Below, piece by piece: positions 1-64,000 of a stretch of DNA of 64,000 bases (within the stretch, counting starts at the first letter, position 1; each line of letters opens with the position of its first letter). The translations under genes and the position numbers were made by a program. The notes beneath the pieces were generated by a model that was not told the origin of the DNA, ran no database searches, and worked only from the letters and a program-made list of their open reading frames with translations. Source of the DNA: Curvibacter sp. GTDB lineage: Bacteria; Pseudomonadota; Gammaproteobacteria; Burkholderiales; Burkholderiaceae_C. The stretch lies in contig JAFAMV010000112.1 in assembly GCA_019233055.1 (NCBI GenBank), positions 24,286-88,285 on the forward strand, read 5' to 3'.

Positions 1-840
1 GCCTGCGACCTGCTCGGCCAGGTGCTCGACGGCCAGGTCAGCGACCTGGAGATCGGGGCCTTCTGCCTGGCCATGCGCATCAAGGGGGAGACCCCGGCGG
101 AGATGGCCGGCTTCCTCGACGCGCTGCATGTCCGGCTGCAGAAACTGCCTCACGCCCCGGGCCTGCCGGTGGTGGTCCTGCCGAGCTACAACGGCGCCCG
201 CAAGCTGCCGGTCCTGACGCCGCTGCTGGCCCTGCTGCTGGCGCGGCGCGGCGGCCGGGTGCTGGTGCACGGCACGCCGACCGAGGACCGGCGCGTCGCA
301 GCGTCGTCGGTGCTGGAGGCCCTGGGAATCCCTACATCGGCCCCTCTGAAGGCCCTGCAGGCAGGCGAAGTGGCCTTCGCGCCCACCGAAACGCTGCTGC
401 CGGGCCTCAAGCGACTGCTCGATGTGCGCCGTGTGGTCGGCCTGCGCAACCCGGCCCACAGCCTGGTCAAGCTGATGAGCCCCTGCGCGGGCCCGAGTGT
501 GCTGGTGAGCAGCTACACCCACCCCGAATATGCGCTGTCGATGGCGGCCACCCTGGCCCTGACAGGCCAGACCGCCCTGCTGCTGCGCGGCACCGAGGGC
601 GAGGTCGTGGCCGACGCCCGCCGCACCCCCGAGATGACGGCCTATCTGGGCGGGCAGGCGCGCACGGCGCAGACCGCCCAGGCCGGCCCCCTGCAGGCCC
701 TGCCCGGGCTGCCGCAGGACATCAGCGCCGAATCGACGGCCCGCTACATCCGACAGGTGATGGCGGGCGAACTTCCCGTGCCTGGCCCGATCGCATGCCA
801 GGTGGACCACATCCTTCAGCTCGCGGAGCAAGCCCGATGA
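1..840 (+). CDS. ybiB: YbiB family DNA-binding protein (TrpD2-like), 5' end missing
   Basis: The frame is open from base 1, so the true start lies upstream of the window and about 280 codons are visible. The sequence SDLEIGAFCLAMRIKGETP near the visible start and the Ala/Leu-rich fold match YbiB/TrpD2, a relative of anthranilate phosphoribosyltransferase (TrpD) that is known to bind nucleic acid non-specifically rather than to act in tryptophan synthesis. The phosphoribosyl-pyrophosphate loop of true TrpD is not evident, which agrees with YbiB. The stop codon overlaps the cobA start in an ATGA arrangement, so the two are co-transcribed. In related bacteria this pair often follows assimilatory nitrate/nitrite reductase genes, and the missing upstream part may hold them; that is inference. 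The family call is firm and the cellular role is uncertain. Confidence 0.88.
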   Translation, partial: ACDLLGQVLDGQVSDLEIGAFCLAMRIKGETPAEMAGFLDALHVRLQKLPHAPGLPVVVLPSYNGARKLPVLTPLLALLLARRGGRVLVHGTPTEDRRVAASSVLEALGIPTSAPLKALQAGEVAFAPTETLLPGLKRLLDVRRVVGLRNPAHSLVKLMSPCAGPSVLVSSYTHPEYALSMAATLALTGQTALLLRGTEGEVVADARRTPEMTAYLGGQARTAQTAQAGPLQALPGLPQDISAESTARYIRQVMAGELPVPGPIACQVDHILQLAEQAR

Positions 841-1637
841 ACACACCGCACACCCCACGCTCGTTCCATGGCGGCGACTGCACCCTGGTCGGCGCCGGCC
901 CCGGCGACCCCGAACTCCTGACCCTCAAGGCCGTCAAGGCCATCCAGGCGGCCAGCGTGCTGCTGGTGGATGACCTGGTCAGCGACGCCATCGTCGCCCT
1001 GGCCTCGCCCGCCGCGCGCGTGATCCACGTCGGCAAGCGGGGCGGCTGCAAGTCCACACCCCAGTCCTTCATCGAACGGCTGATGATCACCGCAGTCCAG
1101 GAAGGCGAACGCGTGGTGCGGCTCAAGGGTGGCGACCCCTTCATCTTCGGGCGCGGCGGCGAAGAGGTCGAACACCTGCGCGAAGCCGGCATCGAGGTGC
1201 GCGTCATCAACGGCATCACCTCGGGCCTGGCCGCCGTCACCTCGCTGGGCGTGCCCCTGACCCACCGCGAACACGCCCACGGCGTGGTCTTCGTCACCGG
1301 CCACGCCAAACCCGGCGACCAGGGCCCCGACTGGCGCGCGCTGGCGGCCACCGCGCAGCGGGCCCGGCTGACCCTGGTGATCTACATGGGGATCAGCGAC
1401 GCGGGCCACATCCAGCAGGAGCTGCTCAGCGGCCTGCCGGCCGACACCCCGGTCGCCATCGTCCAGCACGCCACCCTGCCCCAGCAGCGCCATGCGGTGG
1501 GCACACTCGGCGAACTCGCCGCCACCCTGCAGCGCGAGGGGCTGGCCAGCCCTTCGGTGATCGTCGTCGGCGACGTGTTGCAGGGCCTGCTGGCCGCCAG
1601 CACCAGCCCCTCGCTGACACGCACCGGCACGGCCTGA
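837..1637 (+). CDS. cobA: Uroporphyrinogen-III C-methyltransferase (SUMT)
   Basis: This enzyme adds two methyl groups from S-adenosylmethionine to uroporphyrinogen III, giving precorrin-2, the branch point to siroheme and cobalamin. The 266-residue product carries family landmarks: VGAGPGDPELLTLKA near the N terminus, KRGGCKSTPQSFIERL, and VVRLKGGDPFIFGRGGEE. Its length fits the stand-alone SUMT, not the long CysG fusion with dehydrogenase/ferrochelatase. I chose the ATG at 837, which overlaps the ybiB stop and has a GGAG eight bases upstream. An in-frame ATG 42 bases further upstream would run deep into ybiB and is unlikely. The link to ybiB suggests a siroheme supply for nitrite or sulfite reductase; that is inference from context. 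Confidence 0.95.
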   Translation: MNTPHTPRSFHGGDCTLVGAGPGDPELLTLKAVKAIQAASVLLVDDLVSDAIVALASPAARVIHVGKRGGCKSTPQSFIERLMITAVQEGERVVRLKGGDPFIFGRGGEEVEHLREAGIEVRVINGITSGLAAVTSLGVPLTHREHAHGVVFVTGHAKPGDQGPDWRALAATAQRARLTLVIYMGISDAGHIQQELLSGLPADTPVAIVQHATLPQQRHAVGTLGELAATLQREGLASPSVIVVGDVLQGLLAASTSPSLTRTGTA

Positions 1638-1694
1638 GCCCTCCGCCCACGGCACAATCCTGGCTTTGCGGGCTGTGCCCGGGCTGTTGCGGGG

Positions 1695-2918
1695 ATGTGT
1701 CGCGTGAATTTCGATGTGGTGATCGTGGGTGCCGGTGCCGCCGGCCTGTTCTGTGCCGGCCTGGCGGGGCAATTGGGTCTGAAGGTGCTGGTGCTCGACC
1801 ATGCCGACAAGGTGGCCGAGAAGATCCGCATCTCCGGCGGCGGGCGCTGCAACTTCACCAACCGCGACGCCACCCCCGCCCAGTTCCTGAGCGCCAACCC
1901 GCATTTCTGCCGCAGCGCCCTGAGCCGCTACACGCCGCAGGATTTCATCGCCCTGGTGCAGCGCCACGGCATCGGCTTCCACGAAAAGCACAAGGGTCAG
2001 TTGTTCTGCGACCGCTCGGCCGACGACCTGATCGAGATGCTGCTGCGCGAATGCGACGCCGGCGGCGTGACGCGCTGGCCCTCCTGCCGGGTGGCGGGCA
2101 TCCGCCACCATGACCAGGCGCAGCGGCGCTACGAGATCGATTGCAGCCAGGGCGTGGTCCAGGCGCACAGCCTGGTGATCGCCACCGGCGGCCTGTCCAT
2201 CCCGCAGATCGGGGCCAGCGACTTCGGCTACCGGGTGGCCCGCCAGTTCGACCTGAGCCTGGTCGAACAACGCCCGGGCCTGGTGCCCCTGACCTTCGAC
2301 GGCGCCGCCTGGCAGCCCTACGCCCAACTGGCCGGCCTGGCCCTGCCGGTGGCCATGGAGACCGGCACCAAGAAGAGCCGCATGGTCTTCCTCGAAGACC
2401 TGCTGTTCACCCACCGCGGCCTGTCCGGGCCGGCGGTGCTGCAGATATCGAGCTACTGGCAGCCCGGCACGCCGATCCGCATCAACCTGTCGCCCGAGCG
2501 CGACTGGACGGCCGAACTGAACCGGGCCAAGGCCAGCTCGCGCAAGCTCCTGGCCAATGAGCTGGCCCAGCAACTGCCGGCCCGCCTGGCCGAGGCCTGG
2601 GTGCAGCAGGACGCCCTGCTGCAACGGCCGGCCAATGAAGTGCCCGATCGCGCCCTGGCCCAGCTGGCCCAGCGCCTGTCGCAGTGGGAGCTGACCCCCA
2701 CCGGCACCGAGGGCTACCGCAAGGCCGAAGTCACGCTGGGCGGGGTGGACACCCGCGACCTGTCGCAACAGACCCTGGAATCGCGCCAGCCCGGCCTGTA
2801 TTTCATCGGCGAGGTGGTCGATGTGACCGGCTGGCTCGGCGGCTACAACTTCCAGTGGGCCTGGGCCAGCGCCTACGCCTGCGCCCAGGGCCTGGCGGCG
2901 GCAGCCGGCAAGGCCTGA
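1695..2918 (+). CDS. HI0933/BaiN-family NAD(P)/FAD-dependent oxidoreductase
   Basis: A 407-residue flavoprotein. The N terminus has the dinucleotide-binding GAGAAGLFCA motif, then KIRISGGGRCNFTNRD, which is diagnostic of the HI0933 family (YhiN/BaiN). The C terminus contains EVVDVTGWLGGYNFQWAW, the second FAD contact typical of the group. The physiological substrate of most members is unknown; a few gut members reduce bile acids, which should not be carried over here. ATG 1695 is used, but an in-frame GTG at 1704 sits at a better distance from the GGGG at 1691-1694, and many relatives begin near that residue. A gap of 57 bp separates it from cobA, so read-through is possible. The stop codon coincides with the left flank of the short palindromic element at 2916-2970. 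Confidence 0.9.
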   Translation: MCRVNFDVVIVGAGAAGLFCAGLAGQLGLKVLVLDHADKVAEKIRISGGGRCNFTNRDATPAQFLSANPHFCRSALSRYTPQDFIALVQRHGIGFHEKHKGQLFCDRSADDLIEMLLRECDAGGVTRWPSCRVAGIRHHDQAQRRYEIDCSQGVVQAHSLVIATGGLSIPQIGASDFGYRVARQFDLSLVEQRPGLVPLTFDGAAWQPYAQLAGLALPVAMETGTKKSRMVFLEDLLFTHRGLSGPAVLQISSYWQPGTPIRINLSPERDWTAELNRAKASSRKLLANELAQQLPARLAEAWVQQDALLQRPANEVPDRALAQLAQRLSQWELTPTGTEGYRKAEVTLGGVDTRDLSQQTLESRQPGLYFIGEVVDVTGWLGGYNFQWAWASAYACAQGLAAAAGKA

Positions 2919-2970
2919 GAGCCCGGTCAAAGTCTCCCACGGGTCGTGCGAGACATTGAACAGGCTCTGA
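2916..2970. repeat. Short palindromic element, tip-to-tip relative of the 53.8-kb element
   Basis: Arms GAGCCCGGTCAAAGTCTC (2919-2936) and GAGACATTGAACAGGCTC (2950-2967) are inverted repeats matching at 15 of 18 positions, separated by 13 bp. The right arm is the same sequence as the right terminus of the element at 53805-54077, and the 13-bp centre matches the inner part of its ends. TGA stands on both sides (2916-2918 and 2968-2970). The left TGA is the stop codon of the flavoprotein gene. It looks like an internal-deletion derivative holding only the two tips of the larger element. No coding potential. Confidence 0.8.
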
Positions 2971-3223
2971 GACGCCCAAAAAAAACGGCCGCCAGGTGTG
3001 TCCCTGGCGGCCCGTCAAAAGTCTGACCGGAGCCAGACAGCAGCTCACCCCCGCGAGCGCTTTGGGCGGACCCCGCGGCGGTGTCGCCCGGGGTCCATGG
3101 GTGTGACTTTGGCACGGGGCCACCGGGCCGTGAACGAATCAGCTCGCATATGGATATTCAGGGATCTGCGCGAATGAGCCCGGCTTTTTGAACCCTGCCG
3201 CCCCCAGACTTGCCGACGGCCTC
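2971..3223. other. Intergenic region upstream of the rpsU promoter, no convincing gene
   Basis: Together with its neighbours this is the longest gene-free stretch of the window (2919-3358, 440 bp). It holds, in order, the short palindromic element, a hairpin whose U-tract lies on the minus strand (2978-3012), about 210 bp with no recognisable protein, and then the rpsU promoter. Short minus-strand frames exist (for example 34 codons from an ATG near 3150, running to about 3045), but none has a Shine-Dalgarno site and a recognisable sequence. A minus-strand small RNA ending at the hairpin is possible; see findings. Confidence 0.5.
2978..3012 (-). terminator. Rho-independent terminator on the minus strand
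   Basis: GGCCGCCAGG (2987-2996) and CCTGGCGGCC (3003-3012) form a perfect 10-bp stem with a 6-base loop. Read on the minus strand it is followed by C/G and then eight T (A-run at 2978-2985). On the plus strand there is no T-run, so it should stop minus-strand transcription. No supported minus-strand gene precedes it. Confidence 0.8.
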
Positions 3224-3251
3224 TTGTGACGGTGATCCAAAAGGCTATAAT
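3224..3251 (+). promoter_or_regulatory. Sigma-70 promoter of rpsU
   Basis: A -35 of TTGTGA (3224-3229) and a perfect -10 of TATAAT (3246-3251) are separated by 16 bp. Transcription should begin near 3258, giving a leader of about 100 nt before rpsU. It is the best-matching housekeeping promoter seen in the window and fits a highly expressed ribosomal protein gene. Confidence 0.85.
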
Positions 3252-3272
3252 CTCAGGCTTTGCTGGCAAATA

Positions 3273-3315
3273 CCCCGCCGGCCGATCCATCTACATCATG
3301 GCGGGGAACCCCGCC
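3273..3315 (+). promoter_or_regulatory. Structured 5' leader of rpsU with competing stems
   Basis: GGCGGGG (3300-3306) can pair with CCCCGCC directly downstream (3309-3315; a tight hairpin, best drawn as a 6-bp stem with a GAAC loop) or with an identical CCCCGCC upstream (3273-3279). The two pairings exclude each other. Whether this regulates anything is not shown by sequence alone. The rpsU start has no clear GGAG-type ribosome binding site, so leader structure could matter for its translation. Confidence 0.4.
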
Positions 3316-3358
3316 TGTGGGCCCGATCTTCCCCAGGCACCAATTGGATAAATGACGA

Positions 3359-3571
3359 ATGACCACCATCCGTGTTAAAGAAAACGAGCCTTTTGACGTC
3401 GCCCTGCGCCGTTTCAAGCGCACCATCGAAAAGCTGGGCCTGCTGACCGACCTGCGCGCCCGCGAGTTCTACGAAAAGCCGACCGCCGAGCGCAAGCGCA
3501 AGAAGGCCGCTGCCGTGAAGCGTCACTACAAGCGCGTGCGCAGCATGCAGCTGCCCAAGAAGCTGTACTGA
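3359..3571 (+). CDS. rpsU: 30S ribosomal protein S21
   Basis: A 70-residue basic protein beginning [19 protein letters not shown] and rich in Lys/Arg in its second half ([18 protein letters not shown]). It has the usual S21 length and sequence for Burkholderiales. S21 sits on the small-subunit platform near the anti-Shine-Dalgarno sequence of 16S rRNA and helps initiation. The ATG at 3359 gives the canonical N terminus. A second ATG at 3352 in another frame opens an 8-codon reading frame across the start. A strong promoter lies upstream and an intrinsic terminator downstream, before yqeY, so rpsU is probably made mostly as its own short mRNA with some read-through. Confidence 0.97.
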
Positions 3572-3606
3572 TGACAGTCGGCCCGCGACCACCCCGTGGT
3601 CCGATG

Positions 3607-3645
3607 AACCCGCGCTCGGGACGCCTGGCGCGGGTTTTTTGTTTT
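3607..3645 (+). terminator. Rho-independent terminator after rpsU
   Basis: AACCCGCGC (3607-3615) pairs with GCGCGGGTT (3628-3636) over a 12-base loop, followed by a T-run at 3635-3640 and TTTT at 3642-3645. It lies between rpsU and yqeY, so yqeY is expressed by read-through or from its own promoter. Confidence 0.88.
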
Positions 3646-3676
3646 CCGCCCCCTTCCATCTCAACGGAGTTGCACC

Positions 3677-4123
3677 ATGACCCTCAAGGAACAGATCAGC
3701 GAAGACATGAAGGCCGCCATGCGGGCCAAGGACAGCGAGCGCCTGGGCACCATCCGCCTGCTGCAGGCCGCCATCAAGCAAAAGGAAGTCGATGAACGCA
3801 TCGTGCCGGATGACGTGGTGATCGTCGCCATCGTCGACAAGCTCATCAAGCAGCGCAAGGACTCGATCGCCGCCTTCGAACAGGCCGGCCGCCAGGACCT
3901 GGCCGACAAGGAAAGCGCCGAGATGAAGGTGCTGCAGGGCTACCTGCCGGCGCGCCTGAGCGCCGACGAAGTGGCCGCCGAGGTCCGTGCCATCGTGGCA
4001 GAACTGGGCGCCAGCGGCCCCGGCGACATGGGCAAGGTCATGGCGGCGGTCAAGACCCGGCTGGCCGGCAAGGCCGACATGGGCCAGGTGTCGGCCGCCG
4101 TCAAGGCCGCCCTGGCGGGCTGA
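3677..4123 (+). CDS. yqeY: GatB/YqeY domain-containing protein
   Basis: A 148-residue protein beginning MTLKEQISEDMKAAMRAKD, the typical YqeY start. The family is homologous to the tRNA-binding tail domain of GatB, the amidotransferase that makes Gln-tRNA or Asn-tRNA, but here it stands alone. Its own function is not established. It normally follows rpsU, as here, and in many proteobacteria dnaG and rpoD come next; those two are absent from this spot. A GGAG seven bases upstream of the ATG supports the start. Confidence 0.93.
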   Translation: MTLKEQISEDMKAAMRAKDSERLGTIRLLQAAIKQKEVDERIVPDDVVIVAIVDKLIKQRKDSIAAFEQAGRQDLADKESAEMKVLQGYLPARLSADEVAAEVRAIVAELGASGPGDMGKVMAAVKTRLAGKADMGQVSAAVKAALAG

Positions 4124-4235
4124 GCGCACCGAAGACCGTGGCCTTGTTTGTGATTTTTTGTTTCAATTCCGCCTTGTACGTGCGCGATCCGGCCGCCTGA
4201 GACGTTGAGCAGGCATCGCGCCGCGGAGTCGCCCC

Positions 4236-5924
4236 ATGCCTGCCACCTCTTTGCTCTCCATTTCCCGCCCCCTTGTGGGCGGACTGCTGCTGGCCTGCAG
4301 CCTGTGGCTGCCAGGCCACGCCGCCCTGGCCCAGGAACCCCCGGGCCGCGTGGGCCAGTTGACCTGGATCGAAGGGACGGTGCAGACCTCGCTGGCCGGC
4401 GACGCCGCCTGGCAGGCGGCTGAACTCAACCGCCCGCTGAGCACCCAGGATCGGCTGTCACCCAGCCCCGGAGCCCGCTTCGAGCTCAGCATCGGCAACG
4501 CCACCTGGCGCATGGAAGGCCCGGGGGAGCTCGACATCTCCAGCCTCAGCGACCCGATGGCCCAGATGCAGCTGCAGCGGGGCCATCTGAGCTTCAGGGT
4601 GGACAGCCTCGCGCCCGGCGAACGCATCGAGGTGGACACCCCCAACCTCGCGGTGGTGGCCCAGCAGCCGGGCCTGTACCGCCTGGACGTGGACCCCGAA
4701 CTGGGCACCACCCGGGTGAGCGTGGCGCAGGGCTCGCTGCTGGCCTATGGCGAGAACGGCAGCGCCCTGAGCCTCCCGGCCCGGCTCAGCTGGACCTTTG
4801 CCGGGCGCCTGCTCGGACAGGCCGCTCCCAGCACGGCCCTGGGGCAGGACAACTTCGATGCCTGGGTGGCCGGTCGCAACCAGGCCCAGGACCAGTCCCT
4901 GGCCGCCCGCTACCTGCCGCGCGAGGTGATCGGCTACCAGCAGCTCGACGGCTGGGGCGACTGGCAGAGCGACAACACCTGGGGCACGATCTGGTATCCC
5001 CAGGTCAGCGTGGTCGACTGGGCCCCCTACCGCTATGGTCAATGGGTCTGGATGGACCCCTGGGGCTGGACCTGGGTCGACGACGCCCCCTGGGGCTTTG
5101 CCCCCTTCCATTACGGCCGCTGGGTCCAGGTGGGCGGCCGCTGGGGCTGGGTGCCCGGCAGCCTGGGGCCGCGCCCCGCCTATGCGCCGGCCCTGGTCGG
5201 CTTCATCGGCAACCCGGTGCCCGGCCGGCCGCGCCTGTCGCTCAAGCCCGGTGTGCCCTGGGTGCCGCTGGCGCCTGGCGAACGCTGGCAGCCCGGCTAC
5301 AACCTCAGCCCGCGCTACCTGAACCAGGTGAACCAGCCGGTCCACCCGGCCCCGGCCGGCCTGCAGCCGCCCGCCAATGGCTACATCAACCAACAGCGCC
5401 CCCAGGCCATCACCTCCACACCCAACCACAATCCAGGCCGAAACTGGACCCCCGGCGAGATGCCGCCCCGCCCCGGCCAGACCCCGACCGCGCCCACCAC
5501 CCCGCCGCCGGGCAACACCGGCACCCTGCGTCCACCACCTCGCATCGTGTTGCACGGCGATGAGGGGGCCGAGGAGAGGGAAAGGCTGCAACGCGCCCAG
5601 GCGCAGCAGCAGCAGCAGCAACAACAACTGCAGCAACAGCGGGTCGAACAGGAACGTCAGTTGCGGGAACAACAGTCCCGGGAACAACAAGCTCGAGAAC
5701 AACAAGCTCGAGAACAACAAGCCCGGGAGCAGCAAGCTCGGGAGCAGCAAATCAGGGAACAGCAGATGCGTCAGCAACCCGCCTTCCAACGCCCGCAGGG
5801 CGCGGGTGCCGAATCCAACGGCGACGGACGCCAGTCACGCGATGGGCGGGCCCGCGAGGGCGAAACCAATGCGCCGCGCCAGTTGCGGCCGGTGGCGCCG
5901 GAGCCCCGGCCCAACACACAATGA
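4236..5924 (+). CDS. Exported FecR-like / DUF6600 protein with Gln-rich pentapeptide repeat tail
   Basis: This 562-residue protein has a signal peptide (about residues 1-32, cleavage likely after ALA). A FecR-like beta domain follows (about 38-180, containing WIEGTVQTSLAGDAAW and WRMEGPGELDISSL). A Trp/Tyr/Gly-rich DUF6600 region lies at about 225-310 (phrases such as WMDPWGWTWVDDAPWGFAPF). A Pro-rich stretch leads to a poly-Gln run and a tail of seven REQQ-type pentapeptides. It is probably periplasmic or surface-exposed. The FecR part resembles the sensor half of anti-sigma FecR proteins, but no sigma factor or TonB receptor gene is next to it, so an iron-signalling role is not supported. 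The real function is unknown. The tail should be flexible or coiled-coil and prone to length change by slippage. Confidence 0.85.
   Translation: MPATSLLSISRPLVGGLLLACSLWLPGHAALAQEPPGRVGQLTWIEGTVQTSLAGDAAWQAAELNRPLSTQDRLSPSPGARFELSIGNATWRMEGPGELDISSLSDPMAQMQLQRGHLSFRVDSLAPGERIEVDTPNLAVVAQQPGLYRLDVDPELGTTRVSVAQGSLLAYGENGSALSLPARLSWTFAGRLLGQAAPSTALGQDNFDAWVAGRNQAQDQSLAARYLPREVIGYQQLDGWGDWQSDNTWGTIWYPQVSVVDWAPYRYGQWVWMDPWGWTWVDDAPWGFAPFHYGRWVQVGGRWGWVPGSLGPRPAYAPALVGFIGNPVPGRPRLSLKPGVPWVPLAPGERWQPGYNLSPRYLNQVNQPVHPAPAGLQPPANGYINQQRPQAITSTPNHNPGRNWTPGEMPPRPGQTPTAPTTPPPGNTGTLRPPPRIVLHGDEGAEERERLQRAQAQQQQQQQQLQQQRVEQERQLREQQSREQQAREQQAREQQAREQQAREQQIREQQMRQQPAFQRPQGAGAESNGDGRQSRDGRAREGETNAPRQLRPVAPEPRPNTQ
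5661..5765 (+). repeat. 15-bp tandem repeat coding (x)REQQ units
   Basis: Seven consecutive 15-bp units encode LREQQ, SREQQ, AREQQ four times, and IREQQ. Some neighbouring units are nearly identical at DNA level (gctcgagaacaacaa type). It follows a CAG/CAA run coding poly-Gln around 5605-5640. The unit length keeps the frame, so copy number can change without breaking the gene. Confidence 0.9.
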
Positions 5925-5987
5925 GGCCAATGAGGCCAATGAGGCCGGCGAGGCCGCACAGGGTGCCGCCCCGCCCGGTCGCGCCGC

Positions 5988-7376
5988 TCAGCTGCCCGCG
6001 ACCTTCATGCGGTTGATGAGGATGGAGCCCACCGTCTTGGCGCCGTAGTTGTAGGCATCGGCCCCCACCGCCTGGATGCCCTTGAACATGTCCTTGAGGT
6101 TGCCGGCGATGGTGATCTCATGCACCGGGAACGCAATGCGGCCGTTCTCCACCCAGAAGCCGCTGGCCCCGCGCGAATAGTCGCCGGTGACGTAGTTCAC
6201 GCCCTGCCCCATCAACTCGGTCACGAACAGGCCGGTGCCCAGCTTGCGCAGCATCGCCTCCAGGTCGTCGCCGGCCCGGGTCAGCCGCGAGCGCAGGCTG
6301 AGGTTGTGCGAGCCGCCCGAGTTGCCCGTGGTCTTCATGCCGAGCTTGCGCGCCGAATAGCTGGTCAGGAAATAACCCTCGACCCGGCCCGCCTCGACGA
6401 CCTGCCGGGCGCGGCAACGCACGCCTTCGTCATCGAAGGGCGAACTGCCCTTGCCGCGCGGCACGAAGGGGTCTTCGGCGATGTCGATGTGCTTGGGAAA
6501 GACCTGCTTGCCCAGCGAGTCCAAGAGGAAGCTGCTCTTGCGGTAGAGCGCGCCGCCGCTGACGGCCTGCACGAAGCTGCCCAGCAAGCCTGCCGCCAGC
6601 GGAGATTCGAACAACACGGGGCATTGGGTGGTGGCGATCTTGCGTGCGCCCAGGCGGCTCAGCGCCCGCTCTGCGGCATAGCGCCCGACGGCCTGGGCGC
6701 TGGCGAGTTCACCGGCACAGCGCATCGAGCTGTACCAGGCATCGCGCTGCATGTCGCCCTTGCGGCCCGGCAGCGACGCGATCGGGGCCACCGAGAAGCT
6801 GTGGCGCGAGCTGGCATAGCCGCCCCGGAAGCCATGGGTGTGGGCACTGAAGAAATGCGATTGCTGGGCCGACACGCCGGCGCCCTCGCTGTTGGTGATG
6901 CGCCGGCTGGTGGCCAGGGCGGCCGCCTCGCAGGTCCGGGCCAGTTCGGCCGCCTCTTCGCTGCTCAGCGCCCAGGGATGGAAGAGATCGAGATCGGCGC
7001 GGGCCTCGGTGGCGTCCACCACATCGGCCTCATCGGGCAGGCCGGCCACCGGGTCCTCGGCGGTGAAGCGGGCGATGTCATAGGCCGCCTGCACGGTCTG
7101 CAGGATGGCGGCCTCGGAAAAATCGGAGGTACTGGCATTGCCGCGCCGGTGCCCGAGGTAGACCGTCACGCCCAGCGATTTGTCGCGGTTGCGCTCGACG
7201 TTCTCGAGCTCGCCCTTGCGCACGCTGACACTCAGGCCGCAGCCTTCGGAGGCTTCGGCGCCGGCGTCGGAGGCGCCCAGTTTCCTGGCGTGGGCCAGGG
7301 CCCGGTCGACCAGTTGTTCGAAGGTGTCGCGGCTGTAGGCGAAGCCGCTGTCGGCAGGGGTCTGGGGATTCTTCAT
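5988..7376 (-). CDS. pmbA: PmbA (TldE) subunit of the TldD/PmbA metalloprotease
   Basis: A 462-residue product matching PmbA/TldE over its full length: SVRKGELENVERNRDKSLG near the N terminus and ASGFWVENGRIAFPVHEITI near the C terminus. TldD and TldE form a heterodimeric protease that processes peptide antibiotics such as microcins and degrades unfolded peptides; the zinc ligands belong to TldD, so PmbA alone is not expected to be active. No tldD lies in this window. The gene is divergent from darP with only 63 bp between the two start codons, an arrangement conserved in many beta- and gammaproteobacteria. The ATG at 7376 gives the expected N terminus. Confidence 0.95.
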   Translation of the reverse strand: MKNPQTPADSGFAYSRDTFEQLVDRALAHARKLGASDAGAEASEGCGLSVSVRKGELENVERNRDKSLGVTVYLGHRRGNASTSDFSEAAILQTVQAAYDIARFTAEDPVAGLPDEADVVDATEARADLDLFHPWALSSEEAAELARTCEAAALATSRRITNSEGAGVSAQQSHFFSAHTHGFRGGYASSRHSFSVAPIASLPGRKGDMQRDAWYSSMRCAGELASAQAVGRYAAERALSRLGARKIATTQCPVLFESPLAAGLLGSFVQAVSGGALYRKSSFLLDSLGKQVFPKHIDIAEDPFVPRGKGSSPFDDEGVRCRARQVVEAGRVEGYFLTSYSARKLGMKTTGNSGGSHNLSLRSRLTRAGDDLEAMLRKLGTGLFVTELMGQGVNYVTGDYSRGASGFWVENGRIAFPVHEITIAGNLKDMFKGIQAVGADAYNYGAKTVGSILINRMKVAGS

Positions 7377-7439
7377 AGCGACGGCTATGATACTTGCCGC
7401 CCGGGCCCCCCGCGGCCCGCCTCCCGGATACCCCCCACC

Positions 7440-8096
7440 ATGTCACGCAAACCCAAAAAAGGCTACTACGTCCGCGGTCAGTTCATTGCCGAAGGCAGCG
7501 AACTCGATCTGCAGCTCAAGGCCGAGCTCAAGGGCACCGATGAAGCCAGCAAGACCGACCTGAAACGCGAAAGCACCGCCCTGCAAAAGCTCGGCGAAGA
7601 CCTGCTGACCCTGCGCAGCGATCTGCTGGAGCGCTTGATGCTGTCGGACAAGCTCGTCGATGCGCTCGCCGAGACGCACCGCATCACCAACTTCGAAGGC
7701 CGGCGGCGCCAGCTCCAGTACCTCGGCAAGCTCATGCGCAAGCTCGACGACGAGACCGTCGACGCCATCAAGGCCGCGCTCGAGGTGCAGCGCAAGGGGT
7801 CGGCGGCCGACACCGCCGCCCTGCACCTGGCCGAGCAATGGCGCGAGCGCCTGGTCGCCGACGACAATGCCCTCGAAGCCTGGCTGGCCGAGCACCCCGA
7901 CACCGACATACAGCAACTCCGGGCCCTGGTGCGCCAGGCACGCAAGGATGCGCCGGCCGCCGACCGGGCCTCGGTCTCGCAGGGGCTGGCACCCCGCAAG
8001 GGCCGCGCCTACCGCGAACTGTTCCAGATGCTGCGCCACCAGCTCGACCCCGAGAGCGCCGACACACCGGAGCCCGAAGAGGACGACCATGAGTGA
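7440..8096 (+). CDS. darP: Ribosome biogenesis factor DarP (YjgA, DUF615)
   Basis: The 218-residue protein begins MSRKPKKGYYVRGQF and has the mostly helical DUF615 pattern, with ESTALQKLGEDLL, RLMLSDKLVDALAE and a Lys/Arg-rich C-terminal helix. DarP/YjgA associates with late 50S precursors and promotes peptidyl-transferase centre maturation in E. coli. I start it at the ATG at 7440; the frame stays open far upstream across pmbA only because of high GC. The acidic C terminus (PEPEEDD) is ordinary for the family. It overlaps mog by 8 bp, so the two are translationally linked. Confidence 0.93.
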   Translation: MSRKPKKGYYVRGQFIAEGSELDLQLKAELKGTDEASKTDLKRESTALQKLGEDLLTLRSDLLERLMLSDKLVDALAETHRITNFEGRRRQLQYLGKLMRKLDDETVDAIKAALEVQRKGSAADTAALHLAEQWRERLVADDNALEAWLAEHPDTDIQQLRALVRQARKDAPAADRASVSQGLAPRKGRAYRELFQMLRHQLDPESADTPEPEEDDHE

Positions 8097-8703
8097 GGTT
8101 CAGCACAGCGCCGCCGAGCCGGTGCGCATCGGCATCGTCTCGATCAGCGACCGGGCCTCCAGCGGCGTCTATGAGGACAAGGGCCTGCCCGCCCTGCGCG
8201 ACTGGCTGCAACGTGCCCTGCACAACCCGATCGAATTCGTGCCCCGGCTGATTCCCGACGAGCCCGCCGTCATCCGTGCCACCCTCATGGCCCTGGTGGA
8301 TGTCGAGCATTGCGCCCTGGTCCTCACCACGGGCGGCACCGGCCCCGCACTGCGCGATGTGACGCCCGAGGCCACGCTGGCCGTCGGCCACCGCGAAATG
8401 CCCGGCTTCGGCGAGCAGATGCGCCAGATCAGCCTGCGCTTCGTGCCCACGGCCATCCTGTCGCGCCAGGTGGCGGTGATCCGGGAGCAGTGCCTGATCA
8501 TCAACCTGCCCGGTCAGCCCCGGGCGATCCAGGAGACGCTGGAAGGCCTCCGGGGCAGCGACGGCAGCCCGTCGGTGCCCGGGATCTTTGCCGCCGTGCC
8601 CTACTGCATCGATCTGATCGGCGGCCCCTACCTCGAGACCCGTGACGAGGTCTGCCAGGCCTTCAGGCCCAAGACCGCGCAACGACCGACTCGCCAGGCC
8701 TGA
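8089..8703 (+). CDS. mog: Molybdopterin adenylyltransferase
   Basis: Mog adenylates molybdopterin before MoeA inserts molybdate in molybdenum cofactor synthesis. The 204-residue protein has IGIVSISDRASSGVYEDKG at the N terminus, the nucleotide/pterin loop LTTGGTGPALRDVTPEAT, and INLPGQPRAIQETL followed by PYCIDLIGG, all standard MogA features. Start ATG 8089 overlaps the end of darP. It lies convergent with cysE, 14 bp away. Cofactor supply would serve molybdoenzymes such as nitrate reductase, consistent with cobA in the same window, but no molybdoenzyme gene is visible here. Confidence 0.95.
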   Translation: MSEVQHSAAEPVRIGIVSISDRASSGVYEDKGLPALRDWLQRALHNPIEFVPRLIPDEPAVIRATLMALVDVEHCALVLTTGGTGPALRDVTPEATLAVGHREMPGFGEQMRQISLRFVPTAILSRQVAVIREQCLIINLPGQPRAIQETLEGLRGSDGSPSVPGIFAAVPYCIDLIGGPYLETRDEVCQAFRPKTAQRPTRQA

Positions 8704-8717
8704 ACTTCAGAAGAAGC

Positions 8718-9491
8718 TCACTTGCCGACGAGGTCGTTGAGACGGCCGGCCTCGAAGCATTCCTGCTTCAGGGCGTCGCCGGGCACGCAGTCGCCACGCG
8801 ACTGTTGCGAGGACAGCTTCTCGATCGCCTGCCACAGCAGCGCGATCTGGTGCTCCTGCGAGGACGCAGTGCCGATCAGGCCCTTGAGCGCCTGCCCCAC
8901 CGGGTCGTCGTCCAGGGTCACGCCATAGGCGCTGAACTTGCGGCGCTCCTGCGAGGCATCGGCGCTCTCCCCGGCCTTGGACGGGATGATGCGCGCCGGA
9001 ATGCCCACCGCCGTGGCGCCGGCAGGCACCGGCTTGATGACCACCGCGTTGCTGCCGATCTTCGCGCCGTCGCCGACCGTGAAGCCGCCCAGCACCTTGG
9101 CGCCGGCGCTCACCACCACGTCCCGCCCCAGGGTGGGGTGGCGCTTGGCCCCCTTGTAGAGCGATGTCCCGCCCAGGGTCACCCCCTGGTAGATGGTGCA
9201 GCCGTCGCCGATCTCGGCGGTCTCGCCGACCACCACGCCCATGGCGTGGTCGAAGAACACCCGCTGGCCCAATTTGGCGCCCGGGTGGATCTCGATGCCG
9301 GTCAGCCAGCGCGCCACATGCGAGATGAAGCGCCCCAGCCACTTGAAGCCATGCGTCCAGCACCAATGCGCCGGCCGGTGCAGCACCACGGCGTGCAGGC
9401 CGGGGTAACAGGTGATCACCTCCCAGGTGCTGCGCGCGGCAGGATCTCGGTCGAGGATGCACTGGATGTCGGATCGCAAGCGGGAGAACAT
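8718..9491 (-). CDS. cysE: Serine O-acetyltransferase
   Basis: CysE makes O-acetylserine from serine and acetyl-CoA, the first step of cysteine synthesis. The 257-residue product starts [21 protein letters not shown] and carries the left-handed beta-helix hexapeptide region with [20 protein letters not shown] and [20 protein letters not shown]. It lacks the long N-terminal helical domain of the enterobacterial enzyme, as is common in the shorter CysE class. The ATG at 9491 is chosen because the protein begins as relatives do; sequence further upstream in the same frame is noise from trmJ. The ribosome site is weak. trmJ ends 32 bp upstream, so co-transcription is likely. Confidence 0.94.
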
Positions 9492-9523
9492 GTCTTTTGG
9501 AAATGTTTTTATGGCCTGACAGT

Positions 9524-10252
9524 CTAAGGCGTGGCGCGGCCGGCGGTTTCGAGCATGGCCTTGGCGACACCTCTGAGGATGTGGATTTCCTCCTGGCTGA
9601 GGGCCGAGCGATTGAAAAGCTGGTTGAGCCGCGGCATCAGCTTCTTGGGCGCGGCCGGGTCCAGGAAGCCGATGCCGGTCAGCGCCTGCTCCCAATGCGC
9701 CAGCATGCCGGCGATCTGACGCGCATCGGCCAGGCGGGCCGGCGCCGTGGCCGACTGCACCGTAAAGCCACCCAGCGCCTGGCGCCAGTCGTAGGCGATC
9801 ACCTGCAGCGCCGAGCCCAGGTTCAGCGAGCCGAAACCGGGGTTGGTGGGGATGCTCAGGCAGGTGTGGCAGCGGTAGACGTCGTCGTTTTGCATGCCGA
9901 AGCGTTCCGAACCGAAGAGGAAGGCCACCCCCTCCTGCGTGCTCTGGGCCAGTTCGGCGAAATGCTCGCGCGGCGCCCGCACCGGGGGCCCGAAATCACG
10001 CGGCGTCATCGCGGTGGCGCACAGATGGGTCATGCCGTCCAGGGCCTCGTCCAGGCTGTCCACGATGCGGGCCTTCTCGAGCACATCGAGCGCGCCGCTG
10101 GCCCGCTGGATGGTCTCCTCGCGCCGCAGCACGTTGGGCCAGCGCGGCGCCACCAGCACCAGGTCGTCGAAACCCATGACTTTCATGGCACGGGCAGCCG
10201 CGCCGACATTGCCGGCATGGCTGGTCTGGATCAGGATGAAGCGGGTTTTCAT
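9524..10252 (-). CDS. trmJ: tRNA (cytidine/uridine-2'-O-)-methyltransferase TrmJ
   Basis: TrmJ methylates the ribose at position 32 of several tRNAs using S-adenosylmethionine. The 242-residue protein starts [20 protein letters not shown], the SPOUT-family N terminus. It has the knot motifs [18 protein letters not shown] and [20 protein letters not shown], then a helical C-terminal tail. It is divergent from suhB across about 150 bp; the suhB-trmJ-cysE neighbourhood is widespread in betaproteobacteria, which supports all three calls. Confidence 0.94.
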
Positions 10253-10401
10253 GACAGGGTGAAGTCAGGGCTATGGCGGAAAAACGGCGCGAGCAGGTAA
10301 AATCCGCCTATTGTCGCCTGCCGCATCGCCGGACAGGCCCTTCCCGTCGCAGGCATGCCCCTGCCGCATGCTGCGGAAACCCACGCTCTTCCTCACAATC
10401 C

Positions 10402-11349
10402 ATGTCATCCAACCTGCACCCCATGCTCAATGTGGCCATCAAGGCCGCGCGCGCCGCTGGCGCCCTCATCAACCGTGCCGCCCTCGATGTCGAGTCGGTC
10501 CGGATCTCGCAAAAGCAGGTGAATGACTTTGTGACGGAAGTCGACCAGGCGTCCGAGAACGCCATCATCGAAACGCTGCTGACCGCCTACCCCGGCCATG
10601 GCATCCTGGCCGAGGAATCGGGCCGCGCCCACGGCGCCAAGGACTCCGAATTCGTCTGGATCATCGATCCGCTCGACGGCACCACCAATTTCATCCATGG
10701 CTTCCCGGTCTACTGCGTGAGCATCGCCCTGGCGGTGCGCGGCAAGGTCGAGCAGGCCGTGATCTACGACCCGAGCCGCAACGACCTCTTCACCGCCACC
10801 AAGGGCCGCGGCGCCTACCTCAACGAACGCCGCATCCGCGTGAGCAAGCGCACCCAGCTGCACGAGTCGCTGATCTCCACCGGCTTTCCGTTCCGCCCGG
10901 GCGACAACTTCAAGAACTACCTGGCGATGATGGCCGACATCATGCCGCGCACCGCCGGCCTGCGCCGCCCTGGCGCCGCCGCCCTGGATCTGGCCTACGT
11001 GGCCGCAGGCTTCTGTGACGGCTTCTTCGAGACCGGCCTGTCGCCCTGGGACATCGCCGCCGGCGCCCTGCTGGTGACCGAGGCCGGCGGCCTGGTGGGC
11101 AACTTCACCGGCGAAGCCGATTTCCTGGAGCAGAAGGAATGCCTGGCCGGCAACCCGCGCATCTACGGCCAGCTCGTCACCCTGCTCGGCAAATACAGCA
11201 AGTTCGCCACCGCCGGCGAAAAGGCCGCGGTGCGTCAGGCCACGGCCGATGACTCCGCTGCCGAAGCCAGCACTGAAACCGATGTGGGGCAGCAGGCCGC
11301 CGAGGCCGAAGCAGCCACCGACAAGCCGCTGGGCGACGCCCCCTTCTGA
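10402..11349 (+). CDS. suhB: Inositol-1-monophosphatase family protein SuhB
   Basis: The 315-residue protein has the magnesium-site motifs of the family: EES after GHGILA, then [15 protein letters not shown], and the C-terminal [15 protein letters not shown]. In E. coli SuhB also acts in rRNA antitermination with Nus factors; whether that holds here is not known. The C-terminal 45 residues form an acidic Ala/Glu-rich tail beyond the catalytic fold, which looks disordered. The start ATG 10402 gives [20 protein letters not shown], as in relatives; ATG 10423 is the alternative. The gene ends 38 bp from the convergent HD-GYP gene, with a GC-rich hairpin between them (about 11358-11381, no T-run). 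Confidence 0.94.
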
Positions 11350-11387
11350 ACCCGCAGCCCGCCCCGGCACACCGGGGTGGGTAGGCC

Positions 11388-12515
11388 TCAATCGTCGGCG
11401 TAGCGCACGGCGATCGCCCTGAAGTCGTCGGCGATGGCGATGAAGGCGTCGACGATGTCGGGGTCGAAATGCTGGCCACGGCCCTGGACCACGATCTGGC
11501 AGGCCTGTTCATGGCTGAAGGCCGGCTTGTAGACGCGGCGGCTGATCAGGGCGTCGTAGACATCGGCCACCGCCATCAGCCGCGCCGACACCGGGATGGC
11601 GTCGCCGGCCAGGCCCTCGGGATAGCCTGTGCCGTCCCATTTCTCCTGGTGGCTGTAGGCGATCTCCTTCGAGAAGGTCAGGAACTTGACCTTCATGCCC
11701 AGGCGCCGCTCGGCCTCCTCGATGGCATCGCGGCCGATGCGCGGGTGGCGCTTCATGACCTCGAACTCCTCCACCGTCAGCTTGCCCGGCTTGAGCAGGA
11801 TGCTGTCGGGAATGCCGACCTTGCCGATGTCATGCAGCGGCGCCGACTTGTAGAGCAGCTCGATGTTGCGCTCGGTCAGCACCGCCTCGAAGCGGGGATG
11901 GCCCTTGAGCTGTTCGGCCAGGGCTTTCACATAGAGCTGGGTACGGCGGATGTGGTTGCCGGTCTCACTGTCGCGGGTCTCGGCCAGCGAGGCCATGACC
12001 ATGATGGTGACGTCCTGGATGGCCTGGACCTCCAGGGTGCGCAGCAGCACCTCCTGCTGCAGGTAGTCGCTCTTGCTGCGCAGGAAGTCGGCCGTGGCCT
12101 TGAGGGCCAGGTGGGTCTGCACCCGGGCCAGCAGGATCGGCGGGCTGATCGGCTTGCTGATGTAGTCGACCGCGCCGAGTGACAGGCCCAACTCCTCATC
12201 CTCGACCTCCGCGCGGGCCGTCAGGAAGATGACCGGGATGTCGCGGGTGCGCGGGTTCGACTTGAGGCGGCGGCAGACCTCGTGGCCGTCGACGTCGGGC
12301 ATCATCACATCGAGCAGGATCAGGTCCGGCGCCGGGTCCTGGGCCGCGATGCGCAAGGCCTTGTCGCCATGGTTGGCCACCTTCACCCGGTAATGGTCCT
12401 TGAGCAGGGAGCTCATCAGGCTGAGGTTGTCGGCGGTGTCATCGACCACCAGCACGGTGGCGATCGGTTTGTCGATCAGGGCGAGCCTGTCGGGGGCGGG
12501 AGGGGCCAGATCCAT
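11388..12515 (-). CDS. Response regulator with HD-GYP c-di-GMP phosphodiesterase domain
   Basis: This 375-residue protein joins a receiver domain (about 18-135, phospho-acceptor D69 in LILLDV, Lys in SKPIS) to an HD-GYP domain (about 165-360). The metal-site HD pair is H228-D229 in APLHDIGKVGIP, and the signature HQEKWDGTGYPEGL contains the intact GYP at 297-299. HD-GYP proteins hydrolyse c-di-GMP to pGpG or GMP, and here phosphorylation of the receiver should control this. The gene lies 36 bp downstream of the 1602-residue hybrid kinase on the same strand, so that kinase, which ends in an Hpt domain, is the obvious phosphodonor. The partner assignment is inference from position. Confidence 0.93.
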   Translation of the reverse strand: MDLAPPAPDRLALIDKPIATVLVVDDTADNLSLMSSLLKDHYRVKVANHGDKALRIAAQDPAPDLILLDVMMPDVDGHEVCRRLKSNPRTRDIPVIFLTARAEVEDEELGLSLGAVDYISKPISPPILLARVQTHLALKATADFLRSKSDYLQQEVLLRTLEVQAIQDVTIMVMASLAETRDSETGNHIRRTQLYVKALAEQLKGHPRFEAVLTERNIELLYKSAPLHDIGKVGIPDSILLKPGKLTVEEFEVMKRHPRIGRDAIEEAERRLGMKVKFLTFSKEIAYSHQEKWDGTGYPEGLAGDAIPVSARLMAVADVYDALISRRVYKPAFSHEQACQIVVQGRGQHFDPDIVDAFIAIADDFRAIAVRYADD

Positions 12516-12551
12516 CGGACATCTTCCATGCTGAAGGGCCTGCAGCGCTGC

Positions 12552-17360
<4,809 letters not shown>

Positions 17361-17568
17361 GGCTCACCCTGGACGGCCGACAGGGCGGCCGGTCTTCGCC
17401 CCGGCGCACCGGCGCTGAGGCGGAATTCGAAACAAGCGAGACAACACCTGAAGCCTCCTGTGCATGCGGCCTCCATGCTAAGCCAAAGCCAGAGTCCGCC
17501 TGACGCCACAGGCAAGTGCCAACGCACCGGCCACGCCAACCGGCCCGGTGCCACGGCCGCTCCGGTGT

Positions 17569-20500
17569 TCAGGACAACCGCCAGCAGCCATGCGCCTCCC
17601 CGGGATGCGTGGCGTCGAGCGTCGTGCGGTGCAGCGACAGCGACAAGCGCCAGCCGCCGGCCGCTTCGGGTGCCAGCCCGCACTCCAGCCAACCCGCACC
17701 GCCGAAGGCCTGGGTGTCGATGGCGACCGTGCCGGACCCCTCCTCCAGTGCCAGGGTTTCATGCCGCAGCACCTCGGCAGGCACTTCGTCGGCGAACCGC
17801 ATCGGCGCGTACAGGGGCGGACAGGCCAGCGCCCAGGCGCGCAGTCCGGTGACCGCGAAATCCAGCGTCGACCAGGCCGCACACCCCCCATCGCCCCCCA
17901 CCATGACCAGGTTCTCGACCTTGTGGCGAACCAGCAGGCCCAGCAGGCGCCGACGCTCCTGCGGACACCCCTGCCAGCCGTCGATGTCGCGCGGGGCGGG
18001 CACGCCCTGCCCCGCCTGCAGGCCCGGCGCAGGCAGGGCCCCCATCAGCAGGAACTTGGGCCGGGCCCCCACCCTGGTCTGGCTGGCAAGCAGCCACTGT
18101 TCGAGCGCCACCCATTGATCGGGCGACAGCATCGCCGGTTCGGGTGCCAGGCGCCGATGGAGCCGGGTGTTCAGGCGGTAGCAAGGATGGCCGGCCCATT
18201 CGAAGGCCTGGTCAGGGGCCGGCTCGGCGCCCTGCGCAGCGGCGGGGTCGGGCGGGCTCCCCGGCCCATGCGATTGCTGGAAGACCTGGAAGCAGGCCCA
18301 GGCGTTCTCATACAACAACTGCTGCGTCGGCCCGGCGGCCAGCCAGTCGCGGCTCCAGCCCCCGGCGATCTCGTGGGCCCCCATGCCCATCAGCAGCGGC
18401 AACTGGCGCGACACGGCGCGCCAGCCCGGCGAGCCGAAAGCATCACGGTACGGCGGCACGAAGCGCTGGATGGGCGACAGGCTGTCGATCAGGCCGGCGC
18501 TCGGATCGGCCGTCATCTGGTCCCCAAGCATCCAGACGGCCTGGGCCGGCGCCTGCTGCTGACGCCGGGCCAGCGCCTGCAGGCCGGTATCGCGCCAGTC
18601 CAGTTCCAGCGGTGTCAGGCCGGGGTAGCGGCCCGCCACCAGAAAACAGCGCAGGCCCTGCCCGGGAGACGCCCGGTGGGCCTGCCAGACGGCGGGCCGG
18701 ATGCGCAGCCAGGCTTCGCGCAGCGAGCGCAGGCTGCGCTGCCGTCGGGACAGCGTGTGGGGCTGGGCGCCCAGGGCGCAGGCCCGGGCCTGCGCCAACA
18801 GCAGGGCCAGAGGGTGCAGCAGGTCACGGGCCTGGGCCAGGTCCAACGGCCATGCCAGGGCCTGCAGGGCATCGCCCTCCTGCGCCGTGGCGGACAGGTC
18901 CGGCAAGGGACAAGGCGGTGCCGGCGGGACATCGACGCCCCGGCCGGCGGCCCGCGCAGCCTCATGGACATCCCAGCACGACGGTGTGCGCCCTTTCGAG
19001 CGCCGGGCCTCCTGGACGCTGAGGGGCACGCCCCAGGCCTCAGGCCATGGACCGGCGGCCTGCGCACCACCCGCCACCGGCACCGGCACCGACAGGCCGT
19101 CGCTGTACCGATGCAGGCTGACGGCCAGCACATTGGCCGTGCCCTCGAGGTCCGCCGGCCAGCGCAGGTCGGCCAGCGCGTAGCAAAGGCCCAGCGTGAG
19201 CGGTGCGTGCCAGTGAGTTCGCAGGTCCTGCCGGCGCAGGGGCCAGCATTGCACCACGCAATGGCGGCCCACGTGCAGCACGGTCATGGCTGCCACAGGC
19301 TCGTCGGTCTGGCTGCAGTCCACCTCGAGCCAGACCCGCTGGACGATGTCCGCGCCTTCGCGACGCACCCAGCCCGCCAGCGGACCGGTCAGGGGAAGGC
19401 GCGCGCGCAGGCGGTCCTGCCTGGGCCGGGGCTGGGCAGGCGCCTGGAAGGCCTCATCGAAGAACGACAGCACGCTGGGGAAGATGTCACGGGGCGCGTT
19501 CTTGCCGATGGTGCAATCGAAGTGGGCATAGCCGGGCAGCAGCAGGAAGCGGTCGTGGCCCTGCTCGCGCCGGGCACGACCGAAGGCACGGGTCAGGCGG
19601 CGACGGCTCTCGGCCAGGGATTCGGCATCGAACAGCACGTTCTCCTGTCCGTGCATGAGCATCACCGGCATGTCGAGGTAGCGCTGCAGGTGTTCCTGGG
19701 TGGTGTAGACATCCTGGCCGTCGGCATTGACCAGGTGCTCCCCCGACACGCACAGCGCCCCCTGCATGAAGACCCCGAGGTTGGTGCGCCCGAAGTACCG
19801 GTCCAGCTTCTCGTGGGTGACCTCGTGCAGTTGATCGTGCCGGAACAGGCGGCTGAGCAGGCCGGCCATGCGCTTGCAGGTGGTCGAATCGGCCTGCGCA
19901 TGCAACAGGTCATGCTCATGCGGACAGCGCTCGGCGGGCTCGTAGTCGAAGCTGGCGAAGACCTGGTCGAAGGCCGCGTGCAGAGGATCGGCCTGCACCG
20001 TGCCGGCCGAGAACTGCAGATAGTCCAGGCCCAGACCGGACACCAGGGCCGTGGCCACCTGGAGCCGCATCTGCGAAGTGACCGAGCCGACGACGAAAGG
20101 CAGGAACTGCGAGAACAGCACCCCGGCGAGCTTGGAAGCCCCGTCCTCATGCACCAGCCGGCCGCCGAGCAGCGACATGGCCAGCGAGGCCGATCCGACG
20201 CAGTGCGAGAACATGAACACCCGGCTGCCGCCGCCCTGGTGGCCGCTTTCCCGGTCGAGCGTGGCCAGCACATGGTCCACCGCCGCCGGGATTTCGCCGG
20301 CCGCGATGTCGTCCATGCTGCAAAAGCGCGCCGAGGCCCGCAGGAAGGGGCTGACGCGGTACTCGAACAGCCACACGTCCCAGCCCTGCTCGTACAGCAG
20401 CGTCGCCAGGTTTTCAGAACCCAGTTCCTCGGCCACGAACGGCAGGGTGTTCTGGGCGAAGCCATTCATCATGAGGATGGCCCGATACCGCCGGCCCCCT

Positions 20501-23500
20501 TCGGCCGCCAGCACCCGGACCTGGGGCTGGCGGTAGCGCACCAGACCGACCCGGATCATCTCGCCCGGCCCCTCGGCGGCCGGCGACGCGGCGCGCAGGG
20601 GAACGTCCAGGCGCACCGCCGCCTCGGGCACCACCTCCGGACCGTGGGCCGGCTTCAGGCTCGGGTAGCGCTGCCGGCTCAGCTCGAAGACCCCATCGTC
20701 GGGCCCGACGGCCCAGTCCTGCGCCGGCAGCCCGGGACGGTAGTCGGGTTGGCGGAATTCCTGTGACCGGTCCAGCAGCAGGTAGCGCGCCATCAGGGCG
20801 GGGTAGGAGGCGAAGGCCGCCAGGGACTGCATCAGGTCGCCGCCGGGTTTCAGTTGGGGCACCACGCGCCGGATCATCTCCGGCAGGTCCATGGCCAGCC
20901 GACCTTCGGCCAGCGGACGGTCCGGATCGGCACCGTACAGGCACACATCGAGCTGCGTGAGTTGCTCCCAGACGCTACGCCGCCCCAGGGGCGGCCACCC
21001 TCCCTGGCGATACCGCTCCCAGAGCCAGCGCCCCAGCTCCCCCCAGCGGGCCGAGGGGTCCATGAACTTGCGCCCCTGCAACTGCAGCTCACCAGCGCCG
21101 GTGTCGAGCTGCAGCCGGTAGGTGAAGCCACGTGTCGCCGACCCACGCCAGGCCGCCTGGATCGCGGCCCAGGCCAGGGTGCCCCAACCGGCCGCCTCGG
21201 GCGATGGCGCCGGGGCCCGCCGGCGCCGGGCCATCTGGGGCCCCCAGTTGTCGACCAGGTAGCTCAGGAAGACCCGCAGGCTGCGCTCCAGACGCACCGG
21301 CCAGGCGACCCGGCTCGGGTTGAACACCTCGACCGAACCGCCACGGACCGGCCACACCAGCGAGGGCTGTCCAGGCCGGTCAATGACCAGGCGCGAGCGG
21401 GTGAACTGGCTGTCGTCGAGTTCGGGCAGGCCGTTGCCCGGAAACACCGGCGTGCTGTGCGCCGGATCGCCCCAGAGCCGGCCCCAGTCGCGCACATCCA
21501 TCTGCAGGAACAGCGCAGTCGGCAGGTTCGCCGGGCGGGCGGCCTGCGGTTGCGGCAGCCCGGGCAGCCCCTGCAGCGCCCCGGGACGCCAGCTCAGCGG
21601 TCCACGCAGCACCTCGTTGAGAGAGGTGCCGTAGAGGGGCGGCTGCGGCAGGCGCAGCGCCGGCCGCTCCTGGGGTGCCGGCGGCAGCCCGGGCGCGGCC
21701 TGGCCGGCCAGGGCCCCTGCCGAAAGGTCGGCCAGGGCGCAGGCCCGTTCGGCCAGGGCGGTGATGGTCAGCAGGGGGTTGACGCCCAGCGAGGTCGGGA
21801 CGACCGAGCCATCCATCACCCAGAGCCCCTCATGCACCCCGCCGTCGCGCCGGAAGACCTGGCAACGGTCATTGACCACGCCGGCCTCGGGCCGGTCGGC
21901 CATGCGGCAGCCCCCCAGCGGGTGCACCGTGATCCAGCCCGGCGCCTGCGCCGGGCCGCCGAGCAGGCGGGCCACCGCATCCGGCAGCACGCCCGAGGCC
22001 GGATTGGGCAGGAACAGCCCGCCGAGCCGGGCCACGGCGGCCAGTCGACGACGGTGCAGCCCGGGCGCCAGATCGCCCGCCGTCGGAGACCAACGCCAGG
22101 CCAGGCGCTCGCTGGCGCAGCCCAGGCTGGCGCTGCCACCCGAGCCGTCATGCCCCATGCCCAGCATGACCAGGCTGCGCCGGTCGGCCGCCTCGCCCGC
22201 CACCAGGGCATCGGCCGCCCCCCTGGAGCGCCGGCCGAAGGTGGTCAGCTGCGGCAGGACGCCCAGCGTGGTGAGCAACTCGGCCACCAGCGGCTTGAGC
22301 AGGCCGGGGATGCCGCCGTCCTCGGTGACGGTGCTGCGATGCACATCGCCGGCATGGTCGAAATGGATGACACCGGTGATGGTGGGTCCAGGCGGCTCCT
22401 GCGCCCCGGGTCCGGGCGCCCGGGTCTCGTCGAGGCCGAAGCCGTCGACCACCTGAGGCAGGTCGTAGGCAACCGACAAGTCATCGCCATTGGCTGACAG
22501 GCCGTCGCCCAGGGGCCCGGTGTGCAGATCCAGGCCCAGCAGCTGCGAACGCAACAGGATTTCCGGGCTGCCCAGGGCGCCGCAGGCCAGCACCACCTGC
22601 GCACAGCGCAGACGCTGCACATGGCGCTGTGCGGCCAGCGCCGGATCCTGCGCGGCCACCTCGGCCCAGAGCCCTCGCTCCAGCGTGCGCACGACATGCA
22701 CCACCCAGGGGTGCCCGGGATGCTGCGGGTCGGGCTCATGGCCGACCCACAGGCCGGTGACCCCGGTGAACAGGCGCGCCCCGCCGGCACGGGCCCGGGC
22801 CAGGTAGCTTTTGTCCAGGCTCAGCTTGGCGTGGTGCTTGCAGCCCGAGGCACAGTTGCCACAGCCGATGCAGGCCTGCCGGCGCACCCCGTCCTGCGGC
22901 GGGTCGGCGCGGAACTCCATCACCAGGGGCACGTCCTCGACATGCACACGGACGTCGGATTCGCCTGCGGCGGCCGCGGCCCGGGCCAGGCGGTCGAGCA
23001 GATGGCGCCGCCGCGTCTGCTGGGGCACACAGGCCGGCGAGTCCTGCTGCCGGGCGCCGTCCTGGACGCCAAGTCCGTCACGGGCGCGCTCATAGAAGGC
23101 ATCCAGGGCATGGACGTCGCGCAGGACCTCGGGCCAGGCCCCCTGAGCGAACACCCGGGCATCGGGGCGCAGGGCGACCGCCGCGTTGATCAGACTGCCA
23201 CCGCCCAGGCCGTTGCCCACCATGGCGGCCGCCCCCTGGCCGAGCCGGAAGTCGAACAGGGCATCCTCGTGCCCCGAGGCCTTGACCCGGCCGTGGTCCG
23301 CCACCTCGGCCCGGACGAAGCCGGCCGCCTGGCTGAAGTCGGACGGGAAATCGCCGGCCTGGTACTCCTTGCCCCGCTCCAGCAGCCAGACCGACCGGCG
23401 GGCTTCGGTGAAGCGTTGTGCGGCCACCGCCGCGCCATAACCCGAACCGAGCACCAGGCAGTCGGGCCAGGCCTGCTCACCCCGCCCGGCCTGTGCCACC

Positions 23501-23541
23501 AGGGCAAAAAGCGGTTCCGCCGCCTCGGACAACCAGTTCAT
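17569..23541 (-). CDS. Three-part fusion: GMC oxidoreductase, alpha/beta hydrolase, PhoD-like domain
   Basis: A 1990-residue single reading frame. Residues 25-605 are a GMC flavoenzyme of the cholesterol-oxidase-like branch: FAD motif LGSGYGAAVAAQRF (31-44), GNGLGGGSLINAAV, a Cys cluster C224-x2-C227-x2-C230-x3-C234, HPLGGC (540-545) and GVNPLLTITALAERA. Residues about 630-980 hold two related beta-rich repeats seen between these domains in similar fusions. Residues about 985-1365 are an alpha/beta hydrolase with a Cys nucleophile elbow (SHCVGS, C1114), HGQENVLFDAES and GYAHFDC (H1340). Residues about 1615-1990 resemble PhoD-type metallophosphatases (MLGDQMTADPSAG), but DDHE becomes GAHE and SGDVH becomes GGDGG, so the metal site looks degraded. 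GMC-hydrolase fusions are known; the third part is unusual. Substrate unknown, perhaps sterol- or lipid-like. Its start overlaps the upstream GGDEF-EAL gene by 4 bp. Confidence 0.85.
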   Translation of the reverse strand: MNWLSEAAEPLFALVAQAGRGEQAWPDCLVLGSGYGAAVAAQRFTEARRSVWLLERGKEYQAGDFPSDFSQAAGFVRAEVADHGRVKASGHEDALFDFRLGQGAAAMVGNGLGGGSLINAAVALRPDARVFAQGAWPEVLRDVHALDAFYERARDGLGVQDGARQQDSPACVPQQTRRRHLLDRLARAAAAAGESDVRVHVEDVPLVMEFRADPPQDGVRRQACIGCGNCASGCKHHAKLSLDKSYLARARAGGARLFTGVTGLWVGHEPDPQHPGHPWVVHVVRTLERGLWAEVAAQDPALAAQRHVQRLRCAQVVLACGALGSPEILLRSQLLGLDLHTGPLGDGLSANGDDLSVAYDLPQVVDGFGLDETRAPGPGAQEPPGPTITGVIHFDHAGDVHRSTVTEDGGIPGLLKPLVAELLTTLGVLPQLTTFGRRSRGAADALVAGEAADRRSLVMLGMGHDGSGGSASLGCASERLAWRWSPTAGDLAPGLHRRRLAAVARLGGLFLPNPASGVLPDAVARLLGGPAQAPGWITVHPLGGCRMADRPEAGVVNDRCQVFRRDGGVHEGLWVMDGSVVPTSLGVNPLLTITALAERACALADLSAGALAGQAAPGLPPAPQERPALRLPQPPLYGTSLNEVLRGPLSWRPGALQGLPGLPQPQAARPANLPTALFLQMDVRDWGRLWGDPAHSTPVFPGNGLPELDDSQFTRSRLVIDRPGQPSLVWPVRGGSVEVFNPSRVAWPVRLERSLRVFLSYLVDNWGPQMARRRRAPAPSPEAAGWGTLAWAAIQAAWRGSATRGFTYRLQLDTGAGELQLQGRKFMDPSARWGELGRWLWERYRQGGWPPLGRRSVWEQLTQLDVCLYGADPDRPLAEGRLAMDLPEMIRRVVPQLKPGGDLMQSLAAFASYPALMARYLLLDRSQEFRQPDYRPGLPAQDWAVGPDDGVFELSRQRYPSLKPAHGPEVVPEAAVRLDVPLRAASPAAEGPGEMIRVGLVRYRQPQVRVLAAEGGRRYRAILMMNGFAQNTLPFVAEELGSENLATLLYEQGWDVWLFEYRVSPFLRASARFCSMDDIAAGEIPAAVDHVLATLDRESGHQGGGSRVFMFSHCVGSASLAMSLLGGRLVHEDGASKLAGVLFSQFLPFVVGSVTSQMRLQVATALVSGLGLDYLQFSAGTVQADPLHAAFDQVFASFDYEPAERCPHEHDLLHAQADSTTCKRMAGLLSRLFRHDQLHEVTHEKLDRYFGRTNLGVFMQGALCVSGEHLVNADGQDVYTTQEHLQRYLDMPVMLMHGQENVLFDAESLAESRRRLTRAFGRARREQGHDRFLLLPGYAHFDCTIGKNAPRDIFPSVLSFFDEAFQAPAQPRPRQDRLRARLPLTGPLAGWVRREGADIVQRVWLEVDCSQTDEPVAAMTVLHVGRHCVVQCWPLRRQDLRTHWHAPLTLGLCYALADLRWPADLEGTANVLAVSLHRYSDGLSVPVPVAGGAQAAGPWPEAWGVPLSVQEARRSKGRTPSCWDVHEAARAAGRGVDVPPAPPCPLPDLSATAQEGDALQALAWPLDLAQARDLLHPLALLLAQARACALGAQPHTLSRRQRSLRSLREAWLRIRPAVWQAHRASPGQGLRCFLVAGRYPGLTPLELDWRDTGLQALARRQQQAPAQAVWMLGDQMTADPSAGLIDSLSPIQRFVPPYRDAFGSPGWRAVSRQLPLLMGMGAHEIAGGWSRDWLAAGPTQQLLYENAWACFQVFQQSHGPGSPPDPAAAQGAEPAPDQAFEWAGHPCYRLNTRLHRRLAPEPAMLSPDQWVALEQWLLASQTRVGARPKFLLMGALPAPGLQAGQGVPAPRDIDGWQGCPQERRRLLGLLVRHKVENLVMVGGDGGCAAWSTLDFAVTGLRAWALACPPLYAPMRFADEVPAEVLRHETLALEEGSGTVAIDTQAFGGAGWLECGLAPEAAGGWRLSLSLHRTTLDATHPGEAHGCWRLS

Positions 23542-26036
23542 GTGTGATCTCCTCGATCAGCGGCCCCGACCGGTTCGGCCTCTGCGGCCGGCCGTGGCGG
23601 GACAAAGGGAATGTGGGCGGCCACCCAGGCAGCCAACTGAGCGGCCGGCATCGGGCGTGCCGCAAACCAGCCTTGGGCCTGGTCGCAGTGCAGGGCCTGC
23701 AACATGGCCCATTCCTGCGCCGTCTCGGCGCCTTCGGCCACCACCACCAGGCCCAGCCGATGGCCCATGGCGATGATCGATTCGAGCAGCGACTGGGCAT
23801 CCGGGCTGCGCTGCACCTCGCGCACGAAGGCCCGATCGACCTTCAGCTCCGAGACCGGCATCTTCTGCAGATAGGACAGCGAGGAATAGCCGGTGCCGAA
23901 ATCGTCGATCGACAGACTGAAGCCGGCCCCGCGCAACTCGTGCATCACCGCCAGGGCCGTCTGCGCGTCGCGCATGGCCGCGCTTTCGGTGATCTCCAAG
24001 CAGAGATCGGCCGGATCGGCCCCCAGCCGCTCGGCCAGGGCGCGCACCGAGGCCGAGAACAGCGGGTCGGACATGTCGTGGGTGGACAGGTTGACCGAGA
24101 TCTTCAGCGGCTGCCCCGCCGCGCGCCACTGCACCGTGGCCTCCAGCGCCTGGCCCAGCATCCAGTGGGTGAGCTCGGTGATGCGCCCGGTCTTCTCGGC
24201 AAAGGGCACGAATTCGGACGGCGGCACCATGCCACGCTCCGGGTGCTGCCAGCGCACCAGGGCCTCGGCACCGCTGAGCGTCCCGTCGGACAGACGGATC
24301 TTGGGCTGCAGGAACATCCGCAGCTCGTTGTGCGTCACCGCGCGCTTGAGCTGGGACAGCAGCCCCAGGTCGGCCATGCGGTTAACCTCCATCGAGGCCT
24401 GGTAGCTGAGCCAGGGCCGGTGCAGCGCACGGGCCGTCTCCAGGGCCACCTCGGCATCGCGGATCAACTCGGCCATGGACTGTCCGCCGCCATGCAGCGA
24501 ACTGCCCGCCACCACCGACAGGTCCACGCTCTGCCCCCTGACCTCGGCCGCCGCCACAAAGGCCTGCTGCAGACCCTGCTGCAGTTGGACGGCCGGCACC
24601 GGCGTCTGGAACAGCAGCGCGAACTGGTCGGCATGCATGCGGGCCAGTTGGAACGGGGCGAAACGCCCCGCCAGCGAGGCCAGGCGACGTGCCGCCTCGC
24701 AGAGCAGCTGATCGCCCAGCTCGGTGCCCAGCACCTCGTTGATCGCATGGAAGCGCTCGATGTTGACCACCAGGACCTGAGGCGAGGCACCCCCGTCCAC
24801 CCATTGCTGCCCCTGGCTGCGCAGCCCTTCGCGGTTGAGCCAGCCGGTCAGGCTGTCGTACATGAGCAGGCGCGACGACTCGCGCAAGGCCCGCAGGGTG
24901 CGGTCCGCCAGGCCATAGCAGAACACCGCCGGCAGGACCAGGGTGCGCAGCAGGTCGAAATCCGATCCGATCGCCAGTTCGATGGGCACCGGCTGACGCA
25001 GCACCACCGCATAGAAAAGGAACACCAGCCAATAGACCGTGATCGGCACCATGCCCACCAGCAGCACGCCGCTGGCCCGCTCGCCGGCACGCCAGCCGTT
25101 CCAGTTTCCCGCCAGGCCGACCACGAAGTGCAAGGGCAGCAGCACATAGACGACCGGATTGACCCATTGCGGCGCCAGCCATTCGAGCGGTATCAGGGCC
25201 ATGAAGGCCCAGCAGATCAGGACCGCCGCCACCGCCATGCGCGGGCTGTGCAGGCGGAAGCGGCCGAAACGCAGGTACAGCCATGCCGACAGCCCCGAGA
25301 CCGCAAACTGCAGCAAGGCGGCATTCAGCCACAGCGGCGCCAGCGGCGGCCAGACGAAACCCAGGCCGCTCTTGGCCAGGTGCGTCATGGCCTGGACCGT
25401 GGCATAGAGGGCGTAGATGCCGTAGTCGGGATCGCGCAGCGCGAACAGGAAGAACAGCGCCAGGAAGGAGGTGGTGACCAGAAAGGCCACTGCGGCCATG
25501 TTGATCAGATCGGCCTGGCCGTCCGCCAGATCCAGCCGCGCCGGGTCGACCAGCGCGATGCGCACATGGCGATCGATGGCCGGGATGTCGAGGCTGCCCG
25601 CCACCGGGGCGAGCCGGGCATACAAGGGCCAGGTCACCGCCTCGCCCAGCACGAAGGCCGCCTTGCGCCCGGTGACCCAAGCGTGGTCCTGGACACCGAG
25701 TCGGGATGCCGACCCGAGCGGCCGCCCCTGGGCATCGAAGACGCCGATGTCCACCCGCTGCATGTGCAGATCGCCGAACACCAGCCAGGACGGCGCAAGC
25801 GGTGTCGCCTCGGCGGTCGCCCGTCCCAGGCGCACCCAACAGACCTCATTGCGCCGCTGCACCGGTACCCCGTCGCCGTCTGCCCGCCGCCAGGCATCGG
25901 CGGCCAGGGCGCCCAGGGACTGTGACGGCGGACCGCATTGGTAGTCCAGGGCCAGCAAAGGCGGCTGCGCGCCGGCCACCCGCCCCCAAAGGCAGGTCAG
26001 AAACACGACCAGCAGTCCCACGCGGCGCCAGATCAC
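23538..26036 (-). CDS. 7TMR-DISM membrane protein with degenerate GGDEF and intact EAL domain
   Basis: This 832-residue protein has a signal peptide (1-23) and an extracellular DISM-type domain (about 25-175). Seven or so membrane segments follow (about 177-375), then a GGDEF-fold domain (about 390-545) and an EAL domain (about 555-810). The GGDEF site reads MHADQ (467-471), so cyclase activity should be lost. EAL residues are kept: EALVRW (591-596), NLSTHD, EITES, IDDFGTGYSSL and KVDRAFV. A c-di-GMP phosphodiesterase controlled by an external ligand is the best reading. The start is a GTG at 26036 with GGGAGAGG just upstream; GTG 26040 lies in another frame. The 3' end overlaps the GMC fusion start (ATGA), making a two-gene operon. 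The upstream 138 bp hold no clear -10/-35 pair. Confidence 0.9.
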   Translation of the reverse strand: MIWRRVGLLVVFLTCLWGRVAGAQPPLLALDYQCGPPSQSLGALAADAWRRADGDGVPVQRRNEVCWVRLGRATAEATPLAPSWLVFGDLHMQRVDIGVFDAQGRPLGSASRLGVQDHAWVTGRKAAFVLGEAVTWPLYARLAPVAGSLDIPAIDRHVRIALVDPARLDLADGQADLINMAAVAFLVTTSFLALFFLFALRDPDYGIYALYATVQAMTHLAKSGLGFVWPPLAPLWLNAALLQFAVSGLSAWLYLRFGRFRLHSPRMAVAAVLICWAFMALIPLEWLAPQWVNPVVYVLLPLHFVVGLAGNWNGWRAGERASGVLLVGMVPITVYWLVFLFYAVVLRQPVPIELAIGSDFDLLRTLVLPAVFCYGLADRTLRALRESSRLLMYDSLTGWLNREGLRSQGQQWVDGGASPQVLVVNIERFHAINEVLGTELGDQLLCEAARRLASLAGRFAPFQLARMHADQFALLFQTPVPAVQLQQGLQQAFVAAAEVRGQSVDLSVVAGSSLHGGGQSMAELIRDAEVALETARALHRPWLSYQASMEVNRMADLGLLSQLKRAVTHNELRMFLQPKIRLSDGTLSGAEALVRWQHPERGMVPPSEFVPFAEKTGRITELTHWMLGQALEATVQWRAAGQPLKISVNLSTHDMSDPLFSASVRALAERLGADPADLCLEITESAAMRDAQTALAVMHELRGAGFSLSIDDFGTGYSSLSYLQKMPVSELKVDRAFVREVQRSPDAQSLLESIIAMGHRLGLVVVAEGAETAQEWAMLQALHCDQAQGWFAARPMPAAQLAAWVAAHIPFVPPRPAAEAEPVGAADRGDHT

Positions 26037-26145
26037 TCACCCTCTCCCTGTGCTGGGATATCCAGCCCATGGTAGCGCCAGGTGTTAACAAATGTTCTAT
26101 TGGAGACAAAAAGACACAGGAATCCTTTGCTCTCCAGACTGCGGG

Positions 26146-26169
26146 CCCGAGGGGTCTGGCCCCCTCGGG
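26146..26169. other. GC-rich hairpin after the sensor kinase gene
   Basis: CCCGAGGGG (26146-26154) and CCCCTCGGG (26161-26169) form a perfect 9-bp stem with a 6-base loop, six bases past the sensor kinase stop. There is no T-run on the minus strand, so it is not a classical intrinsic terminator; it may still protect the operon mRNA 3' end or pause polymerase. Confidence 0.45.
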
Positions 26170-26174
26170 GGTTC

Positions 26175-27551
26175 TCAGTGCAAGTTGACGGCCTCGCCGA
26201 TCGCCACCTCAAAACCCACCTCGGTTTCGCCGTGGGCCGAGTTCGCGAACACAGTACCGCCATGCATGGACGCCACCGCCTTCACGATGGCCAGGCCGAG
26301 GCCGTGGCTTTCGCCGCTGTTGGCCCGCGAGGGCTCGACCCGGTAGAAACGGTCGAACAGGTGGGGCAGGTGTTCAGGCGGGATGTCGGCACCGGCATTG
26401 ACGATGGCGACCGCCGCCCGCCCCGGGGCCTGGGTGATGCGCACGCCGATGCGGCCGCCGTGCGTTGAATGCTGCAGGGCGTTGTGCAGCAGGTTGGTGA
26501 GGGCCCGTCGGAACAGGGCCTTCTGGATCGGGGCCAGGGCGTCGCCTTCGACCTGCACCCGGATGGCGGCCTCATCGAGCAGCAGGTCCATGAATTCGAG
26601 GGTCACGGCCACCTCGGCGGCGATCGAGGCCTGCACGCAGCCGCTGGCGCGGGCGCCCTGCTCGGCCCGCGCCAGGAACAGCATGTCGGCGACGATGGAG
26701 CGCAGGCGCTCCAGCTCTTCGAGGTTGGACTGCAGCACCTCGCGCAGCGCGTCGCCGTCGCGCTCGCGCGACAGCGCCACCTGGGTCTGGCCGATCAGAT
26801 TGGCCAGCGGGGTGCGCAGCTCATGGGCCACGTTGTCGTTGAAGGTCTCCAACTGGCGGTAGGCCGCATCGAGCCGGTCCAGGGCCGCATTCAACGAGCC
26901 CCCCAGGTCGGCCAGTTCGGCCGGCAGCGCGGGCAGCGCCAGGCGTTGCGAGGGCTGGCCGGGCGCGATCCGGTGGGCCTCTTCGGACATGCGCTGCACC
27001 GGCAGCAGGCCCAGGCGGGCCACCCAGTAGCCGGCCAGGGACACCACCAGCGTGCCCAGCAGGGTCAGCACCACCAGGGCGAGCTCGAAGCTGCGCAGGG
27101 TGTGGGCGAAAGGCGTGTGGTCCATGCCCACGATGAGCCGGACTTCGCGGCGCACCGGGGTGGGTGGCAGGTCCACCGCCAGCAAGCGCATGCGCCGCCC
27201 GTCCACCGTCCAGTCGAAGAGGCCGCTGCGCCCCCGGCTGGCCGCCACCACCTCGGGCAGGTCCTGCCCATAGCGGAAGCCGGGGTCGGCACTGTCCATC
27301 CAATAGCGGTTGCGACCGTCGGCCGGGGTCAGGGCTTCGATCTTGTTCAATGCCCGCTGCGCCAGATCCTGCGCGCGGCTGTGCTGCAGCATGTAGCTCA
27401 TGTCGTTCATGCGGCCCTGGATCTGCTCCATCTGGTGGCGGTCCAGTTCCCGCACCAGCACCCAGTGCAGGGTCAGGTCGAGCAGTTTTAAAAAGAATAA
27501 GGCGACCACCGAGAACAGCGTCGCCAGCCGGGCCGCGATGGACAGGCGCAA
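26175..27551 (-). CDS. Heavy-metal-type sensor histidine kinase (CusS-like), TTG start
   Basis: The frame is open upstream, but the likely start is a TTG at 27551, one base after the response-regulator stop, with GGAGG six bases upstream. This gives 458 residues. The protein has TM1 (near residues 8-30), a periplasmic sensor of about 150 residues, TM2 (VVLTLLGTLVVSLAGYWVA), HAMP, HisKA with VAHELRTPLANLIGQ, and HATPase with HGLGLAIVKAVASMHGG. The architecture and sequence place it with the CusS/heavy-metal sensor kinase family, though the signal could equally be a drug or envelope stress. It is the last gene of the efflux operon and its partner is the preceding response regulator. Confidence 0.9.
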   Translation of the reverse strand: MRLSIAARLATLFSVVALFFLKLLDLTLHWVLVRELDRHQMEQIQGRMNDMSYMLQHSRAQDLAQRALNKIEALTPADGRNRYWMDSADPGFRYGQDLPEVVAASRGRSGLFDWTVDGRRMRLLAVDLPPTPVRREVRLIVGMDHTPFAHTLRSFELALVVLTLLGTLVVSLAGYWVARLGLLPVQRMSEEAHRIAPGQPSQRLALPALPAELADLGGSLNAALDRLDAAYRQLETFNDNVAHELRTPLANLIGQTQVALSRERDGDALREVLQSNLEELERLRSIVADMLFLARAEQGARASGCVQASIAAEVAVTLEFMDLLLDEAAIRVQVEGDALAPIQKALFRRALTNLLHNALQHSTHGGRIGVRITQAPGRAAVAIVNAGADIPPEHLPHLFDRFYRVEPSRANSGESHGLGLAIVKAVASMHGGTVFANSAHGETEVGFEVAIGEAVNLH

Positions 27552-27552
27552 C

Positions 27553-28233
27553 TCAGGCCTCCGCGCCGCGGTCTTCGAGCACGTAGCCCATGCCGCGGAT
27601 GGTGTGCAGCAGGTTGCGGTCGAAAGGGGCATCGATCTTGGCGCGCAAGCGCTTGATGGCGACCTCGACCACATTGGTGTTGCTGTCGAAGTTCATGTCC
27701 CAGACCAGCTCGGCGATCGCGGTCTTGGACAGGATGTCGCCCTGGCGCCGCGCCAGCACCATCAGCAGCGAAAACTCCTTGGCGGTGAGATCGATGCGCT
27801 GGCCCTGGCGCATCACCTTGCGCGCGATCAGGTCGACCTGCAGATCACCCACCCGCAGCAGCGAGGGCTCCTGCAGGCGCCCGCGCCGGTTCAGGGCCTG
27901 GACCCGGGCCAGCAGCTCCATGAACGAGAAGGGTTTGACCAGGTAGTCGTCGGCACCGTCGCGCAGGCCGCGCACGCGGTCTTCCATGCTGTCGCGGGCG
28001 GTCAGCATCAGCACCGGCGTGCTCTTCACCGCCCGCAGCGCCTTCAGCAGCGCAAAGCCGTCGAGGCCGGGCAGCATCACGTCGAGCACGATCACGTCGA
28101 AGTCGTGGTGCAGGGCCAGGTGCTGGCCGTCGATGCCGTCGGCGGCCAGGGCCACGCTGTAGCCCTGCTCGCTCAGGCCCTGGCGGAGGTAGTCCGCCGT
28201 CTTGGGCTCGTCCTCGACGACCAGGATCCTCAT
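27553..28233 (-). CDS. OmpR/PhoB-family response regulator (CusR-like)
   Basis: A 226-residue regulator with a receiver domain ([20 protein letters not shown], phospho-acceptor D51 in [12 protein letters not shown], Lys in LVKPFSF) and a winged-helix DNA-binding domain ([20 protein letters not shown], then GYVLED). Closest in kind to CusR/CopR/IrlR regulators of metal efflux. It overlaps the permease gene by 4 bp upstream and is followed directly by the kinase. The TGAC-N6-GTCA site upstream of the outer-membrane gene has the core of the CusR-type operator, which would make the operon self-activating. Confidence 0.93.
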
Positions 28234-31200
28234 GCGCCGCTCGAGGCCGAAGCCTTCTGGAGACGGCGTGCCGCGCGGGCCTCCTTGCGCCGGACATACC
28301 AGTGGTGCGCCCGGTCCAGGTAGAGGTAGACCACCGGCGTGCTGAACAGGGTCAGCAGCTGCGACAGGATGAGCCCGCCGACCATCGAATAGCCCAACGG
28401 GCGCCGCAGCTCAGAGCCCGCGCCATGGCCCAGCATCAGCGGCAAGCCGCCCAGCAAGGCGCACATGGTGGTCATCATGATGGGGCGGAATCGTTTCAGG
28501 CAGGCTTCGTAGATGGCGTCACGCGGCGACATGCCCTGGTCGCGCTCGGCATGCAGGGCGAAGTCGATCATCATGATGCCATTTTTCTTCACGATGCCGA
28601 TCAGCAGGATGATGCCGATCAGGGCGATCACGCTGAGATCGAAACCGCCCGCCATCAGGATCAGCAGCGCCCCGACGCCGGCCGAGGGCAGGGTCGAGAG
28701 AATCGTCAACGGGTGGATGTAGCTCTCATACAGCAGGCCGAGCACGATGTAGACCGCCACCAGGGCTGCCAGGATCAGGTAGGGCTGGGTGCGCAGCGAA
28801 CTCTTGAAGGCCTGGGCCGTGCCCTGGAAGCTGCCGCTGACGGTGGCCGGCAGGCGCATCTCGACCTGGGCCGCGTTGATCGCGTCCACCGCCTCGCCCA
28901 ACGCAGCCCCGGGGGCCAGGTTGAAAGAGATCGTGACCGCCGGGAACTGACCCTGGTGCGAGATCGACAGGTAGCCGGTGTGGCTGGTGTCCAGCGAGGC
29001 AAAGGTCGACAGCGGGATCTGCTGCCCGTTCAGCGGCGAGGTCAGGTAGATCTGGTCGAACAGGTGCGGGTCGGCCTGCAGGCGCGGCGTCACCTCGAGC
29101 ACCACGTGGTAGCTGTTGAGCTGGGTGAAGTACTGCGCCACCTGGCGCTGGCCGATCGCATCGTAGATCGTGCCGTCGACCAGGGCCGGCGAGATGCCGT
29201 AGCTCATGGCCTTCTCACGGTCGATGGTGATGTTGGCCACCGGGGCGTTGTTCTGCTGGTCGGTGGTCACGTCGCGCAGCATGGGCAGCTTGCGCAGGCG
29301 GTCGAGCAGCTTCGGCGCCCATTCGTTGAGTTCGGCCAGGTCCGCGTCGGTCAGGGTGTACTGGAACTGGGTGCGCGACAGGCGCCCGCCGACGTTGATG
29401 TCCTGTCCGGCCTGCATGAACAGCTGGACCCCCGGCACCTGGGCCAGCTTGGGCCGCAGGCGTGCGATCACCTCGTCGGCGTTGGCGGTGCGCCCCTCGT
29501 CCTTGGGCTTGAGGCCGACGAAGAAATTGCCCCCGTTGAAGGTCGTGCCGCCGGTGGCAATGCCGAAGGACTGCACATCGGGGTCCTGCTTGACCACATC
29601 GGCCAGGGCCAGCAGACGCTCACGCATCACCTGGGTGGAGGAGTCCTGCGCGGCGTCGGCCTGGCCGAAGATGAAGCCGGTGTCCTGCTGCGGAAAGAAA
29701 CCCTTCGGAATCGCCACGAACAGGGCCACGGTGGCGGCCACGGTGGCCATGAAGGACAGCAGCGTGGCGAACTGGTGCCGCAACACGAACTCGAGGCCTC
29801 GGCGGTAGGTGTTGAGCAGGGCGTCGAAACCGCGCTCCATCAGCATGTAGAGCCGCCCATGGTGCTCCACCTCGCCGGCCTTGTGGGCCTTGAGGTAGCG
29901 GGCGCACATCATCGGCGTGAGGGTCAGCGACACCACCATGGACATGGCGATGGTCAGCGTGACCGTCACCGCGAACTCGCGGAACAGCCGCCCGACGATG
30001 CCGCCCATGAGCAGCAGCGGGATGAACACCGCCACCAGCGAGATCGAGATCGAGACGATGGTGAAGGCGATCTCGCCGGCCCCCTTGAGCGCCGCCTCCA
30101 TCGGCGCCATGCCGTCCTCGATGTGGCGGTAGATGTTCTCCAGCATCACGATGGCATCGTCCACCACGAAACCCACCGCGATGGTCAGCGCCATCAAAGA
30201 CAGGTTGTCGAGGCTGAAGTTGAGCAGGTACATCACCGCGGCCGTGCCCAGCAGGGCCAGCGGCACGGTGATGCTGGGGATCACGGTCACCATCACGTTG
30301 CGCAGGAAGACGAAGATCACCGCCACCACCAGGGCGATCGACAGCATCAGCGTGAACTCGACGTCGAGCACCGAGGCGCGGATGGTCTGGGTGCGGTCGA
30401 TCAGGGTGTTGACCCGGATGCTTGGCGGCATGGCCGCCTGCAGCTTGGGCAGCGAGGCGCGGATGCTGTCCACCGTGTCGATCACGTTCGCCCCCGGCAG
30501 CTTGGTCACCGCGATCACGATGGAGCGCCCGCTCTTCAGGGTGTTGCCCGCATCCAGGGCCGGACCGGCGATCGCCCAGGCGGCCAGTTTGGCGTTCTCG
30601 GGTCCGTCGACCGCCACGCCGACGTCGCGCACCCGGATCGGCGCGCCGTTGCGCCAGGCCAGCACCATGTCGCTCCAGGCGTCCGCCTTGAGCAACTGGT
30701 CATTGGTGTAGACGTTGAAGGCCTGCTTCTCGCCGTCGATGGTGCCCGTGGCCTGCTTGACCGTCATGGTCGCCACCACGCCCCGGATGTCTTCAAGCGA
30801 CAGGCCCAGGGTGCGCAGCTTCTCGGGATCGACCTGCAGGCGCACCGAGGGCTTCTGCTGGCCGTTCACCGTCACCAGCCCGACGCCGGGAATGCGCGAG
30901 ATCTGTTGCGACAGCACATTGTCGGCATAGTCGCTGACCACGGTCAGCGGCAGCACTTCGGATTGCACGCTGAGCACCAGGATGGGCGAATCCGCCGGAT
31001 TGATCTTGCGGATCGTCGGCGGCGAGGGCAGATTGGCCGGCAATTGGCCGGTGGCGGCATTGATGGCCGTCTGCACATCCAGCGCCGCGCCGTCGATGTT
31101 GCGCTCGAGGTCGAACTGCAGCGTGATCTGGGCCGAGCCCAGGTAGCTGGTCGAGGTCATCTGGGCCAGCCCCGGGATCTGCGAGAACTGCCGCTCCAGC

Positions 31201-31397
31201 GGCTGGGCCACGGTCGAGGCCATGGTCTCCGGCGGGGCCCCGGGCAGGGAGCCGGTGACCTGGATGGTCGGAAAGTCGACCTGCGGCAGCGGGGCCACCG
31301 GCAGCAGGGGCCAGGCCACCAGCCCGACCAGCAGCATGGCGATGCCCAGCAGCGTGGTGCCGATGGGCCGCTTGATGAAATTGGTCGAGATGCTCAA
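28230..31397 (-). CDS. RND efflux permease, MdtB/MdtC type
   Basis: A 1055-residue inner-membrane proton antiporter of the HAE1 RND family. It begins [20 protein letters not shown], keeps the transmembrane Asp pair in [19 protein letters not shown], and ends with the MdtB/C-like stretch [17 protein letters not shown]. The expected 12 membrane segments and two large periplasmic loops are present. MdtBC pumps normally work as a pair of two different permeases; here only one permease gene is present, so it must act as a homotrimer or with a partner elsewhere. It overlaps both neighbours by 4 bp (adaptor upstream, regulator downstream). Substrates cannot be read from sequence; drugs, bile-salt-like compounds or metals chelated to organics are possible. 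Confidence 0.93.
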
Positions 31398-32560
31398 GGC
31401 CGCGCTCCTGCTGCAGCCGCCGGCGCCGCCGCATTGGGCTCGGTGATTCGGGCCCCCGGGGTCAGGCGGTACTGGCCGTCCACCACCACACGGTCGCCGG
31501 CATTCAGGCCCTTGCCGATCACCGCACGCTGGCTGTCGATGTCCTGCACCTCGACTGGTTGCACGCGCACCGTCTCATCGGCCTGCACCACATAGATGAA
31601 CTGACCTTTCTGCCCGCGCTGGACCGCCACCGAGGGCACGGTCAGGGCTTGCGCCCGGTCGCCCAGGGTGATGCGGGCGTTGACCGACTGGCCCGGCCAG
31701 AGCCGGTGCTCGGCGTTGGCGAAGCGGGCCTTCAGGGTGATCGTGCCGGTGGCGGTGTCGATCTGGTTGTTCAGCAGGATCAGCTCGCCCTCGGCCAGCA
31801 CCTGCTGGCTGCCACGCTCCAGGGCCTCCACCCTGAGCGGCCGGTGGCTGCTGCGCAGGGCCTGGTTGAGAGGCTGGAACACGGATTCGGGCAGGGTGAA
31901 CTGCAGACCGATCGGATCGATCTGGTTGATCACCACCAGGCCGCCGACATCGGCGGCGTGCACGATGTTGCCCGGATCGATCAGCCGGGCCCCGATGCGC
32001 CCGCTGATCGGTGCGCTGATGCGGGTGTAGTCGAGCTGCACCCGGGCCAGGCTGATCTGCGCCTCGTCCCCTTGCAGGGCCGCGCGCAACTGCCGCACCA
32101 GGGCCGCCTGGGTGTCCAGGGTCTGCTGGGTGGTGGCCTCGTCCTTGATCAGCTCGCTGTAACGCTTCAGATCGGCTTCGGCATTGGCCAGGGTGGCTTC
32201 GTCCTTGGCCTTCTGGGCCAGCGCCTGGTCGAGCTGGGCCTGGTAGCTGCGGGCGTCGATGCGGGCCAGCAATTGGCCGGCCTTGACATCCTGGCCCTCA
32301 CGGAATTCAACCGCTTCGAGCTGGCCGTCGACGCGGGCCTTGAGGGTCACCGAGGCCAGTGCCAGCACATTGCCGGTTCCGGTCTGGGTGATGGGCACGC
32401 TGGCGGCGGCCACCCGCACGGTGCTGACCTGCACGGCGGGGACGGCCGGGCGCGCCGGTGCGTCCTCGGCATGCAGGGGCGCCGCCGACGCGCCCAAGGC
32501 CAGGGCGCAGGCAAGGGCCGATCGGCGCAGGGAAATGGAAATCATCTCTGGGTGCTTCAT
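31394..32560 (-). CDS. RND periplasmic adaptor (membrane fusion protein, MdtA-like)
   Basis: The 388-residue protein has an N-terminal signal (about residues 1-31, ending PLHA). A barrel-sandwich/lipoyl half-motif follows (VTLKARVDGQLEAVEFREGQ), then a long helical hairpin with DQALAQKAKDEATLANAEAD, the second lipoyl half (ISAPISGRIGARLIDPGN) and a C-terminal beta-barrel. The Ala/Pro-rich end is a normal tail. It links the inner-membrane permease to the outer-membrane channel. It overlaps the permease start by 4 bp and lies 7 bp after the outer-membrane gene. Confidence 0.93.
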   Translation of the reverse strand: MKHPEMISISLRRSALACALALGASAAPLHAEDAPARPAVPAVQVSTVRVAAASVPITQTGTGNVLALASVTLKARVDGQLEAVEFREGQDVKAGQLLARIDARSYQAQLDQALAQKAKDEATLANAEADLKRYSELIKDEATTQQTLDTQAALVRQLRAALQGDEAQISLARVQLDYTRISAPISGRIGARLIDPGNIVHAADVGGLVVINQIDPIGLQFTLPESVFQPLNQALRSSHRPLRVEALERGSQQVLAEGELILLNNQIDTATGTITLKARFANAEHRLWPGQSVNARITLGDRAQALTVPSVAVQRGQKGQFIYVVQADETVRVQPVEVQDIDSQRAVIGKGLNAGDRVVVDGQYRLTPGARITEPNAAAPAAAAGARP

Positions 32561-32567
32561 GGTGTGG

Positions 32568-34040
32568 TCAATCTTGTTGGGAGGTCCAGCCGCCCCCCGT
32601 GGCCTTGATCAGGGTGACGGTGGCGCCGAGCTGGCGGGCCCGGACCTGCAGCGCGGCACGCTGGTTGCCGAGGGTCAGGGACTGCGCCGTGATCACCGCC
32701 AGGTAGGTGGCGGTACCGGCCCGGTACTGGCTCATCAGCACCTGCTCGGCACGGCGGGCGGCGGCGGCGGCGGCCTCGAGCTGTTCACGCTCGCGGGCCA
32801 GCTCCCGCTGGGCCGCCAGGTTGTCCTCGACCTCCTGGAAACCGGCCAGCACGACCTGGCGGTAGTTGGCGGCGGCGGCCTCGAAGGCGGCCTGCGCCTG
32901 CACGTCCTGCGACTGGCGCAGCCCGCCGTCATACAGGGTGGCGGCGACCTGGGCCCCCACCGCCCAGATGCGGTAGGGCGCGGCGAACCAGTTGCCCAGG
33001 CCCACACCGCTGCTGCCCGCCGAAGCGGTCAGCCCCAGTTGCGGATACCAGGCCGATTCGGCGATGCCGATGTTGGCATTGGCCACGGCCACGCGGCGCT
33101 CGGCCCCGGCGATGTCGGGCCGACGCTCCAGCAATTCCGAGGGCAGAAGACCCGGCACGGCCGGCGGCACCGGCAAGCCCTGCTCGGCCCGGTCCTCAGG
33201 CCAGGCCGCGACCGAGAACTCCGAAGGGGTGCGACCGACGAGCACCGCGATCGCGTGCTCGAGCTGCTGGCGCGCCAGTTGCAGGTCGGTGGCCGCGGCC
33301 TGGGCGGAGCGGAGCGTGGCTTCGGCCAGCGACACATCGGACAGGCTGGCCACACCGGCACGCTGCTGGCTGCGGGTGAGCTGCAGCGCCTTGTCATAGC
33401 CCTGCACCGTGCGGGCATAGAGGGCCAGCAGGGCATCGTCCACACGCAGTTGCAGATAGCTGTTCACCACGGTCGCCTGGACCGAAAGACGGGCGCCCGC
33501 CAGATCGGCCGCGCTGGCCTGCGCCCCGGCCTGGGCGGCTTCCACCGAGCGGCTCACCCGGCCCCAGAGATCGGGCTCCCACGCCGCCTGCAGGCTGGTG
33601 TTGTGGGCATAGCCTTCATAGATGCCGTTGGTGTTGGAACGCTCGTGCACGCTGGTCGAACTCAGGCCCAGGGTGGGCATGCCGGCAGCCTCGGCCGCCT
33701 GGATCAGCGCGCTGGCCTGACGGTACTGGGCCGCCGCCTGGGCCAGGCTCTGATTGGCCTGGTTGGCCTGCGCCACCAGCTCATCAAGCGCAGGGTCGCC
33801 AAAACGCTGCCACCACGGCGAGCGGGCGTCGATCTGCGACGGGACCGCCCGCTTCCAGTCGCCCGCCTCCTTGAACGAGGTGGACAAGGCCCCGGCAGGT
33901 GCGGCGGGACGCACATAGTCCGGGCCGACCGAACAGGCCGTCAGGGCGGCGGCGGCCAGCAAGGCCAACGCCGGGCGACACCCGCGCAGGGACGGGGTCC
34001 GGGCCGGTGTTTCTGTGGATCTTGTGGATTGGGTGGGCAT
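32568..34040 (-). CDS. RND outer-membrane efflux lipoprotein (NodT/OprM family)
   Basis: A 490-residue TolC-like channel protein. I start it at ATG 34040, which places a lipoprotein signal (ALLAAAALTAC, acylated Cys36) at the right distance from the N terminus; sequence further upstream in frame is not protein-like. After the lipobox comes SVGPDYVRPAAPA, standard for NodT-type factors. Two outer-membrane efflux repeats follow, with AWEPDLWGRVSRSVEAAQAG and PSELLERRPDIAGAERRVA. It is the first gene of the operon OMF-adaptor-permease-regulator-kinase, and a CusR-type box lies 66-79 bp upstream of its start. Confidence 0.93.
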   Translation of the reverse strand: MPTQSTRSTETPARTPSLRGCRPALALLAAAALTACSVGPDYVRPAAPAGALSTSFKEAGDWKRAVPSQIDARSPWWQRFGDPALDELVAQANQANQSLAQAAAQYRQASALIQAAEAAGMPTLGLSSTSVHERSNTNGIYEGYAHNTSLQAAWEPDLWGRVSRSVEAAQAGAQASAADLAGARLSVQATVVNSYLQLRVDDALLALYARTVQGYDKALQLTRSQQRAGVASLSDVSLAEATLRSAQAAATDLQLARQQLEHAIAVLVGRTPSEFSVAAWPEDRAEQGLPVPPAVPGLLPSELLERRPDIAGAERRVAVANANIGIAESAWYPQLGLTASAGSSGVGLGNWFAAPYRIWAVGAQVAATLYDGGLRQSQDVQAQAAFEAAAANYRQVVLAGFQEVEDNLAAQRELAREREQLEAAAAAARRAEQVLMSQYRAGTATYLAVITAQSLTLGNQRAALQVRARQLGATVTLIKATGGGWTSQQD

Positions 34041-34101
34041 GACAGTGCTTGAGATACGCGGCTGCACTGTAGAACCCGGGCCCGAACAAATCACTGACAG
34101 A

Positions 34102-34119
34102 AAAATGACAATTCCGTCA
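34102..34119 (-). promoter_or_regulatory. CusR/CopR-type operator upstream of the efflux operon
   Basis: Plus-strand AAAATGACAATTCCGTCA contains TGAC (34106-34109) and GTCA (34116-34119), an inverted pair with a 6-bp spacer. The left half AAAATGACAA is identical to the E. coli CusR/PcoR box half-site as I know it; the right half keeps only GTCA. A further CTGAC lies at 34094-34098. A weak -10-like TACAGT (minus strand, 34066-34071) would put the box near -50, a plausible activator position. The linked CusR-like regulator is the expected binder. Confidence 0.55.
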
Positions 34120-34250
34120 GAAATGCACCTGAGCCTGGGCCCCAGACCCCATTGAAACCCAAGGCCACCCCGCTTCAAGATATCATTTCTCCAGGCTCTG
34201 TCGGTTTTCTCAGATCAAACCGCCCTCCTCCACCGCTGCAGCAAGCACCC

Positions 34251-34649
34251 ATGAGTCAACGCATCCTCATCGTCGACGACCAGGCCCAGATCCGGCAGTT
34301 GATCCGCTTCTCGCTCGAAGACGAGGACTACCAACTGCGCGAAGCCAACAGCGGCGCCCAGGCCCTGAGCACGGCGATGGACTTCCAGCCCCACCTGGTG
34401 CTGCTGGACATCATGATGCCGGGCGGCATCGACGGCCTGGACGTCTGCCGCGAATTCAAGAACCGGCCGGAATACGGTCAACCCAAGGTGCTGATCCTCA
34501 GCGCCATGGTCAACCAGGAGGCCGAGGACGGCGCGCGCCAAGCTGGCGCCCGGGCCTTCATCGGCAAGCCCTTCAGCCCCGCCAAGCTCTGCAAGCTGGT
34601 GCAGGCGCTGCTGACGCCGGTCACGCCAAGCACCCCCGGCAAGCCCTGA
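34251..34649 (+). CDS. Single-domain response regulator (receiver only)
   Basis: The 132-residue protein is a receiver domain and nothing else: MSQRILIVDDQAQIRQLIRF, phospho-acceptor D53 in LLDIMMPGGIDG, and the conserved Lys in GKPFSP. Such proteins act as phosphate shuttles or bind partner proteins, as CheY does. No kinase is adjacent in the same direction; it is divergent from the efflux operon, with 210 bp between starts. The ATG at 34251 is the normal receiver start, and the in-frame sequence before it is not protein-like. The output partner is unknown. Confidence 0.9.
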   Translation: MSQRILIVDDQAQIRQLIRFSLEDEDYQLREANSGAQALSTAMDFQPHLVLLDIMMPGGIDGLDVCREFKNRPEYGQPKVLILSAMVNQEAEDGARQAGARAFIGKPFSPAKLCKLVQALLTPVTPSTPGKP

Positions 34650-34682
34650 AATCGGTGGGCGCCACTGCGCCAAGCCCCCCGG

Positions 34683-35576
34683 CTATGCCAAGGCCGCCTG
34701 CAAGGCGTCCAGGAAGGCCTGCGGGCGCTCGAACTGAACCCAATGTCCGGCCTCCGGGATCAGGGTGAGCCCCCGGAAATCCGGGGCCGCCGCGGCAAAG
34801 GCCGCCTCCAGTTGACTGATCCAGCTCTTGTAGAGCGCATCATGGGCGCCGTAGATGGCATGCACCGGGCAAGGCACCTGGGGCAGTGAGCGCGCCAGGA
34901 TGTCGGTGTGGGCCAGGCGCCGCCGCGGCAGGCGGTCCCGCACCACATTGGCCACATGCACCTGCAGGGCCAGACCCTCGATCTGGGCCGGGTCATGCAG
35001 CATCAGGGCCGCCAGGTTGTAGCGGTGGATGTCGGCCTGGGCCCCGGCATCGGGCAGATGGCGCCAGGCCTTGAGTTCGAATTGCCGCTGCGGCACCACG
35101 CCCATGGCGGGCGCCCCCACCAGCACCAGGCGCCGGGCCAGCTCCGGATGCTCGGCCAACAACAGACCGGCCGTCATGCCGCCGAAGGAAAACCCCAGCA
35201 GGTCGCAGGCGCGCCTCTCCAGCAAGCGGGCCAGGCCCAGGCGCAGCGGTTCGACCATGCCATCGGCATCGCCGCCCAGGGGCGACACGGCGGACTCGCC
35301 GAAACCCGGCAGGTCAGGCACCCAGAGCTGCCGCCCCAGCGCCACCAGGGGCTCGATATTGCGCACGAAATGGGTCCAGCTGCCGCTGCCGCCATGGAAC
35401 ATGACCAAGGGCGGCACCCCCGGCCTGGCCTCACCCCAGACATGCCACACCAGCTCCCCGTCCCCGCATGGGGTGGTCAGGCGCCGGGACCGGGCCTCCA
35501 GGGCCTGCCAGGGTGCCGGTTCGCCGGCCTGAGCGCTGGCCGAAGGAGTTGAAAACAGGTTCGACATCCAATTCAT
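34683..35576 (-). CDS. Alpha/beta-fold hydrolase
   Basis: A 297-residue hydrolase of the esterase/lactonase-like superfamily. Visible features are the oxyanion HGGSGSW, the nucleophile elbow GFSFGGM, the acid in IYGAHDALY and the catalytic His in PEAGHWVQFERP. No signal peptide is clear, so it is probably cytoplasmic. ATG 35576 (MNWMSNLFS) is preferred, while an in-frame start 63 bp upstream at 35639 is possible. It converges on the receiver-only gene. Similar proteins are often called C-C bond or carboxyl-ester hydrolases, but the substrate cannot be told from sequence. Confidence 0.88.
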   Translation of the reverse strand: MNWMSNLFSTPSASAQAGEPAPWQALEARSRRLTTPCGDGELVWHVWGEARPGVPPLVMFHGGSGSWTHFVRNIEPLVALGRQLWVPDLPGFGESAVSPLGGDADGMVEPLRLGLARLLERRACDLLGFSFGGMTAGLLLAEHPELARRLVLVGAPAMGVVPQRQFELKAWRHLPDAGAQADIHRYNLAALMLHDPAQIEGLALQVHVANVVRDRLPRRRLAHTDILARSLPQVPCPVHAIYGAHDALYKSWISQLEAAFAAAAPDFRGLTLIPEAGHWVQFERPQAFLDALQAALA

Positions 35577-35712
35577 CGCAGAAAACACTTCGCACAGAGA
35601 TTCAGGATCCGGCAGCCTGCTGCCGGTGCCCTTTGCCACATCGGGCGGGTCCCCGATTCTGAGGCCATCCGGGCCTCTGTACGCGCCCTGTGCGCCCGGT
35701 CACAGGAGAGTC

Positions 35713-35747
35713 AAAAAAACCGGCTGCGCCGTGTAGCGCAGCCGGTT
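35713..35747 (-). terminator. Rho-independent terminator of the small exported-protein gene
   Basis: AACCGGCTGCGC (35718-35729) pairs with GCGCAGCCGGTT (35736-35747) in a perfect 12-bp stem with a 6-base loop. On the minus strand a run of seven T follows (A-run 35713-35719). It lies about 50 bp past the stop of the gene at 35796-36128. Confidence 0.9.
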
Positions 35748-35795
35748 CCTGCAGTCTGCCCGCAAAACGCCCTGATCCGTCGGGGCAGCGCAGGA

Positions 35796-36128
35796 TCAGC
35801 GCCAGCCGTGGTGGTGCCAGCCCCAGCCGAAGCGGGCACCGACATAGACCGGTGCCACGGAGGGCCCATAGATCACCGGGGCCGGAGCCGCATACACCAC
35901 CGGAGCCGGTTGGCTGTAGACCACGGCAGGCGGGCTGTAGACCGGGGCGGGCACATAGGCAGGTGCCGCATAGACCGGCGCGGCATAGACCGGCGCCGCC
36001 ACATAGCCGCCCAGGGGAATGCCCACCGAGATCGAGACACCGGCCTGGGCGGTGCCGGCCAGACCCAACGCGGCCAGCATGGCCGCCCCCATGAGGGCCC
36101 AGGAACGGGTGCGGGTGATGAACTTCAT
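35796..36128 (-). CDS. Small exported Ala/Pro/Tyr/Val-rich protein, function unknown
   Basis: A 110-residue protein with a clear signal peptide (MKFITRTRSWALMGAAMLAA, cleavage likely after AQA). The mature part is built of repeats such as APVYAAPVYAAPAYVPAPVY and ends in GWGWHHHGWR. A strong AAAGGAG six bases before the ATG and a strong terminator downstream indicate a well-expressed one-gene unit. Similar small repeats-only proteins occur widely in betaproteobacteria without known function; the His/Trp end could bind metal, which is speculation. Repeated GC-rich units make it prone to copy-number change. Confidence 0.88.
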   Translation of the reverse strand: MKFITRTRSWALMGAAMLAALGLAGTAQAGVSISVGIPLGGYVAAPVYAAPVYAAPAYVPAPVYSPPAVVYSQPAPVVYAAPAPVIYGPSVAPVYVGARFGWGWHHHGWR

Positions 36129-36274
36129 GGTGAACTCCTTTGCTGATGGCCACGGCACCGTGAATGCGCCGCGCCTTGATCCGATTAACGGCTGTTGGAG
36201 CGGGATGGTTGTCGAAAACTCCGGCAAGAGTGTTTCAATCAGTAACAGGCAGGAGCGCCCTCTAAAATAAGGAG

Positions 36275-38080
36275 ATGACCTCGCATACAACGCCCTCCGA
36301 CGACAAGAATACCCACAAGCCCAGCAACTTCCTGCGCCAGATCATTGAGAGCGACCTCGCCCAGCACCGCTATGCACAGCGCCATTGGGGCGGCAGCCCG
36401 GGCGATGCAGCCCACCATGCCGCCGGCCCGGTCGACCCGGCCCAGGTCCGGCTGCGCTTTCCGCCCGAACCCAACGGCTATCTGCACGTCGGCCACGCCA
36501 AGAGCATCTGCCTCAATTTCGGCCTGGCCCGCGACTATGGCGGCGTCTGCCACATGCGCTTCGACGACACCAACCCCGAGAAGGAAGACCAGGAGTATGT
36601 CGACTCCATCCTCGACGCGGTGCAATGGCTGGGCTTCCACTGGGACAGCAGCTTCAACGGAAACAAAACATCACACCTGTACCAGGCCAGTGACTATTTC
36701 GGCTTCATGTACCGTGCCGCCGAGGCGCTGATCGAGCGCGGCCATGCCTACGTCGACGAGCAGAGCGCCGACGAGATGCGCGCCAACCGGGGCGACTTCG
36801 GCAAGCCCGGGGTCGACAGCCCGTTCCGCAGCCGCAGCCCGGCCGAGAATCTGGCGCGCTTCCGCGAGATGCGTGATGGCCGCCTGCCCGATGGCGCCGC
36901 CGTGCTGCGCGCGCGCATCGACATGGCCTCGCCCAACATCAATCTGCGCGACCCGGCCATCTACCGCATCAAGCATGCCGAGCACCACAACACCGGCAAC
37001 ACCTGGTGCATCTACCCGATGTACACCTTTGCGCACCCGATCGAGGACGCCCTGGAGAACATCACCCACAGCATCTGCACCCTCGAATTCGAAGACCAGC
37101 GGCCCTTCTACGACTGGCTGCTCGAACGCCTCGTCGAAGCCGGCCTGCTGGCCTCGCCGCCGCCGCGGCAGTACGAGTTCTCGCGGCTGAACCTCAGCTA
37201 TGTGATCACCAGCAAGCGCAAGCTGGCCCAACTGGTGAACGAGCGCCATGTCGCCGGCTGGGATGATCCGCGCATGCCCACCATCGTCGGCCTGCGCCGA
37301 CGCGGCTACACCCCCGAGGCGATCCAGCTGTTCTGCGACCGCATCGGCGTGACCAAGGACTACAGCTGGATCGACTACAGCACGCTGGAAGGCGCGCTGC
37401 GCGACGACCTGGACGGCAAGGCCGCCCGGGCGATGGCGGTGCTGGACCCGGTGAAGCTCACCATCGGCAACTGGGATGCCCTGATGGGTGCCGGCACGCT
37501 GGACGACTGCAGCGCACCGGTGCATCCGCACCACCCCGAACTGGGCCGGCGCAGCTTCAAGTTCGGCCGGCAGCTCTGGATCGAGCGCAGCGACTACGAA
37601 GAGGTGCCGCCCAAGGGCTACCACCGCCTCTACCCCGGCAACAAGGTGCGGCTCAAATACGGCCATGTGATCGAGTGCAAGGGCGCCGTGCGCGACGAGT
37701 CCGGCCGCATCACCGAGGTGCTGGCCGAACTCATCCCCGACACCAAGAGCGGCACCCCGGGCGCCGACGCGATCAAGGTCAAGGGCGTCATCACCTGGGT
37801 CGGCGCCGACGATGGCGTCGAAGCCGAAGTCCGGCTGTACGACCGGCTCTTCACCGAAGCCCAGCCGGATGCTGGCGGCAAGGACTTCCTGGCCAGCCTG
37901 AACCCGGACAGCCTGCAGACCGTGCGCGCCATGGTCGAACCGGCCCTGGCCGCCTGCGCAGCCGACAGCAAGTTCCAGTTCGAACGCCACGGCTATTTCG
38001 TGGCCGATCGGCTGGAGCACCAGGCGGGCCGCCCGGTCTTCAACCGGGCCGTGGGCCTGAAGGACAGCTGGGGCAAATGA
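36275..38080 (+). CDS. glnS: Glutaminyl-tRNA synthetase
   Basis: GlnS charges tRNA-Gln with glutamine using ATP. The 601-residue class I synthetase has the HIGH-like HVGHAKS (71-77), FDDTNPEKEDQEYV, and the KMSKS-like VITSKRKLAQLV near residue 310. The C-terminal anticodon-binding beta-barrels match in length. The N-terminal 55 residues before RFPPEPNGYLHVGH are a short species-variable extension, normal in this family. The ATG at 36275 is the likely start. It converges with the GTPase gene, 36 bp away. Confidence 0.97.
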   Translation: MTSHTTPSDDKNTHKPSNFLRQIIESDLAQHRYAQRHWGGSPGDAAHHAAGPVDPAQVRLRFPPEPNGYLHVGHAKSICLNFGLARDYGGVCHMRFDDTNPEKEDQEYVDSILDAVQWLGFHWDSSFNGNKTSHLYQASDYFGFMYRAAEALIERGHAYVDEQSADEMRANRGDFGKPGVDSPFRSRSPAENLARFREMRDGRLPDGAAVLRARIDMASPNINLRDPAIYRIKHAEHHNTGNTWCIYPMYTFAHPIEDALENITHSICTLEFEDQRPFYDWLLERLVEAGLLASPPPRQYEFSRLNLSYVITSKRKLAQLVNERHVAGWDDPRMPTIVGLRRRGYTPEAIQLFCDRIGVTKDYSWIDYSTLEGALRDDLDGKAARAMAVLDPVKLTIGNWDALMGAGTLDDCSAPVHPHHPELGRRSFKFGRQLWIERSDYEEVPPKGYHRLYPGNKVRLKYGHVIECKGAVRDESGRITEVLAELIPDTKSGTPGADAIKVKGVITWVGADDGVEAEVRLYDRLFTEAQPDAGGKDFLASLNPDSLQTVRAMVEPALAACAADSKFQFERHGYFVADRLEHQAGRPVFNRAVGLKDSWGK

Positions 38081-38116
38081 GCCCGCTGCGGTGCACCCGG
38101 CCTCCGGGCGCCTGAG

Positions 38117-39079
38117 CTACCAGCGCGCGTTGCGTGACTTGCGCCCCGGCGCCTGGCGCGCCTGGGCATGGGCCTCCTTGCGGGCCGTGCGTTCAGCGTC
38201 GAGCTGGCGGCCTTCCGCCAGCCAGCGCGCGTAGGCCTCGGGACTTTCGAGCGAGACCCGTCCGAGCGCCCCGGTGCGGAAGTCGGTCAGCACGATCTCC
38301 GCCGCCTTCTGCAAGTTGACCCGGTTGCCCGGCAGCAGGGCGCCGCGCTTGCGGCCGATGGCCTCGAGCCAGGCTTCTTCGGTCCAGCCTTCGCGCGCGG
38401 TGTCGTCCAGGCTGAGGCCGTAGCGGCTCTCGAGCGCGCTCGCATAGTGCTGCTTGAGGTAGGCCAGCAGTTCCAGCACCACCTCGGCCTCATCGAAGGC
38501 ATTGCGCCCCACCGCGCCGCTGGCGGCCAGGTTGTAGCCGCTCTGCGCCACGATGATGCGCGGCCAGAGCACGCCGGGGGTGTCGTAGAGGTAGAAGCCG
38601 TCTTCGAGCACATGGCGCTGCTCGGTCTTGGTCACGCCGGCCTCGTCGGCGGCCTTGGCGGCCCGCTTGCCGACCAGGGTGTTGATGAGGGTCGATTTGC
38701 CCACATTGGGGATGCCGCAGATCAGCACCCGCATCGGCTTGGCCAGGCTGACACCGCGCGTGGGGGCCAGTTGGCGGCAGGCCTCGACCAGGGCCCGTGC
38801 GGGCGCCTTCTCGTGGTTGTCCAGGGCGATGGCGCGGGTGCCGGGCTGGGCGTTGTAATGCGCCAGCCAGGCAGCGGTCTGGACCGGATCGGCCAGGTCC
38901 TGCTTGTTCAGGACCTTCAAGGCCGGCTTCTGGGCGGTCAGGCCGACCAGCATCGGGTTGGCGCTGGAGCCGGGCAGGCGGGCGTCCAGCATCTCGATGA
39001 CCACGTCGATCTCCTTGATGCGCTCGCCGATGGCCTTGCGCGTCAGGTGCATGTGACCGGGAAACCACTGGATGGCCAT
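38117..39079 (-). CDS. YlqF/RbgA-type ribosome biogenesis GTPase
   Basis: A 320-residue circularly permuted GTPase. Motif order is permuted as in YlqF: G4 (LNKQDLADP) comes before G1 (GIPNVGKSTLINTL) and G3 (DTPGVLWP). The N terminus MAIQWFPGHMHLTRKAI is diagnostic of the group. RbgA acts in late 50S assembly in Bacillus; the proteobacterial member is less studied. Start ATG 39079 is chosen because WFPGHM is always at the N terminus; upstream in-frame sequence belongs to the gshA-side noise. The Arg/Lys-rich tail may contact rRNA. Confidence 0.93.
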   Translation of the reverse strand: MAIQWFPGHMHLTRKAIGERIKEIDVVIEMLDARLPGSSANPMLVGLTAQKPALKVLNKQDLADPVQTAAWLAHYNAQPGTRAIALDNHEKAPARALVEACRQLAPTRGVSLAKPMRVLICGIPNVGKSTLINTLVGKRAAKAADEAGVTKTEQRHVLEDGFYLYDTPGVLWPRIIVAQSGYNLAASGAVGRNAFDEAEVVLELLAYLKQHYASALESRYGLSLDDTAREGWTEEAWLEAIGRKRGALLPGNRVNLQKAAEIVLTDFRTGALGRVSLESPEAYARWLAEGRQLDAERTARKEAHAQARQAPGRKSRNARW

Positions 39080-39159
39080 CTGGAATTCTTTCTTGGGCAG
39101 GGGCCGGCGTCTGTCAGCCCCCCGTCCACCCGGAAAGCCCGCGCGGGCGGGCGTGGATT

Positions 39160-40713
39160 CTACCCAAGCACCGCCACCGGGGGCAGTTCGAGCCCCAGGC
39201 GCTCCTGGGACACGTAGTTCAGCCGGTAGTCCTCGAAGGACAGGGTATCGGCCGCCTCGATGGCACGCTGGTCCACCAGCGACTTCTGGCTCAGGGCCAG
39301 GTAGCGTGCCTCCTGCTCGCAGCTCCAAGGGCGCGCCAGCAGTTGCTGGCGGGTCTGCAGCGAGCGGGTGCGCACAAAGTCGATGAAGCTGTTGTCGTGC
39401 TCGGCCGCCATCACCTCGAGCACGCGGGCCGACGGGGTCAAGGCGGGTTGCGACAGCAACTTCTCCGCGTGGGCCACCGCGGCGCTGTACTCGCTGCTGC
39501 GGTGGGCGGCATCGAGTGCCGCCGCGATCGGCATGCATTGGGCCAGCACCTCGCGCCCCCAGTCCACCAGGGGCAGTTCACCGCCGGCCCGGCGCAGGAG
39601 CAGACCGGGCTCGCGTCCACGGGCAGCGGTCTGGTGCTGGTTGTGCTTGAGTTCGGCGATCTCGGCCGGGGTATCCGGCGGGCTGTCGGCCAGCAGGCAC
39701 TGCAGCAGGAAGACATCGAGAAATCGCATGGTCTGGGCGGTGATGCCCACCGGCTCGAAGGGGTCCAGGTCCATGAGACGGACCTCGACATATTCGACGC
39801 CCCGCTCGCGCAAGGCATGCAGAGGGCGCTCGCCAGGGAAGATGGTGCGCTTGGGCCGGATGGTGCCGTAGAACTCGTTCTCGATCTGCAGCAGGGTGGT
39901 GGCCAACTGGTTGTAGTCGCCTCCGGGGTTGCGGATGCCCAGGGCCTCGTAGGCCGGATAGGGCCGGGTCAGGGCTTCGTGCAGCGAATCGGCATAGCCG
40001 TCCAGGCTGTTGTAGCTCACCGCCAGGGTCGCCTGGGCGTCGCTCTGGTACCCGAGCCGCCCCATGCGCAGCGAGGTGCCGTGAGGCATGTGCAGGGCCT
40101 GGCGGCCCAGCGGCTGGAGCTCATGCTGGCGCCCCGCGACAAAGGTCGGGCACAGGGCGGGCGAGGCGCCGAAAAGATACAGCAGCAGAAAGGCCTGGCG
40201 CCGGAAATTGCGGATCAGCCCGAAATACTGCTCACTGCCGACACCGGGCAGGGACCAGTTGTAGTGGATGCCCGAGATCGTCTGCATGCGCCGGCCGTAG
40301 CGGTGGCCGAGGCCCATGCGGTAGACGCTCTTGGCCCGTCCCACATTGGAGCCGCCGTAACGGGCCAGGGGGATGGTCTCGTCGGTCGGCAGGCCGCAGG
40401 GCATGCTCGAGACCCACAGCATCTCGTCGCCCTGCTGGCGCATCACCCGGTAGACGAACTGGTGGATCTGCGTCAGCTCCTCCAGGCAATCGCCGACCCG
40501 CGCCTGGGCACTGGTGATCAGCTCGACCTGCGACTCGCTGTAGTCGGTGGTGATGCTGGGGTGGGTCAGTGCCGAGCCCAGGGCCAGGGGGTGCGGCGTG
40601 AGGGCCAAGGCACCGGTCGGCAGCGCGCGCAGGCTCTCTTTTTCGATCCCACGGCGGATGCCGCCCAGGCGGGCGGGGGTCAGGGCTTGCAGCCGGGCCT
40701 GGAAATTGCTCAT
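39160..40713 (-). CDS. gshA: Glutamate-cysteine ligase
   Basis: GshA makes gamma-glutamylcysteine, the first step of glutathione synthesis. The 517-residue protein matches the proteobacterial (E. coli-type) class in length. It has GIEKESLRALPTGALAL near the N terminus, the site region YSESQVELITSA, MPCGLP, and RYGGSNVGRAKSVYRMGLG. The start at ATG 40713 gives MSNFQARLQALTPARLGGI; an in-frame ATG at 40758 is less likely because it lies in the leader next to a strong hairpin (40759-40786). No gshB gene lies in the window. Confidence 0.95.
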   Translation of the reverse strand: MSNFQARLQALTPARLGGIRRGIEKESLRALPTGALALTPHPLALGSALTHPSITTDYSESQVELITSAQARVGDCLEELTQIHQFVYRVMRQQGDEMLWVSSMPCGLPTDETIPLARYGGSNVGRAKSVYRMGLGHRYGRRMQTISGIHYNWSLPGVGSEQYFGLIRNFRRQAFLLLYLFGASPALCPTFVAGRQHELQPLGRQALHMPHGTSLRMGRLGYQSDAQATLAVSYNSLDGYADSLHEALTRPYPAYEALGIRNPGGDYNQLATTLLQIENEFYGTIRPKRTIFPGERPLHALRERGVEYVEVRLMDLDPFEPVGITAQTMRFLDVFLLQCLLADSPPDTPAEIAELKHNQHQTAARGREPGLLLRRAGGELPLVDWGREVLAQCMPIAAALDAAHRSSEYSAAVAHAEKLLSQPALTPSARVLEVMAAEHDNSFIDFVRTRSLQTRQQLLARPWSCEQEARYLALSQKSLVDQRAIEAADTLSFEDYRLNYVSQERLGLELPPVAVLG

Positions 40714-40758
40714 ACGGGGGCTTTGGATTTGGTTCTTGGCAGCGGCGGAACTTAGCAC

Positions 40759-40786
40759 GGACGGCGCCTGCTTGCAGGCGCCGTCC
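40759..40786. other. Perfect 12-bp hairpin upstream of gshA
   Basis: GGACGGCGCCTG (40759-40770) and CAGGCGCCGTCC (40775-40786) form a perfect stem closed by a CTTG tetraloop, 46-73 bp upstream of the gshA start and about 134 bp after the SDR gene stop. No T-run follows on the minus strand, so it is not a normal terminator. It may be a leader structure of gshA or a weak boundary between the two units. Confidence 0.5.
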
Positions 40787-40919
40787 GCATGCTGGTCCGT
40801 CCAGCAAGGCCAAAAAACGACCCTGGCTGCGCTGCCCGCATTGTCACTGCCCAGGATGGCAGTTGGCTGACAAACCGGCCCGAGGTCGGTCCCAAGCCCA
40901 ATTCCTGGAGGCCCTGGTG

Positions 40920-41831
40920 TCAGCGCCGTGCCGCCATCGCCTTGCCTACTTCATTGCTGCCCTGCGCCGTGCCGCTTTGCGGCACCTGTTCGTCCACCCG
41001 GTCCGTCACCTCGGCCAGGCGCGCAGCCAGCCGCTCGGGCGTGTCCTCGCTCAGGCCCAGGTGCAGGCCCTGGGTCAGGGTGATGTGGGCCGCTTCATAG
41101 GTGCCGGCGCCGGCACAGAGGATGGTGCGGTTCGGAGCGCCTTCGGCCGCCAGCACCAGCATGGCCGGCACCACGGCCTCGGGCTTGAGCGCCTCGAGCA
41201 CCTCGGCCGGCATCAGGCCTTCGGTCATGCGCGTGGCGGCCGTGGGGGCCAGGGCGTTCACATGGATGTTGTTCTTGGCGCCTTCGAGGCTCAGGGTCTG
41301 CATCAGCCCGACCAGGGCCAGCTTGGCCGCGCCATAGTTGCTCTGGCCGAAATTGCCGTAGAGACCGCTCGACGAGGTGGTCATGACGATGCGCCCGTAT
41401 TTCTGCGCCGTCATGTGCGGCCAGACGGCCTTGCAGCAGTTCACCGCGCCCATCAGGTGCACATCGACCACCAGGCGGAAATCAGCCAGCTCCATCTTGG
41501 CAAAACTCTTGTCGCGCAGGATGCCGGCGTTGTTGACCAGGATGTCGACCCGGCCCCAGGCCTCGATGGCCTGCTGCACCATGGCCTCGACGGCAGCGGC
41601 ATCGGTGACCGAAGCCCCGTTGGCCAGCGCTTCGCCACCGGCGGCCCGGATCTCGTCCACCACCGCCTGGGCCGCACCGGCCGAACCGCCGGCGCCGTCG
41701 ACCGAGCCTCCCAGGTCGTTGACCAGCACCTTGGCGCCCCGACGCGCCAACGCCAGGGCGTGCTGGCGGCCCAGGCCGCCACCCGCGCCGGTGACAATGG
41801 CCACGCGGCCGCTGAAGTCGAGCTTGCTCAT
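40920..41831 (-). CDS. Short-chain dehydrogenase/reductase (HSD17B4-like)
   Basis: A 303-residue classical SDR. It has the NAD(P)-binding TGAGGGLGRQHALALA, NNAG in ILVNNAGILRDKSFA, and the catalytic Ser...Tyr-x3-Lys in SSSGLYGNFGQSNYGAAK. The phrase NDLGGSVDGAGGSAGAAQ and RDKSFAKM are typical of the 3-hydroxyacyl-CoA dehydrogenase half of the HSD17B4/multifunctional enzyme branch, so fatty-acyl or steroid acyl-CoA oxidation is plausible. It stands alone in transcription and is divergent from the ArsR-type regulator with about 200 bp between, so that regulator may control it; this is inference. The last 40 residues are variable. Confidence 0.9.
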   Translation of the reverse strand: MSKLDFSGRVAIVTGAGGGLGRQHALALARRGAKVLVNDLGGSVDGAGGSAGAAQAVVDEIRAAGGEALANGASVTDAAAVEAMVQQAIEAWGRVDILVNNAGILRDKSFAKMELADFRLVVDVHLMGAVNCCKAVWPHMTAQKYGRIVMTTSSSGLYGNFGQSNYGAAKLALVGLMQTLSLEGAKNNIHVNALAPTAATRMTEGLMPAEVLEALKPEAVVPAMLVLAAEGAPNRTILCAGAGTYEAAHITLTQGLHLGLSEDTPERLAARLAEVTDRVDEQVPQSGTAQGSNEVGKAMAARR

Positions 41832-42028
41832 GTCTTGTCTCTTTCCAGATCGAGGGAATTGAATGTGAATGGGAGGTGGCGGCAGACGGATCCGCGCCGA
41901 CTTTCCAGTTTAAGAGCCCCGCCCTGCCCGCCCGGGCACCTGCGGGACAGGCCGGCAGGCCATTGACCCCGCCCGTGCTTCTTTGCTCCAATCGGTCGAA
42001 TCATTTGAACCCTTCAGCCCCCTGACCC

Positions 42029-42343
42029 GTGACCACGCGCGTTGACAGCCTCACCCTGGCCCAGAGCTTTGCCGAATGCAGCGGCCTCTTCTTTGCCCTG
42101 GCCGAAGTGCCCCGGCAGCAGATCCTGATGCTGCTCAGCGAGGCGCAGTACCTCAATGTGGGCCAGATCGCCGAGCTGCTGCCCTTGAGCCGGCCAGCCA
42201 TCTCGCACCACCTGAAGATCCTGCGCCAGGCCGGCCTGGTGGCGACCGAGAAAAGTGGCACGGCCAGCCTGTACCGGCTGTCACTGGGCCCAGGCGTGGC
42301 AACCTTGAAAGGGTTTTTGCGGCAGATGGAGCTTTGCGTCTGA
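42029..42343 (+). CDS. ArsR-family winged-helix regulator without the metal motif
   Basis: The 104-residue protein is a small helix-turn-helix repressor. It has ALAEVPRQQILMLLSEAQYL in the first helices and the recognition region LSRPAISHHLKILRQAGLVA, then TASLYRLSLG in the wing. The ELCVCDL-type metal-binding Cys motif of ArsR/SmtB is missing; its last residues ELCV are at the wrong end. So it probably senses something other than metal, or is controlled by another route. The start is a GTG at 42029. It is divergent from the SDR gene, its likely target. Confidence 0.87.
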   Translation: MTTRVDSLTLAQSFAECSGLFFALAEVPRQQILMLLSEAQYLNVGQIAELLPLSRPAISHHLKILRQAGLVATEKSGTASLYRLSLGPGVATLKGFLRQMELCV

Positions 42344-42369
42344 CCCTGTGACCAGGGCCTCCGCCGGGA

Positions 42370-42699
42370 TCAGGCCGGTGCCGGCTGGCCCTCCAGCGCC
42401 AGCACGGCCCGCTCGATCGCGAGCCGCCCGGCCTCGTCGGCTGCGTCGAAACGCGCCAGCAGAGCCAGTTGGCGGGCACCGAGGCCGGCACCCACCTCGG
42501 CCAGCGGCAGCGCCGTGATCACATAGAGCACATCCAGGCCGACACCCGCCCAGATCGCCAGCGCATCGGTGGCCGCATGGCCGGCACCCGACTCCCAGTT
42601 GAACAGGGTCTTGCGCGTCACCGGCACCAGGGCGGCAAAGTCCTTCTGGCTGAAACCCAGCCGCTCACGCTCTTTTCTCAAACGCTCTCCTGCATGCAT
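42370..42699 (-). CDS. XRE-family helix-turn-helix regulator
   Basis: A 109-residue protein with an N-terminal HTH: MHAGERLRKERERLGFSQKD, then ALVPVTRKTLFNWESG, the recognition part. The rest is a helical tail rich in Ala/Leu. The ATG at 42699 has GGGAGG five bases upstream. It starts 12 bp after the MscS stop on the same strand, so it is likely translated from the same mRNA. There is no visible partner toxin, so a toxin-antitoxin role is not supported. Targets unknown. Confidence 0.87.
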   Translation of the reverse strand: MHAGERLRKERERLGFSQKDFAALVPVTRKTLFNWESGAGHAATDALAIWAGVGLDVLYVITALPLAEVGAGLGARQLALLARFDAADEAGRLAIERAVLALEGQPAPA

Positions 42700-42710
42700 G
42701 GAGACCTCCC

Positions 42711-43997
42711 TCAGTTTTTTGTCGAATTCAGGGCCAGCACCGGCAACTCGACATCGCCAGGCTGGATCTGCAGCACCCGCTGGGGCTGGGCGATGCGCAC
42801 GCCCGCTGCCCGCAGGCCCGCCAGCACGGCCAGGTTCACGGCCGATCGGATGTTGACCTGCCCGCTGGCAGGGTCCTTGATCCAGAAGTGCAGGCTGAAC
42901 TCGAGGCCGTCGGGGGCGAAACTGGTCAGATAGGCCACCGGTGCCGGATCGCGCAACACCCGTTCCTGGGCCAACGCCGCCGTGCACAGGGCGTTCTGCA
43001 CCACGGCCACATCGCTGTCGTAGGCCACCCGGACCTCGGTGGTCAGGTTGAACTTCAGATCGGAGGCCGTGAGGTTCTCGACCCGTTGCGCGACCATGGT
43101 CTCGTTGGGCACGATGGATTCGCGGCCGTTGGTGGCCCGCAACAGGGTGTAGCGCGTCTTGATGTCGGTGATGCGGCCCTCGAAATTGTCGACCCGCACG
43201 TTGTCACCGATGCGCAGCGAGCGCTCGAGCAGGATCACAAAGCCGCTGACATAGTTGGCCGCCAGTTTCTGCAGGCCGAAACCCAGGCCGACCCCCAGGG
43301 CGCCGCCCAGCACCGAGAGCGCGGTCAGGTCGACCCCGACCGCCGACAGCGCGAACAGCAGGCCGAGCAGCAGCAGGCCGGCGCGCATGGCATTGATCGC
43401 CACCCGCCGCATCGACAGGTCGGCAATCGCCTTGTCCAGGACACGCCGCTCCAGCGTCGACGAGAGCCACAGGGCCATGACCAGCACCAGGGCCGAAGAC
43501 AGCGTGCCCTCGATGAGGGTGCGCAGGCTGACGGTGGATTTGCCGAAGACCAGCTCGATGTCGTCGAATTCGGCCAGGATGGCCGGCAGCAGGCCCAGGA
43601 TCCACAACACGGCCGTCACCCAGATCAGGCCGGACACCAGGCGCACCAGCGGCCTGAGTCCGCTCATGCCGGGGAAGGCGGTAGTGAGGACCCGCGCCAG
43701 GAAGCGGATCGACGCCAGCGACAGCAGCATGGGCACGGCCGCCTTCAGGATGAAGACCGGCTGGTGGTGCAACAGCACCGCCTTGGCCACCAGCACCAGG
43801 CCCAGCGCCAGCAGGGGAAACAGCAGCCCGTGCGACACCCGCCCGCCGAGCCAGACCGAATCGGCAGCCGGCGGATGGTGATGGGCAGCCCAACGCGACG
43901 CCAGCCAGGCCAGGACCAGGCTCATGGCCAGGCAGGCCAGTTCGACCCAGGCACTCGAATTCCCGAACTCGGCGCTCAGGTTCTGCAACAGATCCAT
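42711..43997 (-). CDS. MscS-family mechanosensitive ion channel
   Basis: The 428-residue inner-membrane protein has about five or six hydrophobic segments in its first 260 residues. The MscS signature follows: the pore helix and hinge in GALGVGLGFGLQKLAANYVS, then GFVILLERSLRIGDNV, and the beta domain VDNFEGRITDIKTRYTLLR. The C-terminal domain resembles the MscS vestibule. It probably releases solutes at hypo-osmotic shock. ATG 43997 is four bases after the crotonase stop, with an alternative TTG at 44000. The order crotonase, MscS, XRE suggests one transcript. Confidence 0.93.
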   Translation of the reverse strand: MDLLQNLSAEFGNSSAWVELACLAMSLVLAWLASRWAAHHHPPAADSVWLGGRVSHGLLFPLLALGLVLVAKAVLLHHQPVFILKAAVPMLLSLASIRFLARVLTTAFPGMSGLRPLVRLVSGLIWVTAVLWILGLLPAILAEFDDIELVFGKSTVSLRTLIEGTLSSALVLVMALWLSSTLERRVLDKAIADLSMRRVAINAMRAGLLLLGLLFALSAVGVDLTALSVLGGALGVGLGFGLQKLAANYVSGFVILLERSLRIGDNVRVDNFEGRITDIKTRYTLLRATNGRESIVPNETMVAQRVENLTASDLKFNLTTEVRVAYDSDVAVVQNALCTAALAQERVLRDPAPVAYLTSFAPDGLEFSLHFWIKDPASGQVNIRSAVNLAVLAGLRAAGVRIAQPQRVLQIQPGDVELPVLALNSTKN

Positions 43998-44001
43998 CAA
44001 C

Positions 44002-44820
44002 TCAACCCACTCCCGTTGCGGCCCATGCGGGCACGCGTTTCTCCAGAAAAGCCCGTGCGCCCTCCTGGGCGTCCGGATCCATCATGTTGACCGCCATGGT
44101 CTGGGCCGCCATCTGGTAGGCCGCCTCCACCCCCGCTTCACGCTGGCGGTAGAACAGTGCCTTGCCCATGGCGACCGCGACACGCGGCTTGCTCAAGATG
44201 CCCTGGACCAGAGTCTCGACGGCCGCATCAAGTTCCCCGGCCGGCACCACCCGGTTCAACAATCCGTGATCCAGTGCCTCCCGGGCCGACAGGAATTCAC
44301 CGGTCAGCAACATCTCCATCGCCTTCTTGGCCGGCAGATTGCGCACCAGGGGCACGCTCGGCGTGGCGCAGAAGAGGCCGTAGCGGATGCCGCTGGTGGC
44401 AAACCGCGCCTCGTCGCTGGCCACCGCCAGATCGCACTGGGCCACGAGCTGGCAGCCCGCCGCCGTGGCCATGCCCTGCACCCGGGCGAGCACCGGCACC
44501 GGCAAGGACTGCAGCGACAGCATGAAACGGCTGCACTGCCGGAACAGGGCGAGATAGTCGGCTTCGGTCTGTCCCGCTGCGGCCATGGCCTTGAGGTCGT
44601 GGCCGGCACAGAAGGCGCGCCCGGACGCGGCCAGCACGACGACGCGCAGGCCCTCGTCGCGCGCCGCCGCATCGACCTCGGACTGCAGGGCCGCGAGCAT
44701 CGCCGCGCCCAGCACATTGAAGCCCGCAGGCCGGTTGAGGGTCAGGGTGAGGACGCCGCGCGCGTCGCGCACCGCCAGCACCGGCTCGGACCCGGAATCG
44801 GGGTCGGAAACTTGAGACAT
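44002..44820 (-). CDS. Crotonase-fold protein, ECHDC3-like, lacking hydratase glutamates
   Basis: A 272-residue enoyl-CoA hydratase/isomerase-fold protein. The oxyanion-hole segment is present (GRAFCAGHDLKAM). At the first catalytic-Glu position GGGCE of true hydratases it reads AAGCQ, and in the second region SGIRYGLFCATP there is no Glu. This pattern resembles the ECHDC3 branch, whose activity is unsettled, so annotation as a working enoyl-CoA hydratase would be unsafe. ATG 44820 has GGAG five bases upstream and is preferred to ATG 44832. It is the first gene of a likely operon with MscS and the XRE regulator. Confidence 0.88.
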   Translation of the reverse strand: MSQVSDPDSGSEPVLAVRDARGVLTLTLNRPAGFNVLGAAMLAALQSEVDAAARDEGLRVVVLAASGRAFCAGHDLKAMAAAGQTEADYLALFRQCSRFMLSLQSLPVPVLARVQGMATAAGCQLVAQCDLAVASDEARFATSGIRYGLFCATPSVPLVRNLPAKKAMEMLLTGEFLSAREALDHGLLNRVVPAGELDAAVETLVQGILSKPRVAVAMGKALFYRQREAGVEAAYQMAAQTMAVNMMDPDAQEGARAFLEKRVPAWAATGVG

Positions 44821-44893
44821 GCCCACTCCCATGGGTTGAAGCGGCGCCCGGGAACCGGCAGGACGCCAGACCGGCATTCGGAACCTGTCGACC

Positions 44894-45859
44894 TCAGAGG
44901 TCGGCGAGGACCCTCAGGTGCGCCTCGACGCTGCGCGCCAGCGCGGGTGGGTTGTAGCCACCTTCGAGGCAGGACACGATGCGTCCCTTGGAGAAACGCC
45001 GGGCGATGTCCTTGATGCGCATGGTGATCCAGGCGAAGTCGTTCTCGGTCAGGCCCAGCTGGCCCATGTCGTCCTCGCGGTGCGCATCGAAGCCGGCGCT
45101 GATGAAGATCATCTCGGGCCGGAAGGTCTCCAGGCGCGGGATCCACATCATCTCGATGATCTCGCGCAGGTCCATGCCCCGGGTGTAGGCCGGCACCGGC
45201 ACGTTGAGCATGTTCGGGGCCGGGTCGACATCGCCGCTGTAGGGGTAGAAGGGGTGCTGGAAGAAGCTCACCATCAGGGCGCGCGGATCACCGCTGAGGA
45301 TGTTCTCGGTGCCGTTGCCGTGGTGGACATCGAAATCGACGACCGCGACACGCTGCAGGCCGTGGCGCTCGAGTGCATAGCGCGCCGCCACCGCGACATT
45401 GTTGAAAAAGCAGAAGCCCATGGCCTGATGTCGCGTGGCATGGTGGCCCGGTGGACGCACGGCGCAGAAGGCGTTCTCGAGCTCGCCGGCCATCACGGCG
45501 TCCGTCGCCGCCAGGGCCGCTCCTGCCGAGCGCAGGGCCGCCTGCCAGGTGAAGGCGTTGATGCTGGTGTCCTGGTCGAGCTGGGCGTGGGGCGGCCCGC
45601 CGGCGGTCAGCTCCTCGACCAGCCGGTCGGTGAGGCCGCGCAGCGCCGCGACATGCATGCGGTCATGGGCCAGTTCGACATCGGACAGCGAAGCCAGGGG
45701 CGCGTCACGCCGCTCCAGCGCATCGCCGACCCCGGTCATGAGGAGGCGGTCCTCGATGGCATCGAGCCGCGCGGGGCACTCGGGATGCCCGGCCCCCATC
45801 TCGTGCTTCCAGCAGTCGCGGTGTGTGTAGTACCCGGTTTTATTCACTGTCAGGCCCAT
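44894..45859 (-). CDS. Histone deacetylase-family (acetylpolyamine amidohydrolase-like) enzyme
   Basis: The 321-residue protein has all the zinc-deacetylase features: catalytic His pair in VRPPGHHATRHQAMGFCFF, metal Asp/His in VVDFDVHHGNGTEN, the later Asp in SAGFDAHREDDMG, and GGYNP near the end. Class II-like bacterial members deacetylate polyamines or other small acetylated amines; a few act on acetyl-lysine. The start may be ATG 45859 or the in-frame ATG 45868. The gene is divergent from moxR with about 30 bp between starts, so their promoters must overlap. Confidence 0.92.
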   Translation of the reverse strand: MGLTVNKTGYYTHRDCWKHEMGAGHPECPARLDAIEDRLLMTGVGDALERRDAPLASLSDVELAHDRMHVAALRGLTDRLVEELTAGGPPHAQLDQDTSINAFTWQAALRSAGAALAATDAVMAGELENAFCAVRPPGHHATRHQAMGFCFFNNVAVAARYALERHGLQRVAVVDFDVHHGNGTENILSGDPRALMVSFFQHPFYPYSGDVDPAPNMLNVPVPAYTRGMDLREIIEMMWIPRLETFRPEMIFISAGFDAHREDDMGQLGLTENDFAWITMRIKDIARRFSKGRIVSCLEGGYNPPALARSVEAHLRVLADL

Positions 45860-45892
45860 GTCTCGCATATTTTTCGGATAACGTCTTGGGCC

Positions 45893-46809
<917 letters not shown>

Positions 46810-46813
<4 letters not shown>

Positions 46814-47829
46814 AGGATGTCCCGGCCGCCCCCCCGCCACGGCAGGACGGAAGCCGGCTGAATCCGGCCCGCCTGGTGCGTGCCCGCTTCCAGCGCTGGT
46901 GGCAGGGACGGCTCAAGCCCAGCGACCAGATGACCCTGACCCAGCGCACGGTCTACATCCTGCCGACCCGCTCCGGCCTCATGCTGGGGGCCACCCTTTT
47001 GGTGCTGCTGCTGGCCTCGATCAACTACCAGCTCAACCTGGGCTATCTGCTGACCTTTCTGCTGGCAGGCAGCACGCTGGCCGGCATGCATGTCTGCCAC
47101 GGCACGCTGCGCGGCCTGAGCCTGCGCCTGATGCCGCCCGAACCCCAGTTCTGCGGCGCCAACGCGGTGCTCGAAGTACAGCTCGACAACCCGCGCAGGA
47201 CCGCCCGCTGCGGCATCGGGCTGGCCGTGCATGGGCAGTCCCATTGGATCTGGACCGATGTGCCGGCCCAGGGCCGCAGCACCGTCCAGATTGCCTTCGA
47301 GCCCAGCACCCGTGGGCGGCACCGTGCGCCGGTGCTGACCGCCGAGACCCGCTACCCCCTGGGCACCTTCCGGGTCTGGACGATCTGGCGTCCCGCCGCC
47401 GAAGTGCTGGTCTACCCGCGCCCGGAGCCGCTGCCCCCGCCCCTGCCGCCCGGCGAGCCCCGGGGCGGGCCGGCGTCGGCCACGGTGCGCAGCCTCGCCG
47501 GCCATGATTTCGAAGGCGTGCGGGCCTACCGGCGGGGCGACAGCCTCAAGCAGCTGGTCTGGAAGAAGGCGGCCACCGCCCTGGCCACCGGCACCGATGC
47601 CCTGGTCAGCCGCGACAGCGAGCACCAGCAGCACACCGAGCTGTGGCTCGACCATCAGAGCGCCGGCGGCCCTTCATTGGAGGCCCGTCTGAGCCGCCTG
47701 TGCGCCTGGGTGCTGCAGGCCGACCGGCTCGGCCTGCTCTACGGCCTGCGACTGCCCGGCCGCGAGATCGCGCCGGCCTCGGGCCAGGCCCACCGCCTGC
47801 AATGCCTGGAGGCGCTGGCGCTGTGCTGA
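46810..47829 (+). CDS. DUF58 domain-containing membrane protein
   Basis: The 339-residue protein has two close membrane segments near residues 57-95 (GLMLGATLLVLLLASI and NLGYLLTFLLAGSTLA). The DUF58 core follows with GHDFEGVRAYRRGDSLKQLV and WKKAATALATGTD. DUF58 proteins are standard partners of MoxR and TgpA-type transglutaminases. The ATGA overlaps with moxR, and the TgpA start overlaps its end, so the three are made together. Confidence 0.93.
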
Positions 47830-49868
47830 AACACCTGAGATCCCTGCCCCGCGACAGCCGCGACACCCTGTTCCTGCTGGGGGTGGTGGCCTTCGTCATG
47901 CTGCCCCAGATCGCCAACCTGCCCTGGTGGACGCCCCTGCTGGCGGCCCTGGCGCTGGGCTGGCGCGGCTGGCTGGCCTGGCACAGTCGGCCGCTGCCGG
48001 CGCGGACCTGGCTGTTGCTGCTGTTGCTGCTGGCCGTGGGCGGCACGCTGGCCAGCCACCGGACCCTGCTGGGCCGCGATGCCGGCGTCACCCTGGTGGT
48101 GGTCCTGCTGGCGCTCAAGACGCTGGAACTGAGGGCCCGGCGCGATGCCTTCGTGGTGTTCTTCCTGGGCTTCTTCACGATGCTCACGAACTTCTTCTAC
48201 TCCCAGTCGCTGCTGACCGCCGCCTGCATGCTGCTGGCCCTGCTGGGTCTGCTGACCGCCCTGGTGAATGCCCATCTGCCGGCGGGTCGCCCCCCGCTGC
48301 GCCAGTCTGCCGCCGTGGCGCTGCGCCTGGCCCTGCTGGGCACGCCGGTGATGGTCGCGTTGTTCCTGCTGTTTCCCCGCATGGCGCCGCTGTGGGGCAT
48401 GCCCTCGGACAACCCGTTGGGCCGCAGCGGCCTGTCCTCGAAGATGGAGATCGGCCACATCAGCGCCCTGGCGCTCGATGACAGCATCGCCATGCGGCTG
48501 CGCTTCGACAACCCGGGCCAAGAGCCGCCGCCGCAGCGCGATCTGTATTTCCGGGGGCCGGTGTATTCGGTGTTCGACGGCCGGGAATGGAAGGTCGAAG
48601 GCCGCGAGCCCTGGGAATCCCAGGGGCGGATCACCGCCCCGCCGGATCTGCAGGTCAGCGGCGAGGCCATCGGCTACGAAGTGACCCTGGAGCCCCACCA
48701 CCAGCCCTGGCTGCTGACCCTGGACATGGCGGACGGCCGCCCCCGCGTGGACGGCGGCAACCCCGCCCTGACCCCCGAGATGTCGTGGATCGTGCCCCAA
48801 CCGGTCAACGAACTGCTGCGCTACCACGCCGTCAGCCACACGCAGTACCGCTACGGCCCGGCGCATCTCGCCTCGGTGCCCGAGGCCGACACCCAGCTGC
48901 CGCCGGGCTTCAATCCACGCACCCTGCAACTGGCCCTGGACATGCGCCGCACCCCGGCCCTGGCCCAGGCCGATGCGATGACCCTGGCCGACGCGGTGCT
49001 GAGGCGCCTGGCCACCGGTGGCTACAGCTACACCCTGGAGCCCGGCGAATACGGCCGCGACACCGCCGACGAATTCTGGTTCGACCGCAAGGCCGGGTTC
49101 TGCGAGCACATCGCCTCGGCCTTCGTGGTGCTGATGCGCGCACTCGGTGTGCCCGCCCGCATCGTCACCGGCTACCAGGGCGGTGAGCGCAACGGGCTTG
49201 ACGGCTACTGGACGGTGCGCCAGAGCGACGCCCATGCCTGGGCCGAGATCTGGCAACAGGGGATGGGCTGGGTGCGGATCGACCCCACAGGGGCCATCTC
49301 CCCGGGACGGATCGGCACCCTGCTGCGCCTGCCGGCCCCGCGCGGCGTGGTCGCGGGCGCCCTGTTCCAGGTCAGCCCCGGCCTGCTGCAATCGTTGCGC
49401 ACCGGCTGGGAGGCGCTGAACAACCGCTGGAACCAATGGGTGCTCAACTACACCCAGACCCGCCAGCTCGACCTGCTCAGGCAGCTGGGATTCGAGTCCC
49501 CGAGCTGGGAAGACCTGAGCCACCTGCTGCTCGGCCTCGTCGTCTGCGCGGCCCTCGGCGGGGCCGCCTGGTCGTACTGGGAGAGGCTGCAGCACGACCC
49601 GTGGCTGCGCCTGCTCGACGAGGCACGGCGCCAATTGCGCCGCCACGGCCTGCCGGTGGGCGACACCCTGCCGCCCCGGGCCCTGGCTGCCCAGGCCCTA
49701 CAGGCCTGGGGCGAATCTGCCCGCCCGCTGGTGCGGTGGCTGCACGAACTCGAAGCGCTGCGCTATGCGCCGCCCCCCGACACCGCCAAGGGCGCCGCCG
49801 ACGCCCAGCGCCCCCACCTGGCCCGGCTGCGCCGCCAATTCCGGCAACTGGGCTGGCCCGGCCCCTGA
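47823..49868 (+). CDS. TgpA-type membrane transglutaminase-like protein (DUF3488)
   Basis: A 681-residue inner-membrane protein with six or so N-terminal hydrophobic segments (about 12-185), a periplasmic transglutaminase domain, one more membrane segment (near 565-585) and a DUF4129-like end. The catalytic triad is visible: Cys in DRKAGFCEHIASAFV, His in SDAHAWAEIW and Asp in WVRIDPTG. In Pseudomonas TgpA is essential and lies in the same MoxR-DUF58 context. The start is a GTG at 47823 that overlaps the DUF58 stop; GGAGG is 10 bases upstream. mltB follows after 3 bp. Confidence 0.92.
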   Translation: MLKHLRSLPRDSRDTLFLLGVVAFVMLPQIANLPWWTPLLAALALGWRGWLAWHSRPLPARTWLLLLLLLAVGGTLASHRTLLGRDAGVTLVVVLLALKTLELRARRDAFVVFFLGFFTMLTNFFYSQSLLTAACMLLALLGLLTALVNAHLPAGRPPLRQSAAVALRLALLGTPVMVALFLLFPRMAPLWGMPSDNPLGRSGLSSKMEIGHISALALDDSIAMRLRFDNPGQEPPPQRDLYFRGPVYSVFDGREWKVEGREPWESQGRITAPPDLQVSGEAIGYEVTLEPHHQPWLLTLDMADGRPRVDGGNPALTPEMSWIVPQPVNELLRYHAVSHTQYRYGPAHLASVPEADTQLPPGFNPRTLQLALDMRRTPALAQADAMTLADAVLRRLATGGYSYTLEPGEYGRDTADEFWFDRKAGFCEHIASAFVVLMRALGVPARIVTGYQGGERNGLDGYWTVRQSDAHAWAEIWQQGMGWVRIDPTGAISPGRIGTLLRLPAPRGVVAGALFQVSPGLLQSLRTGWEALNNRWNQWVLNYTQTRQLDLLRQLGFESPSWEDLSHLLLGLVVCAALGGAAWSYWERLQHDPWLRLLDEARRQLRRHGLPVGDTLPPRALAAQALQAWGESARPLVRWLHELEALRYAPPPDTAKGAADAQRPHLARLRRQFRQLGWPGP

Positions 49869-49871
49869 TCC

Positions 49872-50981
49872 ATGTCCATGCACCTTCTGACCCGTCCCGC
49901 CACCCTGCTGCTGGCCGCCCTGCTGGCCACCAGCGCCCAGGCGGCCCCGCCCCACAAGAAAGCCCACAAGGCGAGGCCGGCGGCCTCCAAAGGCCGTGAC
50001 GCGCCGGTCCAGGGCACCCTGCCCTATGCCGGCCGTGCCGACGCCATGGCCTTTGCCGACGAACTGGCCGACCGGCGCCAGCTCGACCGAGGCTGGACCC
50101 GCCGGGTGCTGGGCCAGGCACGCCTGCTGCCCGGCGTGCCCCGGCTGATGCTGCCGCCGGCCACACCGGCCGCCAAGAACTGGCAGGCCTACCGGTCCCG
50201 CTTCGTCGAACCGTTGCGCATCGCCGCCGGTGTGCGTTTCTGGGACGAGCACGCCGGGGCCCTGGCAAAGGCCGAAGCCGAATACGGTGTGCCGGCCGAG
50301 GTGATCGTCGGCATCCTCGGTGTGGAGACGATCTACGGCCAGCAGATGGGCCGCTACCGCGTGCTCGATGCACTGGCCACCCTGGCCTTCGATTTCCCTG
50401 CCGAGCACCCCCGGGCCGGAGAACGCCAAGCCTATTTCCGCTCCGAACTCGAACAGTTCCTCAGCCAGGTCTGGCGCAACGGCGGCGATGCGCAGGCCCC
50501 GCTGGGCAGCTATGCCGGCGCCATGGGCATGCCGCAGTTCATGCCCTCCAGCTGGAACCGCTACGCCGTGGACTTCGACGGCGACGGCCGCATCGACCTG
50601 TTCCACAGCGCCGACGACGCCATCGGCTCGGTGGCCAACTATTTCAAGTCGTATGGCTGGCAGACCGGCATGCCGACGCACTACCCGGTGCACTTCGACC
50701 CGCAGCATACCGACAAGGAGGCCCTGCTGCTGCCCGACATCCTGCCCACTTTCAGCGTGGCCAGCTTCACCGCCAAAGGCGCGCTGCTCGACGAGGCCGG
50801 CCTGCGCCACCCGGGCCAGTTGGCCCTCATCGAGCTGCAGAACGGGGGGGCCGAGCCCAGCTACATCGCCGGCACCGAGAACTTCTATGTGATCACCCGC
50901 TACAACTGGTCGAGCTATTACGCCCTGGCGGTCATCGAACTCGGGCAGGCCGCCGCTGCCGCCCGGGACCGCAAGCCCTGA
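49872..50981 (+). CDS. mltB: Membrane-bound lytic murein transglycosylase B
   Basis: MltB cuts peptidoglycan glycan strands, leaving 1,6-anhydro-muramic ends. The 369-residue protein has a signal peptide (1-24, ATSAQA). The catalytic Glu lies in GILGVETIYG, followed by SYAGAMGMPQFMPSSW, the substrate groove of the family, and DFDGDGRIDLFHSADDAI. There is no lipobox Cys, so it is periplasmic and soluble rather than anchored, unlike E. coli MltB. It directly follows the TgpA-type gene and probably belongs to that operon. Confidence 0.93.
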   Translation: MSMHLLTRPATLLLAALLATSAQAAPPHKKAHKARPAASKGRDAPVQGTLPYAGRADAMAFADELADRRQLDRGWTRRVLGQARLLPGVPRLMLPPATPAAKNWQAYRSRFVEPLRIAAGVRFWDEHAGALAKAEAEYGVPAEVIVGILGVETIYGQQMGRYRVLDALATLAFDFPAEHPRAGERQAYFRSELEQFLSQVWRNGGDAQAPLGSYAGAMGMPQFMPSSWNRYAVDFDGDGRIDLFHSADDAIGSVANYFKSYGWQTGMPTHYPVHFDPQHTDKEALLLPDILPTFSVASFTAKGALLDEAGLRHPGQLALIELQNGGAEPSYIAGTENFYVITRYNWSSYYALAVIELGQAAAAARDRKP

Positions 50982-50996
50982 CGGCATTCGAGGACC

Positions 50997-51875
50997 TCAG
51001 CCCGGCCAGCGCAGTTGGCCGAAAAGCCCTTGCTGGTAGCTGGCAATGCTCTCCCGCATCTGTTCGAGGGTGTTCATCACGAACGGCCCCTGCTTGACCA
51101 GGGGCTCGCGCAGGGCCGGGCCGCTGAGCAGGACCCAATGGGCTGGACCGCCCTGCGCCAGCACCCGCAGGGGCAGGCCGGCTTCCGTGGCCTGACCGGG
51201 CCGGGTGATGCCGATGGCATGGCCCTCGGACAAAGGCACCCGCCGCCCGGCCACCTCCACATCGACCCGGCCGCTCACCAGGCACACCATCGCACTCCAA
51301 GCCGCAGGCAGGCTGTGCCCGAAGGCGGCGCCGGCCTCGAGAAACCCGTCGAGCAGGGTGAAGGGCTCTGGCAGTCGGGCTGTGGCCGGCTGCGCCAGGC
51401 CCTGGCTCTGGCCCAGCACCACCCGCACCCTCACGCCGGGCGCGGTGTATTCGGGAATCTCGGCGGGCTCCAGATGCACCGCACAGGGGGTCAGGTGCTT
51501 CTTGGAGGCGGGCAGGTTGACGAAGATCTGCAAGGCATGGACATGGGCCCCCGGGCCTTCGGGTTGCTCGGTGTGCACCGCCCCGCGACCGGCGACGAAC
51601 CAGTGCAGGGCGCCAGGGTGGATCGGCTGGTGGTTGCCCAGCGAGTCGTAGTTCACATGCGGCGAAGCCGAGTCCTCGAACACATAGGTCACCGCCGAGA
51701 TGCCGGCGTGCGGATGGGGCGGGAAGGTGGCGGCGGTCATGTGGAAGTGGTCGACCATGACCACCGGGTCGACCGCACCGGCAAAGAAGTCTTCCGACCA
51801 GTGAAGCGCGGTGAAGCTGTCACCGATGCGCATCGGATGGCCCGGCACTTCGTCAGATATCACCGTCTCACGCAT
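50997..51875 (-). CDS. Pirin-family protein
   Basis: A 292-residue bicupin. The pirin metal site is present: HPHAGISAVTYVFED, and H in GALHWFVAGRG with HTEQ. The C-terminal cupin is also kept. Some bacterial pirins have quercetin 2,3-dioxygenase activity and others regulate by binding partners; the function here is unknown. ATG 51875 is used. The YcaC-like hydrolase gene ends 58 bp upstream on the same strand, so both may be one unit controlled by the divergent LysR protein. Confidence 0.92.
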   Translation of the reverse strand: MRETVISDEVPGHPMRIGDSFTALHWSEDFFAGAVDPVVMVDHFHMTAATFPPHPHAGISAVTYVFEDSASPHVNYDSLGNHQPIHPGALHWFVAGRGAVHTEQPEGPGAHVHALQIFVNLPASKKHLTPCAVHLEPAEIPEYTAPGVRVRVVLGQSQGLAQPATARLPEPFTLLDGFLEAGAAFGHSLPAAWSAMVCLVSGRVDVEVAGRRVPLSEGHAIGITRPGQATEAGLPLRVLAQGGPAHWVLLSGPALREPLVKQGPFVMNTLEQMRESIASYQQGLFGQLRWPG

Positions 51876-51933
51876 GGCAGCACCTTGTTGCTTGTTGTGG
51901 CTTCCATCCGCCCGGCGACCCGGGGCCCGGGAT

Positions 51934-52698
51934 TCAGGCCTTGCCCGCATGGCCGACCTGCCAGACCAGGGTGGCAAAGGCCATGTCCAAAGCACCATAG
52001 ACCTCGCCTGCCTTGGGATCATTGTTGTCCCCCAACATCTCGACGGCCACGCTGGCATAGTCCATCACCGGGATGCCGGCGCCGGCCAGTCGCGCCAGGC
52101 CGGCCGTCCGCTTGGCCTCGTTGAAAGTGCCCGAGGCATCCAGGACCACTCGCGCGTCATACCCGGCGGCCTTGGCGGCCAGCGCGGGATAGGTGGCGCA
52201 GATCTCGAGCGACACGCCGGCCACCACCAGCTGCCTGCGTCCGGTCCTCTCGATGGCTGCGCGGACACGGGGGTCGTCCCAGGCATTGATCTTCGAGCGC
52301 ACGATGGGCGTCACCTGGGGCATGGCGGCCAACAGTTCGGGGATCACCGGACCCCACATGCCGTCAGTCATCGTGGCGGTCAGCACCACCGGCACCTCCA
52401 GCACCCGCGCGGCCTTGGCGAGCGCCACCACATTGTGTTTGAGATCGCCGACCGTGATGTCGCGAACGCCGGTGTAGAGGCCGACCTGGTGGTCGGTGAG
52501 CAGCAGCACCGTGTCCTGGCGGGACAACAGTGAAAGATAGGCGTTCGATGGAAGGGCGGACATGAGGGGGTTCTCCGTGGTGGGGGCTGAGGGACTGGCT
52601 TGCACAGCTTGGGAGGCCAGGGCGACCAGGCCTGCGGCCCAAGGCGCGACGGCGGCCGCGCCAAGCGGCCCCTGTCCGAGAAAATGACGTCGATCCAT
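51934..52698 (-). CDS. Exported YcaC-like cysteine hydrolase (isochorismatase family)
   Basis: The 254-residue protein starts MDRRHFLGQGPLGAAAVA, a likely twin-arginine signal, followed by a Gly/Ala-rich stretch and a cut near QAVQA. The mature part is a YcaC-type cysteine hydrolase: Asp in LLTDHQVGLYTG, Lys in RSKINAWDD, and Cys in VSLEICATYPAL, giving the Asp-Lys-Cys triad. YcaC itself has no settled substrate. A Tat signal on this family is uncommon and suggests a periplasmic enzyme. The gene is divergent from the LysR regulator (185 bp), its probable controller. Confidence 0.9.
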   Translation of the reverse strand: MDRRHFLGQGPLGAAAVAPWAAGLVALASQAVQASPSAPTTENPLMSALPSNAYLSLLSRQDTVLLLTDHQVGLYTGVRDITVGDLKHNVVALAKAARVLEVPVVLTATMTDGMWGPVIPELLAAMPQVTPIVRSKINAWDDPRVRAAIERTGRRQLVVAGVSLEICATYPALAAKAAGYDARVVLDASGTFNEAKRTAGLARLAGAGIPVMDYASVAVEMLGDNNDPKAGEVYGALDMAFATLVWQVGHAGKA

Positions 52699-52883
52699 GA
52701 AAGGCTCCGGGAAAGTTTGAAAAAAAGGCTGGCCGGGATTCGCGCGCTGCCGAGGGCGGCCCACAGGCCATACTGTGGGATCAAGGCCTGCGACATGGAA
52801 GGTGGCGGGGCGAAACCCAAGGTTCCATCCGCAGAACAATGGCCTGGCATTCTTGTCGGGTCGCTCCACTGCATGGATTCCAA

Positions 52884-53807
52884 ATGATTTCCAGATCGAT
52901 CAATTGGAACGACCTGTTTCTCTTTTCACAGGTCGTGAAACACCAGGGCTTCACCGCGGCCGGGGATGCCCTGGGGCTGCCCAAATCCCATGTGTCGCGG
53001 CGCATTGCGGGTCTGGAACGTCAGATGGGCGCCCGCCTGCTCGAACGCAGCGCCCGCAAACTCCGCCTCACCGATGCGGGGCAGGCCCTCCACGGGCATT
53101 GCCTGCTCATGCTCGAGGAGGCCGAGGCCGGTGTGCTCGCCGTGCAGCAACGCCAGCAACAGGTGAGTGGACAGGTGCGGCTGAGCCTGCCGGTGGCCCT
53201 GGCCGATGCCGCTTCGCGCCAGTTGCTGCCCCGCTTCATGGCGCAGCATCCTGCAGTGAACCTGTCCGTGCAGGCCACCAACCGCAGTGTGGACCTTCTG
53301 GCCGAGCACATCGATGTGGTGGTCCGTGGCTTGGGCGTCGAGGGGCATTCCAGCCCCTCCAGCATGGTGCGGTCGTGTGTCTGCACCGCCACCTGGGTCT
53401 TGGTCTGCAGCCCGGCCTATCTGGCGCAATCAGGCCCCTTGGAGCAGTTGTCCGACCTGTCCCGTGTCGACAGCCTGCTGTACGCGCCCAACAAGCCGGG
53501 TACTTCGGTCCTGAAGCTGATCGGTGCAGGCATGGATGTCGCCTCGGTCCGGGTCCGCCCCCGCTTCGAAAGCGACAATCTGCTGACGCTCAGGCAGGCG
53601 GCGGTCGCAGGGCTGGGGGTCTGTGGACTGCCGGTCTACGCCTGTGCAGATGAGCTGGCCTCAGGCCGCCTCCAGATCGTCCTGGCCCCGTGGCGTCCAC
53701 AGGCAGGTCATCTGGTGGTGATGTTCCCGAGTCGACAGGGACTGGCGCCGGCCACCCGGGCCCTGATCGAATTCCTCAAGCACGAGTTGCCGGCCCTGGT
53801 GAGCTGA
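52884..53807 (+). CDS. LysR-family transcriptional regulator
   Basis: The 307-residue protein has an N-terminal HTH (LFLFSQVVKHQGFTAAGDAL, then LPKSHVSRRIAGLERQMGA) and a substrate-binding LysR domain (VRLSLPVALADAASRQLLP). The start at ATG 52884 gives MISRSINWNDLFLF, typical of the group. It is divergent from the YcaC-like gene, the standard layout for a LysR target, with pirin probably included. Its stop codon TGA (53805-53807) coincides with the left flank of the palindrome-rich element. Confidence 0.92.
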   Translation: MISRSINWNDLFLFSQVVKHQGFTAAGDALGLPKSHVSRRIAGLERQMGARLLERSARKLRLTDAGQALHGHCLLMLEEAEAGVLAVQQRQQQVSGQVRLSLPVALADAASRQLLPRFMAQHPAVNLSVQATNRSVDLLAEHIDVVVRGLGVEGHSSPSSMVRSCVCTATWVLVCSPAYLAQSGPLEQLSDLSRVDSLLYAPNKPGTSVLKLIGAGMDVASVRVRPRFESDNLLTLRQAAVAGLGVCGLPVYACADELASGRLQIVLAPWRPQAGHLVVMFPSRQGLAPATRALIEFLKHELPALVS

Positions 53808-54077
53808 GAGCCTATTCAATGTCTCGCACGGGCCGCGTTGGAGCGCAATCGGGATGGGTGGGTGGCCCGGATGCGCCGCATGGGCTCGTGCCCATGCAAG
53901 CAGACGGGGCGCCCAATCACCCGATTTCGCTCCAACCCGAAGGGCAGTGGCCTTTTCGGGCGGTCTGCGGCGTTGCGGCACTTGTCGATAGCCGTGCTAT
54001 CGACGGCGCACCGCGCCTTGCATCCCATCCCGAAAAGACCGCTGCGCGACCCGTGGGAGACATTGAACAGGCTCTGA
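53805..54077. repeat. Palindrome-rich MITE-like element with 31-bp inverted ends and TGA flanks
   Basis: Ends at 53807-53837 and 54045-54075 are inverted repeats identical at 28 of 31 positions (AGAGCC...TTCAATGTCTC type). TGA stands on both sides (53805-53807, 54075-54077), and the left one is the LysR stop codon. Inside are nested palindromes. TTGGAGCGCAATCGGG (53838-53853) pairs with 53920-53935 at 15 of 16 positions. GCATGGGC TCGT GCCCATGC lies at 53878-53897. CTTTTCGGG (53952-53960) pairs with 54029-54037. GTCGATAGC CGT GCTATCGAC lies at 53984-54004. No transposase or protein is coded. A non-autonomous mobile element or structured repeat is the best reading. Confidence 0.82.
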
Positions 54078-54083
54078 GCCCCC

Positions 54084-57000
54084 TCAACGGTCGCTCACCA
54101 TCAGCCGGCGCCGCTCCCTGGGCCTGCTGCGCCCCGACAGCCAGTCGGCGATCTGCTCGGCCGGCATGGGGCGGGCAAAGTAGAAGCCCTGCAACTCGTC
54201 ACAGCCCAGGGATTTGAGCAGGGCACTGGCTTCGGCGCTTTCCACCCCCTCGGCCACCACCGACAGGCCCAGGTTGTGCCCCAGGGCGATGATCGCGCGG
54301 GTGATCGACAGGTCGGCCGGATCGCTGAGCAGGTCGCGCACGAAGGACTGGTCGATCTTCAGCTTGTCGATGGGAAAGCGCTTGAGGTAGGCCAGGCTCG
54401 AGTAGCCGGTGCCGAAGTCATCGATGGACAGTTGCACCCCGAGCGACTTGAGGCCCAGCAGGCGGTCGCCCGACACGGCGGCGTTGTCCATCAGTTGGGA
54501 CTCGGTGATCTCGAGTTCCAGTTGGGTCGCATCGACGCCCTGGCTGCGCAGACAGTCCTGCAGATGCCCTCGCAGGTCCGGGTCGCTGAGCTGCGCGGCC
54601 GACAGGTTCACCGACACCGAGAAGGCCGGCAGGCCGGCCCGCCGCCATTGGGCCATCTGCTCGCAGGCACGCCGGATCACCCATTGCCCGATGGGCTGGA
54701 TCAGGCCGGTCTCTTCGGCCAGCGGGATGAAGCGTGCCGGCGAGACCGCGCCCAGCTCAGGATGTTGCCAGCGCAACAAGGCTTCGAAACCCAGCACCTC
54801 CAGGGAGCTGGCACTGATGCGTGGCTGGAAGTGCAGCGACAGCTCCTGCCGGGCGAGCGCCAGGCGCAGATGCTGCTCCAGCGACTGGCGCTCGCGGGCG
54901 AGCTGGGCCAGTTGCGGCGTGAAAAAGCGGGCGGTGTCGCGGCCCGAGGATTTGGCGTCATACATCGCGGCGTCCGCCTGCCGCATCAACTCATCGAGGT
55001 CTTCGCTGTCATCCGGGAAGATCGCCACCCCGACGCTGCACGAGACCTGCAGGCAATGCCCTTCGACATCGTGGGCCTGGCGGATCTGAGGAATCAGCCT
55101 GCGCTCCACTGCCGCCCTGGCCTCATCACCGTTGCTGACGCCGCGCATGACCACAACGAACTCATCGCCACCGAGGCGGCAGACGGTGTCGCCGGCCCGC
55201 ACCGCCTGGCTCAGGCGGGTGGCGACCGAGCGCAACAATCCGTCCCCGACCGGATGGCCCAGCGAGTCATTGATGTGCTTGAAGCGGTCCAGGTCGATGA
55301 ACAACAGGGCCACACGCTGTCCGGTGATGCGCGCCTCGGCCATGGCCTCGGCCAGGCGGGCCACGCACAGGGTCCGGTTCGGCAGTTCGGTGAGTACATC
55401 GTGTTCGGCCAGGAACTGCACCCGGGCCTCGGTGCGCTTGCGGTCGGAGATGTCCACCGAGATGCCGATGTAGTGAGACACCCGGCCCTGGTGGGCTGCT
55501 TCGCGCACCGGCGAGATCATCAGCCAGGCCGGATAGGTCTCGCCCGAGCGCCTGCGCAGGCGCACCTCACCCTGCCAGGACTCGCGCTCGCCGACGGCCT
55601 CCTGCAGGCCGGCCGGCAGGGCCAGGGGCTGATCCAGCAACATGGACAACTGCTCGCCGAGCACCTCGTAGTAGTCATAGCTGGTGCTGCGGCAGAAGGC
55701 CTTGTTGACGCTGAGGATGCGCTGGCGCTCGTCCATGATGATGATGCCCTCGGACGAGGCCTCGAAGACATTGGACCAGAGTTCCAGGCGCTGCTCCATC
55801 ACCTTGAGCATGTTGATCGGTGTGAACGAGGTGAGCACCGCGTCCTGCCCCTGGAAGCGCAGGCGCCGCGCCGACAACACCGCCCAGGACGGCGTCTCGC
55901 CCCCCAACCAACGGACCTCGAATTCGTCCACCACCCCCTGATCAGCCAGGCGTTGGAAGAAACGCGCCCGCACGCCAGGCTCCAGCCCGGTCTTCCAGGG
56001 ATCAAGGCTGCAGCCCGACAGCCAGGGCTGGGCCGGCCGGTTGGCATGCAGCACCCGGTGTTCAGGCACCGAGGTCACCACCATCGCGATCGGTATCGCC
56101 TCGACCATCTCCTGCTGGGTCTGCGCCGCGCGGCTGCTGGCCGCCGTCTCCTGCTGCTGCACGCGCTCGTGGTCGAGCTGGGCCAGCATCTCGTTGAAGG
56201 CCTGGACCAGTTGCCCGATCTCGTCACGACTTTGCCAATGGGCCCGGCGGCTGTGGTCGCCGGTGCGCCGGACCTCGTCCGCGACGCGGGCCAGGTCCCG
56301 CAGCGGATTGGCGATCAGCCGCGCCACCGTGTAGACCAGGCCCAGGATGCAGCCCAGCAGCAGCAGGGCCGTGCCCAGGTGCAGCCACATGCGGGTGAAC
56401 AGGGCATCCACCCGCTGCTGCAGCAATTCGTGCAGCGTCTGCATGAGGCGCCCCCAGACCCGGTCGAGGTCGCCGAGCATGGCAGCACGCTGGGCGGTGA
56501 AGGCCCCGAGATCGCTGAGGGTGGCGCCCTCATCGCTGAGCCTGCGCACCACACGCTGCAAGGCCTCCACCCGCGCCTCCAGGGCCTGCTGGTCGGGGCG
56601 CAGCCGTTCCCGCAGCTCCGGACGCACCGCCGCCAGCAGCTGCAGGTAGTCGGAGTGCAGGCCCTGGGAGACCGCGTCGATGCGGCCGGCCTGGATCAGC
56701 AGTTCGGTGCGCCACCGCCCCTGGCGCAGGCCGGCGGGCGTCAGGCCATCGAGGTTGCGCGCCGTGTCCTGCAGCACCTCGAGCAGTTCCGGAAAGCGCA
56801 GCAGGGCCAGCGACATCGTGTAGTAGCTGTCCAGGTCCGGGTCGAGAATGAGATTGGACTGGTTGCCCACCAGGGTCATCAGTTCGCGGCCCTGGTGGGC
56901 CAGTGCCCCCAGGGCCTGGCCCAGTGGTGCCGGGCGTGCCGGGTGCAGCACCTCGTCCACCCCCTGCAGCAGGGCGGCACTCTGCTGCGCCGTGCCGAGT

Positions 57001-57362
57001 TCGGCATCATGCTGATCACGCAGGCGCTGCAGCCCGGCCCGCGCGGCCTCATCGCCACCGGCCGCCGCCGCCGGCGAGAAGGGCAGCAGCAGGAGCTGCC
57101 GCACCGCCTCGGCGTACTGGGTGCCGACGATCTCCTCGCGCGCAAAGTCGATGGCCAGGTATTTCTCGTGGATCAGAAACCCCGACACATAGATGACCGC
57201 ACTCAGGTCCAGCAGGTAGATCAGCGTGAGCTTGCGCCCGACGCTGAGACGGCCCATCCAGGCCACCACACGCTGGATCAAGCCCATGGACGCCGACGCC
57301 CCGGTCGTGGCGCGATCGGCACGCGACCCGGTGCCGGCCGGATCCGCAGGCCGATCGCTCAT
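54084..57362 (-). CDS. Membrane GGDEF-EAL protein with HAMP and two PAS domains
   Basis: A 1092-residue c-di-GMP enzyme. Order: TM1 (about 44-64), a long periplasmic helical region (about 65-325), TM2 (about 327-350), HAMP, PAS 1 (about 415-520), PAS 2 (about 525-645), GGDEF (intact RLGGDEFVVVM, motif 731-735) and EAL (EALLRW, EITES, IDDFGTGYSSLAYL, KIDQSFV, AEGVES). Both catalytic domains look complete, so it may make or break c-di-GMP depending on signal. It begins 4 bp after the alpha-E gene stop on the same strand, so it is likely co-transcribed with the ATP-grasp/alpha-E pair, which is unusual. Confidence 0.94.
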   Translation of the reverse strand: MSDRPADPAGTGSRADRATTGASASMGLIQRVVAWMGRLSVGRKLTLIYLLDLSAVIYVSGFLIHEKYLAIDFAREEIVGTQYAEAVRQLLLLPFSPAAAAGGDEAARAGLQRLRDQHDAELGTAQQSAALLQGVDEVLHPARPAPLGQALGALAHQGRELMTLVGNQSNLILDPDLDSYYTMSLALLRFPELLEVLQDTARNLDGLTPAGLRQGRWRTELLIQAGRIDAVSQGLHSDYLQLLAAVRPELRERLRPDQQALEARVEALQRVVRRLSDEGATLSDLGAFTAQRAAMLGDLDRVWGRLMQTLHELLQQRVDALFTRMWLHLGTALLLLGCILGLVYTVARLIANPLRDLARVADEVRRTGDHSRRAHWQSRDEIGQLVQAFNEMLAQLDHERVQQQETAASSRAAQTQQEMVEAIPIAMVVTSVPEHRVLHANRPAQPWLSGCSLDPWKTGLEPGVRARFFQRLADQGVVDEFEVRWLGGETPSWAVLSARRLRFQGQDAVLTSFTPINMLKVMEQRLELWSNVFEASSEGIIIMDERQRILSVNKAFCRSTSYDYYEVLGEQLSMLLDQPLALPAGLQEAVGERESWQGEVRLRRRSGETYPAWLMISPVREAAHQGRVSHYIGISVDISDRKRTEARVQFLAEHDVLTELPNRTLCVARLAEAMAEARITGQRVALLFIDLDRFKHINDSLGHPVGDGLLRSVATRLSQAVRAGDTVCRLGGDEFVVVMRGVSNGDEARAAVERRLIPQIRQAHDVEGHCLQVSCSVGVAIFPDDSEDLDELMRQADAAMYDAKSSGRDTARFFTPQLAQLARERQSLEQHLRLALARQELSLHFQPRISASSLEVLGFEALLRWQHPELGAVSPARFIPLAEETGLIQPIGQWVIRRACEQMAQWRRAGLPAFSVSVNLSAAQLSDPDLRGHLQDCLRSQGVDATQLELEITESQLMDNAAVSGDRLLGLKSLGVQLSIDDFGTGYSSLAYLKRFPIDKLKIDQSFVRDLLSDPADLSITRAIIALGHNLGLSVVAEGVESAEASALLKSLGCDELQGFYFARPMPAEQIADWLSGRSRPRERRRLMVSDR

Positions 57363-57366
57363 GGTG

Positions 57367-58329
57367 TCAGGCAGCCGTCGCGGGGATCAGGAAGTCGCGA
57401 CTGATGCGCATGCCCAGCTCATTGACCCGGTCCAGGAACTGGGTCAGGAAGGCGTGCAGCCCGGTGGCCAGGATCTCGTCGATGCGGCCGTACTGCAGGT
57501 CGGCGCGCAGCTTGCCGGCGCGGCGCAGTGTCTCGTCGGACTGGTGGTTGGCGACCATGCGCAGGTTCAGCACCACCTCGTTGAGGCTGGCATGCAGCGA
57601 GCGCGGCATGTCGGCCCGCAGGATCAGCAACTCGGCCACCCGCTCGGGCTTGATGACGTCGCGGTAGACCTTGCGGTAGATCTCGAAGGCCGACACCGAG
57701 CGCAGGATGGCGCTCCAGTGGTAGAAGTCGTACTCCTGGTCCTTCTCGCTGGCCGCACCGAAGAAGTCGCTCTGCACCGCATGGAACTTCACATCGACCA
57801 GGCGGGCGGTGTTGTCGGCGCGTTCGAGGAAGGTGCCCAGGCGCATGAAGTGCAACGCCTCGTCCATCAGCATGGTGCCCACGGTGACGCCGCGCGAGAG
57901 GTGCGAGCGGAACTTCACCCATTCGAAGAACTGGCCCGGGTCGCGCTCGAAGTCGCCCTGGCGCAGCATGCGGTTGACCTCCAGCCAGGTCTGGTTCTGG
58001 ATCTCCCAGGCCTCGGTGGTGAGCGAGCCCCGCACCGCGCGCGCATTCTCGCGGGCGGCGCGCAGGCACGACAGGATGGACGAGGGATTGTCCTCGTCCT
58101 TCACCATGAACTCCATCACCCGCTGCGGCGTCACTTCGCCATACAGGGCCTGGTAGGAGGGCAGCAGCTCGCTGATCGACAGCAGCCCCTGCCAGCCGAC
58201 CTGGGCCACCGCAGCGGACTGCGGCAGCAGCGAAGTCTGGTAGTTCACGTCCAGCATGCGGGCGGTGTTCTCCGCCCGTTCGGTGTACCTGGACATCCAG
58301 AACAAATGATCGGCAGTGCGTGACAACAT
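57367..58329 (-). CDS. Alpha-E domain protein (DUF403)
   Basis: The 320-residue all-helical protein begins MLSRTADHLFWMSRYTERAE, the diagnostic start of the alpha-E family, and keeps ARMLDVNYQTSLLP and the repeated Arg/Glu helices. Alpha-E proteins occur next to circularly permuted ATP-grasp and transglutaminase genes; comparative-genomic work has proposed that the set makes, modifies or degrades peptides. Their reaction is not established. It lies 13 bp after the ATP-grasp gene and 4 bp before the GGDEF-EAL gene. Confidence 0.93.
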   Translation of the reverse strand: MLSRTADHLFWMSRYTERAENTARMLDVNYQTSLLPQSAAVAQVGWQGLLSISELLPSYQALYGEVTPQRVMEFMVKDEDNPSSILSCLRAARENARAVRGSLTTEAWEIQNQTWLEVNRMLRQGDFERDPGQFFEWVKFRSHLSRGVTVGTMLMDEALHFMRLGTFLERADNTARLVDVKFHAVQSDFFGAASEKDQEYDFYHWSAILRSVSAFEIYRKVYRDVIKPERVAELLILRADMPRSLHASLNEVVLNLRMVANHQSDETLRRAGKLRADLQYGRIDEILATGLHAFLTQFLDRVNELGMRISRDFLIPATAA

Positions 58330-58342
58330 CAGAAATTACCCC

Positions 58343-59788
58343 TCAAACTTCGAGAATCCAGGTGTCCTTGGTGCCGCCCCCCTGCGAGGAGTTGACGACG
58401 AGGGAGCCTTCCTTGAGCGCAACCCGGGTGAGCCCGCCCGGCACCATCTGCACCGTCTTGCCCGACAGCACGAAGGGCCGCAGGTCGATGTGGCGCGGCG
58501 CGATGCCCGACTCGACGAAGGTCGGGCAGCTCGACAGGCTGAGCGTCGGCTGGGCGATGTAGCCGCCGGGGTTGGCCAGCAGCGCGGCGCGGAATTCCTC
58601 GATCTCCGCCTTGGTCGATGCTGGGCCCACCAACATGCCGTAGCCGCCGGCGCCATGCACCTCCTTGACCACCAGGTCCTTGAGGTTGTCCAGGGTGTAC
58701 TGCAGCTCGTCGGGATTGCGGCAGATGTAGGTGGGCACGTTGTTGAGGATGGGCTTTTCGCCGAGGTAGAACTCGATCATCTTCGGCACGTAGGGGTAGA
58801 TCGACTTGTCGTCGGCCACGCCCGTGCCCACCGCGTTGCAGATCGCCACATTGCCGGCCCGGTAGGCGTTCATGAGGCCGGCGCAGCCCAGGGTCGAGCC
58901 GGGCCGGAACACCTCGGGATCGAGGAAGTCGTCATCGACGCGGCGGTAGATCACGTCCACCCGCTTGAGGCCGCGCGTGGTGCGCATCCAGACGAAGTTG
59001 TCCTTGACCAGCAGGTCCTGCCCCTCCACCAGTTCCACCCCCATCTGCTGGGCCAGGAAGGCGTGCTCGAAGTAGGCGCTGTTGTACATGCCGGGCGTCA
59101 GCACCACCACCGTGGGCTCGGCCGTGGCGGGCGGTGCCGAGGCGCGCAGGGTCTCGAGCAGCAGATCGGGGTAGTGCGCCACCGGCGCCACCCGGTGCTG
59201 GCTGAACAGGTCGGGGAACAGGCGCATCATCATCTTGCGGTCTTCGAGCATGTAACTCACGCCGCTGGGCACGCGCAGGTTGTCCTCGAGCACGTAGTAC
59301 TCGCCTTCGCCCTGGGCATTCGGCGCCCGCACGATGTCGATGCCCGAGATCTGCGAATAGACGTGGTTGGGCACATCCACGCCCATCATCACGCTGCGGA
59401 ACTGGGCGTTCTGGAGGATCTGGTCGGCCGGGATCACACCGGCCCGGATGATCTCCTGGTCATGGTAGACGTCGTGGATGAAGCGGTTCAGTGCCGTCAC
59501 GCGCTGCACCAGGCCCTTTTCCATCGACTGCCATTCGTGGGCCGGGATGATGCGGGGAATCAGGTCGAAGGGAATCAGGCGCTCGGTGCCGGCGCCGTCC
59601 TCATCCTTGGCGCCGTACACCGCGAAGGTGATGCCGACGCGGCGGAAGATCATCTCGGCCTCTTCCCTGCGGGCCTTCATCACCTCATCGGGTTGACGTG
59701 CCAGCCAGCGGGCATAGGCTTCGTAGTGGGCCCGGACCGGGCTGCCCTCCATGGGCAATCGGGCGTACATCTCGTCAAATTTCAGCAT
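58343..59788 (-). CDS. Circularly permuted type 2 ATP-grasp protein
   Basis: A 481-residue protein matching the circularly permuted ATP-grasp group (DUF404/DUF407): GVSYMLEDRKMMMRLFPDLF, VVLTPGMYNSAYFEHAFLA, DVIYRRVDDDFLDPEVF and VKEVHGAGGYGMLVGP. ATP-grasp enzymes join a carboxylate to an amine or thiol; this subgroup is predicted to form amide bonds in a peptide-like product. The ATG at 59788 has AGGAGA about seven bases upstream. It is first in the row ATP-grasp, alpha-E, GGDEF-EAL. Confidence 0.94.
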   Translation of the reverse strand: MLKFDEMYARLPMEGSPVRAHYEAYARWLARQPDEVMKARREEAEMIFRRVGITFAVYGAKDEDGAGTERLIPFDLIPRIIPAHEWQSMEKGLVQRVTALNRFIHDVYHDQEIIRAGVIPADQILQNAQFRSVMMGVDVPNHVYSQISGIDIVRAPNAQGEGEYYVLEDNLRVPSGVSYMLEDRKMMMRLFPDLFSQHRVAPVAHYPDLLLETLRASAPPATAEPTVVVLTPGMYNSAYFEHAFLAQQMGVELVEGQDLLVKDNFVWMRTTRGLKRVDVIYRRVDDDFLDPEVFRPGSTLGCAGLMNAYRAGNVAICNAVGTGVADDKSIYPYVPKMIEFYLGEKPILNNVPTYICRNPDELQYTLDNLKDLVVKEVHGAGGYGMLVGPASTKAEIEEFRAALLANPGGYIAQPTLSLSSCPTFVESGIAPRHIDLRPFVLSGKTVQMVPGGLTRVALKEGSLVVNSSQGGGTKDTWILEV

Positions 59789-59926
59789 GGACCATCTCCT
59801 GACTCCAGCATAGCAAGTTCCGGGCCCATGGCCCATGAAATCGACACGCGATGCAGGACGCTTTTGACGGTCCGCCAGTGCGCTTCAACGGCCACTCTGG
59901 AACGGTTTCGAGGGCGGCATGCCCCT

Positions 59927-62470
59927 TCAACGTCCCTGCCAATAGCGAGGATGGCGCTCCCGTTCGCACTCGGCCACCCCGGGTGCCGCACTGCGCCACC
60001 ACAGGGCCCCGCAGGACGGCGAAGCCAGGACCGGCAGCCCCAGTTGCCGATAGCGCGCCAGCACCACCGGCGCAGGGTGGTTGAAGCGATTGCGGTAGCC
60101 GGCCTGCACAAAGGACAGGCGCGGATGCACGGCGCGCAGGAAGGCTTCGCTGGAAGAGGTCTTGCTGCCATGGTGGGGCACCAGCAGGAAGTCGGCCGCC
60201 AGATCGGCCCTGCGCGCCAGCAGGGCCTGCTCCTGGGCCTGCTCGATGTCGCCGACCAGCAGGGCGGTGGCGCCCGACGCATCCCGGATGCGCAACACGC
60301 AGCTCACGGCGTTCGGCCGGGTGGCCGCCCCGTAGTCCGCCGCGACCGGATGGAGCACCTCGAAGCGCACCCCATCCCATTGCCAACCCAGACCGTCCAG
60401 GCAGCGCGTGTGCACGCGCCCCGACAGCAGCGTGTGACCGACCTCCAGCGAAGACCACAGGCGGGCCTGGGGCTGCTGGGCCAGCACCGATGCGGCGCCT
60501 CCGGTGTGGTCGCTGTCGCGGTGGCTCAGCATCAGCAGATCGACCCGCTCGCCCAGTGCCCGCAGCAAGGGCCCCAGGACCCGGTCGCCCGCATCGCTTT
60601 CCTCCGAGTAGCGCGGCCCCGCGTCATAGACCATCGCATGGCCGGCGGTGCGCACGATCAGCGCATTGCCCTGGCCGATGTCGGCCGCCAGGATCTCGAA
60701 ACGCCCCGGCGCCGGTCGCGGCGACTGCCAGCACAGCAGCGGAAGCAGCAGGGGCAGGCCCAGGCAACGCCAGGCCCAGGGCAGGCGCAGCACGGCCAGC
60801 AGCCCGCCCGCCAGCGCCACAACCCCCACCCAGAGCGGAGCCGCAGGCACCGACCAGCTGGCCAGTGGCCAGGCAGCCAGGCCCTGCAGCAGCCACATCA
60901 GGCCTTCAACCGCCAGGGCCGAAACGCCCCAGAGTGGTGCATACAGAACGCCCAACAGGGCCAGCGGCGTCACCACCCCGGTCACCCAGGGAATGGCCAG
61001 CAGGTTGGCCAGCAGCCCCACCAGGGACATCTGGCCGAAGAGCATCAGGGTCAGCGGTGCCAGCGCCACCGTCATGAGAAATTGCTCGCGCCACAGGGCC
61101 GGCACACCGCTGGCCTGCCACGCCCGTCGCAGCCGACCCGCCCCGCCGCCCTCCTCCGCCGGCGCATCCCGCCGCCCCGGATCGGTCGCCAGCAGGATGG
61201 CCACGGCGACGAAGCTCAGCCAGAAGCCGGCCTGCAGCAGGGCCCAGGGATCCCAGGCCACCACCACCACCGCCATCAGCAACCAGACCGCCGACCAGGG
61301 CCAGCGTTGCCCGCCCAGACGCAGCGCCGTGACCACGGCCAGCATGCCGACCGTGCGCTGCGCGGGCACGCCCCAGCCGCAGAATGCCGAGTACAGCAAG
61401 GCCACCGCCAGTCCGCCCAGTTGTCCGAACCAGGGGGCCGGAAGCCACAGGCAACATCGCCCCCACACCCCTGCGGCCCGCCCGGTCTGGCGCCAGGCCC
61501 AGGCCAGCGCCCTCCCCGCCAGCCAGGCCATGCAGGTGATGTGCAGCCCGGAGATGCTCATCAGATGCGCCACCCCCGTGGTGCGGAACAGGTCCCAGTC
61601 GGCCCGGCCGATCGCATGCTGGTCCCCTGTGACCAGGGCCACGACGACGCCCGCCTGCGGCGTCGGGACGGCTCCGCCGCCGGCTGGCGACAACCCGCGC
61701 CAGATCGCCTCGCGCACCCGCTGGCGCCACTGCTCCAACGGGTGCTGGTGCGTGGCCTGCAGAAGCTGCGGTGGCGGGTCCTGCGGCCCAGAGCGCACAT
61801 AGCCGCTGGCCCGGTAACCCTGTTCCCACATCCACAGCTCATAGTCGAAACCGTGGGGATTGCGGTTGCCTCGGGCCTGCTTGAGCCGCACCGTCAAACG
61901 CCAGCGCCCGCCGGCGCGCAGGTCCGGCCAGGACGCTCCTGGCAGGGACAGCAGGGACGGCACGGCCGAGCCCGCCAGGGCCTGACCGGCGCCCGAGACA
62001 TACCAGCTCAGCCACAGCGTGGGCGGCAGATCCACCGGCCGCCCGTCGAGCCAGGCCGATTCGACCTCGAAGCCGAAGCGCAGCCCCTGAGGCAGCACCT
62101 GGGGCATGGCCTCGACCAGCCCGACCACCACGATGTCCCGCCCTTCGAGCTCTGGGGACAGCCCCTGCGCCATGCGCCAGCCGGCGCGCAGGCCCACCGC
62201 AGCGAAGCCGACCGACACCGCCAGCAGCCCCACGCCGAACTGCAGCCCAAGCCCCCGCGGCAGACGCCACCACCCCAAGCCCAAGCCGGCCAGGGCCAGA
62301 CCGGCCGGCCACAGACACAGCACATAGAAGTGGGTTGCCCACAGCGCGGGTTGCTGCAATTGCAACGCCACCCCCAGCAGGCTGCCCAGGCCGGCCGCCA
62401 GCCACCCCCGTCGGGGCAGCCGCCAGGCTGCTGCGGCAGGCCACGGCAAAGGCGCAGAGGAACTCGGCAT
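59927..62470 (-). CDS. comEC: ComEC/Rec2 DNA-uptake channel
   Basis: The 847-residue inner-membrane protein has the DUF4131 N-terminal part (about 1-230), the multi-pass competence domain with VTGDQHAIGRADWDLFRTTG and HLMSISGLHITCMAWLAGRA, and a C-terminal metallo-beta-lactamase-like domain (about 590-830) with LSHRDSDHTGGAASVL and VPHHGSKTSSSEAFL. ComEC carries single-stranded DNA across the inner membrane in natural transformation. All main parts look intact, so uptake may be functional, but other competence genes are outside the window. It separates the ATP-grasp/alpha-E pair from the transglutaminase gene. Confidence 0.94.
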   Translation of the reverse strand: MPSSSAPLPWPAAAAWRLPRRGWLAAGLGSLLGVALQLQQPALWATHFYVLCLWPAGLALAGLGLGWWRLPRGLGLQFGVGLLAVSVGFAAVGLRAGWRMAQGLSPELEGRDIVVVGLVEAMPQVLPQGLRFGFEVESAWLDGRPVDLPPTLWLSWYVSGAGQALAGSAVPSLLSLPGASWPDLRAGGRWRLTVRLKQARGNRNPHGFDYELWMWEQGYRASGYVRSGPQDPPPQLLQATHQHPLEQWRQRVREAIWRGLSPAGGGAVPTPQAGVVVALVTGDQHAIGRADWDLFRTTGVAHLMSISGLHITCMAWLAGRALAWAWRQTGRAAGVWGRCCLWLPAPWFGQLGGLAVALLYSAFCGWGVPAQRTVGMLAVVTALRLGGQRWPWSAVWLLMAVVVVAWDPWALLQAGFWLSFVAVAILLATDPGRRDAPAEEGGGAGRLRRAWQASGVPALWREQFLMTVALAPLTLMLFGQMSLVGLLANLLAIPWVTGVVTPLALLGVLYAPLWGVSALAVEGLMWLLQGLAAWPLASWSVPAAPLWVGVVALAGGLLAVLRLPWAWRCLGLPLLLPLLCWQSPRPAPGRFEILAADIGQGNALIVRTAGHAMVYDAGPRYSEESDAGDRVLGPLLRALGERVDLLMLSHRDSDHTGGAASVLAQQPQARLWSSLEVGHTLLSGRVHTRCLDGLGWQWDGVRFEVLHPVAADYGAATRPNAVSCVLRIRDASGATALLVGDIEQAQEQALLARRADLAADFLLVPHHGSKTSSSEAFLRAVHPRLSFVQAGYRNRFNHPAPVVLARYRQLGLPVLASPSCGALWWRSAAPGVAECERERHPRYWQGR

Positions 62471-62599
62471 CTCTGCATGCTAGGGGTCCGGAAACCCGCC
62501 TTTTGACACATTGCATGGCGCAGGTCTTGCTAGGATGTTCAGCCATGCAGGCGGATTCCGTCGGCATTTCACGGCCCATTTGCCAGAGAGACAAGACGA

Positions 62600-64000
62600 A
62601 TGTCGATCCACGCCGCACTGAACCACGTCACCCACTACCGCTACGACCGTCCCGTGAACCTCGGTCCGCAGGTCATCCGCCTGCGCCCCGCGCCGCATTG
62701 CCGCAGCAAGATCATTTCGTATTCGCTGCGCATCGAGCCTGCCAACCACTTCATCAACTGGCAGCAGGACCCCTTCGCCAACTACCAGGCCCGGCTGGTC
62801 TTCCCCCAGCCCACCACCGAATTCAAGGTCACCGTCGACCTGGTGGTGGAAATGGCGGTTTACAACCCTTTCGATTTCTTTCTTGAGCCGGCGGCCGAGA
62901 ACTTCCCCTTCCGCTATGAGCCCCTGGTGGCCCAGGAACTGGCACCCTATCTGGCGGCCGAGCCCCTGACACCGGCGCTGGCCCGCTACCTCGACGGCAT
63001 CGACCTCAGCGAATGCCGCACCATCGACTTCCTGGTGCGCCTGAACCAGAAGCTGCAGAGCGACATCCGCTACCTGATCCGCATGGAGCCCGGCGTGCAG
63101 ACGCCCGAAGAGACCCTCACCCTGGGCTCAGGCTCCTGCCGCGACTCGGGATGGCTGCTGGTGCAACTGCTGCGGCGCTGCGGGCTGGCCGCCCGCTTCG
63201 TCTCGGGCTACCTGATCCAGCTCAAGCCCGACGTCAAATCGCTCGACGGCCCGAGCGGCACCGAGGTCGATTTCACCGACCTGCACGCCTGGTGCGAGGT
63301 CTACCTGCCCGGCGCCGGCTGGATCGGCCTGGACCCGACCTCGGGCCTGCTGGCCGGCGAAGGCCACATTCCGCTGGCCTGCACGCCCCAGCCCTCCGGG
63401 GCGGCACCGGTCGAAGGGGCGGTGGACGAATGCGAGGTCGAATTCAGCCACCACATGGCGGTCTCGCGCATCTACGAATCGCCCCGCGTGACTCAGCCCT
63501 ACACCGACGAGCAATGGGCCCGGGTGCTGGCACTCGGCGAAGCCGTCGACGCCGAACTGCAGGCCGGCGATGTGCGCCTGACCCAGGGCGGCGAGCCCAC
63601 CTATGTCGCCACCAACGACCGCGAGGGCGCCGAGTGGAACACCGACGCCCTCGGCCCCACCAAGCGGGCCTACGCCACCGACCTGGTGCACCGCCTGCGC
63701 GAAGAGTACGGCCAGGGCGGCTTCCTGCATTTCGGCCAGGGCAAGTGGTATCCCGGCGAACAATTGCCGCGCTGGGCCCTGTCGATCTGCTGGCGCGCCG
63801 ACGGCCAGCCGGTCTGGAACCGGCCCGAGCTGTTCGCCGATGAGCGTGTGGAGGCCCATTTCACCAGCCAGGATGCCCAACGCTTCACCCAGACCCTGGC
63901 CGGCAAGCTGGGGCTCAGCGACCGCTTCATCGAGGCCGGCTACGAGGACACCTGGTACTACCTGTGGCGCGAACGCCGCCTGCCGGTGAACGTCGATCCG
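62600..64000 (+). CDS. DUF2126-type transglutaminase family protein, 3' end missing
   Basis: The frame is open from ATG 62600 to the window end (467 codons) and the gene continues beyond. It begins MSIHAALNHVTHYRYDRPVN. The transglutaminase triad is visible: Cys in LGSGSCRDSGWLLVQLLR, His in FTDLHAWCEVYLPG and Asp in WIGLDPTSGLLAGE. After residue 300 the DUF2126 part begins (RLTQGGEPTYVATNDREG). Full-length members reach about 1100 residues, so less than half is seen. This is the usual third partner of alpha-E and circularly permuted ATP-grasp proteins. It is divergent from comEC with 129 bp between starts. Confidence 0.92.
   Translation, partial: MSIHAALNHVTHYRYDRPVNLGPQVIRLRPAPHCRSKIISYSLRIEPANHFINWQQDPFANYQARLVFPQPTTEFKVTVDLVVEMAVYNPFDFFLEPAAENFPFRYEPLVAQELAPYLAAEPLTPALARYLDGIDLSECRTIDFLVRLNQKLQSDIRYLIRMEPGVQTPEETLTLGSGSCRDSGWLLVQLLRRCGLAARFVSGYLIQLKPDVKSLDGPSGTEVDFTDLHAWCEVYLPGAGWIGLDPTSGLLAGEGHIPLACTPQPSGAAPVEGAVDECEVEFSHHMAVSRIYESPRVTQPYTDEQWARVLALGEAVDAELQAGDVRLTQGGEPTYVATNDREGAEWNTDALGPTKRAYATDLVHRLREEYGQGGFLHFGQGKWYPGEQLPRWALSICWRADGQPVWNRPELFADERVEAHFTSQDAQRFTQTLAGKLGLSDRFIEAGYEDTWYYLWRERRLPVNVDP

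Follow-up and report, generated by a model that had tools for sequence, protein, structure and literature searches.

A three-part protein of Curvibacter joining a cholesterol-oxidase-like flavoprotein, a cysteine-elbow hydrolase and a predicted inactive PhoD phosphatase

Introduction

What becomes of a phosphatase domain that has lost its metal site and is held in one chain with two other enzymes? The question is raised by a gene in a stretch of 64,000 nucleotides from Curvibacter sp. (contig JAFAMV010000112.1), referred to here as the window. A sequence-only reading had recognized a frame of 1990 residues with three domains, without naming a strand; the open frame and its translation bear this out and place the gene on the minus strand. 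The protein fuses a cholesterol-oxidase-like flavoprotein, a lipase-like hydrolase with a cysteine at its elbow and a PhoD phosphatase predicted to be dead, and on balance the last of these is probably kept as a binding or scaffold domain.

The three-part gene and its domains

The gene is a single open frame that starts with ATG at 23541, and its relatives are of like length. The domain boundaries given below were set by the authors on an alignment of 92 sequences, namely the query and proteins longer than 1800 residues, from which 29 shorter ones were left out.

17569..23541, minus strand: whole three-part gene, 1990 amino acids
21712..23484, minus strand: GMC flavoenzyme, cholesterol-oxidase-like, residues ~20–610 (Pfam and PDB matches)
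22840..22872, minus strand: four-cysteine motif C224-x2-C227-x2-C230-x3-C234 in the GMC part (cysteine at these columns in 194–197 of 199 segments)
20542..21624, minus strand: middle domain, residues ~640–1000 (without Pfam match, confidently modelled, marks the fused type)
19402..20499, minus strand: alpha/beta hydrolase, acid-lipase-like, residues ~1015–1380, with Cys1114 and His1340 (profile and fold matches)
20200..20202, minus strand: Cys1114, nucleophile-elbow residue (at the elbow Ser column of gastric lipase)
19042..19374, minus strand: beta-rich segment before PhoD, residues ~1390–1500 (strand pattern; 2yeq fold match from model residue 1)
17587..18669, minus strand: PhoD-fold domain with lost active site, residues ~1625–1985 (model with 2yeq as top match; 3 of 10 active-site residues kept)

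Pfam matches of the window protein over the cut-off are GMC_oxred_C (E 2.5e-14) and GMC_oxred_N (3e-10). Within the GMC part His540 and Asn588 are kept, at columns that hold His in 196 and Asn in 194 of 199 aligned segments. The NCBIfam equivalog model for cholesterol oxidase scores 147.7 bits, against a cut-off of 850. The four-cysteine motif is a possible iron–sulfur site; Fer4 matches in the window protein lie below the Pfam cut-off only. Iron–sulfur clusters occur in GMC sugar dehydrogenases, on which no citable paper was found in the literature searched. A cluster at the motif would make the GMC part a dehydrogenase that hands electrons on rather than an oxidase, and the motif may point to an electron acceptor different from the oxygen of cholesterol oxidase.

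No Pfam family matches residues 616–1404 of the window protein, and Abhydrolase_1 is matched by 18 of 40 aligned pieces spanning this region (the window's and those of 39 relatives). The fold-match rows shown for a joint model containing the middle domain are alpha/beta hydrolases. The beta-rich segment at ~1390–1500 is, from the model, likely to be the Ig-like domain of PhoD. A promoter scan returned 0 sites against 0.7 expected, and terminator-like sites were near chance level (7 against 5.2 expected).

A profile of the piece of residues 616–1404 matches gastric lipase (1hlg, E 1.2e-14) and also lysosomal acid lipase, and the predicted model has an alpha/beta hydrolase fold, with 1k8q as a fold match (E 1.5e-12). 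The cysteine elbow noticed in the sequence-only reading is present as described, C1114 lying in FSHCVGS at the column where the acid lipase family has its serine nucleophile. His1340 aligns with the His of the gastric lipase stretch NHLDF in a weak second alignment, and at about the expected place of the acid, judged by eye, stands Asn1301, which is Asn in 95 of 98 sequences. The idea that C1114 is special to the window was rejected: a cysteine nucleophile is the rule of the family. Position 1114 is Cys in 99 of 99 segments scored, and position 1340 is His in 97 of 97 (gaps occur there in 5 and 7 of 104 segments, respectively). A thiol in this role points to acyl transfer or a thioester step rather than to a plain lipase.

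Loss of the PhoD active site

In the accessible part of PMC4223295, Bacillus subtilis PhoD is described as holding one iron and two calcium ions, and single losses at several active-site positions abolish its activity; the part consulted of PMC5768637 lists ten active-site residues for Ramlibacter PhoD in comparison with the B. subtilis enzyme. The ten positions were mapped from the accessible text of these two sources through the motifs GDxxY, DDHExxNN and GDxH and a near-invariant upstream Cys, and correspond to residues 1637, 1674, 1677, 1721, 1722, 1723, 1727, 1728, 1884 and 1886. The residues found there in the window protein are G D T G A H G G D G, three kept and seven lost, which leaves the iron and two-calcium site of PhoD, as far as these sources describe it, with 3 of its 10 residues. 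The altered stretches, read from the 92-sequence alignment (that at 1721–1728 with the mapping from PMC4223295 and PMC5768637), are as follows.

18631..18633, minus strand: Gly1637 in place of the iron-ligating Cys
18511..18513, minus strand: Thr1677 in place of the iron-ligating Tyr
18358..18381, minus strand: residues 1721–1728, GAHEIAGG in place of DDHExxDN, with loss of calcium-site ligands
17884..17892, minus strand: residues 1884–1886, DGG in place of DYH, His lost and Asp kept

The earlier claim that DDHE has become GAHE is correct for residues 1721–1724. The companion change claimed, of SGDVH to GGDGG, is likewise seen, at 1882–1886; the His is gone, and D1884, which is present in 92 of 92 sequences, is retained. 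His at 1886 and Asp at 1721 and 1722 occur in all of the 92 except the window protein (P0001) and P0002, apart from an Asn at 1721 in P0083. On this mapping all ten residues are found in 75 sequences, nine in 10, eight in 5, and three in P0001 and P0002 only; in the 15 sequences with eight or nine the deviation lies at 1727 or 1728, in P0083 also at 1721. A profile-based realignment of 145 segments, which adds loci of which some are the same proteins as in the 92, gave ten residues in 118, nine in 17, eight in 6 and three in 2 (again P0001 and P0002), with 2 segments cut short. Of the near-invariant positions of the PhoD part the window protein has lost 6 of 25; the corresponding losses are 4 of 94 for the GMC part and 1 of 25 for the hydrolase. 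As judged from these alignments, the changes at the PhoD site are far from chance.

The fold itself seems to have been retained. A model of the PhoD part (pLDDT 84.4, pTM 0.87) has 2yeq as its top fold match, although it was built from an alignment with mostly intact-site rows, which can favour the family fold. Pfam PhoD (PF09423) reaches 23.5 bits on the whole protein, over residues 1800–1893 (E 3.6e-5), against a cut-off of 27; in the genome search the same family scored 25.4 bits, or 28.7 with neighbouring matches. A lost metal site in a fold kept in the model makes a non-catalytic role likely, as the sequence-only reading had proposed, and the loss is wider than the two motifs named there. 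Nothing on point was found for PhoD with pseudoenzyme in the literature searched.

Distribution of the fusion

A protein search with the window protein scored the 7986 candidates that share most words with it, and 120 of its 157 matches were listed. At least 91 of these exceed 1800 residues, and all except P0002 carry precomputed PhoD, GMC_N and GMC_C domains. P0002 has 99% identity to the query and is listed as the cluster of the window itself. The window protein has the same domain order over its full length as its fusion relatives. Among the matches listed the nearest relatives are 55–57% identical and many others 32–53% over nearly the whole length, and the most distant align by BLAST over about one third. 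The candidate view that the fusion is special to this window was thus rejected, and with it the earlier suggestion that the added third domain is unusual: the same layout is found in at least 90 other proteins, each with 8–10 of the 10 site residues. Homologues are many, but the large number of characterised ones that would have unsettled the earlier reading was not found in the literature searched. The GMC, hydrolase and PhoD fusion is not described by title in that literature; PMC4899797, in the part available, deals with unrelated proteins. The records of fusion relatives bear names such as 'alkaline phosphatase D family protein' and 'cholesterol oxidase'.

A search with residues 1590–1990 (7982 candidates scored) returned 12 proteins, all among the whole-protein matches listed. 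A second degenerate site beyond P0002 was not found among these matches or in the 145-segment realignment. Both protein searches scored the most word-sharing candidates only, and other degenerate copies may thus exist. By the sequences compared, the fusion is a trait of the family and the lost phosphatase site a trait of the window lineage, alone among the ~90 compared relatives listed.

Among 79 loci in named genomes the three parts lie in one frame in 38. A GMC–hydrolase gene lies near a separate PhoD gene of more than 200 bits in nine (L036, L038, L042, L046, L049, L050, L059, L062, L080) and near a weak PhoD match of 54–62 bits in two (L065, L083); L048 has three separate neighbouring genes, and a genome of the same family (G015) has a kinase, a GMC–hydrolase and a PhoD as adjoining genes. 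Fused loci are recorded from Rhodoferax, Curvibacter, Pseudacidovorax, Variovorax, Ramlibacter, other Burkholderiales and Halieaceae, and from metagenome bins labelled Pseudomonadaceae or Pseudomonas. Across 60 related genomes, the window's own included, the query was matched in 18, and over full length in the window's own only. Divergent GMC and hydrolase matches occur in three of eight other genomes of the genus (G002, G003, G006); no PhoD adjoins them in the stretches examined of G002 and G006.

The upstream signalling gene

The fusion is preceded by a gene whose TGA overlaps its ATG as ATGA.

23538..26036, minus strand: upstream gene of 832 amino acids, 7TMR-DISM with degenerate GGDEF (MHADQF) and EAL (Pfam)

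The product is likely to be a membrane sensor. Its GGDEF motif reads MHADQF, as it does in 9 of 9 orthologues, and its EAL motifs are kept; the predicted activity is therefore that of a c-di-GMP phosphodiesterase and not of a cyclase. Orthologues of 48–52% identity lie upstream in nine loci (L005, L006, L007, L009, L010, L017, L021, L022, L026), in none of which the 4-bp overlap was seen in the stretch after the EAL stop. Most of the remaining fused-type loci have a hybrid histidine kinase as neighbour, and a set of 22 of these kinases all have HisKA, HATPase and receiver domains.

Fused-type loci, defined by detection of the middle domain, number 39 with more than 1.5 kb upstream, and a kinase or EAL gene lies within 2.5 kb in 37 of them, a count that is not independent since the neighbour profiles derive from genes of this very kind and the loci are related to one another. 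The window gene also has such a neighbour, the overlapping one. Among the 37, 26 kinases and 7 EAL genes lie upstream in the orientation of the fusion, 1 kinase lies upstream in the opposite orientation and 3 kinases lie downstream. L011 and L018 are without a signalling neighbour within 2.5 kb and count against the signalling-linked interpretation advanced below. Two-domain and split loci served as the control: the other 30 loci have a signalling neighbour in 7, of which six are fused-type genes, four of them truncated at the end of a contig (L022, L026, L037, L076) and two having PhoD but no detected middle part (L054, L074), and the seventh is a two-domain gene (L081). In 31 loci (L059 included) there is a LuxR-type response regulator resembling the one of L059, often adjoining the kinase. 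The longest-contig value 340529 is common to cluster P0024, a fusion, and cluster P0140, in which 7TMR-DISM is joined to a kinase, a hint that either output can be attached to the sensor. For 7TMR-DISM with lipase, nothing on point was found in the literature searched.

A retained domain or a decaying one

Divergence is unevenly spread along the chain. The PhoD-part branch measures 0.895 against 0.24–0.41, and mean identity of this part to the outgroup is 37% against 43–45% in the four nearest sisters; GMC and middle branches are somewhat longer too. The hydrolase branch of 0.264 falls within the 0.17–0.27 of its sisters, and equal decay of the whole protein was rejected on this ground. Changes confined to active-site residues were likewise rejected as unsupported, as PhoD positions both near the site and distant from it have changed: of the 48 other positions with 80% conservation 8 differ, whereas the four nearest sisters differ at 1–2 and none of the 11 others tabulated at more than 5. 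Such drift outside the site also fits a domain on its way out and counts against a retained binding role. The PhoD part might accordingly be a decaying remnant without role, kept only through its joining to two useful enzymes, an account to which the domain-wide acceleration, the placing of 5 of the 16 P0001–P0002 differences in residues 1625–1985 with none in the hydrolase, and a separate ordinary PhoD elsewhere in the same genome all lend weight. Against it, the frame stays open over ~360 residues, with no stop or frame shift despite the long branch, codon-position GC follows the pattern of the other parts, the fold is predicted intact, and 16 of 17 near-invariant non-catalytic positions are kept; decay without role is thus rather unlikely.

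D1674, H1723 and D1884 remain, and one metal could be held by them. A rearranged or single-metal site on these three residues, two of them acidic, would leave the PhoD part an enzyme still, and the 28.7 bits with neighbouring matches lie just over the Pfam cut-off; the calcium ligands, however, have been lost together with the Cys and Tyr that ligate iron, at positions several of which inactivate B. subtilis PhoD when lost singly (PMC4223295, accessible part), and residual catalysis is improbable. Hardly credible is an error of sequencing or assembly: the draft genome lies in 264 contigs, but the seven substitutions fall in scattered codons of an open frame and recur in P0002, whose 16 differences from P0001 argue against sequencing error.

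In the favoured reading, the PhoD part of the window lineage would serve as a binding or scaffold domain for two enzymes of lipid processing that are themselves probably active. Where the site is intact, as in the relatives, the PhoD domain may remove a phosphate or phosphodiester head group, after which the cysteine hydrolase would split off or transfer an acyl group and oxidation of the freed alcohol by the GMC part would follow, an order that is conjectural; a sterol- or lipid-ester substrate fits the kinship with cholesterol oxidase and acid lipases. In the window lineage the phosphate step would have been lost or taken over by another protein. The fusion is likely translated together with the upstream membrane EAL protein, in which case its dose would follow the same signal. 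A more ambitious and doubtful extension pictures a signal-coupled lipid machine, with oxidase, cysteine acyl hydrolase or transferase and phosphodiesterase in one chain and in an operon with a membrane sensor of EAL or histidine-kinase output; in the window lineage the phosphodiesterase would have turned into a domain for ligand binding or docking, without catalysis of its own, by which the other two enzymes are tuned, perhaps through its hold on the phospholipid once cut or through docking to the EAL sensor.

The window protein and its intact-site sisters at 55–57% identity offer a matched pair in which the death of an enzyme domain within a multi-enzyme chain can be studied. They also draw attention to a large family of enzymes of 2000 residues that seems not to have been described in the literature searched. 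With a near-universal cysteine hydrolase, a four-cysteine flavoprotein and a signalling gene beside it in nearly all fused-type loci, substrate and regulation can be tested together.

Comparison with known systems

GAP50 of Plasmodium (3tgh) is eukaryotic and is not known to be fused to enzymes. Bacillus subtilis PhoD (2yeq, PF09423) is a separate protein, whereas the PhoD part of the window is the C-terminal piece of a fusion and has lost seven of the ten active-site residues of that enzyme. Class I cholesterol oxidases (1coy, 4u2l) share with the window protein the GMC fold, the HPLGGC His and the C-terminal Asn, but 4u2l is without the four-cysteine motif at the corresponding place. Gastric and lysosomal acid lipases (1hlg, 1k8q, 6v7n) give the hydrolase part its best matches by profile and by fold, yet they use a Ser where Cys1114 stands, and the usual acid position here seems to be Asn1301. 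PHA synthase PhaC (9knj) also has a Cys at the elbow of an alpha/beta hydrolase and appears in the fold list, although its profile match (E 0.013) is too weak for membership to be claimed. The uncharacterised fusions of GMC, alpha/beta hydrolase and PhoD have similar length and parts, the same Cys elbow and the same four-cysteine motif; their PhoD site keeps 8–10 of 10 residues, and that of the window protein 3.

Probable origin of the fusion

A number of genomes that do not belong to the main fused group (loci L048, L049, L062, L080 and others) encode GMC-hydrolase and PhoD in separate neighbouring genes, and the fusion is therefore likely to have joined an older gene pair. The genome carrying the window also harbours a second, unfused PhoD, which in the sequence examined has the Cys, GDxxY, DDHExxND and GDxH residues.

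L120:2237-3931 (contig C164 of G000, the window's own genome), minus strand: ordinary stand-alone PhoD (genome search)

Neighbouring genes

23538-26036, minus strand: 7TMR-DISM/GGDEF/EAL protein (domain search)
11388-17360, minus strand: Hpt-containing PAS hybrid histidine kinase; HD_5 response regulator (domain search)

The upstream gene is likely to be translationally coupled with the fusion. Its product has intact EAL motifs and a degenerate GGDEF motif (MHADQF), which nine orthologues also carry; it is a predicted c-di-GMP phosphodiesterase. Downstream, 208 bp separate the fusion from the kinase (1602 aa) and the response regulator, which carries an HD domain (HD_5).

Hydrolase and GMC parts

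19639-19641, minus strand: residue 1301 of the fusion, apparent hydrolase acid position (alignment)
22840-22872, minus strand: four-cysteine motif, GMC part (family alignment)

The acid position is apparently Asn in 95 of the 98 segments; the resulting Cys-His-Asn set would be unusual among alpha/beta hydrolases. The four-cysteine motif, near-universal across the fusion family, is possibly an iron-sulfur cluster site; the aligned cholesterol oxidase (4u2l) lacks it.
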